From contig CM055092.1 of assembly GCA_029204225.1 (NCBI GenBank), positions 83,944,026-84,008,025 of the forward strand: a stretch of DNA of 64,000 bases, written 5' to 3'. Source of the DNA: Diphasiastrum complanatum. Taxonomy: Eukaryota; Streptophyta; Lycopodiopsida; Lycopodiales; Lycopodiaceae. This document shows positions 1-64,000 of this stretch, in pieces. The notes below the pieces were generated by a model. It ran no database searches. It had not been told where the DNA came from and worked only from the letters and a program-made list of their open reading frames with translations. The position numbers and the translations under genes are program-made. Numbering within the stretch: the stretch's first letter is position 1; every line of letters begins with the position of its first letter.

Positions 1-2873
1 GATGGAGTCAAGAAATCAATATACACTGCAAATGACTTTGAATGTCCTATTGAAGGCATAGGGAACATTCCTTGAAGCTTGCATCCTCTAAAGTTCTTTC
101 TCTCTCTAAAGTTCTTTATGTACCTAAGCTTACCAAGAATCTTATTAGTGTTGGCCAATTGCTTGATAATGGCCTTGATGTAAAATTCAATGTTGATACT
201 TGCAGAATGATGAGATACTTGCATTAGGATCTAGATTTGGTGGCATCTATAAACTAGATCCAAATGAGTATGTGAATGCTTGTAATGTTGCTCTTGTGAA
301 CAAGCTCTCTATAGAGAAATTATGGCATAGGAGGTTGGGACATTCCAACTACAAATCCATGCTCTCTATGATCAAAGAAGCCAAAGCTATTGGCTTGCCA
401 AAGTCACTCTCCAAGAAGATCAAGCCTTGTGAGGCTTGTGCTATTGCTAAATCTCACAAAAAGCCATTTACAAGATCTTCTATCAAAATCAAGCATCCTT
501 TGGAGTTAATCCACTCGGATGTGCATTTCTCATCAACTACAAGCAAGGGAGGAGCCACTTGTTTTGTTACTTTCATTGATGATTACACAAGATTCACTTG
601 GATATATCTTCTTGCTTCAAAATCTATGGTGTTTGATCATTTCCTTATTTTCAAAGCTTATGTAGAGAAGCAATTCTCATTCAAGATTAAAGCTCTTAGA
701 AGTGATGGAGGTGGTGAATATGTCTCCAATAAATTTCAAGATTTTTGTGAGCTTGAAGGCATTAAAAGAGAGTTCTCTTGTGCCTACTCTCCATCTCAAA
801 ATGGAGTGGCCGAGAGAAAGAATAGATCTCTATGTGAATGTGCAAAATCTATGAGAAGTGAGGCATCTTTGCCCAAATATTTTTGGGGAGAAGCCATTAA
901 TTGTGCAAATTATCTTTGCAATAGGCTCCCACATATAGCTCTTGAAGGAAAGGCACCATATGAAATCTTATTTTTGAAGAAGCCTAAAGTTGATCACCTT
1001 ACAGTTTTGGGATGCTTATGCTTTGTCCATATTCCCTTGGAAACAAGGAAGAAGGAAGATCCTAGTGCATGCAAAGGGATCATGGTTGGATACTCATCCA
1101 CCAAGAAGCCCTATAGAGTCTTTATACTCTCTACTTCTCAAGTTATTGAAAGTAGAGATATTTTCTTTCATGGAGATCAACACTCATCTTTTGAAGAGGC
1201 CGAGATCAAGAAATCTATGGATGCATCATCAATTATTGATTTTGAGGACAATCATGATGTGATGGGGTCAAGATTTGAAGAAGACTCTCCTCGGATTTTT
1301 TCACCAAGAAGGTCCTTGAGAGATAGATCCGAGCCTAAGAGGCTCTCATATGTTGACAAAGCAAACAAGTGGATCTTGATTCCACTAATTATGTTTTTTA
1401 TGTCTCTCATGAAGAGCCAAAGAATGTACAAGAGGCACTCAATACCAAGGAGTGGTATGATGCCATGAAGCAAGAGTATGATGCATTGATCACCAACAAT
1501 ACTTGGGAGCTTGTGGATCCTCCATCCAACAATCATGTGATTGGTTGCAAGTGGGTATTTCGGATCAAGTTCAATCATGATGGCACCATCAACAAGCATA
1601 AAGCAAGATTATGTGCCAAAGGATTTGCTCAAATCCATGGTCTTGATTATGAGGAGACCTTTGCACCCGTTGCAAATATGGTGACAATAAGAATTCTTAT
1701 TTCTCTTGCTTGTTTTTTCAAGTGGAAGGTGTTCCAATTAGATGTATCCAATGCTTTTCTAAATGATTATCTTGAGGAGGAGATCTATATGGAACAACCT
1801 CAAGGATTCATCAACGATGAGTCCAAAGGGTGCTTGCTCTTCAAAAGTCTTTATGGAATCAAGCAAGCACCAAGATCATGGTATTCAAGACTTAAATTCT
1901 TTTCTTATCTCACTAGGATTTACTCTGAGTTACTATGATCCTTCCATGTATCTAAAGTTTGTTGATAGTAATATTGTCATTCTTCTAATTTATGTTGATG
2001 ACATTATTCTTTGTGGAAGTTGTATCAAGCTAGTTGATGAAACCAAGCTAGCACTTGGATGTGAGTTTGAAATGCAAGATCTAGGAGAGATTCATTACAT
2101 CCTAGGCCTAGAAATTAATTTTTATGAAAATCATGTCTTTATATGCCAATCTAGATATGCTCACTCTATGTTGAAAAAATTCCATATGGAGAGTTCTAAG
2201 AGCATAGATACTCCAATGGATCAAATTGTAAAAGATCCTAATAAAGGTGATGAAAGATCCTTTGAGGATATCACACTTTTTAGGAGTCTTGTAGGCTCCT
2301 TGATTTGACTTACCATTACTAGGCCCGATCTATGTTTTTGTGTGCAAAAATCGAGTCAATTTATGCAAGATCATAAGATCCATCATTGGAAGATGGCCAA
2401 GAGGATTCTAAGATATGTATCTTCATCTTGTGATTATGATCTGCTCTATAAAAGTGAAGATCTATCCATTGTTGGCTACTCAGATTCGGACTTTGCAAGT
2501 GACAAGATGGATCAAAAGTCTATTAGTGCATACACTATCTTTCTTGGAGGCAATCTAATATCTCGGCTTTCGAAAAAGCGAGATACTATATCTCTCTCTT
2601 CATGTGAGGCCGAGTACAAAACACTCACTACAACTACCAAAGAGGTGCTTTGGATCAAGAGGTTATTAATGGAGCTAAAGTGCATCAAGGAGGATGATCT
2701 ACCAATGATCAAGTGTGATAACATCTCGGCCCAAGCTCTTGCCAATAATCCCATATTTCAACACGTCCTCTTGTATTGCCGATCTACTCACTAAGCCTTT
2801 GAGCAAAAGTGCTTTCATCAAGCATAGATCTAATCTTGGAGTTATATCAAAATCAATGCTCAAATCTTCATAG
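1..2873 (+). pseudogene. Copia family A gag-pol, 3' part, degenerate
   Basis: The 3' part of a Ty1/copia polyprotein; the window cuts off gag. In order it shows the end of the protease region, the integrase His-His-Cys-Cys finger (GHSNYKS...CEACAIAKSHKKP), the integrase core with the SDGGGEY block, reverse transcriptase with YVDD near 1995, and RNase H with SDSDFASD. It is almost the same protein as the intact element at 57004-60993. Compared with that copy it has frameshifts near 1370 and 1910, a TGA in place of Trp near 2307, and a deletion near 2760 that removes about 30 residues of the RNase H tail, including the HARSKHIE block. It cannot encode a working polyprotein. Strong similarity to the intact copy suggests it was mobile fairly recently. 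Confidence 0.9.
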
Positions 2874-2893
2874 ATAAATTTTTAGGAGGAGTG

Positions 2894-3627
2894 TGAAGAA
2901 TTGAAAAAGATTATCTATGTTAGATATAGGGGTCTTATGTTTTTTACATCAAGCATCTAGGTGTAGGATGTTGATAGGAATAAATTTGGCATAGATGGAA
3001 AATTATGCATTTCCACTTGTAATGTCACTATTGAGCCAAAATAGAGTAAGAGGCTAAACACGTGCCAATTAGAGTGTAGACAAGTGTATTGCTTTTGTTT
3101 GATGAATTTCAAGAGGTCCAATAGGATTTAGAGGTGGAACCTTGTGAGGTCCAATAGGAAATTGAGGTGTGCTTGAATATAGTCCAATAGAATTAAGAGG
3201 TGCATGGATCAATGGCCCAATAGGATCAAGAGGTGACAAAGTATGGTCCAATCATAGTTAGGCATAGTGGTAGCTCGTGGATCTACTAGTATCAATGTAC
3301 TCCTCATTTTGAAGCTAATTGATTTGGTGATTTTATGGATTTTGTGAGTTATTGGATTTCTAGCTTTCTCTCTCTACTGAGAGCTCATGATGCTTTTTCT
3401 CTCTCTACCCGAGGAGAGCAGCTTGTTTTTACTTAGATTATTTTTTGAATACTTCCCACACGTGTGAGTGAGAGTTGAAAGTGTTTGAATGCATGTAGTA
3501 GTGTGTTTTTGCCATAGGATTTAAGATTGATCTTGAATCTCAATCTAATCTTAATCTTGGTGCATCTACACACCTTAGGAGATCACAAGTACATGTTGTG
3601 GACAATCCACACATGTGAAATTCAATA
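2894..3627 (+). repeat. 3' LTR of copia family A
   Basis: The LTR starts TGTGAAGAATTG directly after a polypurine tract (TTTTTAGGAGGAG, 2881-2893), and is collinear with the LTRs of the minus-strand element at 56266-62488. The expected terminal AACA is altered to AATAG, so the right edge is good to a few bases. It contains several short blocks built on TCCAATAGGA and AGAGGT, plus two CTCTCTCTAC blocks, also present in the other family A LTRs. Confidence 0.85.
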
Positions 3628-4197
3628 GTTGGATGGTTCCATACAAAGTAATTGAAATCTTTGATAATAAATCCCTTCAGCTAGCAGATTTACAAGAAAA
3701 TTTGTAGCCAACAAGAGTAAATGGATCTCACGTAAATAAATATTATGTGTAAACATTTCTATTTTATTTATTGTATTTTATCCCGATTGTTTGTTCATAA
3801 TGTTGACCAATACACTGGATAAGTCATATCCGATTGTTCATTTTTATTCTTATTTTCTTTATTTTATCCCAAAGTATACAATATCTTAAAAGAATATTCT
3901 ATAGTATCAAATAGCTAAATCCTATTAGTACTATAAATATTACTCCGTTTATACGTTGAACCCTTACTTAGTGCATGACGGCGAACATCTTTTCTATGGA
4001 CATGTGTACACATAAGACCATGTGCCACCTTTATTGTTGATTTTCATACCGTCATTTTGCATTTATCTCATCAGCGCTCGTGATCAAGCTTTCAAGTTTT
4101 ATGCTTGTATACTTGCTCTCGTGCGCTACTACTTTCTTTAACGATCATTGTTGCTATCTCTTGATCAATCAAGCGTTTGTTTGTACGATCTCAAGCG
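3628..4197. other. Unassigned AT-rich spacer
   Basis: AT-rich sequence between the LTR and the next reading frame. No primer binding site follows the LTR, so this is not the start of another element of the same family. No coding signal or RNA gene seen. Confidence 0.4.
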
Positions 4198-5140
4198 ATG
4201 GCAGCGACACCAGCTAATGTGAACTGGAAGATCCGTAACAGATTGAACTCAGAGGAATTCCAGATGCTCGCGGAAAGATGTGGACTTGGGGACACCTTGG
4301 CTGTGGATCCATATTCAGTTCTTATTGATGTCAGTAACAAATTTATCTTGTCTTGGTAGAAATCATGGATGTTGTTGTCTCGTTGCAAGTCTGAGGTGCT
4401 AGACTGGACATCACTAAAGCTATGTTTGCTGCTGCTCTTCATTTACCAACAGATGGGGCTATATCTCCATCTCTATCCAAGGAAGATGTAGATGAGGCCA
4501 ATTTATTTCAAGGAAAATTTTTCATGTCGAGCAAAGATTACAAGATCTCTATGATTAGAGATGCGGCACTTAGGAATTTTTGTAAATATTGTAATCAAGT
4601 TTTGTTTGCGACGGATGCGGATGCTACAGTAGATGTAACCAATATTAGTTACCTGCTCTCAGCCATAAAAGAGGAGAAGATCAATTTTGCAGCCATTTCT
4701 TTCAAAGCCTTTCATAGGTCGATGAAGCATGGTAAGTATGCGGCATATGCAACACATATTTCACACTTGTGCTTTCATTTTGGAATTTTGTCAGCAAGGG
4801 AGCTTGCACTACTTGAGAGGAGGAAGACTGTGCTTGCAGCTCCTTAGCAAGTCGATCTCAGCTCCATCGAGATCGTAGATGTTGATGCAGGCCCGAGTTA
4901 GCCACACAAGACTCTGAGCCGGATTATGTGCCCAAGGATGCTGCTGTGTCAGATTCCGTGGCCGATACTACAATGGCCGATGCAGAAACAAAAGAGGACA
5001 ACCAGGATACTGCAGGATTTCGAACTGAACAGGTCCAGGATGTTATTGATAATGTTATTGATGTAGCTGTCGATACAACTACTACTATTGTTGCCATTGC
5101 CACCGGCACTGAAGACATCCTTGATGAGCTGAAACATTAG
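4198..5140 (+). pseudogene. Broken gag-like or unknown plant reading frame
   Basis: Starts at an ATG (MAATPANVNWKI) and reads 54 codons to a TAG at 4357, then resumes in another frame as about 141 residues (MFAAALHLPTDG..., ending 4847), and again as an acidic, Thr/Asp/Val-rich segment ending at 5140. The three pieces follow each other without gaps and share codon style, so they are probably one gene broken by a nonsense codon and frameshifts. I do not recognise the family. The helical, cysteine-poor, acidic-tailed character resembles gag-like proteins of plant LTR elements, but no zinc knuckle is visible. A Ty3 gag or a captured host gene are both possible. Confidence 0.4.
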
Positions 5141-5243
5141 ATGCCAGAGCCAAATATGTGAGAAATTGGCAAAAATCTAGCTTGGTATTTTTTATGATAG
5201 AAGTTTGTAAGTGAATCTCACATGTGTGGAGGATGTTCCCACG

Positions 5244-5982
5244 TGTGGAGAATTGTAAAGTAAATCAAAATGTTTGATATAGGGGTCTCATAGAATTTCA
5301 TAGTCAAACATTTAGGTGTAGGATGTTGATAGGGTCAAATTTGGCATAGATGGCAAATTATCCATTTCCACTTGTAAGGCCACTACTGAGCCAAAATAGA
5401 GTAGGAGGCCAAACTTGTGCCAATTAGAGTGTAGACAAGCGTAATGCTTTTGTTTGATGAAGTTTAAGAGGTCCAATAGGATTTAGAGGTGGAACCATGT
5501 GTGGTCCAATAGGAATTTGAGGTGTGCTTGAATATAGTCCAATATAATTTAGAGGTGCATGGATCAATGGTCCAATAGGATTAAGAGGTGGCAAAGTGTG
5601 ATCCAATCATAGTTAAGCATAGTGGTAGCTCATGAATCTACTAGTATTATTGTACTCCTCATTTGGATCTAATTGATTTGGTGATTTCATGGATTTTGTG
5701 AGTTATTGGATTTCTAGCTTTCTCTCTCTACCCGAGAGCTCATGATGCTTTTTCTCTCTCTACCTAAGGAGAGCAGCTTGTTTTTACTTAGATTATTTTT
5801 TGAATACTTCCCACACGTGTGAGTGAGAGTTGGAAGTGATTGACTGCATGTAGTAGTGTGTTTTTGCCATAGAATCAAAGATAGATCTTGAATCTCAATC
5901 TAGTCTTGATCTTGGTGCATCTACACACCTTAGGAGATCACAAGTACATGTAGTGGACAATCCACACGTGTGAAATTCAACA
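5244..5982 (+). repeat. Solo-like LTR related to copia family A
   Basis: Begins TGTGGAGAATTG and ends GAAATTCAACA, 739 bp, collinear with the family A LTRs but visibly more diverged at its 5' end. There is no polypurine tract before it and no primer binding site after it. The flanking 5-mers (CCACG and AAATA) do not match, so a clean solo LTR with a target duplication is not supported. Confidence 0.75.
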
Positions 5983-6028
5983 AAATACTCCAGATTGGTT
6001 AGCTGATGTGAATCCAGAGGTTCCATAG

Positions 6029-6292
6029 ATGATCACCTATCTGTGCAATACTGATGCAGTGCAGAGAGGGTATGAGCTAAAAATCACCAAGCTTGAAGGA
6101 ATGAATCTAGACTTGAAGAAGAAGATGACGAAGCTCTTGGCACAGCTCAACGCCATGGAGCAAAATAATAAAAAGTTTGAAGTCAATTTAAAAAAATCTA
6201 ATGATTATTCTTTGTCTCTCCAGTTCGAATTGGACAAGAGCAAAGATGAATTATCTGCTGCCCATAAGTGTAAATTGCTTCATTTGATTTAG
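6029..6292 (+). pseudogene. Coiled-coil fragment, unknown
   Basis: An 87-codon frame with a strong heptad-like, Lys/Leu/Glu/Asn-rich helix (KITKLEGMNLDLKKKMTKLL onward), typical of a coiled coil. Reading upstream to 5990 is also coding-like (DWLADVNPEVP) but meets a TAG before the ATG, and coding-like sequence continues past the stop to about 6480 in another frame (QQLNVEKLAR). It may be the continuation of the gene at 4198-5140, split by the LTR. No family recognised. Confidence 0.35.
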
Positions 6293-6959
6293 AGCGCATT
6301 GCTCTATCAAAAAGATAGATTTCTACCAGAAGAAGGTTGAAGACCTGCAGCAGCAACTCAACGTAGAGAAGTTGGCAAGAATCAGTGCCGACAATACCTT
6401 GTAGTGCTATTCAGATGGGGGCACCATCAAGGTGGATGCTACCAAATGGAAGCAGGTGCAGGTATCTCTACAAGAAAATGACTCGGGTTATTGTTCTAGA
6501 TGCAGCTTTTATTAAGGTCCTACTTTTGACTTAATCATAATCAAGTGAGAAGGTGGGCAAGTTTTTCCCTATTGAAATGTCTACAACTCTGCTAAACCCA
6601 GTATGCATATGGATAAATCTCTATTGCATGTCATTTCAAAACTTTGAACGGTTGTAAAAGTAGTTGGGCACAAAACCCTGCTCCTTTGTGAGATGTTGTG
6701 GGGCGCTGATGCTTCTTATAAACCCTGTTCTGATTGTGTTCTATGACATGCCGGAAAGTGGCGATCAAGCGGATCCTTATGTGATCGAATCGGCAGTGAC
6801 GTGATTGTAGCCATTATTTGATTTTCCCACATATGGCAGTTGAGAATAGGAGAAAAACGAGCAGCTATCCAACCTCTTTTTGTGGACACTGAGTTGTTTC
6901 TCCAAGTGTCAAGTACTAAACTAGAATAGTCCAAATCACTATGCATGTGTCCGATTCAC
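6293..6959. other. No clear feature
   Basis: The first 200 bases still look like decayed coding sequence of the preceding coiled-coil frame. Beyond 6540 I see nothing I can support; the short minus-strand frame at 6716-6946 shows no motif. Confidence 0.3.
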
Positions 6960-7221
6960 TTTGTGCATGCCTTGCATGTCACTTTGGATCAATTACAATT
7001 ATTGCATGTGATATGCCACGAGTTTCTACAAGCCCATAATTGGCATTTCTATGTCTACATTCTATATGCATGTTGTATATGACCAACTAGACTCAAGCAA
7101 TCATGTAGCTCGAGTTTCTTCTAGGCCAAATTTGGCATTTGCAATATGAAACATTACATACACATAGAAAAAACTTTGCCAAAGCCTAAAGTCAAGATAG
7201 ATGATTTTTCATTTTTCAACA
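6960..7221 (-). repeat. LTR terminus of minus-strand copia element
   Basis: Minus-strand reading gives a polypurine tract (TTTTAGGAGGAG, 7222-7233) followed by TGTTGAAAAATG, the expected start of a 3' LTR. Its sequence differs from the family A LTRs, so it belongs to a related but separate family. The outer edge cannot be fixed by eye; 6960 is a minimum. Confidence 0.5.
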
Positions 7222-7239
7222 CTCCTCCTAAAAATAAAC

Positions 7240-8466
7240 CTATGTTGACTTGAACATGGATCTTGGAATTAATCCAAGATTGGCTCTATGCTTGATGAAG
7301 GAATTTTTACTCAAGGGTTTGGTGAGCAAATCTACAATACAAGATGATGTTTTGATGTGCTCCAAGTAGATTTTCCCTCCAATGAGCTTCTCTCTCATGA
7401 AGTGATGTGCAACTTCGATGTGTTTGCTCCTTGCATGAAATATTGGATTGTTGGCAAGGGCTTGTGTTGAAATATTGTCACACATGATCAATGGTAGATC
7501 ATCCTCCTTGATAGTCTTTAGCTCCAAACGCAACCTCTTGATCCAAAGCTCTTCTTTTGTTGTAGTAGTAAGTGCCTTATATTCAATTTCACAAGATGAG
7601 AGTGCTATGGTATCTTGCTTTTTGGAAATCCAAGATATTAAATTTCCTCCAAGGTATATGACATATGCACTTGTAGATTTTAGATCTACCTTATCACTAG
7701 CAAAATCTGAGTTAGAATAGTACAATAGAAAGATCTTCACTTTTGTATAACAAACCATAATCATAGGTTGAAGATATGTACCTAATTACCCTTTTGGCCA
7801 TTTTCCAATGATGAATAGTAGGATTTTGCATATCTTGGCTCAACTTATGAACACTAAAACTTATATCAGGCCTAGTTATGGTGAGCCAAATTAAGGAGCC
7901 TATAAGACTCCTAAAAAGAGTGATGTCCATGAAGGATCTTTCATCACCTTTGTTAGGGTGTTTTACAATATTCTCCATAGGAGTATCAACAATCTTACAA
8001 TCTAACATATTAAATTTCTTCACTATTGAAAGAGCATACTTGGATTGACAAACAAAAGCTTTCTCATTATGGAAGTCAATCTCTAATCCTAATATGTATT
8101 GAATTCTTCCAAGATCTTGCATCTTGAATTCTCCTCCAAGTGCAGTTTTGGTTTCTTCAACTAAATTGATACAACTTCATGTTAGGATAATATCATCAAC
8201 ATAAATTAGAAGAATGACAATATCACTAGCATAGAACTTGATATACAAGGAAAGATCATAGTCACTAAGATTGAATCCTAGTGAGATAAGGAAAGTATTA
8301 ACTCAAGAATACCACGATCTTGGTGCTTGCTTTAGTCCATAGAGACTTTTGAAGAGCAAGCAAACTTTGGTCTTGTCTTGGATGAACCCAAGGGGTTGTT
8401 CTATATAAATTTCTTCTTCTAGATATCCATTTAAAAAAGCATTTGAGACATTGAGTTTAAGGAGTA
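7240..8466 (-). pseudogene. Copia RT-RNase H fragment (related to family A)
   Basis: Minus-strand remnant running from the reverse transcriptase ([35 protein letters not shown]) to the end of RNase H (HARSKHIEVAHHFMREK, LLTKPLSKNSFIKHR). It lies next to its LTR on the left, so orientation is consistent. A stop and frame change occur near 8290-8130 and another near 7710-7720. At about 8466 it is cut off abruptly and joined to a plus-strand copia integrase, so its gag, protease and integrase are missing. Confidence 0.85.
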
Positions 8467-10629
8467 CTGCCAGAGCCAAGGCATTAAGCAGCAATTCATC
8501 ACTCCTTATAGTCATCAGTCAAATAGCGCATGCATCGCTAGCCAAGAGCTTATGGGCCGAAGCTATCTCCACTGCAGCTTACATTTAGAACAGATGTTCG
8601 ACCAAGGCCCTCTCAGGCAAAACACCCCATGAGGTGTGGACAGGCTCCAAGCCTTATGTGAAGAACCTAAGTTCGGATGCGTTGCCTACATGCAAATCTT
8701 AAAAGACATGAAGAAAAAATTCGACTTCCAAGGTCTCAAGACCATCCTAATTAGATATACTTCATCTGGTAACACATACAAGCTGTATGGTCCCGATACC
8801 CAACAAATCCTGTACAGTCGGCATACAGTATTTATCGAGGATCAGTTTGTCGACATCAAAAGCCTTTAAGATATTGTTCCAGGAGAACCTTCATCACCTA
8901 CCATTGACATGACTATCCGAGCTTTGGGCTCAAGCGTGTCCATGTTTGACCCACTATTCGACAACGAATCAGACGAAGAAGTTGCTGCTACCCAGCAACA
9001 AGTCCGAGGAGTGGTTCATTAGTCGAATCCTCCCAGAAGATCAAGCTGAGTGCGCACACATCCCACAAGGTATACTCCTGAGTCTGCATGTCTCTTGATA
9101 CCGAAACCGACAACAGTCGAAGAGGCACTCAACCAACCAAACTCTGATCTATGGAGAGAAGCCATGGACAGGGAGTATTCCTCTCTGATCAAGAACCAGA
9201 CGTGGTTACTAGTCGAAGCTCCTATTGGATGCAATATTATTGTTTGAAAATGGATCTTTAAGATCAAGTACAATGCAAATGGAGCGATTGATCGAAGGAA
9301 GGCAAGACTGGTAGCACGAGGATTTACTCATATCCCCAACGTCGACTACAGTGAGACTTTTAGTCTAGTAGTCAAGCACTCATCGATTCGAGCCCTCCTA
9401 TCATATGATGCAGTTGCCGATCTCAAAGTGCATCAACTTGATGTGCAAACAACTTATCTGAATGGAGTTATACAAAAAGACATCTACATGATCCAGCCCA
9501 AAGGATATGTTTTGGAAGGTATGAAGAATCATGTCTATAAACTCCATAAGACACTTTACGGCTTGAAACAGTTTGCCAGAGCTTGTTTCAAAGGATCAAC
9601 ACATTCCTCATCGAACAAGGTTTCCAACCAAACACTGTTGATTGCAACATCTATTCTAAGTCAGTGCAACAATCCTTCATTATCATCACCTTATACGTGG
9701 ATGATACGTTGCTTTTCAGCAACAATACCAATTTGGTCAAGGATTCTAAACACATGCTATTTTTTGAGTTCAACATGACTAATCTGGGCGAAGCTCACTT
9801 CTGTCTGGGCATTCAAATCCACAGAGATAGAGCAGGACGATTGATCTATGTCACTCAAGAGAGGTAGTTTCACAATGTCCTTGATAGATACAATCTAATG
9901 AACTGTAGGTTAGCTCACTCACCAATGGATCTAGGCCTGCGTTTGTCAAAGGACCAATGTCCTCAGAGCAAGCAAAAAGAGGAGTAGATGAGAGAGTATC
10001 CTTATCGATCGATACTTGGATCTCTCATGTACGCAATGCTCTATACAAGACCTGACATCGCTTTTGCAGTAAGCTCACTCAGCCAATATATGGCTAACCC
10101 TGGCATTATCCATTGGAAGGCTCTCATAAGGGTCATGAGATATATTCGAGCTACCATGGACCAGTGCAACTACTATGGAGAAGTCAGCAATGACAATTTT
10201 CAGCAGCTTAGTGGATATTCTGATGCAAGCTGGGGAGGAGATGTAGACAATCGTAAGTCCACATTTGGATTTACATTCTTCTTCAATGACGCTCCTATCT
10301 CATGGAACAGTCGTAAGCAAACCTCTATCGCTCTTTCTTCTACAGAAGCAGAATACATTGCTGCTTCTCAATCTATTAAAGAAGCGTTTTGGTTGAAAAA
10401 TTTACTGTTAGACATTAGTTTGTATCAATACAACCCTACAATTTTGTTCTGTGATAATCAGAGTGCTATTGCCTTATCGACCAACCCTAGATTTCACTCT
10501 AGGAACAAGCATATTGAAATTAGATATCACTACATCAGGGGCAAGATTCTCAACAAGAAGGTAAGCTTAACATACTGTAGAACGCAAGACATGGTTGTAG
10601 ATATATTCGCAAAGGCATTAAGTGGTTAA
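8467..10629 (+). pseudogene. Copia family B integrase-RT-RNase H remnant
   Basis: Plus-strand copia remnant. It begins inside the integrase core ([12 protein letters not shown]-like, then LWAEAISTAAY), loses about 40 residues near 8520, and continues through the integrase tail (KKFDFQG, YSRHTVFIEDQF), the reverse transcriptase (KARLVARGFTHIPNVDYSETF, HQLDVQT, YGLKQ, LYVDDTLLF) and RNase H (SGYSDASWGGD, SRKQTSIALSSTEAEY, FCDNQSA). The RNase H frame 9988-10629 is intact, but the rest has several stops (for example TGA near 9245 and TAG near 9868) and a frameshift near 9590. It ends just before a polypurine tract and LTR. Confidence 0.85.
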
Positions 10630-10689
10630 TGCACACAAAGTTTTGTGCATTGCTTAGTCTGAAGATCAAAGCATTTATGGATCCAGATT

Positions 10690-10698
10690 AAGGGGGGA
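10690..10698 (+). other. Polypurine tract
   Basis: AAGGGGGGA immediately before the LTR start TGTTGG; this is the usual second-strand primer site of an LTR retrotransposon and sets the left edge of the LTR. Confidence 0.7.
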
Positions 10699-11888
10699 TG
10701 TTGGATTATGTCCTTTACTCTCCTAAATCCTATTTTAATCTGCCTCCATTCATGCTGCTGCATTTTACTTGTGTTGTCGCACATGTCTGCATATTTACAT
10801 GTAAAATAAGACAGGCAAATAAAACGTGACTGTCTGCATAAATACAAGTAAATTAACACAGGCAAAAAAGGTGAAAAAAGTCGACATTGTGTTCTTACAC
10901 AAGATTTGTGAGAGGCAAAAAAGGCAACACTACCCTACAAATGCTAAAGGTGCCCTTGTAGAAAAGTGAAGGTACCTTGCAAATCAGTTTTTAAGGCATT
11001 CGTCAAAGTGTCGCATTTTTCGCATTTTCATCGACGTTAATTTCAGTGAACGCTGACGTCGAGGCCTTCTCACGCTCATCCCATGCACTGTGCAATCAAA
11101 TTTGACAATGACAACAGCCATCCACGATCTTCCACAGACAACACATCCACTTTTGTACTTTCTTCATCTGCACACCTATAAAATTATATATATATTGAAT
11201 ACCATCTGCGTATTCAAAAAAAGTATGAAGCATAACAACATCAAAACAAAACATCACTAATAATTAGAGATAGACATTGTAGATGCTTTTGCGCATCGAT
11301 TCTTTTCTTCCAGATGTAGTGTTAGTAATAGGTTCATCACCTTTACAAATTGTGTGATTAGCTTTGTGAAGCACGCAGTTACGTCCGATATTGTCTTGCA
11401 CTCACTTGTATTATTGACCTATATATTTCGCTATACTTAATCTGATTATAGCTCTGTTTGTTCTGTGTTCAGATTTTTGTCAATATTGGAATGCTTTTCT
11501 ACATTCTGTCTAACTCTCTCATTACTTAATGTGGTAGTCTGCTCTTCGCGAATTGTTATTAGTCTAGTTGTTCGCGACTAATATTCAGTCTTGCATTTCA
11601 CGACTAATTCGCGACTGATTATCAATCTAGCTGTTCGTGACAAATTATCTTTCTAATGTTTTGATGCTTAATGTTTGGCTACGTAATAAGATCGAACATG
11701 ATTTCTATCATTATTGTTTTGTTTGAGTCTGATAAGCGTAGTCATGCTTAGGAAAGAGTGAGATAGCTTATTTTGCTGTGCACGAACATTTTCCATTTGA
11801 GTTTGTTTCTTTTTCGAGTTTCGAGTTCACTTCTTTTCATGTTTGTTTCTTTTCGGGCTATTTTTGTTTCACACCCCTCTTTCCAACA
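10699..11888 (+). repeat. Family B LTR shared by two element bodies
   Basis: 1190 bp, starts TGTTGGATTATG and ends CTCTTTCCAACA (TG...CA). It has a TATA-like AAAATTATATATAT region around 11180 and a run of short GTTCGCGAC / CGCGACTAA repeats at 11550-11640. The same LTR recurs at 31464-32601 (plus) and, inverted and partial, at 30999-31463. It is the 3' LTR of the body on its left; the body on its right starts directly after it without a primer binding site. Confidence 0.8.
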
Positions 11889-14066
11889 TCATCTAAACGA
11901 ATTCAAACAACTACTCAATCAGCTAGCTATAGTAGGTTCACCAGTATCAGACGAAGATGCTAACATGTCTCTCTTGTCTAGTCTTCCTCTCTCTTACAAT
12001 AATTTAGTATTGCTACTCAGGAATACTCCTAACCTGTCTCTCCAAAAGGTGACAACAAGCTTATCCACGTCAAATATGAAGACAGTCGCTTTCTATTCGA
12101 ATAAGCAATAGTTCCCGAAGAAGAAATCTTTGAAGGACAAGAAGACAAAAGCTGAGCAAACCGATTTAGACTAGCAATCACAACACCAAAATCGACAGCA
12201 TCAAAAGCCTAAAACCAGACTTTTTTGCAAGTATTGCAAGAGAACCAACCATGACATCAAGGATTGTCGAGTTCTCAAGCATAACAAAGCCAAGAAGAAG
12301 ATGCAGCAGGACAAATGATCTGATTATGCCAGAACCTCTCAAGAAGAACCAACTCTGCTAATGATACAAGATTTACCCATCAAAGATGCGATGGATTGGT
12401 ATCTCGATTTTGGTGCTTCTCAGCACATGACAATATGTAAGTCCTTATTCGAAGACCTCACACTAGCAGATTTGAAGTATGTCTACTTCGGTGACTCAAA
12501 TACACTGCATATTGAAGGCAAAGAATCCATTCGCCTTTATCTTCCAAATGGTAAATTGACTTTGCTCAAGGATGTACTATACGTACCCAAAATGACCAAA
12601 AATTTATTGTCAGTCAGCAAGTTTCCTGATTGAGACTGCAAAGCCTTGTTCAATTCAAAGAATGTACCATTTTGGACAAGCACGACAAAGAGATATTCTT
12701 TGCAAACAGATAAGGTAATCTATACGTTCTGGGTCCCAAATATGCACTTTCCACCAATGTGAGTACTTTAAATGCCCAATTATGGCATCAAAGATTAGGA
12801 CATCTAAACATGATATCAATCTTGTAAATGCATCATAATTCTATGGTCAAGGATTTAAATTTCAATGTTGTCTCCATTGACATTCGACATGCCTGTGCGA
12901 TGTGCCTACTGGGCAAATAGCCTAGATCAAGATTTTCAAAGGGACAAGCCACTAGAGCTAAGTCCATTCTAGAATTAATACATAGTGATATGTGCAGCCC
13001 TATGAATATTCTCTCTCTGGGTTCTATAGTATATCTTATCACTTTTATTGATGACTATTCTAGATTTACCAGCATTATGTTCATCAAGAACAAGTCTAAG
13101 GCTTTTAATTGTTTCAAAGACTTCAAACAGTTCGCTGAGACATAGACTAGTCAACGACTCAAAATCTTTCGTATTGACAACGGTGGAGAGTTTTAGTCAA
13201 ACGAAATGTTTGACTATCTGGCATCATTTGGCATTCATCATCTGTTCACCACCAGCTACACACCACAGCAAAATGGAGTATCCAAAAGGAAGAACTGCAC
13301 ATTGCTGAGTGCAGCACAATCGATGATGTCAAATGCTCAACTCACCAAAACCTTTTGGGCTGAAGCTATTTCAATAGCTTGCTATCTGTGGAACTATTCG
13401 AGTACCAAAGCAGTCGATTCAAAGATTCCCTTCGACGCTCTCTATGGCTACAAACCGAGTCTACGACACCTCCGAGTGTTTGGTTGTCTTTGCTATGTAC
13501 ACATTCCCTCTGATGTGAGAAAGAAGTTTGACCTTGTTAGCTATAGGAGTATCTTCATTGGATACTCGACATCACACAAGGCATATAGAATTTTTGATGT
13601 CAAAATGAGCCAAATCTCAGTTAGTCGAGATGTCGTCTTCCTCGAAGACAAATTTTTTGACTTCAAGCAGAAGTAGCCAATGCAAGAGTATGTCCCAACA
13701 ACTCCCATCACCATCGACAGGCCTCGACTTGTGACTGTTCTGACGAACATTCGAGATATCCCTGTCGCACAGCAAGGAGACTCATCATCTCAGCAACCCA
13801 GTATTGTTCGAAAATCTGCACGACATCGAGAAGAACCTGATCGTTTCATCCCTGAGGCATTCATCAGCAGTGATTGACCCACTTTAGTAATAGAAGCATT
13901 GTCAAGTTTGAATGTAGACAACTGGCATTGTACCATGCATGCTGAATATAATTCATTGATGAAGAACAAGATGTGGCACCTTGTTGAAACTCCTGCAGAT
14001 GCAAAGATCATCGACACCAAGTGGATCTTCAAGCTGAAGATCAATCTAGATGGTTCAACAGCCAAT
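11889..14066 (+). pseudogene. Copia family B gag-protease-integrase remnant
   Basis: Plus-strand remnant beginning in the middle of gag (LLSSLPLSYNNLVLLL), followed by a zinc knuckle (CKYCKRTNHDIKDC), protease (WYLDFGASQHM, with the usual DSG changed to DFG), the pre-integrase finger (LWHQRLGHLN), integrase core and tail, and the start of the reverse transcriptase (KTWRLVETP-like, KWIFKLKI). Many stops and frame changes. It stops exactly where the expansin segmental duplication begins, so the rest of the reverse transcriptase is absent. The copy at 32602-36735 is closely similar and more complete. Confidence 0.85.
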
Positions 14067-15849
14067 CGAGATCACTCAACAAACTTGTACAATTCATGAT
14101 TGCAAAAGAAATTGATCTTTTCGAGGATCAAGCTGGACATAGACTGGCATGACGGAGGCAAAATGTTTTTCTTTGACGGGTTCTACAGTGTTCTTGCAAC
14201 TTTAGGACTTTGACAAAAGGAAGCCAATATTCTCTCGTTGGGGCCTCTTTGGCAAAACAGCTAATAAACACATTTGTTTGAAACTGAAAGTCTAAGAAAA
14301 CAAAGTTTTTACTATATATTTTTTTGTTTTCAATCCAACAATTTCACCATTATGGCAAGGCCTTTATGGTATAATACCACAACATTCTTGTTATGTAGAA
14401 AGATTGTGTGATTGCATTCAAAAAATTGTTTGATAAAATGCTACATGTTTTATTATCGAAAAAGCAAAACATGGTGCAGGAGCATTTCAAACTCTTCAGG
14501 TACTTCAAGCCCACAAATTGCAAATTCAATTATCTATCTATGTGTTCATCCTAAATATTATCACCAACAATATAAATTTTATGACCAATTAAATTGGGTA
14601 CCAAATTTAGCAACAATAAAATTAATAATGATCCTTCCAAGATACTTGCCTTGCAATTCCGGCCTCCAAAAGTACACAAATTAATATCATTCCTACGACT
14701 TGCTAATGTGTATAGAGCAAAGTTTATTTCACAGTTTTCAGATTTAACAAGTTTCTCGTTCGATCTTGCCAAAAAAGATGTCCCTTTCAATGCTAAGAAG
14801 AGCAAACACATACTTGATGAATTAGAATTTGGGTATGCTCCAATCACAGGAGAGGTCGGACAGGAAGATAGGTGCTTTCGACTTGTCAGTGTTCTACTTC
14901 CAATAACTCCATAAGCTGTATGAATTTATGTGTTAAACGTTCATACCTTAGCTGCCGGCTGGCTGAAACTGAAAGCATGGTGAATGCATTCCTACTTGTA
15001 GCTTTCACAATAGCATCAGCCAAAGCAGCTTTTGAGTCTTCCAGTCTGCCAATGGATCGGACTGCTCAGTGATCTCTGAATCAACAGGCATTACACATCA
15101 TTGATCATCAGACACCGTGGGGGCATCCATGCAGCTCATTGCACATGGCGAATGGAACTGCAAGCAAGCATTTGTCCACCATCATCTGGGCACTAGTTGC
15201 TTTAGTGGGCACCACCATGCCATACTTTATACAACCATCCCCATATTTAAGCCTTTTCAGTGACCAATCATTATTTCACTACTACTTCCTGATGTGGAAG
15301 AGGATGTTAGGACAGCAATGCAACAATAAAGACTGATACGTTTGACTTTGTAGTTTTCTTGCCACTTAAGCAAACGTTGGATCGCAATGTAACTTGCAGA
15401 AATACATCAACAGCGTTGCAAGTTTAAGTTCATAGTTGGATACTGATAAATTAGTTGCTCTATATCAATCTAACTTGAAGACGGTCGGAAATAAAATTAC
15501 TGAGCACTTATAAACGTAGATGAATGAATCGCGATAACGACCTACTGTTATATTGTCACAACTGCATACAGGGCCTACAAATATCCTGTTTCAAACGAGG
15601 GCGTACTTGGAGATTGGATGTGGTAGACAATCAATGTGCGTGGTTGGGAGATATATCTACCGTAACCCTTGTCCCCTGTCCCATGCCGTAAGTTGCAAAG
15701 TCAGCCATTTTCTGAATGTTGTCAGCCTTTATGTCACAATTTATATCAACATCGGTTCTTTATTATGACCTGCATTGTCCCTAATGTGTAAATTTCCAGA
15801 TAGCTGACCAATCGTTGAAGTTGAACGAATTAACTAGGAAAATTATATC

Positions 15850-15857
15850 TATAAAAG
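15850..15857 (+). promoter_or_regulatory. TATA box of the expansin gene
   Basis: TATAAAAG lies about 115 bases before the ATG of the expansin, a normal plant spacing allowing a short 5' leader. In copy 2 the matching octamer is GATAAAAG. Confidence 0.6.
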
Positions 15858-15970
15858 AGGCGGAGTCTTTCTTCCTTCGAACCAACCAAATGGTCGGGCA
15901 TCAACTAGCAGACAGCTTCGCCATTCTTTTTGTTTCATTTCCTTTGGTATGTTCTACTAAGTGGCGAGGA

Positions 15971-16958
15971 ATGGATCGACTAAACGTGTGAGTATCTGAA
16001 CATTTTTACTTCTCCACATATTTGACATCATCAATCGATGATTATCCATGTTTCTCTACTGAAGATAAGAAAAGTTATACTGTTTTATGAAACAAGCATC
16101 ACTAAATGTTTTGCTCCTGAGTTGGAGCACGCTCAAAGTATACGATTTCGTATCGCTTTGATGGCTGCATTGCATTCTCCTACATCTCAATCTTTTACTA
16201 TGAATTTATGTACTGGTTTTCCTGTCGAAGTAATCAATTTTGTTGCTCATTACAGATAAATGGTAGGTCGGTCAATTCTATCTAGTACAACCGCAATGTG
16301 ATAAATGCTTGTCGATGCTCAAAGCAAATTGTTTTACTTTAAAGCAGGTCTTCAAACAGAGATGGTGCAGTTACCTTTGCAATGTTGATTATAGTACTTT
16401 TCTTTCATGCGGCCAGAGCGTATGGAGGTGGTGGATGGCAGAATGCCCAGGCGACGTTCTACGGTGGCAGTGACGCGTCCGGGACAATGGGTAATGCTCT
16501 AGAGGTTAACCTAAACTCTGAGGTTGCACTCTTTCACAAGTAACTAGCTGCTATTACGAAAATAACATAAATTTCCGGGGCAACTTCCAAAAGCTGATTA
16601 TAATTCTGAATCGCTGGGCAGGAGGAGCATGCGGCTATGGCAATCTTTACAGTTCTGGATATGGCACGAACACGGCTGCACTAAGTACAACGCTGTTCAA
16701 CAGTGGATTAACTTGCGGAGCATGCTTCCAGGTTAAATGTGATGCAGATCCCCAATGGTGCCTTCCTGGATCGCCAACTATCATTGTTACAGCAACTAAC
16801 CTCTGCCCTCCCAACAATGCACTTGCCAACGACAACGGGGGCTGGTGCAATCTGCCGCTGCAACATTTCGACATGGCTCAGCCAGCTTTCGAGCAGATAG
16901 CCAGATGCAAAGGAGGAATTGTACCTGTTCTTTACCAAAGGTACAAACCACAGCATTG

Positions 16959-16996
<38 letters not shown>

Positions 16997-17333
16997 GATT
17001 ATATTGAGATGGATCATGTATTTTTGCAGGGTGTCTTGTGTGAGAGAAGATGGTGTGCACTTTACAATCAATGGCCACGCCTACTTCATGCTAGTTCTAG
17101 TATCCAATGTGGGTGGAGCAGGAGATGTGCATGCTGTTTCCATTAAAGGATCTAACACTGGCTGGCAGTCCCTCTCCAGAAACTGGGGACAGAACTGGCA
17201 GAGCCCATCCCACCTTGAAGGCCAAAGCCTATCCTTCATGATCACTACCAGTGATGGCAGGACTCTCACCTCATACAATATTGCTCCAGCCAATTGGCAA
17301 TATGGACAGACTTTCAGTGGAGAGCAATTTTAA
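15971..17333 (+). CDS. Alpha-expansin, intact, four coding exons
   Basis: Alpha-expansins are secreted wall proteins that loosen cellulose-xyloglucan contacts at acidic pH without detectable hydrolysis. Coding exons 15971-15987, 16348-16490, 16622-16940 and 17030-17333 join in phase to 783 nt, 260 residues, the usual family length. Donors are GTGAGT, GTAATG and GTACAA; all acceptors are CAG. Residues 13-28 are a hydrophobic signal peptide, probably cut after Ala30. Domain 1 (GH45-like) shows [10 protein letters not shown] (54-63), [14 protein letters not shown] and the HFD motif (135-137). Domain 2 (CBM63) carries WGQNWQS. Residue 148 is Cys where the family has Tyr. The first exon is only 17 nt and was chosen because it gives phase and a good donor. 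A (GA)n tract lies in intron 3. Copy 2 is a pseudogene. Subfamily not determined. Confidence 0.93.
16962..16994. repeat. (GA)n microsatellite in expansin intron 3
   Basis: 33 bases of GA repeat, 22 bases inside the donor side of the last intron. The same place in copy 2 holds a run about three times longer. Confidence 0.9.
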
Positions 17334-18898
17334 TGAGAATTCATGCTGTTTCCAAGCCAGAATTGACATAATTTAGATTGCTATGGTGTCAATTATTCTA
17401 ACATCAGTAGTTGGTTGTTATGAAAAATTCTTCAGCTGCACTAGTAGTGTAGTAATTGGGGGCCAAGCGTAGATCTTTCCATGATCAATTCAACTCTGCT
17501 GCTTGTACAAAAGATAGATTATTGGAATTTTTAGAACCAGGTATGATGGGGATTCTACAACAGGCTGATATCTGTTGCCTGGCTGGCAATAGAGGCTTGC
17601 TCTACAGTAGCCCAATGCTGGAAAAAAGTGCCTATTATTTTCATTCTATAACATCCATTGTTACATTCCTTGTCTAGAAATTAGCCAAATAATATTGACT
17701 AGACTCAAGGGCCAACGATTATGGCTCAATTACTCTATACAGACAATTGAAATTTCTCATGTACATCACTATCTCTCAAATTTACAGTGGGATTATATAC
17801 CTATGGATACTCATGGCGTCAAAGATATATTGGAACATCATGGATACTCGTGGTTGACAAGTGGCACCCCCCTCAAACACTGACATTGATTCTCACACGT
17901 TCAACCGATTAACACATCATCAATGGTATTAACTTATAGAGTAATCCATCGTCAATGATAGTCTAGGAAGTCCTCTCTATTGTAGTGAACTGGGTGTGTG
18001 ATGATTAAAAAATTCGAGCATAATCTCACTATTAGAACCGTATAAATTTCGTCATCAATGAAAACTCGGGAGAAGTTCTTAGCGAGTTGGAATAAGTACT
18101 ATGAAGTTGGAATGTGAAATTTTCGAGAACTTCAACGGTACCAATGTTTTAACCATTCATTTCAATCAGGATTTTGTGACACTTTTGATCAGGAAGTGGA
18201 GGGCCTTCGTGGAGGAAGAACCTGTGGTATTGGACGCAAACAATTTCAAAGCGATTATCTAAAACTAACTGGATCAGTTTGACCATAGTATGGCCATAAA
18301 TCTAATTGATGCCAAATACTATGGGTCATAAAATGAGTGTTTTGTCGGAAATTTGAGATATTGGTCATGACCCCTTGTGGATATCTCAAATTTACAAAAT
18401 CGGAGATCTGGCAAGCTATTTCTCTATAAAAGATATATTGGGGAATTTCTTAAACATTAATTAACCTGTTTTCTTGTGATTCCTTGGAAGGTAATTTTTA
18501 TTACCCGTTGGCCTTGGACGATGTCACAGGAATGGTTAATGGAAGTGTTTTCTAAATTGATTTTCTTACATGAATCTTCAAATAGTCCTTTTTCTAATTT
18601 ATCAGATCAATTCTCTGTGTTGGTAACGAAGAAGATCTTTTGATAAGTCATTCACGGAAATGTGTTGGGACATTATCAGTATTTGGTTACGATGATGGAA
18701 CACCTTTCTTGACTTTTAAATTTTTTCTCGGATCTCTTCTTTAAAACTTCTCCTAGGCCAAATCTAGATGGATCCCTTGGAAACTCATGCGGTTCCTGTT
18801 AAAAGGGGGAGAAGTAGGAAGAAAAGATGAGTTATCAAGAAGAAACAACTATCATAGATTCTAGGAGGAATCTACTATATGAAAGATGATTGACCTAT

Positions 18899-21430
18899 TT
18901 CAAGAATAAAAAATGATAGGATATTTTGATATTTCAGAAATCCTTCAAGGATGATAGTTGATATCTGGTTTGATGATATAAGAATAAGGAAATTAGAAAA
19001 CACTCTTGTAGTAGAAGAGTGGCTGATTACAAGTTCGACTGATTTGTGTCAAAGCTAAGGAATTCTATTGCAAGATGGTGGTTTGTTGAAACTTGTTCCT
19101 TGTTGGTGGTAATCAACTTGATCTTAGTGAGGACCGAGATCCGTGGATTGACGCAAGAAAGGAAATTCACACTAACAATATATTCTTTTGATTATTTTCG
19201 GTTGAGATTTTGGTTGTGGAATAGCACGCTTTGAGAAATATTCTCTCTTAGAGGATAATCAAGTTACATGATTCTTGGTTAAGAAAGTATTGTGTACAGA
19301 TCAGGTGATATATGTAGAGATATGCTACGTAGTGAATCTTTGTGTGATCATAAACATTTCTTACAAACTTTGTTACCTCATATTCCCTCCCTACGGTGTA
19401 TAGGTTTTTCCATTCAAGGAAAGATTAGAACCTCGTCTTTAACAGAAATGCAAAACACACTTCTCATGCAAAATGTAAGGAAAGAGCTTACTTCATCAAT
19501 GAAGGTGGTGAAGGTTCTTCCTTGGAAAAGATTGTTGTTAATGATTTCTTTGATCATATGGAAAAAGATGTTGCTATAGGTGCATTCATGAAGAAGGAGG
19601 TTCTTCTACATTCTTTTGTGATGAGTCCAAGAAAGTCATTTTTGCAGCAAGTGGAGTCACATGTCTTCATAAAGAGAGTAGATTAAATGGTTCTATCATG
19701 AGACTTGGTGAGGGAAATAGTCGCAAGTCAAGAAGAAGAGAAGTATGTGAAGAGCTCAAAGTAGGATGTACTTTGAATGATGTCATTGTGAATGATAGTG
19801 AAGAAGAATCATTATCATATGAGTCATTACCTAAAACATTGAATAGAAGTTCTTGTTTGAAAAAAGAGAGTACTTCAATCATCCTTATGTTGAAGTTACT
19901 AATCATTTTTTTCATGACTTCTAATGTTTTTGAGGTTTCTACTTCTTATGATGCAATCATTAAGAGGGAGTCTTATGAAGGAAAGAGCAATGGAAGTGTT
20001 GGCTGATTTTGACGAATCCCGAAAGTACTCAGACATAGCAACTCAAGAGCACCTCTCACTTTAGACCGAGGAGGTCTCCGAGAAGATGAGATGAACGAAG
20101 ACTGAGAGACGAGTATGAGAGTCGAGGAATACTAGTAGTAATGACAAGCAAGAACTGTGTAATCTCATGGTGAATCCCGGAAGATGGAATGACCATGTAG
20201 GAACTAGTATTTCTAGGCAAATGTAATAAATACAAGTAGACCCCTCTTAAAGGAAGTAGAGTGAGCCACCTTTTGATGGTGACCTCTAGTGGAGAGCATT
20301 ATTCCACTTGTAATTTGTGGAATGTGGAAATCCCACTAGGATGCCACCTAAGAAGATCTCTTGCTTATTTAAGAGACTCCCTTTTTGTGAAGAGGAGCTT
20401 TTTGTGAATTGTATCTACTCCATGCTGAAATGAGAAAAACCTTCACGAGTTTGGTACATCCATTGAGCTCCTTGATCATGCTTGTTTCTTGAGTGAGGCA
20501 TTCATGATCTTGCCCTTCCCTCCTTTGTGTGTGGTTGTGGATTGTAGAGTGGATTAGATTTGCTGCTTTCCTAGAGTGGATTAGTTTCTCTTCTTGTTTG
20601 TGGATTAATGTAGGAACCAGCATTCATGTAAACTAAATAGGCTAGAAATGTGATATAAATCTTGCATATCTTCCAACATTCTAATTCTTGATGTTCTTGG
20701 GATGTCCAAAAATCAAAAGGCTAGTTGGTTTCTTGATTCTTGGACTTCTAAAATGCTGTAGATTAGTTCTTGTTTCTTGTTTTGTCAATTAATGCAAGTG
20801 TAACTCAATTTTAGTAAAGTGTAGGCTCTGATTCAGTTCATTTTTAGAGTAGGTAGTTGTAGAATCAATTGAATGTTCATTTGGACTGCATACTGATCTG
20901 TAAATGAATGTTCATGGCTTGCATCTCTATTTGAATGTGAGTGCTTTCAAGAGAGAACGACCTTGAGTTGTCCTCTGACAGGCAGGACATTATACTACAA
21001 CGTTGATCTATCCCTTCTGCCTGATTTTGGGAATTAAACAAGAATGAATAACTTAAGCAAGAGCCTATGCCTCTGCTGACAAGCAGAAGAAGAAGTAAGC
21101 AAAAGAAATCTAACCCACAGATCCTCTGGAGCAGGGGATCTGTAAACATTTGACACCGTTGCCACTTGAACTCCAAGACATTCTACATCCAAAAGCATTG
21201 CAACATTTTCCACGCTCAGATCCCTGCAAACAAACTCCCAATCTTTTCACACATCTGAGTTTCTACAAACTGGACAGAACCACATAAATGGCTACATCAT
21301 TGTCCATATCCACTGGCTGATACACTCGCAAATCCGTTGGTTGCCTCATTGTTAGCAAACGCACTAACAGAGCTGGATTTCCTTCCACACAAGCTCACGC
21401 TCCTCCCGTCCCTTCACTCTCCATTCCCTT
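18899..21430. other. Unassigned, probably decayed transposon sequence
   Basis: Two and a half kilobases with no recognisable domain. Short open frames occur (for example 19698-20006, 102 codons, Ser/Glu-rich start and a hydrophobic stretch near its end) but none shows a family motif. From 19997 the sequence TGTTGGCTGATTTTGACG follows a purine-rich run and could be an LTR start, with a TTATTTAAG element near 20363; the other end was not found. Confidence 0.3.
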
Positions 21431-21598
21431 CAAATCTCAACAAATGGCCAGTGTCAAATCTCAACCGACGGCCTCACTCAAATCTCAAGCGACGGCCAGT
21501 GTCAAATCTCAACCGACGGCCTGTGTCAAATCTCAACCGACGGTCTGTATCCAATCTTGACCGAAGGTTCTGGGTCCAATCTCGACCGAAGGGGTCCC
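21431..21598 (+). repeat. 24-bp minisatellite
   Basis: About seven tandem units of 24 bp with consensus CAAATCTCAACCGACGGCCT plus GTGT. The first five units are clear; the last two are degenerate (CCAATCTTGACCGAAGG). Because 24 is a multiple of three, one frame reads an eight-residue repeat, SNLNRRPV, inside an open frame at 21337-21663. Confidence 0.85.
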
Positions 21599-21899
21599 TC
21601 ACCATCTTAGCCAGACCAAATATATTCCAAACCACAGAACTTTCAAACAATGATCACAACTGATGAGTACAACAAACATCAGATCCCACACCTTGCATTG
21701 AAGCCGCATTTTGTTTGCATCTGAAACCCTCTATCTTTGTTTGCATCTGACTCCATCTATCTCCATTTGCATCTGATGCCATCTGACTCTATTTGCCTCT
21801 GATGCCTCTAAACATGTTCTCATCCGCCACCCATCTGCATCCCATTCGATGGCCTAGAATTGATGGTGCATCCGATAACTTGAATCAATGATCAATATC

Positions 21900-22560
21900 A
21901 GACGCTTTTCGGAGTTATATCTGACGATCCACACAAACCGCCAGATGCACCACCGTAGCGACCGCATTCCACTGCAACGAGCCCCCAACTACCGCATTCA
22001 CCCATACTAACCGCATTACCACCGCAACAATCGCATTCATCCATACTGGCTGCATTACCACCGCAACTATCGCATTCACCCATACTGACCACATTCCATC
22101 GCACACAGGCCACCTTCCACCTCCATCAACCATTCAAACCACACACAGACCACCTACTACCAGCATCTGCCTTGAACCACAACAGACCACCATTCAACCG
22201 CAAGCAACCGCATTCATCCGCAGTCGCAACAGACCGCACTCGCACCACCTTACAACTGCAATCAGGCCACATTCCACTACAAACTACCACCTTCTACCGA
22301 CATCTAACCTTGAATCACAACACACCACATTCCACCGCACACCGACCGCAAACACCCAAACCCCAACTCCATTCACCCTTGAATTGCAACACATCGCATT
22401 CCATTGCAAACCCACTGCAAACAACCGCATCCCGATTATCGTACTTACCCACACAAACTGGCAGCTGCACCATCGTAAACCATCGCAACTGCAACGAGCC
22501 TCCAATTATCGTATTTAACCGCAAACACACCAGAAACACATACCCAACACAAAAAAGACA
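21900..22560 (+). repeat. C-rich degenerate CCGCA/CATTCCAC repeat tract
   Basis: The plus strand is C- and A-rich and almost free of G, built from irregular repeats of ACCGCAT, CGCATTCACCC and CCACCGCAAC. All open frames over it are low-complexity (Thr/His/Asn/Pro on plus, Val/Gly/Cys/Met on minus) and I do not treat them as genes. Confidence 0.6.
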
Positions 22561-22563
22561 CAC

Positions 22564-22950
22564 TTGTACCCAATGGACCAACAAAAAGATCCTGAAATTT
22601 CAGAAGATTATCCATACGAGGTAAGGTCCCCTAGAACTGAACAAATCAAACGTTATAGGTTCCACCGAATGCGGTCCCAACTCCAAGAGCCATCCACAAA
22701 CCCATTCAAGGGACAAGAACCTGATAGAGCTGATTTTTCATGTGCACGAGCCCATTTTTAAGGTGCTGAACCCTCCCAGGTCAGAACCAATCTTAATGGT
22801 GCTTCTGCCACTCATGAAGCTCATCTTGAGAGACGTACACCCAAGTTAGATCTATCTACGTTTGACGGTATTTTGGACCCTCAAAGATTTTTGCAAATCT
22901 TTGAGAATGCATGTGATGTGTATGGTGAAACATCTCTCGATGCTATGGCC
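22564..22950 (+). pseudogene. Retrotransposon gag fragment
   Basis: Two open pieces in the same frame separated by a TAA near 22759. The second contains PKLDLSTFDGILDPQRFLQ, the type of sequence found at the start of the Ty3/gypsy gag capsid region in plants (lead-in 'PKL-LP-FDG--DP--FL'). The frame is lost at 22951, where an inverted piece of the expansin downstream region begins. No zinc knuckle, protease or polymerase follows. Confidence 0.5.
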
Positions 22951-23747
22951 TAAGTGCCATTTTTTCTAGCCTTCAATTAAGAAACTCTATGAAATCTTAC
23001 TACAGGAGGAACAACGACATGAAGTGGCCAATGCTCACCTAAGGAGGTGGGCAGCTCTACATAAGCTAGGCAAGAGTTATGGTGTGGTAGATTTCTTGAG
23101 CAGTCCATAAAGTGTCACCTTTTTTACCAGACTTCAAAGTCTTCTCCCAAGTTTTCATTGATGACAAAATTTATATGGTCTAATAGTGAGATTATGCTCA
23201 AATTTTTTTAATCACACCCAGTTCACTACAATAGAGAGGACTTCCTAGACTATCATTGACAATGGATTACTCTATAAGTTAATACCATTGATGATGTGTT
23301 AATCGGCTGAACGTGTGAGAATCAATGTCAGTGTTTGAGGGGGGTGCCACTTGTCAACCATGAGTATCCATGATGTTCCAGTAAATCTTTGACACCATGA
23401 GTGTCCATAGGTATATAATCCCACTATAAATTTGAGAGATACTGATGTACATGAAAAATTTCAATTGTCTATATAGAGTAATTGAGCCATTATCGTTGGT
23501 CCTTGAGTCTAGTCAATATTATTTGGCTAATTTCTAGACAAGGAATGCAACAATGGATGTTATAGAATGGACATAATAGGCACTTTTTTCCAGCATTGGG
23601 CTACTATAGAGCAAGCCTCTAATGCCAGCCAAGCAACAGATATCAGCCTGTTGTAGAATCCTCATCATATCTGGTTCTAAAAATTCCAAGAGTCTATCTT
23701 TTGTACAAGCAGCAAAGCTGAATTGATCATGAAAAGATCTATGCTTG
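22951..23747 (-). repeat. Inverted third copy of the expansin 3' flank
   Basis: Reverse complement matches 47413-48215 along its whole length and 17463-18075 over the first part. It contains no expansin exon. Because it includes sequence that copy 1 lacks, it shows that copy 2 keeps the older arrangement. Confidence 0.85.
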
Positions 23748-23842
23748 ATTTTGGTGTAAAATCCCCTCTAGCATGCTCTAGCCTTGATATCTTCACCAGA
23801 TTATTGATAGATCTAAGTTCCTCCTTCATAACCTGAAACACA

Positions 23843-23855
23843 AGCTCTAATACCA
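23843..23855 (-). other. Primer binding site (tRNA-iMet)
   Basis: AGCTCTAATACCA on plus, i.e. TGGTATTAGAGCT on minus, matching the 3' end of plant initiator-Met tRNA with one mismatch. It abuts TGTGAAATTTTT, which would be the inner edge of a minus-strand 5' LTR. Confidence 0.6.
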
Positions 23856-24835
23856 TGTGAAATTTTTCAGATCATTAAGATCCAATCCACTTGAAAGATC
23901 TTTGGTTAGAAAGAGAAATACACTACCAATCTCACCAATGTAGAAAAATCAGCATCTACACACAAAATGAGATGCAAACACTAATAGAACTTGATAAAAC
24001 TTGAATGAAATAATAAACTACTATTGTTGTTTGTACAAAACCAGCAAGCTACATATTTCACATGTGTGGATCCAAAAATAACAATTATAGATCATTCTAC
24101 ACATAAAATTGCATGCAATCACAAGTATAGTGCACCAATGGATAGTAGAACCCAAGAGAACCATGTATAAGCAGGAAATGAGATAGAGAAGAGAGAAGAT
24201 CACTCTCTCCATGAGTTACATCCTTTTATAATAGGTCCAAACCCTATTTGGCAACTTGGCTTTCCCTCCAAAATGCTAACCCTACTCTTTTTGGGTCTAG
24301 ATTCAAAGTACCCAACACTCAAATTTGAATATACTCTTGACTTCTAACTTTCCCACACTTCCAAAAAGTGTTTAGTCAAATGACATGTAGACTAATGAAC
24401 ATTGAAAAGTCAATATCTAAGTCTGAAAACAAAGTTGGCCGCAATATGCCAAATATGAAAATATAGCAAATATGATCAAACTAGTTGAATCTTTCACATG
24501 AGACAGCCATACTTTCTTTGAGATTATACATTCCGAATTGAGTGTGTGACAATAGAGAAAGAAAACAATCAGAAAGCATTCATAGTACAATACACATGAG
24601 AAGAATAGAGAATCTGAATTAAGCAGTTGTGAATACAACAATCAGATCACAATTTTGTTTCCAAGAATGGTTCACAGTAATAGTGCACTATGTGCAGTGA
24701 TCTTACTTAGCTAGTTACAGATTAAATGATTATCTCTATCTTCCGGATTGCTTTCACTCTCTCTAAAATCTTTGATCCTATGGAATCAGATAATTAAGAC
24801 ACAATGGAGTTCACGCAGGAACTCGACATCAAGGA
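23856..24835 (-). repeat. Probable 5' LTR of a lost minus-strand element
   Basis: The inner edge is set by the adjoining primer binding site. The outer edge is a guess. The outermost 130 bases (24705-24835) recur inverted at 41985-42110. No coding sequence was recognised. The retroelement body that should lie to the left has been replaced by the inverted expansin-flank fragment. Confidence 0.4.
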
Positions 24836-26180
24836 GATATTCATCATTGGTCCAGTGTAGATCATTGGTTAGGTCAATGTAAGGTTCTATGGCTTGTTTG
24901 GCCTACTTATGGTTGAGTGAGGCTTGTGTTCCAGATGCTATACCTATGGCAGCAAAGGCGGCCTCAGTGACGCGCACCTTGTGTGTTGCTCCCTGCAAGG
25001 TGATATAAAATTTGGATTTCTCTTCATTCTACGTACTAAAGGCAAGAGTGATGAAATCCATGTTGATTCTCCCATAAAAGGCTCTCTCATGAATACCCAT
25101 TGCGTTAAGCAAAGGCTCCGCAAGGGTCATCCACTGAGTGACCATGCTTGTGCTAGGAAGTATCATGATGTCCGTTGTAGATGGGACATCACGATGGATA
25201 GTATAATGCGGAGATTGGGAAGTATCTGTGGAAGACATGATGATCAGAAATGAAACGCACGATGCGCAAAAGTATATCAAAAAGTAGTTTAGAAAGTTTG
25301 AAAGGCTTTGGTTGTGGGAAAATTTGCAAGAGCTTCGCTAGCACAAGTGAGGAATGAATCGAATTCAACCAACCTATAGTTGAATTTGGTGGGTCCATTA
25401 CATTGAATACTAGTTTAGCTGATCAGTTCGGAATCAAAATTTGCAGGCATGTACAGTATTGTGAAAATAGGCTATAAAAATCTCGGCGATATGGGAATCT
25501 GAACCTATTAGGCGAACGTTTTCTAAGGCTGGCAAAGGATGAACATTCGCCCAAGAGGGTCCTTCGCCCATGTACTGTCATAAATGCATTTTTTCAATAT
25601 CTGAGGCTATGGCCAACCTAATTTTGACATTTTAAGACCATCTAGCATGTCAACGAAGTTTTATAATGAGGGTAAGGTGCTCTACAAAAGTTTCCAAAAT
25701 GGCATACTGTTGATCATTCGCCTAGCTCAAAAAATGGATTTTTCCTGATCAAGAACCTTTGCCCACCTCAATTTAGAAAAATCTGAAGTGGATGTATAGT
25801 CTGAGAGCTCAACGAAGGTTTTTGATACTGTATAGGCCAAATCTGATCAAAAACAGTGATTTTCTAAGTCATTTTCCATCAAAAATATTGTTCTTCCTTT
25901 TTTCCATGCTGATGACTTTCTGACTTTTGCTTATCAGTCTTTTCTTAATTTTTTTTTTCTTTTTTTTTTATATTATTTTATTGAATTTTACTGTCTTTTC
26001 CAAAAAAACTCTAAGCAATCAAATATTGAAAACAAAAAATTGAAAAACAAATAAAATTAAAAATCATTGAGATTAGGCTTGTTGATCTGGCGAAGCAAGC
26101 TACCAAAACTTGCGTAATCGGCTGCCATTCACTGAAGTATCAAATTGTTTTCCATCCAAACATCACATGTTTGAATAAAA
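24836..26180. other. No recognised gene
   Basis: Contains a 109-codon open frame at 24924-25253 with no motif I recognise and a poly-T/poly-A rich stretch at 25950-26070. The section 25490-25860 repeats short phrases such as TTCGCCC and TCGCCTA. Possibly decayed LTR sequence of the gypsy element to its right. Confidence 0.3.
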
Positions 26181-26182
26181 TT

Positions 26183-27480
26183 TTATGTGTCCTTATGAAG
26201 TGTAGGCCACCAGCAACCTGATTGCAAAAGTTTGCAAACAGTAATATCTGTAGAGAAGTGTCCTCCGCCCATGCCATCATGTGAAAACATGATTAAATCT
26301 GGTACTTCATGCGGTAAAACACATCTACATAGAATATTGTCTGATACACGATGATACAATTGTCCTGCAATCAATTGATAAGGTTGAGCCTTATGAATCG
26401 ATTGTCTCTTCTGTACTTTTGTCAAAGAGTCATTCAGTTGTCCTAACATCAGGTCAACAATATCCGCTGCCCACTCAGGTACTGCTTCTACATAGAACAA
26501 TGTAGCATCTGGTAATTCATCATCCACTTCAGTATTAATTGGTGCGGATTCGATTCGTAAAACATGGTCAGCCAGATAATGTTGGTTCCCCTTTCAAACC
26601 ACAATTGGAAAGTCAAATTCAGTCAATAACAGTAACCATCTTGTAATATGTCCAAGGATTGAAGTTGCAAAAGGCAGTCTCATAATCATGTGAATTACAC
26701 AAATGGCATACACTGATTCCATTCATTTTTTCAATTGACAACACTCATTCACTGTGTGATTTCTTTTACAAATAGAACACCAGACATTTTTCCTGGTAGG
26801 AAAAGTCTTCGCAAACTTCTCAGATTCCTTGTTTGCTTTTCCGTTGAAATCTTTCAATGCTTTGATCTTCTCATCAAATTGCAACTGCAACTTTTCCATC
26901 TGTTTCTGCTGGTTCTTCTCGAGTTTTTTGAACTCGTTGAGCATCATTTCTACAGTAGCGTTGACATTCGTAGATGCAATAGTGGTGGATGTCATAGTAG
27001 TCTGCCCTGCTATATACGGCAACATACTAATATTCGGCTCATTATCTGAATCTTCATCATCCTCCCGAATTGCATTGTCCATAGCATTTTGCAAGAGTGC
27101 ATACTCATTATGGAGTTTTAGCTCTCGTCTGATTCGTTTAGGTAAACCTAACAAAAACCACATAATCATGGCATTTTTGTTAATCAGCTCAGGTTCACAC
27201 TCAGATCTAAGGCGTTTCACCCATTCAATGTAATCTCAAACCATTTTTTGCTTTCACATTTTAATTCTACTTAAAAGTAGGAAAGGGTCTTTCATAAACT
27301 TTCGCGGTTTGAATCGTGTGATAAGGGCTCTTTTAACAACCTCCCATCTGTACGCTCAGTTTCATCTTGATTATAGTACCAATCTTGTGTTGCGCTTGTA
27401 AAGGCCATAGGAAATAGCTTAAGTTTATCTTGAGGGAAAATTTTGCCATAGACTTCACAAGATTCAACATAGATCTAATC
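26183..27480 (-). pseudogene. Ty3/gypsy gag, RNase H end and integrase finger
   Basis: Minus strand. From 27480 leftward: decayed gag, then a 165-codon gag frame (27220-26723) with a Lys/Glu/Gln coiled coil and a CCHC-like finger CSICKRNHTVNEC. It then jumps to the end of the Ty3 RNase H region (LLLLTEFDFPIVV, KGNQHYLADH) and the H2C2 integrase finger with YHRV, CRCVLPHE, HDGMGGGHFSTD and WWPTLHKD (26527-26183). Protease, reverse transcriptase and the integrase core are missing, so this is an internally deleted fragment. Confidence 0.75.
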
Positions 27481-27504
27481 TTCCTAAACCATTTTGGGAT
27501 CAAG

Positions 27505-27893
27505 TCTTGTTGTGTGCTAATTTTCTATGCAATAGGTGGATGATTGCTATATTGGATGGAAGAACACCTTTTGAGATGCTATTCAAGAAAAGGCCGAGTG
27601 TCAAGTTTTTTAGAAATTTTGGATGCACTTGCTATGTCAATATAACTCTTGATGATAGGACAAATATAACTCTTGATGATAGGATAAAGGAGGATCCATC
27701 TTCAAGGAAAGGTATATTTGTTGGATATAGTGAGGGTGGTAAAGCCTACAAGATTTACATTCCTACTAATAATAAGGTGATTATTGGTAGAGATGTCATT
27801 TTTTATGAGGGGAACATTCCAAAAGTGTCATCAAGTAGTGATGGTGTGGATGGATCTAAAAATCTTGATGTTGATGTTATGGATCCTACTTGA
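27505..27893 (+). pseudogene. Copia integrase fragment
   Basis: Plus-strand fragment of a copia integrase tail: LCANFLCNR, DGRTPFEMLFKKRPSVKF, FGCTCYVN, KGIFVGYSEGGKAYKIY and VIIGRDVIFYEG. It has an in-frame 24-bp tandem duplication at about 27640-27690 that repeats NITLDDR. It opens abruptly after a gypsy gag on the other strand and ends at a TGA. Confidence 0.8.
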
Positions 27894-28189
27894 GATGGTG
27901 ATGATGAAGGACCATCATCAAATCAAAATCCAAGGAGAACATCAAGGGAAAGACAAATGTTGTGAAGGCTGACATATGAAGAACACACAATATCACTCAA
28001 TCACACTAACTTCATACTGAATGTAAAATGTACATATAAACCTTGAACCTTGATAAAGAGAGAGAAAACTTAGGAGTAGACTACTAGACTAGCCTACAAC
28101 TAGTTATAGCTGGTAATAGCTGTCAATAATAAAGTACATCGTGAACAGTAACTAAGAAATGTAACAATGAAATTTATCATTGATTTCTA

Positions 28190-30842
28190 GCACTCTCTTT
28201 GGCAATGATAAAATTACATTCTTCTATTCCTAAGAGACTACGAAGGTTCTCAAATTTTTATTTACCTAAAGACTTACTAAAAATATCAGCCACTTGATCT
28301 TCAGATTTACAAAAAACTAAATCAATGGCGCCATCAATTATTTTCTCTCGAACAAAGTGATGATGTATCTTGATGTGTTTTGTTCGAGCATGTAGAATTG
28401 GGTTTCTGGCAAGAATGATACAACTTTTGTTGTCGCAATATACAGTTGTACGGGTGCAAAGGTCTCCTCAAAGTCTATACCTTCCTACTACTCAAAACCT
28501 CTTGCTACTATATCAAGCCTTGTACTTTTGAGTTGCCCATGTGCTCCATACTTTGTCATGTAGATCCACTTATATGTGATAGGCATCTTACCATCAGGTA
28601 GCTCAACCAAGTACCACGTTTTATTCTTCGATATAGCCTCCATTTCTATTTCCATAGCTGCACGCCACTCCTTGTCTTCCTTTGCTTCGTTGAAAGTTTT
28701 AGATTCTTGAGCCATTAACATGGATCCCATTAGGGCTACATTCATCTCTAGTCGAGCTGGGGGTTTTCGATTTCTGCTTGATCTCCTAAGCTCTCCCTGC
28801 TCACTTGATTCAGGAGTATCTACCTTATTAGCATCACTTGTTACTAAGAAGTACATTTTAGGCACTCTCCTAGGAGTCTCATTATTAACCCTATTTTTTT
28901 CCATCGGCTCTTCCATATCGACACTGAAGAGAATCGAGTCAGCGCTCCGATACCACTGATGAGAATCGTGAGAAGAAAAATTCATGAAACATTCGCGACT
29001 CTCTTTCGAGATTCAGATGGAGTTCAGATGCGTTCGCTGAACACTGCCAGCTAAAACACTCCTACAATCCCCCAGAGGGTAGTCAGGTACTACTGATCTA
29101 CGCTCATAAAATTAATATAACATTTGACTTCACCATTGTCAAACCTCAGGGCCTTGATCGTCCTTCTAGTCTCTTGAGTCTGCTCACTCCTTGAAGACTC
29201 TGAAGCAATTAAAAGTTTTTGATTTCTTCTTGATAAAGTACACCATAGTTCTTCTGGAAAATTCATCAATAAAGGTTATAAAGGACTTTGCATCCTTGAA
29301 AGAAGGATTTTTCATTGGGCTACAAATGTCTAAATGTACAACATCTAACAATTTTCTAGCAGTATGCTGATGGCTTGATCTAAATGGTTTCCTAGTCTGT
29401 TTACCAACTAGATAGTCTTGACAGACATGTAACTTGACTTTATCACTAGGTTAGTCTAGATCAAGAACAATAGAATGTTCAAACATTTGTTGTACAACAA
29501 CATGATTCAAGTGAACAAGTCTATAATGCCAAAGTAAATTTCTATTTCCATGAATGGAAGTACTGAGCACCTGACTAGAGGCAGAAAAGCAATGACTTAA
29601 TCTATACAAGTATTCATGCCTCTTTCTGAGTGCTAGGATCTTGTTTGTCCTATCAACTACTTTGCACTGATCACATTTGAATTTCACTTTATGTCCTAGA
29701 TCTGTAATTCTGCTTACATAGAGCAACTTCGTAGATAAATTGGATACATACAGGACTTTAGAAAGTAGCTTAAACTGATCATTTGCAATGCTTAATCTTA
29801 CAGTACCTTCACCTTTAATAGCTTAAGTGCTATTATCGCCAAAGTGAATGTATTTGTTGGTACTGTAGGTTGTATAGGACTCGCAACAGCCAATTAGGCT
29901 GGTCATATGCTGAGTGGCACCGGAATCTAGGAACCAAGAACTGTCGCTGAATTCTCCTTGATGGCTGGTTATGAAGGCATCATGATCCGTTTCTTGAATG
30001 GGCTATGGAGCTTCTGCAGCTGCATTGGCCACTTGTTTCGACTGTCCCTTGTTGTTGTTCTTTGCTTGTAGTATCTGGCAATCTTGAATCTTGTATTTGT
30101 TTTGTTTACAGTATCTGCAGAACAACTTCTTCTTCATCTGTGAATTCGACTGTTCTTTGTGTTGTGTTGGTTTTTGGTTTTGCTTTGATTGCTTCGAGCC
30201 TTTCTTCTTCTTCTGCTTAGTCACTCTTGTTGGTGTATAAAGCCTGAGAGTCAGCTGAGGAACTGGAGGCTTCGTTCCTCCGCGTGTCTTCCTGCAACAA
30301 CATTGTGATGACTCTTGAAAGAGTTAGCTCTGGATGTGTCGTGATGATCATCACCCAACTGTCGTATGAGCTTGGCAAGCTTGTAAGTAGTTGCATCACT
30401 GCGTCTTAATCATCTATGATAGAAATGACAGTGGCCATTTGCTTCAGCAGATTTTTGAATTGATTGATGTGATTCTATAGGAAATCACCATTCGCCATCT
30501 TGAGGGAGTAAAATTTCTTCCTGAGATGTAGCTTGGAAGCTATATCTCGCACTTCGTATAATGTGCTCAAGATGTCCCAGCTTCTTTGGATGTCTGGGCT
30601 TCGGACACATGGCCGATCAGAGTATCCTAAATGTTGAGGATGATCAGCACGAATGCCTTTCCATCCTTTAGCTTCCATCTGGAGATTGTTTCGTTGTCAG
30701 CTTTGGGTTTTCCTTTTGCACCTGTAACAACATCATACAACTCCTTAGCCATTAGCACTATTTTCATCTTAAATTTCCACAAATGATAATTGGCTCCATC
30801 AAGCCTGTCCATGATAGGATTGGCTTTTCCTTGGGAATCCAT
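28190..30842 (-). pseudogene. Copia element with RT core deleted
   Basis: Minus strand, 5' to 3': gag start MDSQGKANPIMDRLDGANYH (30842), gag body (LLTSLPSSYDSWVM), zinc knuckle CRYCKQNKYKIQDC near 30100, protease region, pre-integrase finger (WHYRLVHLNH, 29530), integrase remnants, the integrase-to-RT linker (RRSSRNRKPPARLEM), the RT start (KEWRAAMEIEMEAISKNKTW, WIYMTKYG, ARGFE) and finally the RNase H end near 28200-28440 (YCDNKSCI-like, HARTKHIKIHHHFVREK). The reverse transcriptase between the FAPV-type motif at 28455 and the RNase H end is gone, so the element is not autonomous. Confidence 0.8.
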
Positions 30843-30985
30843 GTGGAAGATTAGTCTAGGTGATAGGAATAACTATCAGTGACTTAAGTATGAAAATCTG
30901 GTGCTAAAATACAAAACAAGAAGACAATTATTCTATCAACTAGTAGAGTCTTGTTACTGTGGAAGCTTATCAGGCTATAGAAAAT

Positions 30986-30998
30986 AGCTCTAATACCA
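30986..30998 (-). other. Primer binding site (tRNA-iMet)
   Basis: AGCTCTAATACCA (plus), the initiator-Met type site, directly next to TGTTGGAAAGAG, the inner edge of a minus-strand family B LTR. It sits 144 bases upstream of the gag start of the minus-strand element. Confidence 0.7.
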
Positions 30999-31463
30999 TG
31001 TTGGAAAGAGGGGTGTGAAACAAAGATAGTTCGAACAGAAACGAACACGAAAAAAAAGTGAACTCGAAACTCGAAAAAGAAATGAACTCAAATGGAAAAT
31101 ATTCGTGTGCAACGGAATAAGATATCTCACTCTTTCCTAAGCATGACTATGCCTATCAGACTTGAACAGAACATTAGTGATAGAAATCATGTTCAATCTG
31201 ATTACGTAGCCAAACATTAAGCATCAAAATATTAGAAAGATAATTTGTCGCAAACAGCTAGACTGATAATCAGTCGTGAATTAGTCGTGAAAGACAAGAC
31301 TAAAATTAGTTACGAACAGCTAGACTAATAATAAATCGTGAAGAGTAGACTACCAAATTAAGTAATGAGAGAGTCAGACAGAATGTAGAAAAGCATTGCA
31401 ATATTGACACAAATCTGAATGCAAAACAAACAAAGCTGTAATCAAATTAAGTATAGCGAAATA
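30999..31463 (-). repeat. Inverted partial family B LTR
   Basis: The last 465 bases of a family B LTR in minus orientation, acting as the 5' LTR of the element at 28190-30842. It is cut at AGCGAAATAT and fused head-to-head with a plus-strand LTR. Confidence 0.8.
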
Positions 31464-32601
31464 TTTTAATTTGCCTCCATTCATGCTGCTGCATTTTACT
31501 TGTGTTGTCACACAGTCTGCATATTTACATGTAAAATAAGACTAGCAAATAAAACGCGACTATCTCCATAAATACAAGTAAATTTCCACAGGCGAAAAAG
31601 GCAAAAAAAAATGACATTGTGTTTTTAACGAGATTTGTGACAAGCGAAAAAGACAACACTATCCTACAAATGCTAAAGGTGCCCCAATAGAAAAGCGAAG
31701 GTACCTTGCAAATCAGTTTTTAAAGCATTCATCAGAGTGTCATATTTTTTGCATTTTCATCAACGTTAATTTTAGCAAAGGCTGACGTCGCGGCCTTCTC
31801 ATGCTCATTCCATGCACTGTGCAATCAAATTTGACAACGACAGTAGCCACCCACGATCTCCCATAGACAACGCATCCATTTTTGTACTTTCTTCATTTGC
31901 ACACTTGTGAAATTATGTATATTGTATTCAAAAAAGTGTGAAGCATAATAGCATCAAAACAAAACATCACTGATAATTAGAGACATACATTGTAGATGCT
32001 TTCACGCATTGATTCTTTTCTTCCAGATGTATTGTCCATAATAGGTTCATCCCCTTTACAGATTGTGTGATTAGCTTTGTAAAGCACGCGGTTACGTCCA
32101 CTATTTTCTTGTGTTTACTTGCATTATTGACCTGTATATTTCACTATACTTAATCTAATTACAGCTCTGTTTGTTCTACATTCAGATTTGTGTCAATATT
32201 GCAATGCTTTTCTACATTCTGTCTGACTCTCTCATTACTTAATCTGGTAGTCTGCTCTTCACGAATTATTATTAGTCTAGCTGTTTGCGACTAATATTTA
32301 GTCTTGCCTTTCGCGACTAATTTGCGACTGATTATCAGTCTAGCTGTTCACAACAAATTATCTTTTTGATGTTTTGATGTTTAATGTTTGGCTACGTAAT
32401 CAAATCGAACGTGATTTCTATCACTAATGTTCTGTTTGAGTTTGATAGGCGTAGTCATGCTTAGGAAAGAGTGAGATAGCTTATTTCACTACGCACGAAC
32501 ATTTTCCATTCGAGTTCGTTTCTTTTTCGAGTTTCGAGTTCACTTCTTTTCATATTTGTTTCTTTTCGAGCTATCTTTGTTTCACACCCCTCTTTCCAAC
32601 A
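31464..32601 (+). repeat. Family B LTR, plus strand, 5' end truncated
   Basis: Collinear with 10730-11888, ending CTCTTTCCAACA. About the first 30 bases are missing at the fusion with the inverted LTR. It is followed directly by a gag remnant. Confidence 0.85.
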
Positions 32602-35600
32602 TGAAGGGACCTCAGTCACATGTCATCTAAACGAATATGTTGCAGTCTATGCAGCTCAAACTCAACGTCAAGGCGGGAGGAACTACGGCTGCTACGGATG
32701 TGGCAAAGGACACATAATTGTGGAATGTCCCTACAGGGACAATATACATCCTTCTCCCGAGAATGCGGTTATGGACATTGTTACAAGAATTGTCCATTGA
32801 AACCTGGAACTAGTGCACCTCTGAACTTCATTGCGATAAACAACTACTCAATCAGCTAGTTGCCTTAGGTTCGCCAGTATCAGACGAAGATACTAACATG
32901 TCTCTCTTGTCTAGTTTTTCTCTCTCTTACAATAATTTAGTATTGCTACTCAGTAATACTCCTGACTTGTCTCTCCAAAAGGTGACAGCAAGCTTATCCA
33001 CATCAAATATGAAGACAGTCGCTCTCTATTTGAATAAGCAACAGTTTTCGAAGAAGAAATCTTTGAAGGATAAGAAGACAAAAGCTGAGCAAACTTACTA
33101 GACTAGCAATCACAACAACAAAATCGAAAACATCAAAAGCCTAAGACCAGACTCTTTTGCAAGTATTGCAAGAAAACCAACCATGACATCAAGGATTGTC
33201 GAGTTCTCAAGCATAACGAAGCCAAGAAGAAGATGCGGTAGGATGAAGGATCTAATTCTGCCAAAACCTCTCAAGAAGAACCAACTCTGCTAATGATACA
33301 AGATTTACACATCAGAGATGCGATGGATTGGTATCTCGATTCTGGTGCTTCTCAGCACTTGACAGCATGTAAGTCCTTATTCAAAGACCTCACACCAGCA
33401 GATTTAAAGTATGTCTACTTCGGTGACTCAAATGCACTACAGATTGAAGGCAAATGATCCATTCGCCTTTATCTTCCAAATGGTAAATTGACCTTGCTCA
33501 AGGATGTACTATACGTACCCAAACTGACCAAAAATTTATTGTCAGTCAGCAAGTTTACTAATCAAGACTGCAAAGCCTTGTTCAATTCAAAGAATGTACC
33601 ATTTTGGACAAGCACGACAAAGAGATATTCTTTGCAAACAGATAAGGTAATCTATACGTTCTGGGTCCCAAATATGCACTTTCCATACATGTGAGTACTT
33701 CAAATGCCCAATTATGGCATCAAAGATTAGGACATCTAAACATGATATCAATCTTGTATATGCATCATAATTCTATGGTCAAGGATTTAAATTTCAATGT
33801 TGTCTCCACTGACATTCGACATTTCTATGAGCATCAGGGGAGTTTTGAGCTCCAAAAAGACCCTTTAAGAATTCGTGCAAGATGTCTTTTATATTATTAA
33901 AATATTATAACACTAATACTTTTGACTTGCCATAACTTTTTAATCATAGCTCAAAAGTACGTTATATAACATATCAATGGAAAGTCCTTGTTGAGCGCTT
34001 TCCAATGCACCAAACTCCGCTAAATTCGGACTTACCACTAAAACGTTATGCCATTTTTAGTGTGGAATCAATATGTGGACTCAAAAAGTTACGTTACGTA
34101 GATTTCAAATTTGAGTGTTGTAATTGGTCCATGTGCAAGAAAAATTTGAGAAAAAATATAAAAAAAATCTTTACAAAGGGTCTTTTTGGAATTTAGAACT
34201 CCTCTAATGATGTGCCTACTGGGCAAACAACCTAGATCAAGATTTTCAAAGGGACAAGCCACTAGAGCTAAGTCCATTCTAGAATTAATACACAGTGATC
34301 TGTGCAGCCCTATGAATACTCTCTCTCTCTGGGTTCTACAGTATATCTTATCACTTATATTAATGACTATTCCAAATTTACCAGCATTATGTTCATCCAG
34401 AACAAGTCTAAGGCTTTTAATTGTTTCAAAGACTTCAAACAATTTGCTGAGACACAGACTAGTCAACGACTCAAAATCTTTTGTACTGACAATGGTGGAG
34501 AGTTTTAGTCAAATGAAATGTTTGACTATCTGGCATCATTTGGCATTCATCATCAGTTCACCACCAGCTACACACCACAGCAAAATGGAGTATCCAAAAG
34601 GAAGAACTGCACATTGCTGAGTGCAGCACAATCGATGATGTCAAATGCTCAACTCACCAAAACCTTTTGGGCTGAAGCTATTTCAATAGCTTGCTATCTG
34701 CGGAACTATTCGAGTACCAGAGCAGTCGATTCAAAGATTCCCTTCGACGCTCTCTATGGCTACAAACCGAGTCTACGACACCTCCGAGTGTTTGGTTGTC
34801 TTTGCTATGTACACATTCCCTCTGATCTGAGAAAGAAGTTTGACCTTGTTAGCTATAGGAGTATCTTCATTGGATACTCGACATCACACAAGGCATATAG
34901 AATTTTTGATGCTGAAACGAGCCAAATCTTAGTTAGTCGAGATGTCATCTTCCTCGAAGACAAATTTTTTGACTTCAAGCAGAAGCAGCCAATGCAAGAG
35001 TATGTCCCAACGACTCCCATCACCATCGACAAGCCTGGAACTGCAACTATTCTGACAAACATCAAAGCTATCCATGTCGCACAGCAACGAGAATCATCAT
35101 CTCAATAATCGACTATTGTTTGGAGATCTGCACGACATCGAGAAGAACCTGATCGTTTTGTCCCTCAGGCATTCATCAACAATGATGGACTCACTTCAGT
35201 AATAAAAGCATTGTCAAGTTTGAATGCAGACAGCTGACATTGTGCCATGCATGTTGAATGTAGTTCATTGATGAAGAACAAGACGTGGCGCCTTGTTGAA
35301 ACTCCTGCAGATGCAAAGATCATCGACACCAAGTGGATCTTTAAGCTGAAGCTCAATCTAGATGGTTCAACAGCCAAATGGAAAGCTCGTATAGTCATCA
35401 AAGGATATGAACAAACTCATGGGATTGACTACTCTGATACATATAGTCCAGTAGTAAGACTTCAGTCAATTCAATCTTTATTCGCCTTCGCAGCTTCTGA
35501 AGATCTGAAAATACACCAGATGGATGTTTAAACTGTCTTTTTGAATGGATATATACAAGAATATATCTATATCTATCAACCTGAAGATTGCGTCCTTCAA

Positions 35601-36735
35601 GGCCAAGAACACAAAGTATGTAAGCTGCATAAAGCTCTCTACAGGCTAAAGCAAGCTCCAAGAGCCTGGTTTGATAGAATCAATCGATTCTTGTTGCAGC
35701 ATGACTTCATCTTGAAATCTACTGAATCTAATGTTTATCTCAAACACAGAGGCCCAAGCTATGTCATGATAGCTCTATACGTTGATGACTCATTGATCAT
35801 CAGCAATTCGAATCTGCTACTTGATGAGATGAAGAATCTTCTGTTGAAGGAATTCGAAATGACTGATTCAGGCCCTGTGCACTACCTTCTGGGGATCGAG
35901 ATAAACAGAGATAGAGCAAGGAAAAGTATCACACTAAGTCAAGAAAAGTATCTAACCAGTGTACTCTATAGGTATGGGATGGAAAACTACAAGTCAATAG
36001 ACTCTCCTATGGACTCAGGATTCAAACTGTCAAAGGATATGTGCCCAAAGACTGATGCAGAGAAGAAAGAGATTTGTAAATACCCCTCTTAGTTGATAGT
36101 CGGATAGATCATGTACACCATGGTCTGCACCAGACCTGATCTAGCAATTATAATTAGCACATTATTACATTTATGTCCAATTCTGGCCTACCTCACTGGA
36201 AGGCTCTACTGAGAGTACTAAGATACATTCAAACCACTAAGCATTATGCTTTGTGTTATAATGGAAATACAGAGATTGCATTGACATTACTTACTTATTC
36301 TGATTCTGATTGGACTGGTAATGTGGACACAAGAAAATCTACATCTGGCTATCTTTGCTTTATAGTAGGATGACCCATTTCATAAAGCAAAAATGTATTT
36401 CTTTGTCCTCCACAGAATCAGAATATGTCGCAGCTACCTCTGTAGTAGAAGAAATCATCTGGCTCAAAAGATTGCTTCAGGATCTTATGATAATTCAAAT
36501 CAGTCCAACTATACTCTATTGCTGCATTGCTCTATCTCTGAACCCACAAACTCACTCTAGAACTAATTATATTGGAGTTCAATTTCATTTTCTTAGAGAG
36601 AAAGTTCAGAATAAAGATGTCGAATTAAGTTACTGTCCTATGACCAATATGTTGGCTGATATCTTGACTAAGCCTTTGTCAAAAGAAAAGCATATTGCAT
36701 TATGTAGCTTGCTCAATTTATTTTCAAGATCCTAG
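32602..36735 (+). pseudogene. Copia family B gag-pol, near full length, degenerate
   Basis: Plus strand. An odd double zinc-finger segment (32690-32800), then gag (LLSSFSLSYNNLVLLL), knuckle CKYCKKTNHDIKDC, protease WYLDSGASQH, finger LWHQRLGHLN, integrase core (CTDNGGEF, YTPQQNGVSKRKN, DLRKKFDLVSYRSIFIGYS), reverse transcriptase (KARIVIKGYEQTHGIDYSDTYSPVV, LYVDDSLI, HYLLGIEINRDRA) and RNase H (YSDSDWTGNVDTRKSTSGY, SSTESEYVA, ILTKPLSKEKH). Stops at several sites and a 378-bp insertion at 33832-34209 in the integrase finger. The sequence after its end (AAGCAGGGG then TATTGG) does not match the LTR on its left, so the element is a composite or has a replaced 3' end. Confidence 0.85.
33832..34209. 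mobile_element. 378-bp MITE-like element with inverted termini
   Basis: It interrupts the copia integrase; the sister copy at 12890 lacks it. The left end reads CATCAGGGGAGTTTTGAGCT followed by CCAAAAAGACCCTTT; the right end, reverse complemented, reads CATTAGAGGAGTTCTAAATT followed by CCAAAAAGACCCTTT, giving imperfect 35-bp terminal inverted repeats. The inside is AT-rich and non-coding. No clear target duplication remains (left flank CTATGAG, right flank ATGTGCC), so the superfamily is not assigned. A related terminus occurs at 53546. Confidence 0.7.
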
Positions 36736-37100
36736 GAGTTAAGATTAAGCAGGGGTATTGGAATTAAGCATCACTCCAACTCACCAGAATTCGACTCTTT
36801 AGTATTTGCGTCATCAGAAAATGAATCATTTGAGTTCGTCTCAAATTCTGAGCTCCAATACATCATGTTAATACACACACACAGTCTCTCTCTACGACAA
36901 CTTTGCAGTCTTACTCTCTGAAGTTGAACATCAGCGTACTAATCAACTGAAGCAGAAGCGGGATCGACAACAAACTCTTCAAACTCGAGATCTTTGACTA
37001 CATCCTCTTTGTTCTCCCACAAACTCAAAGTTTTCAGTTCGAGATCCACATCACCCAAATTGCCCTATCCAAATGCAGACCACGTCATAGTTCACTTTAG
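36736..37100. other. 3' flank of the copia remnant, no gene
   Basis: Sequence following the RNase H of the family B element, possibly a diverged 3' LTR beginning TATTGGAATTAAGC. Contains ACACACACAC and TCTCTCTC short runs. Nothing coding seen. Confidence 0.3.
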
Positions 37101-37836
37101 TACTTTTCAGTAATTGCAGTGTTTCATGCTTGTTTCTCACCCAGTCATTGTAACTGTAAAAATTACAGCAAATAAGGATCCTAAAACACTTGAAATGATG
37201 AGGGAAACAATAGATTATGATTTCATAAGATTAGCACAAGTTGAACCATCAAAATCCATCAAAAATCTATGCTTGAACCTCACTAAATGGCCCAAATCCT
37301 TGAAGAAGGCTTCACACGTGTGAAAGTATGGCCTCCCACAGTCTGAGTACTGTACACCAGACCTACATTCAATCCTATAATCATTAGTAATCACAAGTAC
37401 TCAAACAATTATGAACATAGAGAGCAATTGCACCATTATGAGAGAAAAAACATGAAATTGCTTGATTGATTTTGGTGAGATATCATCACCTATATATACA
37501 TGATCCATCACGGTTTTGGGCAGGTATGAGTAGCCCTAAACCTATCCCTAATGCTAATTTTGGTGGATCTTTCATCCCTACCAAGTTAGGGTTGGAATCT
37601 TGGAGATCCCTCAACAATGCAAAAATTACCAAAAATAGCTCCTATTTTTTCTCCCTTGTATCTAAGCATAATTTGGACTCATTCCAAAGGTTCTAACACT
37701 TAGGTCTACTTGAGAACATCCTTATGAATGGAATCCTATGCTATTTGGCACGTGTGACAAGCCACATCATGACCATCTAACTATTTACAAGTCATATGAC
37801 CAAAACTAGTCAAGCTAGAATTGTGAATTTTTAACA
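37101..37836 (-). repeat. 3' LTR of minus-strand copia element (family E)
   Basis: Minus-strand polypurine tract GTGAGGAGGAG (37837-37847) is followed by TGTTAAAAATTCAC, the LTR start. The distal edge was not determined and 37101 is an estimate. A tandem CACACGTGTG palindrome occurs at 37314, as in the family A LTRs. Confidence 0.5.
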
Positions 37837-37850
37837 CTCCTCCTCACTAT

Positions 37851-40800
37851 CTAGCTTGGTTCAATCATTGCTTTACTAATCACTCCAAGTGATGATCTGA
37901 ACTTCATAAAAGGTGTCTTTTGAAGTGGTTTAGTAAGTAGATCAGCTACACATTCATTGCTTGGAACATGCTCCAAAGCAATCTCCTTGGCTTGCACCAT
38001 TTCTCTCACAAAGTGATGGCATATCTCAATGTGCTTAGATCTTGCATGGAAGATTGGGTTAGATGCAAGGTGTTGGGCTGATATATTGTCATTGTAGATG
38101 ATTGGTGCCTCCTCTGAATCCATGATCTTTAGTTCCACCAATAATCTCTTGATCCAAAGTACCTCCTTTGTAGTGGTTGTCAAAGCTTTGTACTCGGCCT
38201 CGGTTGAAGATAGAGATATAGTTTCTTGCTTTTTTGAAAGCCATGAAACCACACCTTCTCCTATGAAAGTTGAATAGGCACTTGTTGATTTCCTATCCCT
38301 CTTGTCCCCTGCAAAATCCGAATCACTAAATGCATGAAGGTTAATCACATCTCCTCTATATAGAATCCCAAAATCCAATGTACCCGAGATGTATCTTAGA
38401 ATCCTCTTAGCCTTTTTCCAATGGATATTCAATGGCTTTTGCATGGATTGGCTCAACCTACATACACTAAAGCTAAGATCTGGTCTAGTTATAGTGATCC
38501 ACATTAAGGAACCTATAAGTTGCCTAAACAAAGTGATGTCCATGAAGGATCTTTCATCATCTTCATTTGGCACTTTTACATCTTGCTCCATTGGTGTGTC
38601 AACACTTTTGCATACTTCCATCTTAAACTTCTTCAAAAGACTTTGAGCATAGTTTACTTGACTTATAAAGATAAAAGACCCTCTAAGTACTTCTATGCCT
38701 AAGATGAAGTGAAGACACCCTAGATCTACCATCTTGAACTCTAAGGATAGATCTATCTTGATTTTTTCAATACCATCAACACTATTTCCACTAATGATGA
38801 TGTCATCTACATAAATGAGTAAAAGTACAATACCAACATCATCAAACTTAATGTAAAGAGTGGGATCATATTCACTTTGAACAAAAGAAAGTGAAATAAG
38901 ATAGCAATGTAGTCTTGAATTCCAAGATCTCGAGGATGCTTCTTTGGAGATGGCATACTTTGTTCTCCATTCCATGCTTGATGAACCCTTGTGGCTGCTC
39001 CATATAGATATCCTCTTCCAAAAAACCATTCAAGAAAGCATTCGAGACATCCATTTGACATAGAATCCATCCAAAATGTGATGCAAGTGCAATGATTAGT
39101 CTTATTGTGACCATCTTGGCCACGGGTGCAAAAGTTTCCTCATAGTCTATCCCTCTCTCTTGAGCATAACCTTTTGCAACTAATCTTGCTTTATGTTTGT
39201 TAACACTCCCATTTGCATTCAACTTAAGCTTGAAGACCCACTTGCATCCTATTACATTCCTTTGAGGTCTCTCAACAAGCAACCAAGTTTCATTCTCAAT
39301 CAAGGCATCATACTCATCCAACATAGCTTTATACCATTCTTTGGAGTTCAATGCATCTTCAACATTAGACGGTTCTTCAAAACTAGATAAAGCATAAGAA
39401 GTGGATGAGATACCCTCAACTTGCTGTCCTTTGCCTTGATATGTGAGCCTTGATGGCTCCACTTTTGCCCTTGAAGATCTCCTTGGTGTGATAGGTGGGT
39501 TTGGTGCTTGCTCCTCCATGAGCTCCTCCTCAAAACCAAGATCTTGCTCCTCGGCCATCTTCTTCTTGATTGTTGGAGCACTTGAGCCTTCTTCAAGCAT
39601 ATGCATATGATGTTCATCAAAGATGACATCCCTTGAAACAAAAAATTTGTTCAAGGATGGGAGATAGACTTTGTAGCCCTTGCTTGAGCTTGCATATCCA
39701 AGCATGATCCCTCTTGTGGAAGATGGATCCTCCTTGGTTCTTGTTTCCAATGGCACATGCACATAACATATACACCCAAAAACTTTCAAGTGATTAAGAT
39801 TGGGTTTCTTTCCATACAACATCTCATAAGGAGTTTTGCCTTCAATTGCTTTGCAAGACACCCTATTCATCAAGTAGTTTGCACATACAAGAGACTCACC
39901 CCAAAAGGATTTGGGAAAACAAGCATCTAATCTTAAAGCCTTAGAACATTCACATAATGTTCTATTCCTTCTTTCAGCAACTCCATTTTGTTGAGGAGTG
40001 TAAGGACAAGAAGTCTCTTTCTTGATCCCTTCCTCCTCACAAAAGGCCTTGAACTCATTGGAGATGAATTCTCCACCATTGTCACTTCTAAGAATCTTGA
40101 TGCTATGATTATGATGCTTTTCCACAAACAACTTGAACTTTACAAAAGTATCAAATACTTGAGACTTGAAGGAAAGTAAGAACACCCAACAATATCTTGA
40201 GTAGTCATCAATGAAGGTTAAAAACATGGATGAACCTCCATTAGATTTGGTGCTAGCAATGTGCACATCTGAGTGTATGAGTTCAAGAGGATGAGATGAC
40301 TTTGTGATGGAGTTAGGAAACACCTTCTTATGTGCCTTGGATAAGGCACAAGCTTCACAAACCTTGTCTTCCTTCCCAATAGACCTTGGTAGGCCTAAAG
40401 CATACTCCTCCTTGATCATAGCCTCCATGGAACCCGAGTTGACATGTCCAAGTCTTTTGTGCCATAAAGTAAAAGTAGATATCTTGCTCTTCTCGGCCAA
40501 CATGACAACATTAGTATCCACAAATGCATCCAACTTAGAAAGTTTGCCAAGTCTAGTGCCCTTAGCCACTATCTTACCCTTCTTCTTGATGAAACATTCA
40601 TTTGAAGCAAAGTCAACATTGAAACCATTGTCTACCATTTGGCCAACACTTAGTAGATTCTTTGTTATTGTAGGAATGTACAAAACACCTTCTATGTTGA
40701 TCTTTTTGGAAGATCCTAAGCAAAGGGAAAATTCTACCAACTCCTTCAATCTTACAAGCTTCATCATTTGCTGTATAGATAGACTTTATAGGTCCATCAT

Positions 40801-41800
40801 AAGATAAGAGAGAAGAGAAAAACTCCCTTTTACTAGTCATGTGTGAACTAGCACCCGAGTCAATCCACCAAGGATCTTCTCCTTTGAAGCTTGTTGAAGA
40901 AAATATGGACATCATGAGAGAGTCCTCACGTGAACTCTCCTCCTCCTCCTCTTTGCTCATGTTGGCTTGGCTTTGATCTTGCTTCCTCTTGAAGCATTCC
41001 GAGGCATAATGCCCCATCTTGCTACAATAGTAGAACTTCACCTTTGATTTGTCCTTCTTGACTTTGGTGGTTGATGGAGATGCCTTTGGGGGTCCTTCTT
41101 GATCCTCAAGCTTTGTAGACTTCTTGAATGTTGATCCTTTGCCTTTGGACTTGCCTTTGCCTTTGGTGAAGAGAGCTTGGTCATCTCCACCTTGGATGGA
41201 AAGCCTATCCATCCTCTCTTGCATTTGGCTCCTTCTTGATTCCTCGGCCATGAGCGTGCCTTGGAGTTCTTCAAGTATGGGTAGCTTACCCATAATTGCA
41301 TATCCCTGAACCAAATTGTCAAATTCAAAGCTTAGTCCATTCAATATGAGTTGAACAAGCTCTTCATCCTTGATAGGTTCACCTATAAAGGCTAGCTCTT
41401 TGTTCAATTCTTTTACTCTTAGGACAAAAGTATGTGCACTCTCTCCTTTCTTTTGATAGCTTCTATAGATTTGATTCTTCAAAGCTAACATTCTAGTTTG
41501 GTTCTTGGATTCATAGACCTTTTGCAAAGTCTCCCAAGCATCTTGAGATGAAGTGCAATCTCCTACCTCTCTTAAGAGTTCATTTGCAACATTCATTTTT
41601 ATGCAATGTAGTGCAACATTGCACCTCTTGATGTATTTGGCTTTTTCTTGAGGATGAATAGGTTCACCCTCCTTACCATTTACAATTTCCATCAGATCTT
41701 GCATGATCATGATAGATTCCATTCTAACTTTCCATATGGAATAGTTAGTTTTGTTGAGCCTTTCATTAGTATCCAAAAGATATGCATTTATAGATGCCAT
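37851..41800 (-). pseudogene. Copia gag-pol (family E), two frameshifts
   Basis: Starts at ATG 41800 (MASINAYLLDTNERLNKTNY). Gag with the UBN2-type pattern, a zinc knuckle near 41030-40990 reading FYYCSKMGHYASEC in which the first Cys of CCHC is lost, protease WWIDSGASSHM, finger LWHKRLGHVN, integrase core (RSDNGGEF, YTPQQNGVAERRNR), linker, reverse transcriptase (KARLVAKGYAQERGIDYEETF, LLIYVDDIIISG) and RNase H (AFSDSDFAGDKRDRKSTSAY, SLSSTEAEYKAL), ending at 37851. The frame changes near 40725 (between protease and integrase finger) and near 38930 (in the [10 protein letters not shown] region). Otherwise open throughout, so it decayed recently. No primer binding site or 5' LTR was found to its right. 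Confidence 0.9.
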
Positions 41801-42190
41801 CTAGTCTCCTAATCAAGGACTTGACACAAATGAAGGTTACTTCTATTGATTTGATTGAAGGTCTACCTTATCCCACTTCTTAGGGACCTGAAAAGATCAG
41901 TAATAGACTTCTAAATGAGGATGACTAGATGATGGGACAATCTATGATGAACATGCATGCAAGTGGAGAAGAGTGAATCAAAGTCCCTACGTGAACTCCA
42001 TTGTGTCTTAATTATCTGATTCCATAAGATCAGAGATTTTAGAGAGAGTGAAAGTAATTCAGAAGATAGAGATAATTATTCAATCTATAACTAGCTAAGT
42101 GAGATCAGGTGGAGAAGTGGAAGTTGAGCCCAGACGGTCGACAAGGATTAAGTGGGCACCAAGAAAATCAAGAGATATGGTGTTCTTAAT
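41801..42190. other. 5' flank of family E element with an inverted repeat
   Basis: The first 180 bases look like the 5' leader of the element. Positions 41985-42110 are the reverse complement of 24705-24835 (shared words include GAACTCCATTGTGTCTTAAT and ATTATCTGATTCCATA). Confidence 0.45.
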
Positions 42191-42194
42191 CACC

Positions 42195-42900
42195 GAAGAC
42201 AAGGTGAGATAGCCCAACACTTTTAAGGAGGCCAGCAAAAACCCAGTCTGGGAGAATTGGAAGGAGGCAATGGCTGAGAAAATGCAATCAATCGAAAGGA
42301 AGCGTGCTTGGAATTTGGTGAAGCTGGTAGAACGATCTAAGTGGGTGTACAAAATTAAATATGATGAAAATGGAAAAGTGGACAGGTACAAGCAAGGATT
42401 GTTGCAAAAGGCTTTTTACATATACATGGGGAGGAATATATGACATATACATAGGAATATCATCCATCAGAATACTTCTGGCGTGGCCAGCAACTAATGA
42501 TTTTGATGTATGCCAAATGGAGGTAAAAGCAACATTTTTAAATGGAGACTTACATGAAGAAGTATTCATGGGTCCGCCTACATGTTTTGAAGTTGGGAAT
42601 GGCATGGTATGCAAGCTGAATAATGCATGAAAACAAGCATCAAGGTCTTGGTACAAAAGAATTGAGGTGTTCTTCCACAGAGAGGGTTTCTCGAGATGTA
42701 ATGCAGATCTACAAGTGTCTTTTTCAAGCGAGAAGGTAAGGAAATAATCATTGCAGCCATTTATAAGGACGACATCATAGTCATCTGAAGTAGTATCAAA
42801 ATGATGAGTGAATGTAAGGGAAAGCTAAATCTTGAGTTTGATATGAAAGACTTTGGAGATTTGCATTATTGTTTGGGAATACTTGTGTCTCATGTCTGAA
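42195..42900 (+). pseudogene. Copia reverse transcriptase fragment
   Basis: Plus strand. Reads SVGELEGGNG-type decayed start, then KWVYKIKYDENGKVDRYKA, IVAKGF, RILLAWPATNDFDVCQMEVK, FLNGDLHEEVFMGPP, VCKLNNA, SRSWYKRIEVFFHREGF and a decayed YVDD region (YKDDIIVI-like) near 42770. It changes frame several times and stops before RNase H. Its sequence differs from families A, B and E. Confidence 0.7.
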
Positions 42901-43560
42901 CTGTTATTCAATTGTCTGTGTCATATATTCATTTGTTCAGTACATAAGCATTCATGAAGGTACAAATCGAATTATGATCCATCACTTTGGCCTTCAAGGT
43001 GGGATTGACTCTGCCAGTTTTGTCCTCACTTTCTAGAGAGAGACTGCTAGCTAGCATTAGATCCTTCGTCGCTTACTAGAACATACTAAAGGAAATGACA
43101 AAGAAAGTAATGGATCTGCCTGCTTGTTGAGAGAAAATCACTCCCTAGATCTTTGATAAATGGCAATCAAAACTCTAGGTTTCACCACACCCTATCAATT
43201 TTTGGAAAAAAAACCTTTTGACTCATGATTCAAGCTCTCAAACATTCACATCAATGATCCAATTCAAGATCTCATCATTGAACAAGAAACTGTGGAGGTT
43301 GATCTAGACAATGCATCAGAAAATTTCAAAAAAGTGTGTGTGCAAATTATGGGGCTAAATCAAACTTAGGCACTTGAAAGACAGGTGCAATACATTCTCA
43401 CATGTGTGACCCGTACACCTGCAGCCCACAACTGAATTGGATCCAAAAATATTGAAGCTACCACTCACTTATAGCTTGCCTTCTCAAAACTAAATCAAAA
43501 AACTCAAAACTTACTAGTCTTGGGTGTGATTATTGATCAAACACATAGCCTCTTGTACTT
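42901..43560. other. No recognised feature
   Basis: AT-rich, no open frame of note. It probably is the decayed 5' leader of the lost minus-strand element whose primer binding site follows. Confidence 0.3.
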
Positions 43561-43573
43561 GGCTCTGATACCA
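43561..43573 (-). other. Primer binding site (tRNA-iMet)
   Basis: GGCTCTGATACCA, a perfect initiator-Met type site on the minus strand, identical to that of the intact element at 61739, adjoining TGTTGAATTTAC. Confidence 0.7.
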
Positions 43574-43875
43574 TGTTGAATTTACTGATTTAAGGACCAT
43601 AAATGGATCTTTAATCAATCCACAAGAGGTGTTGGGTACTAATTGAATTGATCTTCCACAAGTCTATTGATTAGATCTTCATCTAGATCAAAAACATGCA
43701 CTTAACTAGCAAGAACAACAATCAATTTGATCAATTAAGTGGATGGGTGGCCTCACACGTGTGAAAACTTGTCATGTAATATGTACAGTGGACAGAGAGT
43801 GAAGTACATTAACTATTGATAGCATTCAATGCATAAAATCACAACACAAATGATGAAAACAACATGCATTTGCCT
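43574..43875 (-). repeat. Truncated LTR remnant
   Basis: Begins next to the primer binding site, as the inner end of a minus-strand 5' LTR would. It is cut off at 43876 by the left edge of the segmental duplication. It contains CTCACACGTGTGAAA, seen in other LTRs of the window. Confidence 0.45.
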
Positions 43876-45863
43876 GAAAATTGAGATCACTCAGCAAACG
43901 TGTACAATTCATGATTGCAAAAGAAATTGATCTTTTTGAGGATCAAGCTGGACATAGACTGGCATGAAGGAGGCAAAATGTTTTTCTTTGACGGGTTCTG
44001 CAGTGTTCTTGCAACTTTAGGACTTTGACAAAAGGAAGCCAAGATTCTCTTGTTGGGGCCTCTTTGGCAAATAAGCTAATAAACACATTTGTTTGAAACT
44101 CAAAGTCTAAGAAAACAAAGTTTTTACTATATAATTTTTTGTTTTCAATCAACAGTTTCACCATTACGGCAAGGCCTTTATGGTATAATACCACAGCATT
44201 CTTGTTATGGAGAAAGATTGTGTGATTGCATTCAAAAAATTGCTTGATAAAATGATACATGTTTTATTATCGAAAAAGCAAAACATGGTGCAGGAGCATT
44301 TCAAGCTCTTCAGGTTCTTCAAGCCCACAAATTGCAAATTCAATTATCTATCTATGTGTTCATCCTAAATTTTATTACCCATATTATGAATTTTATGACC
44401 AATTAAATTGGGTACCAAATTAGCAACAATTTAGTACGTACATATAGTGAAGTACATTAACTATTGATAGCATTCAATGATAAGGTATGAACGTTTAGCA
44501 CATAAATTCATAGAGCTTACATGATTCATCCAATACTTTCCTTGCAATTCCGGCCTCCCAAAGTACACAAATTAATATCATTCCTACGACTTGCTAATGT
44601 GTATAGAGCAAAGTTTATTTCAGATTTAACAAGTTTCTCGTTCAACCTTGCCAAAAAAGATGTCCCTTTCAATGCCAAGAAGAGCAAACGCATACTTTGA
44701 TGAATTAGAATTTGGGTATGCTTCAATCATAGGACAGGTCGGGCAGGGAGATAGGTGCTTTCGACTTGTCAGTGTACTACTTCCAATAACTCCGTAAGCT
44801 GTATGAATTTATGTGTTAAACGTTCATACCTTATCTGCCGGCTGGCTGAAACTAAAAGCATGGTGAATGCATTCCTACTTGTAGCTTTCACAATAGCATC
44901 AGCCAAAGCAGCTTCTGAGTCTTCCAGTCTACCAATGGATCGGACTGCTCAGTGGTCTCTGAATCAACAGGCATTACACATCATTGATCATCAGACACCG
45001 TGGGGGCATCCCTGCAGCTCATTGCACATGGCGAATGGAATTGCTGCAAGCAAGCATTTGTCCACCTGCAGTTGCATCTGGGCACTAGTTGCTTTAGTGG
45101 GCACCACCATGCCATACTTTATACAACCATCCCCGTATTTAAGCCTTTTAAGTGATCAATCATTATGACACTACTCTTCCTGATGTGGAAGAGTATGTTA
45201 GGACAACAATGCAACAATAAAGACTGATACGTTTGACTTTGTAGTTTTCTTGCCACATAAGCAAACGTTGGATCGCAATGTAACTTGCAGAAATACATCA
45301 GCAGCGTTGCAAGCTTAAATTCATAGTTGGATACTGATAAACTAGTTGCTCTGTATCAATCTAACTTGAAGACGGTCGGAAATAAAATTACTGAGCAGTT
45401 ATAAACGTAGATGAATGAGTGGCGATAACGACCTACTGTTATATTGTCACAACTGCATACAGGGCCTACAAATATCCTGTTTCAAACGAGGGCGTACTTG
45501 GAGATTGGATGTGGTAGACAAATCAATGTGCGTGGTTGGGAGATATATCTACCGTAACCCTTGTCCCCTGTCCCATGCCGTAAGTTGCAAAGTCAGCCAT
45601 TTTCTGAATGTTGTCAGCCTTTATGTGACAATTTATATCAACATCGGTTCTTTATTATGACCTGCATTGTCCCTAATGTGTAAATTTCCAGATAGCTGAC
45701 CAATCGTTGAAGTGGAACGAATTAACTAGGAAAATTATATCGATAAAAGAGGCGCAGTCTTTCTTCCTTCGAAACAACCAAATGGTCGGGCATCAACTAG
45801 CCAGACAGCTTCGCCATTCTTTTTGTTTCAATTCCTTTGGTATGTTCTACTAAGTGGCGAGGA

Positions 45864-46842
45864 ATGGATCGACTAAACTTGTGAGTATCTGATCATTTTT
45901 ACTTCTCCACATATTTGACATCATCAATCGATGATTATCCATGTTTCTCTACTGAAGATAAGAAAAGTTATATTGTTTTATGAAAACAAGCATCACTAAA
46001 TGTTTTGCTCCTGAGTTGGAGCACGCTCAAAGTATACGATTTCGTATCGCCTGGATGGCTGCATTCCATTCTCCTACATCTCAATCTCCTACTATGAATT
46101 TATGTACTGGTTTTCCTGTCGAAGTAATCAATTTTGTTGCTCATTACAGATAAATGGTAGATCGGTCAATTCTATCTAGTACAACCGCAGTGTGATAAAT
46201 GCTTGTCGATGCTCAAAGCAAACCGTTTTATGTTTAAAACAGGTCTTCAAACAGAGATGGTGCGGTTACCTTAGCAATGTTGATTATAGTACTTTTCTTT
46301 CATGGGGCTAGAGCGTATGGAGAAGGTGGATGGCAGAATGCCCATGCGACGTTCTACGGTGGTAGTGACACATCCGGGACAATGGGTAATGCTCTAGAGG
46401 CTAACCTAAACTCTGAGGTTGCACTCCTTCACAAGTAATTAGCTGCTATTACAAAAATAACATGGATTTCCGGGGCAACTTCCAAGCTGATTATAATTCT
46501 GAATCGCTGGGCAGGAGGAGCATGCGGCTATGGCAATCTTTACAGTTCTGGATATGGCACGAACACGGCTGCACTAAGTACAACGCTGTTCAACAGTGGA
46601 TTAACTTGCGGAGCATGCTTCCAGGTTAAATGTGATGCGGATCCTTAATGGTGCCTTCCTGGATCGCCAACTATCAGTGTTACAGCAACTAACCTCTGCC
46701 CTCCCAACAATGCACTTGCCAACGACAACGGGGGCTGGTGCAATCTGCCGCTGCAACATTTCGACATGGCTCAGTCAGCTTTCGAGCAGATAGCCAGATA
46801 CAAAGGAGGAATTGTACCTGTTCTTTACCAGAGGTACAAACC

Positions 46843-46923
<81 letters not shown>

Positions 46924-47285
46924 GAGACAGAGAGAGAGACAGAGAATTGATTATATTGAGATGGATCATGTATTTTTGCAGGGTGTCTTGTGTGAGAGAA
47001 GGTGGTGTGCACTTTACAATCAATGGCCACGCCTACTTCATGCTAGTTCTAGTATCCAATGTGGGTGGAGCAGGAGATGTGCATGCTGTTTCCATTAAAG
47101 GATCTAACACTGGCTGGCAGTCCCTCTCCAGAAACTGGGGACAGAACTGGCAGAGCCCATCCCACCTTGAAGGCCAAAGCCTATCCTTCATGATCACTAC
47201 CAGTGATGGCAGGACTCTCACCTCATACAATACTGCCCCAACCAATTGGCAATATGGACAGACTTTCAGTGAAGAGCAATTTTAA
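45864..47285 (+). pseudogene. Alpha-expansin pseudogene (stop at codon 98)
   Basis: Same four-exon layout as the intact copy: 45864-45880, 46243-46385, 46515-46833 and 46982-47285, with identical exon lengths and working-looking splice sites. Codon 98, CAA (Gln) in the intact gene, is TAA at 46646-46648, so translation would stop inside domain 1 before the HFD motif. The TATA box is changed to GATAAAAG (45742-45749). Everything else is preserved, including the signal peptide, HFD, WGQNWQS and the final codons, so decay is recent. Residue 148 is Tyr, the family norm, where the intact copy has Cys. Other substitutions include Ala43Thr-type changes in exon 2 and an expanded repeat in intron 3. 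Confidence 0.92.
46847..46945. repeat. Expanded (GA)n/(GACA) microsatellite in pseudogene intron 3
   Basis: About 99 bases of GA repeat with three GACA interruptions at its 3' side, close to the donor GTACAA. The intact copy has 33 bases here. Confidence 0.9.
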
Positions 47286-49860
47286 TGAGAATCATGCTGT
47301 TTCCAAGCCAGAATTGACATGATTTAGATTGCTATGGTGTCAATTATTCTAACATCAGTAGTTGGTTGTTATAAAAAATTCTCAGCTGCACTAGCAGTGT
47401 AGTAATTGGGGGCCAAGCATAGATCTTTCCATGATCAATTCAGCTCTGCTGCTTGTACAAAAGATAGATTATTGGAATTTTTAGAACCAGGTACGATGGG
47501 AATTCTACAACAGGCTGATATCTGTCGCCTGGCTGGCATTAGAGGCTTGCTCTACAGTAGCCCAGTGCTGGAAAAAAGTGCCTATTATGTCCATTCTATA
47601 ACATCCATTGTTGCTTTCCTTGTCGAGAAATTAGCCAAATAATATTGACTAGACTCAAGGGCCAACGATTACGGCTCAATTACTCTATACAGACAATGGA
47701 AATTTCTCATGTACATCACTATCTCTCAAAGTTACAGTGGGATTATATACCTATGATACTCATGGTGTCAAAGATGTATTGGAACATCATGGATACTCAT
47801 GGTTGACAGGTGGCACCCCCCTCAAACACTGACATTGATTCTTACACGTTCAGCCGATTAACACATCATCAATGGTATGAACTTATAGAGTAATCCATCG
47901 TCAATGTAATAGTCTAGGAAGTCCTCTCTATTGTAGTGAACTGGGTGTGTGATGATTAAAGAATTTGAGCATAATCTCACTATTAGAACTGTATAAATCT
48001 AGTTATCAATGAAAACTTGGGAGAAGACTTTGAAGCATGGTAAGAAAGGTGACACTTTATGGACTGCTCAAGAAATGTACCACACTATGACTCTTGCCTA
48101 GCTTATGTAGATCTGCCCACCTCCTGAATGAGCATTGACCACTCCATGTCGTTGTTCCTCCTGTAGTAAGATTTCATACAGTTTCTTAATTGAAGGCTAG
48201 AGAAAATGGCACTTCTACCCATTTGGTATCCTTCATTGGAACATTTCCCATATTGCATATCTGCTCATCGAATACATGGGCATGTTAGAATTGTTTAATT
48301 GTGGCCAAGAAACCTTGAATTGGCTTGTCCTCTTCAGTTTCATGTTAAAAGATAGAATTTGCAATGATTGATGTCCTAAATTGCACCATAAAAGCTTCCC
48401 AAGCTTTTCTTGGAGGTACAACTTCATTAATGTGGTTTCCGATGAAAGCAAATTCAAACGCTCGAAAGTTATAAGACTAGGTAAACTGTTTGGACGAGCT
48501 ATTTCAGCTTACACATCGTCCTAGAAGAAAAGCAGATATTGTCAGTTTTGTTGTTTCTTGACAGCAAGGCCTCCTCGTGGTGGTGGGCCCTACCCATGAA
48601 ACCGGAGACTTAAGTTGGATTCCTAGTGGAATTCCGTAAGGCTTTAGTCACAATTGACGATTCTGATTGAAAATTCGCTTTATTAACTGCAAATTGGGTA
48701 ACCAAGAATTCGACACTTACGTCCAGGAGTTTTGGATTTTTTTGCCCAAGATGTCGCTTTTTGATAGGAAGTTGGTGCAGTGACAGTTCATTCTTGGACT
48801 ACTAGCCAATTATCAAAATGAGTCCAAACGGAAGATCCTCCAATTTTTGGAAGATGCTACCCGTGTGGCCAAGGCCTATGATAGCACCGTGATTGCCTCG
48901 TGAAAAAGCGCACATGGCCAAATGGCCCTGAAGCCTAAAAATAAACGAAAAAAACTGTTTTTTGATATGCTTGAAGCTGGGGCATACCAACACGCTAAGT
49001 AAACAAGAACTAGAGAAACCGGTAAAAATAATATGTTTATTCCCACTCATTCTTAGCAAGTTGGAATAAGTACTATGAAGTTGGAATGTGAAATTTTCGA
49101 GAACTTCAATGGTACCGATGTTTTAACCATTCATTTCAGTCAGGATTTTGTGACACTTTTGATCAGGAAGTGGAGGGCCTTCGTGGAGGACAAACCTGTG
49201 GTATGGGACGCAGGCAATTTCAAAGCGAAGGTCTAAAACTAACTGGAATAGTTTGACCATAGTAAGGCCGTAAATCTAATTGATGCCAAATACTATGGGT
49301 CATAAAATGGGTGTTTTGTCAAAAATTTGAGATATATTGGTTATGACCCCTTATGGATATCTCAAATTTACAAAACCGGAAATCCGGCAAGCTATTTCTC
49401 TATAAAGGATATATTGGTGAATTTCTTAAACATTAATTGACCTGTTTCTTGTGATTCCTTGGAAGGTAATTTTTATTACCCGTTGACCTTGGACGATGTC
49501 ACAAGAATGGTTAATGGAAGTGTTTTCTAAATTGATTTTCTTACATGAATCTTCAAATAGTCCTTTTTCTGATTTACAGATCAATTCTCTGTGTTGGTAA
49601 TGATAAAGATCTTTTGATAAGTCATTCACGAAAATGTGTTGGGACATTATCAGTATTTGGTTATGATGATGGAACACCTTTCTTGACTTTTAAGTTTTTT
49701 CTCGGATCTCTTCTTTAAAACTTCTCCTATGCCAAATCTAGATGGATATGCATCCCTTGGAAACTAATGTGGTTTCTTGTTAAAATGGGGAGTAGGAAGA
49801 AAAGAAACAACTATCATAGATTCCAGGAGGAATCTACAATATGAAAGATGATGGACCTAT

Positions 49861-50460
49861 CTAGGTTATAGTTTTTTCACATTAAAAATTGCTCATTGAC
49901 CTAGGATAGATTTAGAATCAAATTAAATGTGGTGTTTTGGTACCACACCTTGACATTTAAATATTTTTTGAATCCGATACAACCGAGTCAGGAGCGTTAC
50001 TTTTGAGTTAGTTGTTTGAATAAACAATATAACTTCTTTTATAGATATTATTGTTGGAATGTATTGCTTATAAGTCGCAACCTTTATGGGTCAAGTTTGG
50101 ATTCATTTAAGGGTTTATATGCATAGAATACACGAGAACTTTTGGCCTTATCTTTTTCTGATTGGAAAGGATAGAATTCTATCCCGAAAGACTCAAGAGA
50201 GTTGGATAGTTGTTGGTTGCCAAAAGTTAGAACCTTTTGTAATGAGGTTCTAGTGAATCTTAAGTTATTCTAGATTAGAACTTAAGAGTAAATTCTAGAC
50301 GTATTCTAGATTGAATCCTAACTTTAGAATGACACTTGTGTCATGGCCAAAGTAAGGGTGTTTTTGGATTACAATCCTTATAAACGCATCGTAAGTGAGT
50401 TGGAAAAGTCTAAAACTTTTCTGATGGAAAGGACTTTTTGGAACAACTCATGTGTTTTCT
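49861..50460. other. No recognised feature
   Basis: AT-rich, no coding motif. It lies just upstream of a gypsy integrase remnant and may be decayed pol or linker sequence. Confidence 0.3.
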
Positions 50461-50465
50461 AAGAA

Positions 50466-50960
50466 TTGCGATGCGCTCTTATGATATGGTATGGTCTTGG
50501 GAATATGGAGAGATGTGATTGGAAAATCATAACTCAGACTCTAGAATATACCAAATCAATAAAAGAGGATTGTGATCATGGTAAGATTACGCCTTTGAGT
50601 AAACAACATAACAGAACTTTGGTAAGGACTGGCCATCTTACCAAATCGGTTATGTTTATTCGGGTAAGGTCTACCAAGAATGCATCTAATTTTATTCAGA
50701 TATTTGTTGAGTGTCTGTTTAGGCTGTAGGGATTACCAGGTGACATTGTGAGCAATTATGATTCGAGGTTCACTAGTCACTTTTGGTCGGTCGTGAGAGG
50801 ATATTGAGCTTAGGTTCTTCTGACCATTAGTATTGTATTCTCTTATTGAACTGTCGCGAATTATCATGCCTCAAGTGTAATGGACAAAAGATGTGTGAAA
50901 GACGCATTGTTGAAAATCATTTGTGGAAGTTTGGACAAAAAGAAGAAGGTCAACCATCGA
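50466..50960 (+). pseudogene. Ty3/gypsy integrase core fragment
   Basis: Plus strand. Shows TGHLTKSVMFIRVRSTKNAS, FIQIFVECLFRL, GLPGDIVSNYDSRFTSHFW, which matches the plant chromoviral integrase core around the second catalytic Asp (usual form DRLTKSAHFIPV...GLP--IVSDRDSRFTS-FW). A TAG splits it at 50726 and further stops follow. The rest of the polyprotein is not present. Confidence 0.75.
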
Positions 50961-51068
50961 ATTTGGAAGACGTTGAGGTTTGTTAACTTCATATGATTGT
51001 CTTTTATTATAATCTTCGTCAATCTATCACTTATGGAATTTGTTTCATGTGTATAGCCAATACATAGA

Positions 51069-51758
51069 ATGCCATTCCACGGAGTTGATCCATCTGTGTT
51101 TAGTTACAATCAACGTCAAGTTTTGATAGACATGAGAAAACAAAGAATGAAACAAATTGAAGAAGCAAACACAATTGGAAAAAAGAGTAATCAACTTGAT
51201 TCTAATGACTATGATGATGAGATGCAACACGATGAAGCAATGCACAACATGTTTGAATCTTACTTTGAAACAAATGAGAATGATGATATGCATGCATCTT
51301 CTAATGAAAACGGAGATCACGAACAATTTGAGATGGATGAAGACGAGATTCTATCGCGCAAGGAGGAAGACACTCCTTTATATCCTAGAGCATCCATTTC
51401 AAGACTAGCTATATCAATTCTTATTCTAAACCTTCAAGCAACATACAAATGGAGTGATCGTAGCGTGACATCTTTATTCGTGAGGGACCCTAATGTCATT
51501 TCGGACGACCTAGACTATGTTGGCACATTGCAACATATTTATGAAGTCGATTACGAGACTAACGGCAAATACTTTATTTTTGACGTAAAATGGCTTAAGG
51601 TCATCTATCGTGGAAGCAAAACCATGATTAGAAATGATGACTCAAAGTTTTTTCAAATCGACTCATTAAAATGTATATTTAACTGGAGAAAAGTAAGGAC
51701 TACATACCTTCCTAGGATTGGGAATTTTAATTATCTACATTTCACCTTTGCATATTAA
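51069..51758 (+). CDS. CACTA TNP2-like ORF lacking its transposase core
   Basis: An ATG-initiated 229-codon frame. Residues about 60-100 are very acidic. About 105-140 read LYPRASISRLAISILILNLQ and KWSDRSVTSLF, resembling the 'PLYPGC...S-L--L-LL-LK---GWSDKSFT-LL' lead-in of plant En/Spm (CACTA) TNP2 transposases. Residues about 150-215 (YVGTLQHIYEVDY, FIFDVKWLKVIYRG, FFQIDS) resemble the DUF4216 segment found at the end of such proteins. The several-hundred-residue catalytic part between them is missing, so the ORF is either an internally deleted transposase or a domesticated derivative. An acceptor-like TGTATAG lies just before it, so an upstream exon is possible. CACTA termini were not found. 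Confidence 0.5.
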   Translation: MPFHGVDPSVFSYNQRQVLIDMRKQRMKQIEEANTIGKKSNQLDSNDYDDEMQHDEAMHNMFESYFETNENDDMHASSNENGDHEQFEMDEDEILSRKEEDTPLYPRASISRLAISILILNLQATYKWSDRSVTSLFVRDPNVISDDLDYVGTLQHIYEVDYETNGKYFIFDVKWLKVIYRGSKTMIRNDDSKFFQIDSLKCIFNWRKVRTTYLPRIGNFNYLHFTFAY

Positions 51759-52099
51759 CTAATTGCTAATGTATGTGGTAAAATACGATATTGCTTTGAA
51801 GAAAATGAAAATGATGAATTACATTTAATTTCTTACTATGTTAGATAACGTAATCCAATAATAACAAAATGGAAAAACACAAACTCACTGGTAAACTCAC
51901 TCGAAGCTTAAGTGCAGACGTGCAATTGCTCGCTCTTTAAACGCTTGCTCTCTTTTTTTTGAATATTTTTGTCACATGCACAAGCAATTAAAAAATAACA
52001 CTATATTACACAATTCAACCATTATTATAAGCAAATTCAAACATACAAATCAAACATACAATTACCACTAGTCATCTACTACTCTAAATTGTAATCAAA

Positions 52100-53545
<1,446 letters not shown>

Positions 53546-53583
53546 ATTAGAGGAGTTTCGAGCACCAAAAGGGCCTTTTGTCA
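53546..53583. repeat. MITE-like terminus
   Basis: CATTAGAGGAGTTTCGAGCA followed by CCAAAAGGGCCTTTTGTCA matches the terminal inverted repeat of the element at 33832-34209. It sits right after a (CT)n run. No matching inverted end was found to the right in this window. Confidence 0.55.
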
Positions 53584-53933
53584 AGATGCTATTTTTGACT
53601 TTTCAACTATTCGACATACATTTGGCCCAGTTATATATTTACACCTGTGAAAGACCGTAACATTGTTTGCCGATCGATTTCTTTTTTGGAACTTTCCGGT
53701 CATATTTTTATACAATTCAAAACTCTTTTCGGGCAAGGTCTTGACTTGTGATTGGACCGTAATTGCTGCCCGTGAGTTTCTTGAGTGCCCGGGACCTAAC
53801 ACTTGTGGTTAAAGTAAGTCTATTTTGATCTAACCATAGTTAGAGTAACATATATGATTTACGAAAGACCGCCAACATTTATTACAAATTTGGTTATTTA
53901 TTTCCATACTGATTCAACTACATTTTGTTTCAG

Positions 53934-55323
53934 ACTCTGTTGTTCATCTTCTTTTAGCTTTGCAATGGCTTCCGAAAGCCGTAGACCATGAAGCAATATT
54001 GTCTCAGTTTCTGTTTGTAATGAAAAAGACTCTGATGGCTCTTAGATACCACGTATCTTTAGAAAATTTCACTGGGTTCTCATGCATCCCTCATCAAGAG
54101 GTGTTTTTGGTAAAAAGAGAAAATAAAAAATGGATTATAGGAATTTTAGACTTCAAAGTTTCACCCGGTGGTCGATCCATTTCAGAGGTCTTGATTCAAC
54201 ATGTCTACATGCATAAGGAAATTAGAGTGGAAGGCGTAAGTTCAAATAACAAACTCAAATGCAATTGTAAGTTTTGGAGAACTTTTTGCTTTGAGCTTTG
54301 CATTAATCATTCAGACGTGTATCCGAGTATTTAAATGACATATCGTTTTATGGATTTGTGTAGATTTGTATCCATCAAGCATAATTGAATGGCAACGTAT
54401 ACAATCCCTTGTCAACATCATGGACTCTATTCATTCTAATATTGGTCTTCTACAATACAAGAACCGCTCCACGAGATCACTTTTGAATTCTTGTATTTTC
54501 TTCTATGATTCATTTTACACACCATCCAGTTTAGGTGGAAAATTAGAGGCGATCTCATTACCCTCTTTCCCAAGAGAAGAATGGATTCCTCTAGATTCCA
54601 CCATAGCAGAGAGCTTACGATCAAGGTTTTTTATGGACATTCAAAACTGTATAAAATGTAGCACAGGTTCAAAAAACAATAGATTGCACTGGTTTATGTC
54701 TTTTGCAATATTTGTAAATTATTTTGTTGAATGTAATATTCGTAGAACAGTGACAATGTTTATTTGTAGTGATTTGACAGACAATATATTATCAAGCCTC
54801 CTTGATGATCATTGGGATAAAAAGAGTAATGGCAATATTGAGTGCATAGTTAATAGATTGTTAATGAAATTTAGATATCTTATAGAAAAACAAGTGCTTT
54901 CTTAAACATTTTATTATAGAAGTTCAGGATTTTACAGTGAATCATCAAGATCAAATAGAAATCCAAGTGAGAAAAATAATTCTACTCTTACAACAATTGA
55001 GGTGGAAGAAGATTGGATACTCGATCACATTCGATCAGAGCTTACATTGCTGCAATATGATATTCCTAAATACTTCTATTTTCGAGTCAACGAGAGATTG
55101 GTAGGTGTATGTGTATTTATTTCAGTACACATTTGAAATGACTTTCAATGATTTTATTTAAACATGTTTCAGTGCTTTCAGTATTGCAATATTTCATTTA
55201 AGATAATCTCAATGTTGATATTGTTTAACATGTTTTTTTGATGTAAAGGTAAGACCAAGACAAGAAAGTCGCATACAGTGCATGGACTTAAATAGAAGCG
55301 TAGAAATTGTTGAAACCGCATAA
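53934..55323 (+). pseudogene. Unrecognised multi-exon gene or gene fragment
   Basis: At least four exon-like blocks: 53934-54235 (LLLALQWLPKAVDHEAILSQ..., ending GAAGGC before GTAAGT), 54364 to about 54893 (LYPSSIIEWQRIQSLVNIMD..., LGGKLEAISLPSFPREEWIP), 54928-55100 (EEDWILDHIRSELTLLQYD, ending before GTAGGT) and 55249-55323 (VRPRQESRIQCMDLNRSVEI, stop TAA). Composition is that of an ordinary soluble protein with many hydrophobic and Leu/Ile residues. I recognise no domain. The first junction does not keep phase if the GT-AG sites are used as written, and no start exon was found, so it may be a captured or decaying fragment. It lies just downstream of a MITE-like terminus and converges on the H3-Ulp1-like gene. 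Confidence 0.5.
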
Positions 55324-55505
55324 ACATAGGGATGATAGATGAGCAACAACAATGTACTTTTTCAAAAAAAAAAGAAAATACAAAGAAGTCTCAAATGACT
55401 TCAAGATTTCATCGAACAATTTGTATTTAGTATTTTGAAAAATGTACATTGTTTTTAAAATCAATATAATATATTCGTGGCCTATCTATTTGCCTATCTA
55501 TTGTT
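55324..55505. other. Intergenic spacer between convergent genes
   Basis: Short AT-rich gap between the stop of the plus-strand gene and the stop of the minus-strand one. Contains a poly-A run and TATCTATTTGCC / TATCTATTGTTC repeats. Confidence 0.4.
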
Positions 55506-56260
55506 CTATGCATCATAATGTGATGATATATTTCTATGTATCTGTCGGAACTTATGTGACAAAGGTGCCTGAGGCATATCCTCGAGCACTGTAACCTCAT
55601 CCACAGATTCCTTGGCAGGTTCATTGGAGGCACGTTCATGCTTGTAGGGCCTTGCACACGATAATAAAATTTTCAACATTTTATGCCGATATTGATGAAT
55701 CACATTTGTTGATACCTCAGGACATTGGAACTGCAAGACAAAATAGTGAGTGTATGTATGTATTAGCCAACGTTTTAAAAAATATAAATTTATAAAGTTA
55801 ACAATATATCATCAGGATACTAAAACTTTGAAAAAAAATATCTCACGGATACTAGCATCTGGAGGTTGCATCATATACCAATCCAAGAACGATTTAACAT
55901 TTCAGATTGAATACCATCTGCAGCTGAAAGCATCGTCTTGTTGCAAAGATTGAGAAATCACAACGAGAAATTGTTAAATTATAATTCAATATAATTCTAA
56001 ACTCCATGCCATCATGCAAATAAAATACGTGAAAAGATTCTTTTTACCTTTGCATCAACAATTTCTATGTTAGTATTTACAATCAACCCATCCGGCCTGG
56101 GCAATAGCTCCACCATCCTCTTGTACATGGACTTAACCATGGAATGGGTGGCATTCAAAGAATTCATTGTCATGCACATAGGTGTGCAGCTTCAGGTAGA
56201 ATCCACTTTCATGGATATGACATGCACACTCTAATGTTTGCTGCTAGAAAATGACAAGCA

Positions 56261-56265
56261 ATAAA
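56261..56265. other. Target site duplication, left (ATAAA)
   Basis: ATAAA flanks the left LTR and is repeated at 62489-62493 right after the other LTR; five bases is the usual copia target duplication. Confidence 0.85.
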
Positions 56266-56985
56266 TGTTAAATTTCACACGTGTGGACTGTCCACTACAT
56301 GTACTTGTGATCTCCTAAGGTGTGTAGATGCACCAAGATCAAGACTAGATTGAAATTCAAGATCAATCTTGAATCCTATGGCAAAAACACACTACTACAT
56401 GCATTCAATCACTTCCAACTCTCACTCACACGTGTGGGAAGTATTCAAAAAATGATCTAAGTAAAAACAAGCTGCTCTCCTCGGGTAGAGAGAGAAAATG
56501 CATCAAGAGCTCTCGGGTAGAGAGAGAAAGCTAAAAATCCAATAACTCACCAAATCAATTGACTTCAAAATGAGGAGTACAATGATACTAGTAGGTCCAC
56601 GAGCTACCACTATGCTTAACTATGATTGGACCACATTTTGTCACCTCTTGATCCTATTGGATCATTGATCTATGCACCTCTTAATTCTATTGGACTATAT
56701 TCAAGCACACCTTAATTTCCTATTGGACCTCACAAGGTTCCACCTCTATATCCTATTGGACCTCTTGGAATTCATCAAACAAAAACTTTACACTTGTCTA
56801 CACTCTAATTAGCAAGTGTTTAGCCTCTTACTCTATTTTGGCTCAATAGTGGCATTACAAGTGGAAATGCATAATTTGCCATCTATGCCAAATTTATTCC
56901 TATCAACATCCTACACCTAGATGCTTGATGTAAAAAACATAAGACCCCTATATCTAACATAGATAATCTTTTTCAATTCTTCACA
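56266..56985 (-). repeat. 3' LTR of full-length copia
   Basis: TG...CA ends: minus strand TGTGAAGAATTG ... GAAATTTAACA. Lacks 17 bp (around 56549) present in the partner LTR. Contains CACACGTGTG palindromes near both the outer end and position 56427. Confidence 0.95.
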
Positions 56986-56998
56986 CTCCTCCTAAAAA
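56986..56998 (-). other. Polypurine tract
   Basis: Minus strand TTTTTAGGAGGAG directly before the 3' LTR; same tract as in the copy at 2881-2893. Confidence 0.8.
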
Positions 56999-57003
56999 AT
57001 TAT

Positions 57004-60000
57004 CTATGAAGATTTGAGCATCGATCTTGATATAACTCCAAGATTAGATCTATGCTTGATGAAAGCACTTTTGCTCAAAGGCTTGGTGAGTAGATCGGCA
57101 ATACAAGAGGACGAGTTGACATGCTCCAAATAGATTTCTCCTCCAATAAGCTTTTCTCTCACAAAATGGTGTGCCACTTCTATGTGCTTGCTTCTTGCAT
57201 GAAATATGAGATTATTGGCAAGAGCTTGGGCCGAGATGTTATCACACTTGATCATTGGTAGATCATCCTCCTTGATGCACTTTAGTTCCATTAATAACCT
57301 CTTGATCCAAAGCACTTCTTTGGTAGTTGTAGTGAGTGCTTTGTACTCGGCCTCACATGAAGAGAGAGATATAGTATCTTGCTTTTTGGAAAGCCAAGAT
57401 ATTAGATTTCCTCCAAGAAAGATAGTGTATGCACTAATAGACTTTCGATCCATCTTGTCACTTGCAAAGTCCGAATCCGAGTAGCCAATAATGGATAGAT
57501 CTTCACTTTTATAGAGTAGACCATAATCACAAGATGAAGATACATATCTTAGAGTCCTCTTGGCCTTCTTCCAATGATGGATCTTAGGTTCTTGCATAAA
57601 TTGACTCAATTTGTGCACACAAAAACTAAGATCGGGCCTAGTAATGGTAAGCCAAATCAAGGAGCCTACAAGACTCCTAAAAAGTGTGATGTCCTCAAAG
57701 GATCTTTCATCACCTTTATTAGGATCTTTTACAATTTGCTCCATTGGAGTATCTATGCTCTTAGAATTTTCCATATGAAATTTTTTCAACATAGAGTGAG
57801 CATATCTAGATTGGCATATAAATAAATGATTTTCATAAAAATCAATTTCTAGGCCTAGGATGTAATGTATCTCTCCTAGATCTTGCATTTTAAACTCACA
57901 TCCAAGTGCTAGCTTGGTTTCATCAACTAGCTTGATACAACTTCCACAAAGAATAATGTCATCAACATAAATTAGAAGAATGACAATATTGCTATCAACA
58001 AACTTTAGATACATGGAAGGATCATAGTCACTAAGATTAAATCCTAGTGAGATAAGAAAAGAGTTAAGTCTTGAATACCATGATCTTGGTGCTTGCTTGA
58101 GTCCATAGAGACTTTTGAAGAGCAAGCACACTTTGGACTCATCCTTGATGAATCCTTGAGGTTGTTTCATATAGATCTCCTCCTCAAGATAACCATTTAG
58201 AAAAGCATTGGATACATCTAATTGGAACACCTTCCACTTGAAAAAACAAGCAAGAGAAATAAGAATTCTTATTGTCATCATCTTTGCAACAGGTGCAAAG
58301 GTCTCCTCATAATCAAGACCATGGATTTGAGCAAATCCTTTGGCACATAATCTTGCTTTATGCTTGTTGATGGTGCCATCATGATTAAATTTGATCCGAA
58401 ATACCCACTTGCAACCAATCACATGCTTGTTGGAAGGAGGATCCACAAGCTCCCAAGTATTGTTGGTGATCAATGCATCATACTCTTGCTTCATGGCATC
58501 ATACCACTCCTTGGTATTGAGCGTCTCTTGTACATTCTTTGGCTCTTCATGAGAGACATAAAAAACATAATTAGTGGAATCAAGATCCACTTGTTTGCCT
58601 TTGTCAACATATGAGAGCCTCTTAGGCTCGGATCTATCTCTCATGGATCTTCTTGGTGAAAAAATCCGAGGAGAGTCTTCTTCAAATCTCGACCCCATCA
58701 CATCATGATTGTCTTCAAAATCAATAATTGATGATGCATCCATAGATTTCTTGATCTCGGCCTCTTCAAATGATGAGTGTTGATCTTCATGAAAGACAAC
58801 ATCTCTACTTTCAATAACTTGAGAAGTAGAGAGTATAAAGACTCTATAGGCCTTCTTAGTGGATGAGTATCCAACCATGATCCCTTTGCATGCACTAGGA
58901 TCTTCCTTCTTCCTTGTTTCCAAGGGAATATGGACAAAGCATAAGCATCCAAAAACTCTAAGGTGATCAACCTTAGGCTTCTTCAAAAATAAGATTTCAT
59001 ATGGTGACTTTCCTCCAAGAGCTATATGTGGGAGCCTATTGCAAAGATAATTTGCACAATTAATGGCTTCTCCCCAAAAATCTTTGGGCAAAGATGCCTC
59101 AATTCTCATAGATTTTGCACATTCACATAGAGATCTATTCTTTCTCTCAGCCACTCCATTTTGAGATGGAGAGTAGGCACAAGAAAACTCTCTTTTAATG
59201 CCTTCAAGCTCACAAAAATCTTGAAATTTATTGGAGATATATTCACCACCTCCATCACTTCTAAGAGCTTTAATCTTGAATGAGAATTGCTTCTCTACAT
59301 AAGCTTTGAAAATAAGGAAATGATCAAACACCATAGATTTTGAAGCAAGAAGATATATCCAAGTGAATCTTGTGTAATCATCAATGAAAGTAACAAAACA
59401 AGTGGCTCCTCCCTTGCTTGTAGTTGATGAGAAATGCACATCCGAGTGGATTAACTCCAAAGGATGTTTGCTTTTGATAGAAGATCTTGTAAATGGCTTT
59501 TTGTGAGATTTAGCAATAGCACAAGCCTCACAAGGCTTGATCTTTTTGGAGAATGACTTTGGGAAGCCAATAGCTTTGGATTCTTTGATCATAGAGAGCA
59601 TGGATTTGTAGTTGGGATGTCCCAACCTCCTATGCCATAGTTCCTCCATAGAGAGCTTGTTCACAAGAGCAACATTACAAGCATTCACATACTCATTTGG
59701 ATCTAGTTTATAGATGCCACCAAATCTAGATCCTAATGCAAGTATCTCATCATTCTTCTTGATAGTGCAAGTATCAACATTGAATTTTACATCAAGGCCA
59801 TTATCAAGCAATTTGCCAACACTAATAAGATTCTTGGTAAGCTTAGGTACAAAAAGAACTTTAGTAAGAGAAAGAGTTTTAGAAGATGCAAGCTTTAAAG
59901 GAATATTCCCTATTTCTTCAATTGGACATTTATAATCATTTGCAGTGTATATTGATTTCTTAGCTCCATCATAAGGTGCAATAGAAGAGAAAGAGTCCTT

Positions 60001-60993
60001 GGAGCTACACATATGTGAAGAGGCTCCACTATCAATATACCATAGGCCGTCCTTCTTGAAAGGAGTAGATGAGAAACTAGAGACCATAAGAGATCCCTCT
60101 CCATCACTTGCAATAGTGTCTTCCTTCTCATTGGTAATATTGGCTTGCTTGAGTTGATTCTTCTTTTTGAAGCAATTGGTGGCATAATGACCTTTCTTGC
60201 CACAATAAAAGCACTTGATCTTCTTCTTCTTCTTGAGCTTGGATGATGAAGCATTAGAGGAATCATCTTCCTTCTCATCTTTGTCTTTGGATTTGACTTT
60301 GTCCTTGCTTGAGGATTGTTGATGTTGGTTCTTGCTCCTCTCTCTGTGCTTATCCTTGGCAAAGAGAGCTTTGCCATCATTATGAGTGAGAGAAAGCTTG
60401 TCCATCCTCAAGAGCTTGTACTCTTGTGTTGATTCTTCTGAAATTAGCACACTTTGGAGAGCCTCCAAACTTGGTAGCTCCTCCTTAATGGCATAGGATT
60501 GGACAAGGTTATCAAATTCACTTCTCAAGCCATTGAGAATGACTTGAACTAGCTCATTTTGATTGATGGAATCACCAATGCAAGCAAGCTCTCTATGAAT
60601 ATCTTTTACTCTCAAAACATAACTAGATGCACTCTCATCACTCTTTTGGCTACTTTGAAAGATTTGATTCCTAAGAGTGAGAAGCCTAGAGGTATTCTTA
60701 GCCTCATAGATAGCCTTGAGACAATCCCAAGCTTCTTTGGCTGTTGTACAAGTACCTATCTCCCTCAATATCTCATTAGAGACATTCATCTTAATGTAGT
60801 GGAGAGCCATCCTAGCTCTCTTTTTGTATTTTTGAACCTCTTGAAGAACTTGTGGTTCTTCTTCAAGGCCAAGAACTATGTCCATCACGTCTTGAAGGAT
60901 CAAGATGGACTCCATCCTCATTTTCCAAATTGAATAATTTGAAGTGGTCAATCTTTCACTTGGTTTCAACAAGGATGAACCCATTGAAGACAT
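57004..60993 (-). CDS. Copia gag-pol polyprotein, intact (1329 aa)
   Basis: Encodes all enzymes needed for copia retrotransposition as one polyprotein. The ATG at 60993 (MSSMGSSLLKPSERLTTSNY) is chosen as the first Met in frame. Approximate residues: gag 1-250 with the UBN2-type LLRMD-containing region; zinc knuckle CFYCGKKGHYATNC near 260; protease WYIDSGASSHMC near 320; integrase finger LWHRRLGHPN...CEACAIAKSHKKP near 450-490; integrase core HSDVHFSS, FIDDYTRF, RSDGGGEY near 515-585; reverse transcriptase [50 protein letters not shown] (YVDD near 1007); RNase H YSDSDFASDKMDRKS, SLSSCEAEYKAL, and the terminal ADLLTKPLSK block. No stop or frameshift. Length is normal for plant copia elements. 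Partner copy at 1-2873 is broken. Confidence 0.95.
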   Translation of the reverse strand: MSSMGSSLLKPSERLTTSNYSIWKMRMESILILQDVMDIVLGLEEEPQVLQEVQKYKKRARMALHYIKMNVSNEILREIGTCTTAKEAWDCLKAIYEAKNTSRLLTLRNQIFQSSQKSDESASSYVLRVKDIHRELACIGDSINQNELVQVILNGLRSEFDNLVQSYAIKEELPSLEALQSVLISEESTQEYKLLRMDKLSLTHNDGKALFAKDKHRERSKNQHQQSSSKDKVKSKDKDEKEDDSSNASSSKLKKKKKIKCFYCGKKGHYATNCFKKKNQLKQANITNEKEDTIASDGEGSLMVSSFSSTPFKKDGLWYIDSGASSHMCSSKDSFSSIAPYDGAKKSIYTANDYKCPIEEIGNIPLKLASSKTLSLTKVLFVPKLTKNLISVGKLLDNGLDVKFNVDTCTIKKNDEILALGSRFGGIYKLDPNEYVNACNVALVNKLSMEELWHRRLGHPNYKSMLSMIKESKAIGFPKSFSKKIKPCEACAIAKSHKKPFTRSSIKSKHPLELIHSDVHFSSTTSKGGATCFVTFIDDYTRFTWIYLLASKSMVFDHFLIFKAYVEKQFSFKIKALRSDGGGEYISNKFQDFCELEGIKREFSCAYSPSQNGVAERKNRSLCECAKSMRIEASLPKDFWGEAINCANYLCNRLPHIALGGKSPYEILFLKKPKVDHLRVFGCLCFVHIPLETRKKEDPSACKGIMVGYSSTKKAYRVFILSTSQVIESRDVVFHEDQHSSFEEAEIKKSMDASSIIDFEDNHDVMGSRFEEDSPRIFSPRRSMRDRSEPKRLSYVDKGKQVDLDSTNYVFYVSHEEPKNVQETLNTKEWYDAMKQEYDALITNNTWELVDPPSNKHVIGCKWVFRIKFNHDGTINKHKARLCAKGFAQIHGLDYEETFAPVAKMMTIRILISLACFFKWKVFQLDVSNAFLNGYLEEEIYMKQPQGFIKDESKVCLLFKSLYGLKQAPRSWYSRLNSFLISLGFNLSDYDPSMYLKFVDSNIVILLIYVDDIILCGSCIKLVDETKLALGCEFKMQDLGEIHYILGLEIDFYENHLFICQSRYAHSMLKKFHMENSKSIDTPMEQIVKDPNKGDERSFEDITLFRSLVGSLIWLTITRPDLSFCVHKLSQFMQEPKIHHWKKAKRTLRYVSSSCDYGLLYKSEDLSIIGYSDSDFASDKMDRKSISAYTIFLGGNLISWLSKKQDTISLSSCEAEYKALTTTTKEVLWIKRLLMELKCIKEDDLPMIKCDNISAQALANNLIFHARSKHIEVAHHFVREKLIGGEIYLEHVNSSSCIADLLTKPLSKSAFIKHRSNLGVISRSMLKSS

Positions 60994-61738
60994 TTGAAGT
61001 GAAGAAAACTCAAATGATGAACAATAAATGTTGTTACACACTTTCAATAGGATCCAATAATTGAGTACTATCTCCTCCTATGAAAGATCTTGCAACTATT
61101 TGTGAATTGATTCTCACTAGCTACACAAATCTCTCTAAAACAAGATCTATTTCACATCAAATGATGGAGTATATGCAAAGTTAGGATCAAACACTCTTAG
61201 CACGTGTGAAGTACTCTAAGAAACCAAATTTGACTCAAATACAATGATATTGCATGAAACAAAATGGCTCAGATCTCAAAACAGTGCCTAGATCACATAT
61301 AGATGAGATTGGCAAGCATACAACTGTGATTTTGGATCAACCAAGCAACCTCTTGACCAAACCAAATGTGTCCACCCAGGTCTAGGTGCCCTACCTAACC
61401 CTCTTCAAAAGCTTATAACTTTTGATTGGCTCAACCAAATGGAATGAAACTGATTGCAACAGAAACTAGACAAAAATAGCTTCAAAACAAGCTATCAAGC
61501 AAGATAAATGGATCAAACATGAGAGAGAACTTCCAAACTGAAATTGGATGTTCCTCACACGTGTCTGAGCACCTGATTCTGTACAGTACCAAGGTCAGAC
61601 CCAATCAATGTCCTTTTGATCTCTTTTGACCCAAGATTGAACAAGATAGCTAGGAAAATGGGCCTTGACAACTTCTAGCTCAAGATTGATGAAATTTTTT
61701 TCACTTAGATGGATCAGAATGCATGGTAACCTTAGGTA

Positions 61739-61751
61739 GGCTCTGATACCA
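61739..61751 (-). other. Primer binding site (tRNA-iMet)
   Basis: Plus strand GGCTCTGATACCA, minus strand TGGTATCAGAGCC: complementary to the 3' end of plant initiator-Met tRNA, directly abutting the 5' LTR. Confidence 0.9.
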
Positions 61752-62488
61752 TGTTAAATTTCACACGTGTGGACTGTCCACTACATGTACTTGTGATCTC
61801 CTAAGGTGTGTAGATGCACCAAGATCAAGACTAGATTGAGATTCAAGATCAATCTTGAATCCTATGGCAAAAACACACTACTACATGCATTCAATCACTT
61901 CCAACTCTCACTCACACGTGTGGGAAGTATTCAAAAAATAATCTAAGTAAAAACAAGCTACTCTCCTCGGGTAGAGAGAGAAGATGCATCAAGAGCTCTC
62001 GGGTAGAGAGAGAAAGCTAAAAATCCAATAACTCACAAAATCCATGAAATCACCAAATCAATTGACTTCAAAATGAGGAGTACAATGATACTAGTAGGTC
62101 CACGAGCTACCACTATGCTTAACTATGATTGGACCACATTTTGTCACCTCTTGATCCTATTGGATCATTGATCTATGCACCTCTTAATTCTATTGGACTA
62201 TATTCAAGCACACCTTAATTTCCTATTGGACCTCACAAGGTTCCACCTCTATATCCTATTGGACCTCTTGGAATTCATCAAACAAAAACTTTACACTTGT
62301 CTACACTCTAATTAGCAAGTGTTTAGCCTCTTACTCTATTTTGGCTCAATAGTGGCATTACAAGTGGAAATGCATAATTTGCCATCTATGCCAAATTTAT
62401 TCCTATCAACATCCTACACCTAAATGCTTGATGTAAAAAACATAAGACCCCTATATCTAACATAGATAATCTTTTTCAATTCTTCACA
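61752..62488 (-). repeat. 5' LTR of full-length copia
   Basis: 737 bp, same ends as the 3' LTR. This copy drives transcription of the element leftward, in the same direction as the host pseudogene. Confidence 0.95.
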
Positions 62489-62493
62489 ATAAA
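62489..62493. other. Target site duplication, right (ATAAA)
   Basis: Second copy of the 5-bp duplication created on insertion of the copia element. Confidence 0.85.
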
Positions 62494-63253
62494 TTATTAG
62501 AATCTATAAGAGTTTCCAAAAACAAATCTTACAGAAAACAAATATTACAAGAAGAAACTATCTTACTTTGAACAATATGGGATGATGAACATTGATGCCT
62601 CCTTGCTAGTTTGCTTGAAGAGCCTTTTGGCTTTCCTCTCTTTATTCAATAGATGCACATGGAGATATGCCAAAAATCTTCTTTGTGACTGCATATTTAT
62701 TTTTATGTACATAGTATGCACAAGCGGATTCAACTACTGTGTCTAAGATATATGAGGTCTTCTCTTTTAGCTCCCTACAATGCGAGTCTTTGATATGCAT
62801 TGCAAAAATTATATCGAATATACAAAACATAAACTCTTCTCCGAGATCATCTATTTTCTTGGCTATATAAAAGTCAAAATTAATGTACCTCTCAGAATAA
62901 AAAAATGTGTCTTTAGGTTCATTGGAAAGTTTGATGTGCAACTCTTTATCAGTGGCATCAACATGAAAAACAATCATGCCCACCATTGTATCTAAGTCAC
63001 TCTCATGTATAGAAGGAGAATCGTGCAGTTAAAGATCAGGGGTTAGGGGAGGACTCTCAACCAATGGAATTGCGGACATACTAGCTAGATCTTTTCTAAT
63101 GGGAGGAGGTGAGGGTGAAGAGCTGGGAGACCTAGACTTGGGTTGCGAATGCTTGGGCTGTGCTTGCTTTCTCTTTTTGCGGGGTGGGACAGGCCCCCTT
63201 TCAAGAGGAACTTGCCTCTGTGTGAAGCCAGACTTAAAAATGTTGTCATAGGT

Positions 63254-63631
63254 GTTTCGAAGCCTCATGACAAGAAGCATGTCCTTGGGCATCAGTGTCA
63301 CCCTCTTGCCATGAATGGAGCACATCATCAAATCCTCAAACAATTTTGTCTGGAAGTCCTCGTATGCAGTATGGAGGGCCTCCAATGCAGTGATATTCCA
63401 CCTCACTACATAGGGCAGATGGGTGGTCATATCTTGTGTAACCTCCCTCATAGCCCTTTAGAAGGCTGCTTTCAGGATCAAAAGTTTGGTGCTCCTCTAC
63501 AAGGCCCTGATGTCCCTCAACCATGGACAGCGAGGTCTTCCGCGTCTTTGCAGACATACGGGTTCAGATGTCTGGGGATGCGACAGTTGAATAAAATTGG
63601 TAAGCCTAGCGGTTTGCTTCGTCCGAGTCAT
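63254..63631 (-). other. Histone H3 tail and histone fold within the fusion
   Basis: Codons 1-9 read MTRTKQTAR (H3: MARTKQTAR), keeping Lys4. Codons 38-48 read LRDIRAL-stop-RST (H3: LREIRKYQKST); 50-64 read LLILKAAF-stop-RAMREV (H3: LLIRKLPFQRLVREI). The a2-L2-a3 part reads TKLFEDLMMCSIHGKRVTLM then PKDMLLVMRLR (H3: [20 protein letters not shown] then MPKDIQLARRIR). The tail is about ten residues shorter than canonical H3 and lacks the Lys9, 14, 18, 23 and 27 neighbourhoods. Both stop codons replace H3 glutamines. Confidence 0.88.
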
Positions 63632-63700
63632 TGAGGTCGGATATCTGTACCACGTGAGGACATAGATACAACAAAAGAGAGAGCTAGATTACCTCGCGTA

Positions 63701-63976
63701 ATGGCGACACTGAGAACTCTAAGGGTGATATCGCTACGACGTGAGAGAGTGGCAGAGTCAGGCGGGGAGAGGCAGGTACATGAATGTCTCTTTTATGTTA
63801 CTGAAAGTTTGCACCAACTACATTCATCTGCTCCACTATTGTGGCGTGATGAGGAAGCCGAAGAGGTAACTAGTGAAAAACCTCAAGGGGAAAGGTCCAT
63901 AGGTTGGCACCCTTCCAACGAGAAAAAATTTCTACATTCATGCTTTATAATTGTGGAGTTATGGATAAATGGTTAG
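63701..63976 (+). other. Short plus-strand open frame, doubtful
   Basis: A 91-codon ATG frame (MATLRTLRVISLRRERVAES) starting 70 bases from, and divergent to, the H3-like ATG. No motif recognised. It could be a chance frame in the upstream region of the H3-like gene. The window ends in a run of 12 A at 63989-64000. Confidence 0.2.
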
Positions 63977-64000
63977 GCCTATATGAAGAAAAAAAAAAAA

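What the first reader, a model, noticed from the sequence alone, without database searches (positions are those of the whole stretch)
55506..63631. A histone H3 joined in frame to a Ulp1/SUMO-protease-like protein
Seen: the minus strand from 63631 opens with MTRTKQTAR, then LRDIR, LLIL, and the LFED..C.IH.KRVT.MPKD block of histone H3. The same frame runs through a basic, Ser/Pro-rich linker into a second domain; the two parts are separated only by one TAA, with 14 codons in frame between it and the next ATG. Further along, IPYCS-NKH-(TAG)-SVHVISMKVD fits the His-Trp region of C48 (Ulp1) proteases. Known: H3 normally ends about ten residues after the fold; Ulp1 proteases are often carried by plant transposons. 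Inference: an ancestor encoded an H3-tail protein able to enter chromatin with a C-terminal SUMO protease. I know of no described gene of this design.
Basis: partly seen in the sequence, partly recalled or inferred. Interest (0 to 1): 0.88.

Follow-up and report, generated by a model that had tools for sequence, protein, structure and literature searches.

The report
Transposon-borne histone H3–Ulp1 protease fusion
A family of jumping genes repeated many times in a plant genome carries its own histone H3, joined in one protein to a SUMO-protease-like enzyme; the copy in this window is a broken fossil, but other copies still have open reading frames, and the histone has kept lysine 4 while losing the lysines used for gene silencing.

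Summary
On the minus strand the window carries a decayed four-exon gene. Exon 1 encodes an H3 tail, an H3 fold, a basic linker and the start of an Ulp1-like (C48) domain; exons 2-4 carry its His-Trp, Asn and Gln…Cys motifs. This copy has in-frame stops, a frameshift and a Ty1-copia element in intron 1. Elsewhere in the genome, copies keep both parts in one open exon 1; two of three spliced family-B genes read through as 470-aa proteins, and the one scanned matches Pfam Histone (97 bits) and Peptidase_C48 (42 bits). It is an accessory gene of a DNA transposon with CATTAG… inverted repeats, a DDE-like gene unknown to Pfam and a third gene. Two capped searches matched about 290 diverged-H3 places; all 32 read belong to these element families. 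Lysine 4 is kept in 24 of 25 readable tails, lysine 9 in none. Inferred mechanism: the histone brings a de-SUMOylating protease into chromatin to resist silencing. Function, expression and SUMO specificity are untested. Pfam C48 does not match the window's subfamily directly; the link runs through family B (profile-profile E=1e-21). H3 versus CENH3 ancestry is unresolved.

The parts
62564..63631 (-). Exon 1 (broken: in-frame stops and a frameshift): H3 N-tail, H3 fold, basic Pro/Ser linker, N-terminal lobe of C48 domain, ending ..FIIPYCS at the GT donor
56266..62488 (-). Ty1-copia LTR retrotransposon inserted in intron 1 (LTRs about 62488-61753 and 56985-56266; 5 mismatches in 720 aligned positions plus 18 gap columns; TSD TTTAT); a later insertion, not part of the gene
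56084..56239 (-). Exon 2: His-Trp region and MNS (Asn where C48 usually has Asp, recalled); broken by stops
55842..55943 (-). Exon 3: QQDDAFSC (Gln and nucleophile Cys region); 42% identical to family B over 33 residues, E=9e-7; broken by a stop
55506..55730 (-). Exon 4: C-terminal end of the C48 domain
   Evidence: the exon 4 query was this window's own sequence; relatives; aligned through to family B
53960..55103 (+). Remains of the transposon's third gene, opposite strand (homologous to genes in families A and B; family-A protein matches at E=1e-19); no Pfam family
53545..53575 (.). Right terminal inverted repeat of the element (CATTAGAGGAGTTTCGAG…)
   Evidence: compare TIRs

Best explanation
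It is a dead copy of an accessory gene of a cut-and-paste-type DNA transposon family that has multiplied in this plant genome. The gene encodes a diverged histone H3 fused, across three introns, to an Ulp1/C48-type cysteine protease. Shown: architecture, exon structure, repeat nature, and homology over both parts between diverged families B and W. Inferred mechanism: the histone part pairs with H4 and enters (or is chaperoned to) nucleosomes. Because it keeps the K4 end but lacks K9 and the ARKS site of K27, it makes chromatin that cannot take the usual silencing marks, and it carries a protease that removes SUMO or a SUMO-like tag from silencing factors. This keeps the element expressed and mobile. 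Confidence: architecture and transposon origin about 0.93; anti-silencing mechanism about 0.35.
For: Spliced L016 (470 aa) matches PF00125 at 97 bits and PF02902 at 42 bits, E=1e-10. Exon 3 of L016 alone just reaches the C48 cut-off (20.8 against 20.7 bits). W and B exon 1 align over 366 columns, 30% identity, E=9e-42; their C48 parts align over 233 columns through exons 2-4 at E=1e-21. L016 lies in an 8,681-bp element with 35-bp perfect TIRs and an upstream DDE-like gene. Families A, B and the window share the third gene, and A and B the DDE-like gene. Repeats: 140 matches below canonical H3 score plus 150 of the window's subfamily, both capped. Tail: K4 in 24 and K9 in 0 of 25 readable tails; 7 of the 32 loci had no readable tail. 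No ARKS stretch in 9 of 9 open exon-1 proteins read. The H3-H3' bundle residues (H113, R116, D123, R129; numbering recalled) are kept in one sequence each of A, B, C and W.
Against: No expression or activity data. In the 5 of 13 fetched family-A loci that were tested, no C48 exons were found at E<=1, so the protease is not needed by every family. In the single family-C locus the exon-1 ORF stops inside the lobe, so C48 is not shown there. In-frame dN/dS in W is 0.38, but off-frame controls give 0.48-0.95, so selection is only modestly supported; the one B pair gives 1.37 in exon 1. No target-site duplication of 2-12 bp in 3 of 3 copies with both flanks read. Pfam knows neither the DDE-like gene nor the third gene. 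Pfam C48 does not match the W subfamily directly. W copies L037 and L042 and B copy L014 have lost the nucleophile Cys.
Confidence: 0.6

Rival explanations
1. Passive gene capture: the transposon picked up pieces of a host H3 and an Ulp1 gene (Pack-type transduplication) with no function for the element.
For: Plant MULEs and CACTAs often carry captured gene fragments, ULP1 among them (passages of PMC2528002). dN/dS in W is only a little below off-frame controls; B pair 1.37 in exon 1. Of 12 W loci only 2 have a fully open exon 1.
Against: The in-frame fusion and its four-exon structure are shared by subfamilies only about 30% identical in protein. No same-strand blastn match over 200 bp was found between L016, L020 or L027 and the window's element. 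The histone is present in all four families A, B, C and W, and K4 kept/K9 lost repeats in A, B and W.
Confidence: 0.22
2. Two neighbouring genes (an H3-like gene and a C48 gene) that only look fused because decay removed the stop between them.
For: In the window a TAA and 14 codons separate them, and the downstream ORF has its own ATG.
Against: W copies L036 and L041 and five family-B copies have no stop between the two parts; splice sites are conserved within B and within W.
Confidence: 0.03
3. A CENH3-derived protein: the histone part comes from centromeric H3 and steers the element, or its protease, to centromeres.
For: Best PDB match of the W fold is fission-yeast Cnp1/CENP-A (73.8 bits against 71.8 for the best other H3 chain), of family C CENP-A (78.5 against 77.6), and of the Ceratopteris protein P0110 CENP-A/Cse4 or H3/CENP-A chimeras in all 14 best rows. 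W and P0110 have the longer loop 1 with Arg/Lys-Trp seen in plant CENH3 (recalled).
Against: Families A and B match canonical H3 best, with no CENP-A among the 60 rows listed. Trees do not resolve H3 from CENH3. Printed copies are spread over many contigs; centromere positions are unknown.
Confidence: 0.25
4. Endogenous remains of a DNA virus that encoded a histone and an adenain-like protease.
For: Some large DNA viruses carry histones or C48/C5-type proteases (recalled).
Against: Three spliceosomal introns, an 8.7-kb unit with 35-bp TIRs and only three genes found, homologous to genes of other elements of the same kind.
Confidence: 0.03

Closest known systems
Ulp1-carrying plant DNA transposons (KI-MULEs, CACTA-ULP)
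   Same: DNA transposon in a plant with a C48/ULP protease region beside the transposase; some in high copy number (passages of PMC2528002).
   Different: Those have mudrA or Tnp2 transposases; here no Pfam transposase matches, and the ULP is fused to a histone H3.
C48-carrying Cryptons (CryptonF, CryptonS of oomycetes)
   Same: Mobile element with a C48 (Ulp1-related) peptidase (passages of PMC3212892).
   Different: Cryptons use a tyrosine recombinase; no histone is described in the passages seen.
VANC anti-silencing proteins of Arabidopsis VANDAL transposons
   Same: Proposed role: an element-encoded protein that counteracts epigenetic silencing (start of the abstract of PMC10398659, listing).
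   Different: VANCs are sequence-specific; this would act as a histone variant with a protease.
Canonical histone H3 / CENH3 (CENP-A)
   Same: N-terminal ARTKQT, histone fold, conserved H3-H3' bundle residues.
   Different: No K9 and no ARKS (K27) site, shorter tail (or a long polyproline insert in family A), altered loop 1, fused enzyme.

Membership tests
Histone H3 (PF00125) | Profile match over the fold | tested here: met
   Window piece E=3e-12; spliced L016 97 bits; spliced L036 76.5 bits
Histone H3 (PF00125) | ARTKQT-type N-terminus with K4 | tested here: met
   K4 in 24 of 25 readable tails of 32 loci searched, residue 4 left free in the pattern; exception is the one family-C locus
Histone H3 (PF00125) | K9 site | tested here: not met
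   0 of 25 readable tails have K9; hence called an H3 variant, not canonical H3
CENH3 / CENP-A | Closer to CENP-A than to H3 by sequence | tested here: inconclusive
   W, C and Ceratopteris P0110 favour CENP-A; A and B favour H3; trees unresolved
CENH3 / CENP-A | Centromere localisation | not testable with these tools
   needs ChIP or imaging
Peptidase C48 (Ulp1, PF02902) | Profile match | tested here: met
   Family B (L016) 42.2 bits, E=1e-10. Not met directly for the window's subfamily W: spliced L036 has no PF02902 match; W is linked to B at E=1e-21
Peptidase C48 (Ulp1, PF02902) | His, Asp/Asn, Gln and Cys catalytic residues | tested here: met
   DHW, MNS (Asn, not Asp), QQ…C in L016 and L025; KHW, MNS, QQ…SC in L036 and L041; lost Cys in L014, L037, L042; the Asn assignment is by alignment only
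Peptidase C48 (Ulp1, PF02902) | Cleaves SUMO or another ubiquitin-like protein | not testable with these tools
   no biochemistry
Cut-and-paste DNA transposon | Terminal inverted repeats | tested here: met
   35-bp perfect TIRs in L029+L016; family A TIRs
Cut-and-paste DNA transposon | Recognisable DDE transposase | tested here: inconclusive
   D/D/E-like motifs read by eye; no Pfam transposase at E<=10
Cut-and-paste DNA transposon | Target-site duplication | tested here: not met
   none of 2-12 bp in L016, L025, L019; some DNA transposons lack TSDs (recalled), so the filing as cut-and-paste rests on TIRs and gene content
MULE or CACTA | mudrA or Tnp2 transposase | tested here: not met
   no such Pfam match to the DDE-like gene of family A or B

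The most novel reading that the evidence does not exclude
A transposon has evolved its own 'unsilenceable' nucleosome: an element-encoded H3 that keeps K4 but lacks K9 and K27 is built into the element's chromatin and carries its own SUMO protease, making a self-propagating anti-silencing chromatin state, a kind of selfish histone not described before.
Probability: 0.25. Interest if true: 0.97.

Novelty: new variant of a known kind. Interest (0 to 1): 0.85.

Why it matters
Ulp1-bearing plant transposons are known, but why they carry a protease is unclear (partly recalled). Here the protease is physically tied to a histone, which points to chromatin as its place of action and makes the anti-silencing idea testable. 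An H3 that keeps K4 and loses K9 and the K27 site in separate families of a mobile element would be a natural experiment on which tail residues silencing needs. The element's transposase-like gene is also not recognised by Pfam.

Tried and rejected
Two separate genes: rejected, because copies L036 and L041 and five family-B ORFs are open across both parts.

Fusion in other species: not shown. Protein search 1 (0 of 34 rows carry PF02902) and one search (0 of the 120 rows listed of 871) found only histones. P0022 (unnamed source; a fern is my guess) and the Ceratopteris protein P0110 share the H3 type, but P0022's tail does not match the C48 lobe (hhalign probability 0.2%), so my early reading by eye of its IILPYVER as the same intron position is withdrawn. 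Search 3, with the H3 part masked, returned nothing at all from 3179 candidates, not even P0022, so it was an ineffective query and not evidence of absence.

CENH3 origin: left open. The host's own CENH3 could not be sought because the genome search stayed busy.

BAH domain for the third gene: suspected by eye, no Pfam support for pieces from family A and the window; the tail of the family-A protein gives only a weak PB1 match (E=0.011). The family-B third gene was not scanned (one search failed).

Fold prediction of P0110: low confidence (mean pLDDT 57), not used.

dN/dS: off-frame controls weaken it. Pairs with fewer than 5 differences were dropped; near-duplicates L033 and L038 were dropped.

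Literature: no transposon-encoded histone or H3-Ulp1 fusion among the rows seen in open-access PMC searches (listings and starts of abstracts only): 15 of 2161 shown; 15 of 82; 1 of 1; 0; 1 of 1; 10 of 152. Subscription papers and repeat databases were not searched. Searches were listings for other leads.

Scripts that gave nothing or stopped: pattern found nothing; stopped after its first locus; repeated by another method.
Full report
1. The observation. The minus-strand frame from 63631 contains an H3 tail and H3 fold followed by a basic linker and a second part; the open piece 63029-63451 matches Pfam Histone at E=3e-12. The copy is dead: three in-frame stops and a frameshift in exon 1, and further stops in exons 2 and 3. 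Exons 2, 3 and 4 follow at 56239-56084, 55943-55842 and 55730-55509.

2. It is a repeat. A search of the genome with PF00125 gave 153 matches, not all printed; 13 are canonical H3 (163.7 bits or more) and 140 score lower; only 150 of 6325 first-look candidates were scored. The window's own piece gave 150 matches, itself included, at E<=1.3e-62, again capped at 150 of 5846. Since the W fold scores only 76 bits with PF00125 and the printed full-length matches score 95 bits or more (three short ones 83-84), the two lists should not overlap, so about 290 diverged-H3 places is a lower bound, some of them perhaps assembly or segmental duplicates. I read 20 loci of the first list, chosen for long open frames, and 12 of the second (window included); all 32 belong to families A (13), B (6), C (1) and W (12).

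3. Open copies show the fusion. Family B has exon 1 ORFs of about 330 codons running from the H3 tail to …IPYHTK in 5 of 6 loci, then three GT-AG introns; of three genes spliced, two (L016, L025) give 470-aa proteins and one (L014) has a stop in exon 2. Spliced L016 matches Histone (97.3 bits, residues 27-123) and Peptidase_C48 (42.2 bits, E=1.1e-10, residues 316-442); L025 was not scanned. In the window's subfamily W (12 loci, window included), exon 1 is found in 12 of 12, reaches IPYCSK in 10, and is fully open in 2 (L036, L041); exon 2 is found in 7, exon 3 in 6, exon 4 in 4 of these 3.4-kb pieces. L036 and L041 keep the nucleophile Cys; L037 and L042 do not.

4. The C48 call for W. Pfam C48 does not match spliced L036 (exons 1-3 only). 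The link is by homology: the W and B C48 regions align over 233 columns at E=1.1e-21, 28% identity; exon 1 of W and B aligns over 366 columns at E=9e-42, and the lobes alone at 9e-12 (49.3 bits without composition adjustment, against at most 22.3 in shuffles). Conserved motifs are His-Trp, MNS (Asn where Ulp1 has Asp, recalled) and Gln…Cys.

5. The element. L029+L016 hold a complete family-B element: 8,681 bp with 35-bp perfect inverted repeats CATTAGAGGAGTTCTCAATATCAAAAAGACCCTTT. It carries, left to right, a DDE-like gene (motifs LDESEIVKG, GDLKTLKCMY…CLYC, QGMEKSH read by eye), the H3-C48 gene, and a third gene on the other strand. Family A shares the DDE-like and third genes and ends in CATTAGGGCCC… repeats; it has the H3, with a long polyproline insert between tail and fold (L028), but no C48 exons in the 5 of 13 loci tested. 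The single family-C locus has the histone and only the start of the lobe. The window shares the third gene (53960-55103, E=1e-19) and a right-end repeat at 53545; its left part lies beyond the window and no DDE-like gene was found in the next 6 kb. No target-site duplication of 2-12 bp was seen in three copies. Pfam recognises neither the DDE-like gene nor the third gene.

6. The histone. Of 32 loci searched for a tail, 25 were readable: A 9, B 5, C 1, W 10. K4 is present in 24 (the C copy has Glu); K9 is present in none (Asp or Gly in A, Asp in B, Ala in C, Leu in W) (a narrower pattern found 24 tails with the same result, 23 of 24 and 0 of 24). Some W and A loci are near-duplicates of each other. 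No ARKS stretch occurs in 9 of 9 open exon-1 proteins read. The residues of the H3-H3' bundle (numbering recalled) are kept in one sequence each of A, B, C and W. By PDB sequence comparison W, C and the Ceratopteris protein P0110 lean to CENP-A, A and B to canonical H3. Trees on about 100 columns do not settle it: elements plus P0022 and P0110 form a group at 80/89, and none of the six alternative groupings put to the AU test was rejected (some A, B and other rows of the first tree were dropped; that tree was equally unresolved).

7. Selection. Pooled dN/dS in W exon 1 is 0.38 (N-tail 0.59, H3 fold 0.43, linker 0.29, C48 lobe 0.33, exon 2 0.30), but five off-frame controls give 0.48-0.95, so this alone is modest evidence. 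The B pair L016-L025 gives 1.37 in exon 1 and 0.31 in exon 2. Stronger is that diverged subfamilies keep the same two-domain, four-exon gene.

8. Mechanism (inferred). The protein would pair with H4 through its intact fold, enter chromatin, present a K4 end without the K9/K27 silencing sites, and bring a de-SUMOylating or de-ubiquitin-like enzyme to silencing complexes. Nothing here shows expression, incorporation or cleavage.

9. Known relatives. ULP-bearing MULEs and CACTAs (PMC2528002 passages), C48-bearing Cryptons (PMC3212892 passages), VANC anti-silencing proteins (PMC10398659, start of abstract). No paper on a transposon-encoded histone or an H3-Ulp1 fusion was among the rows seen in searches. 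Hence: a new variant of a known kind (ULP-carrying DNA transposon), with a protein design not seen before in what I could search.

Noticed in passing
56266-62488: Young Ty1-copia element with a 1347-codon ORF (57004-61047), 5-bp TSD and nearly identical LTRs; copia-like ORFs also lie at about 197-2305, 34509-36089 and 37854-41800.
   Followed up: partly
34149-34209: A 61-bp piece matching the family-B terminal repeat, so another element of this kind probably ended here.
   Followed up: no
52050-53545: Long GT/GA microsatellite tract (GC skew -0.67 over 52001-54000) directly flanking the element's right end.
   Followed up: no
L028 and other family-A loci: Family A H3 has a long, variable polyproline insert between the ARTKQTAR tail and the histone fold.
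   Followed up: partly
L019:221-1713: Third gene of the element: first part looks BAH-like by eye without Pfam support; the tail gives a weak PB1 match (E=0.011).
   Followed up: partly
P0110, P0022: A Ceratopteris protein and a protein of unnamed source share a CENP-A-like H3 with an ARTK tail, a long loop 1 and a common C-terminal extension (FDILNIPPA).
   Followed up: partly
L036 (gene orientation), position 2906, just after exon 3: Another CATTAG-type terminal repeat starts here, suggesting nested insertion of these elements into each other.
   Followed up: no
P0001, P0002, P0035: Several public proteins (one named histone H3-2, others uncharacterized) are tandem copies of canonical H3, probably merged gene models.
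   Followed up: no
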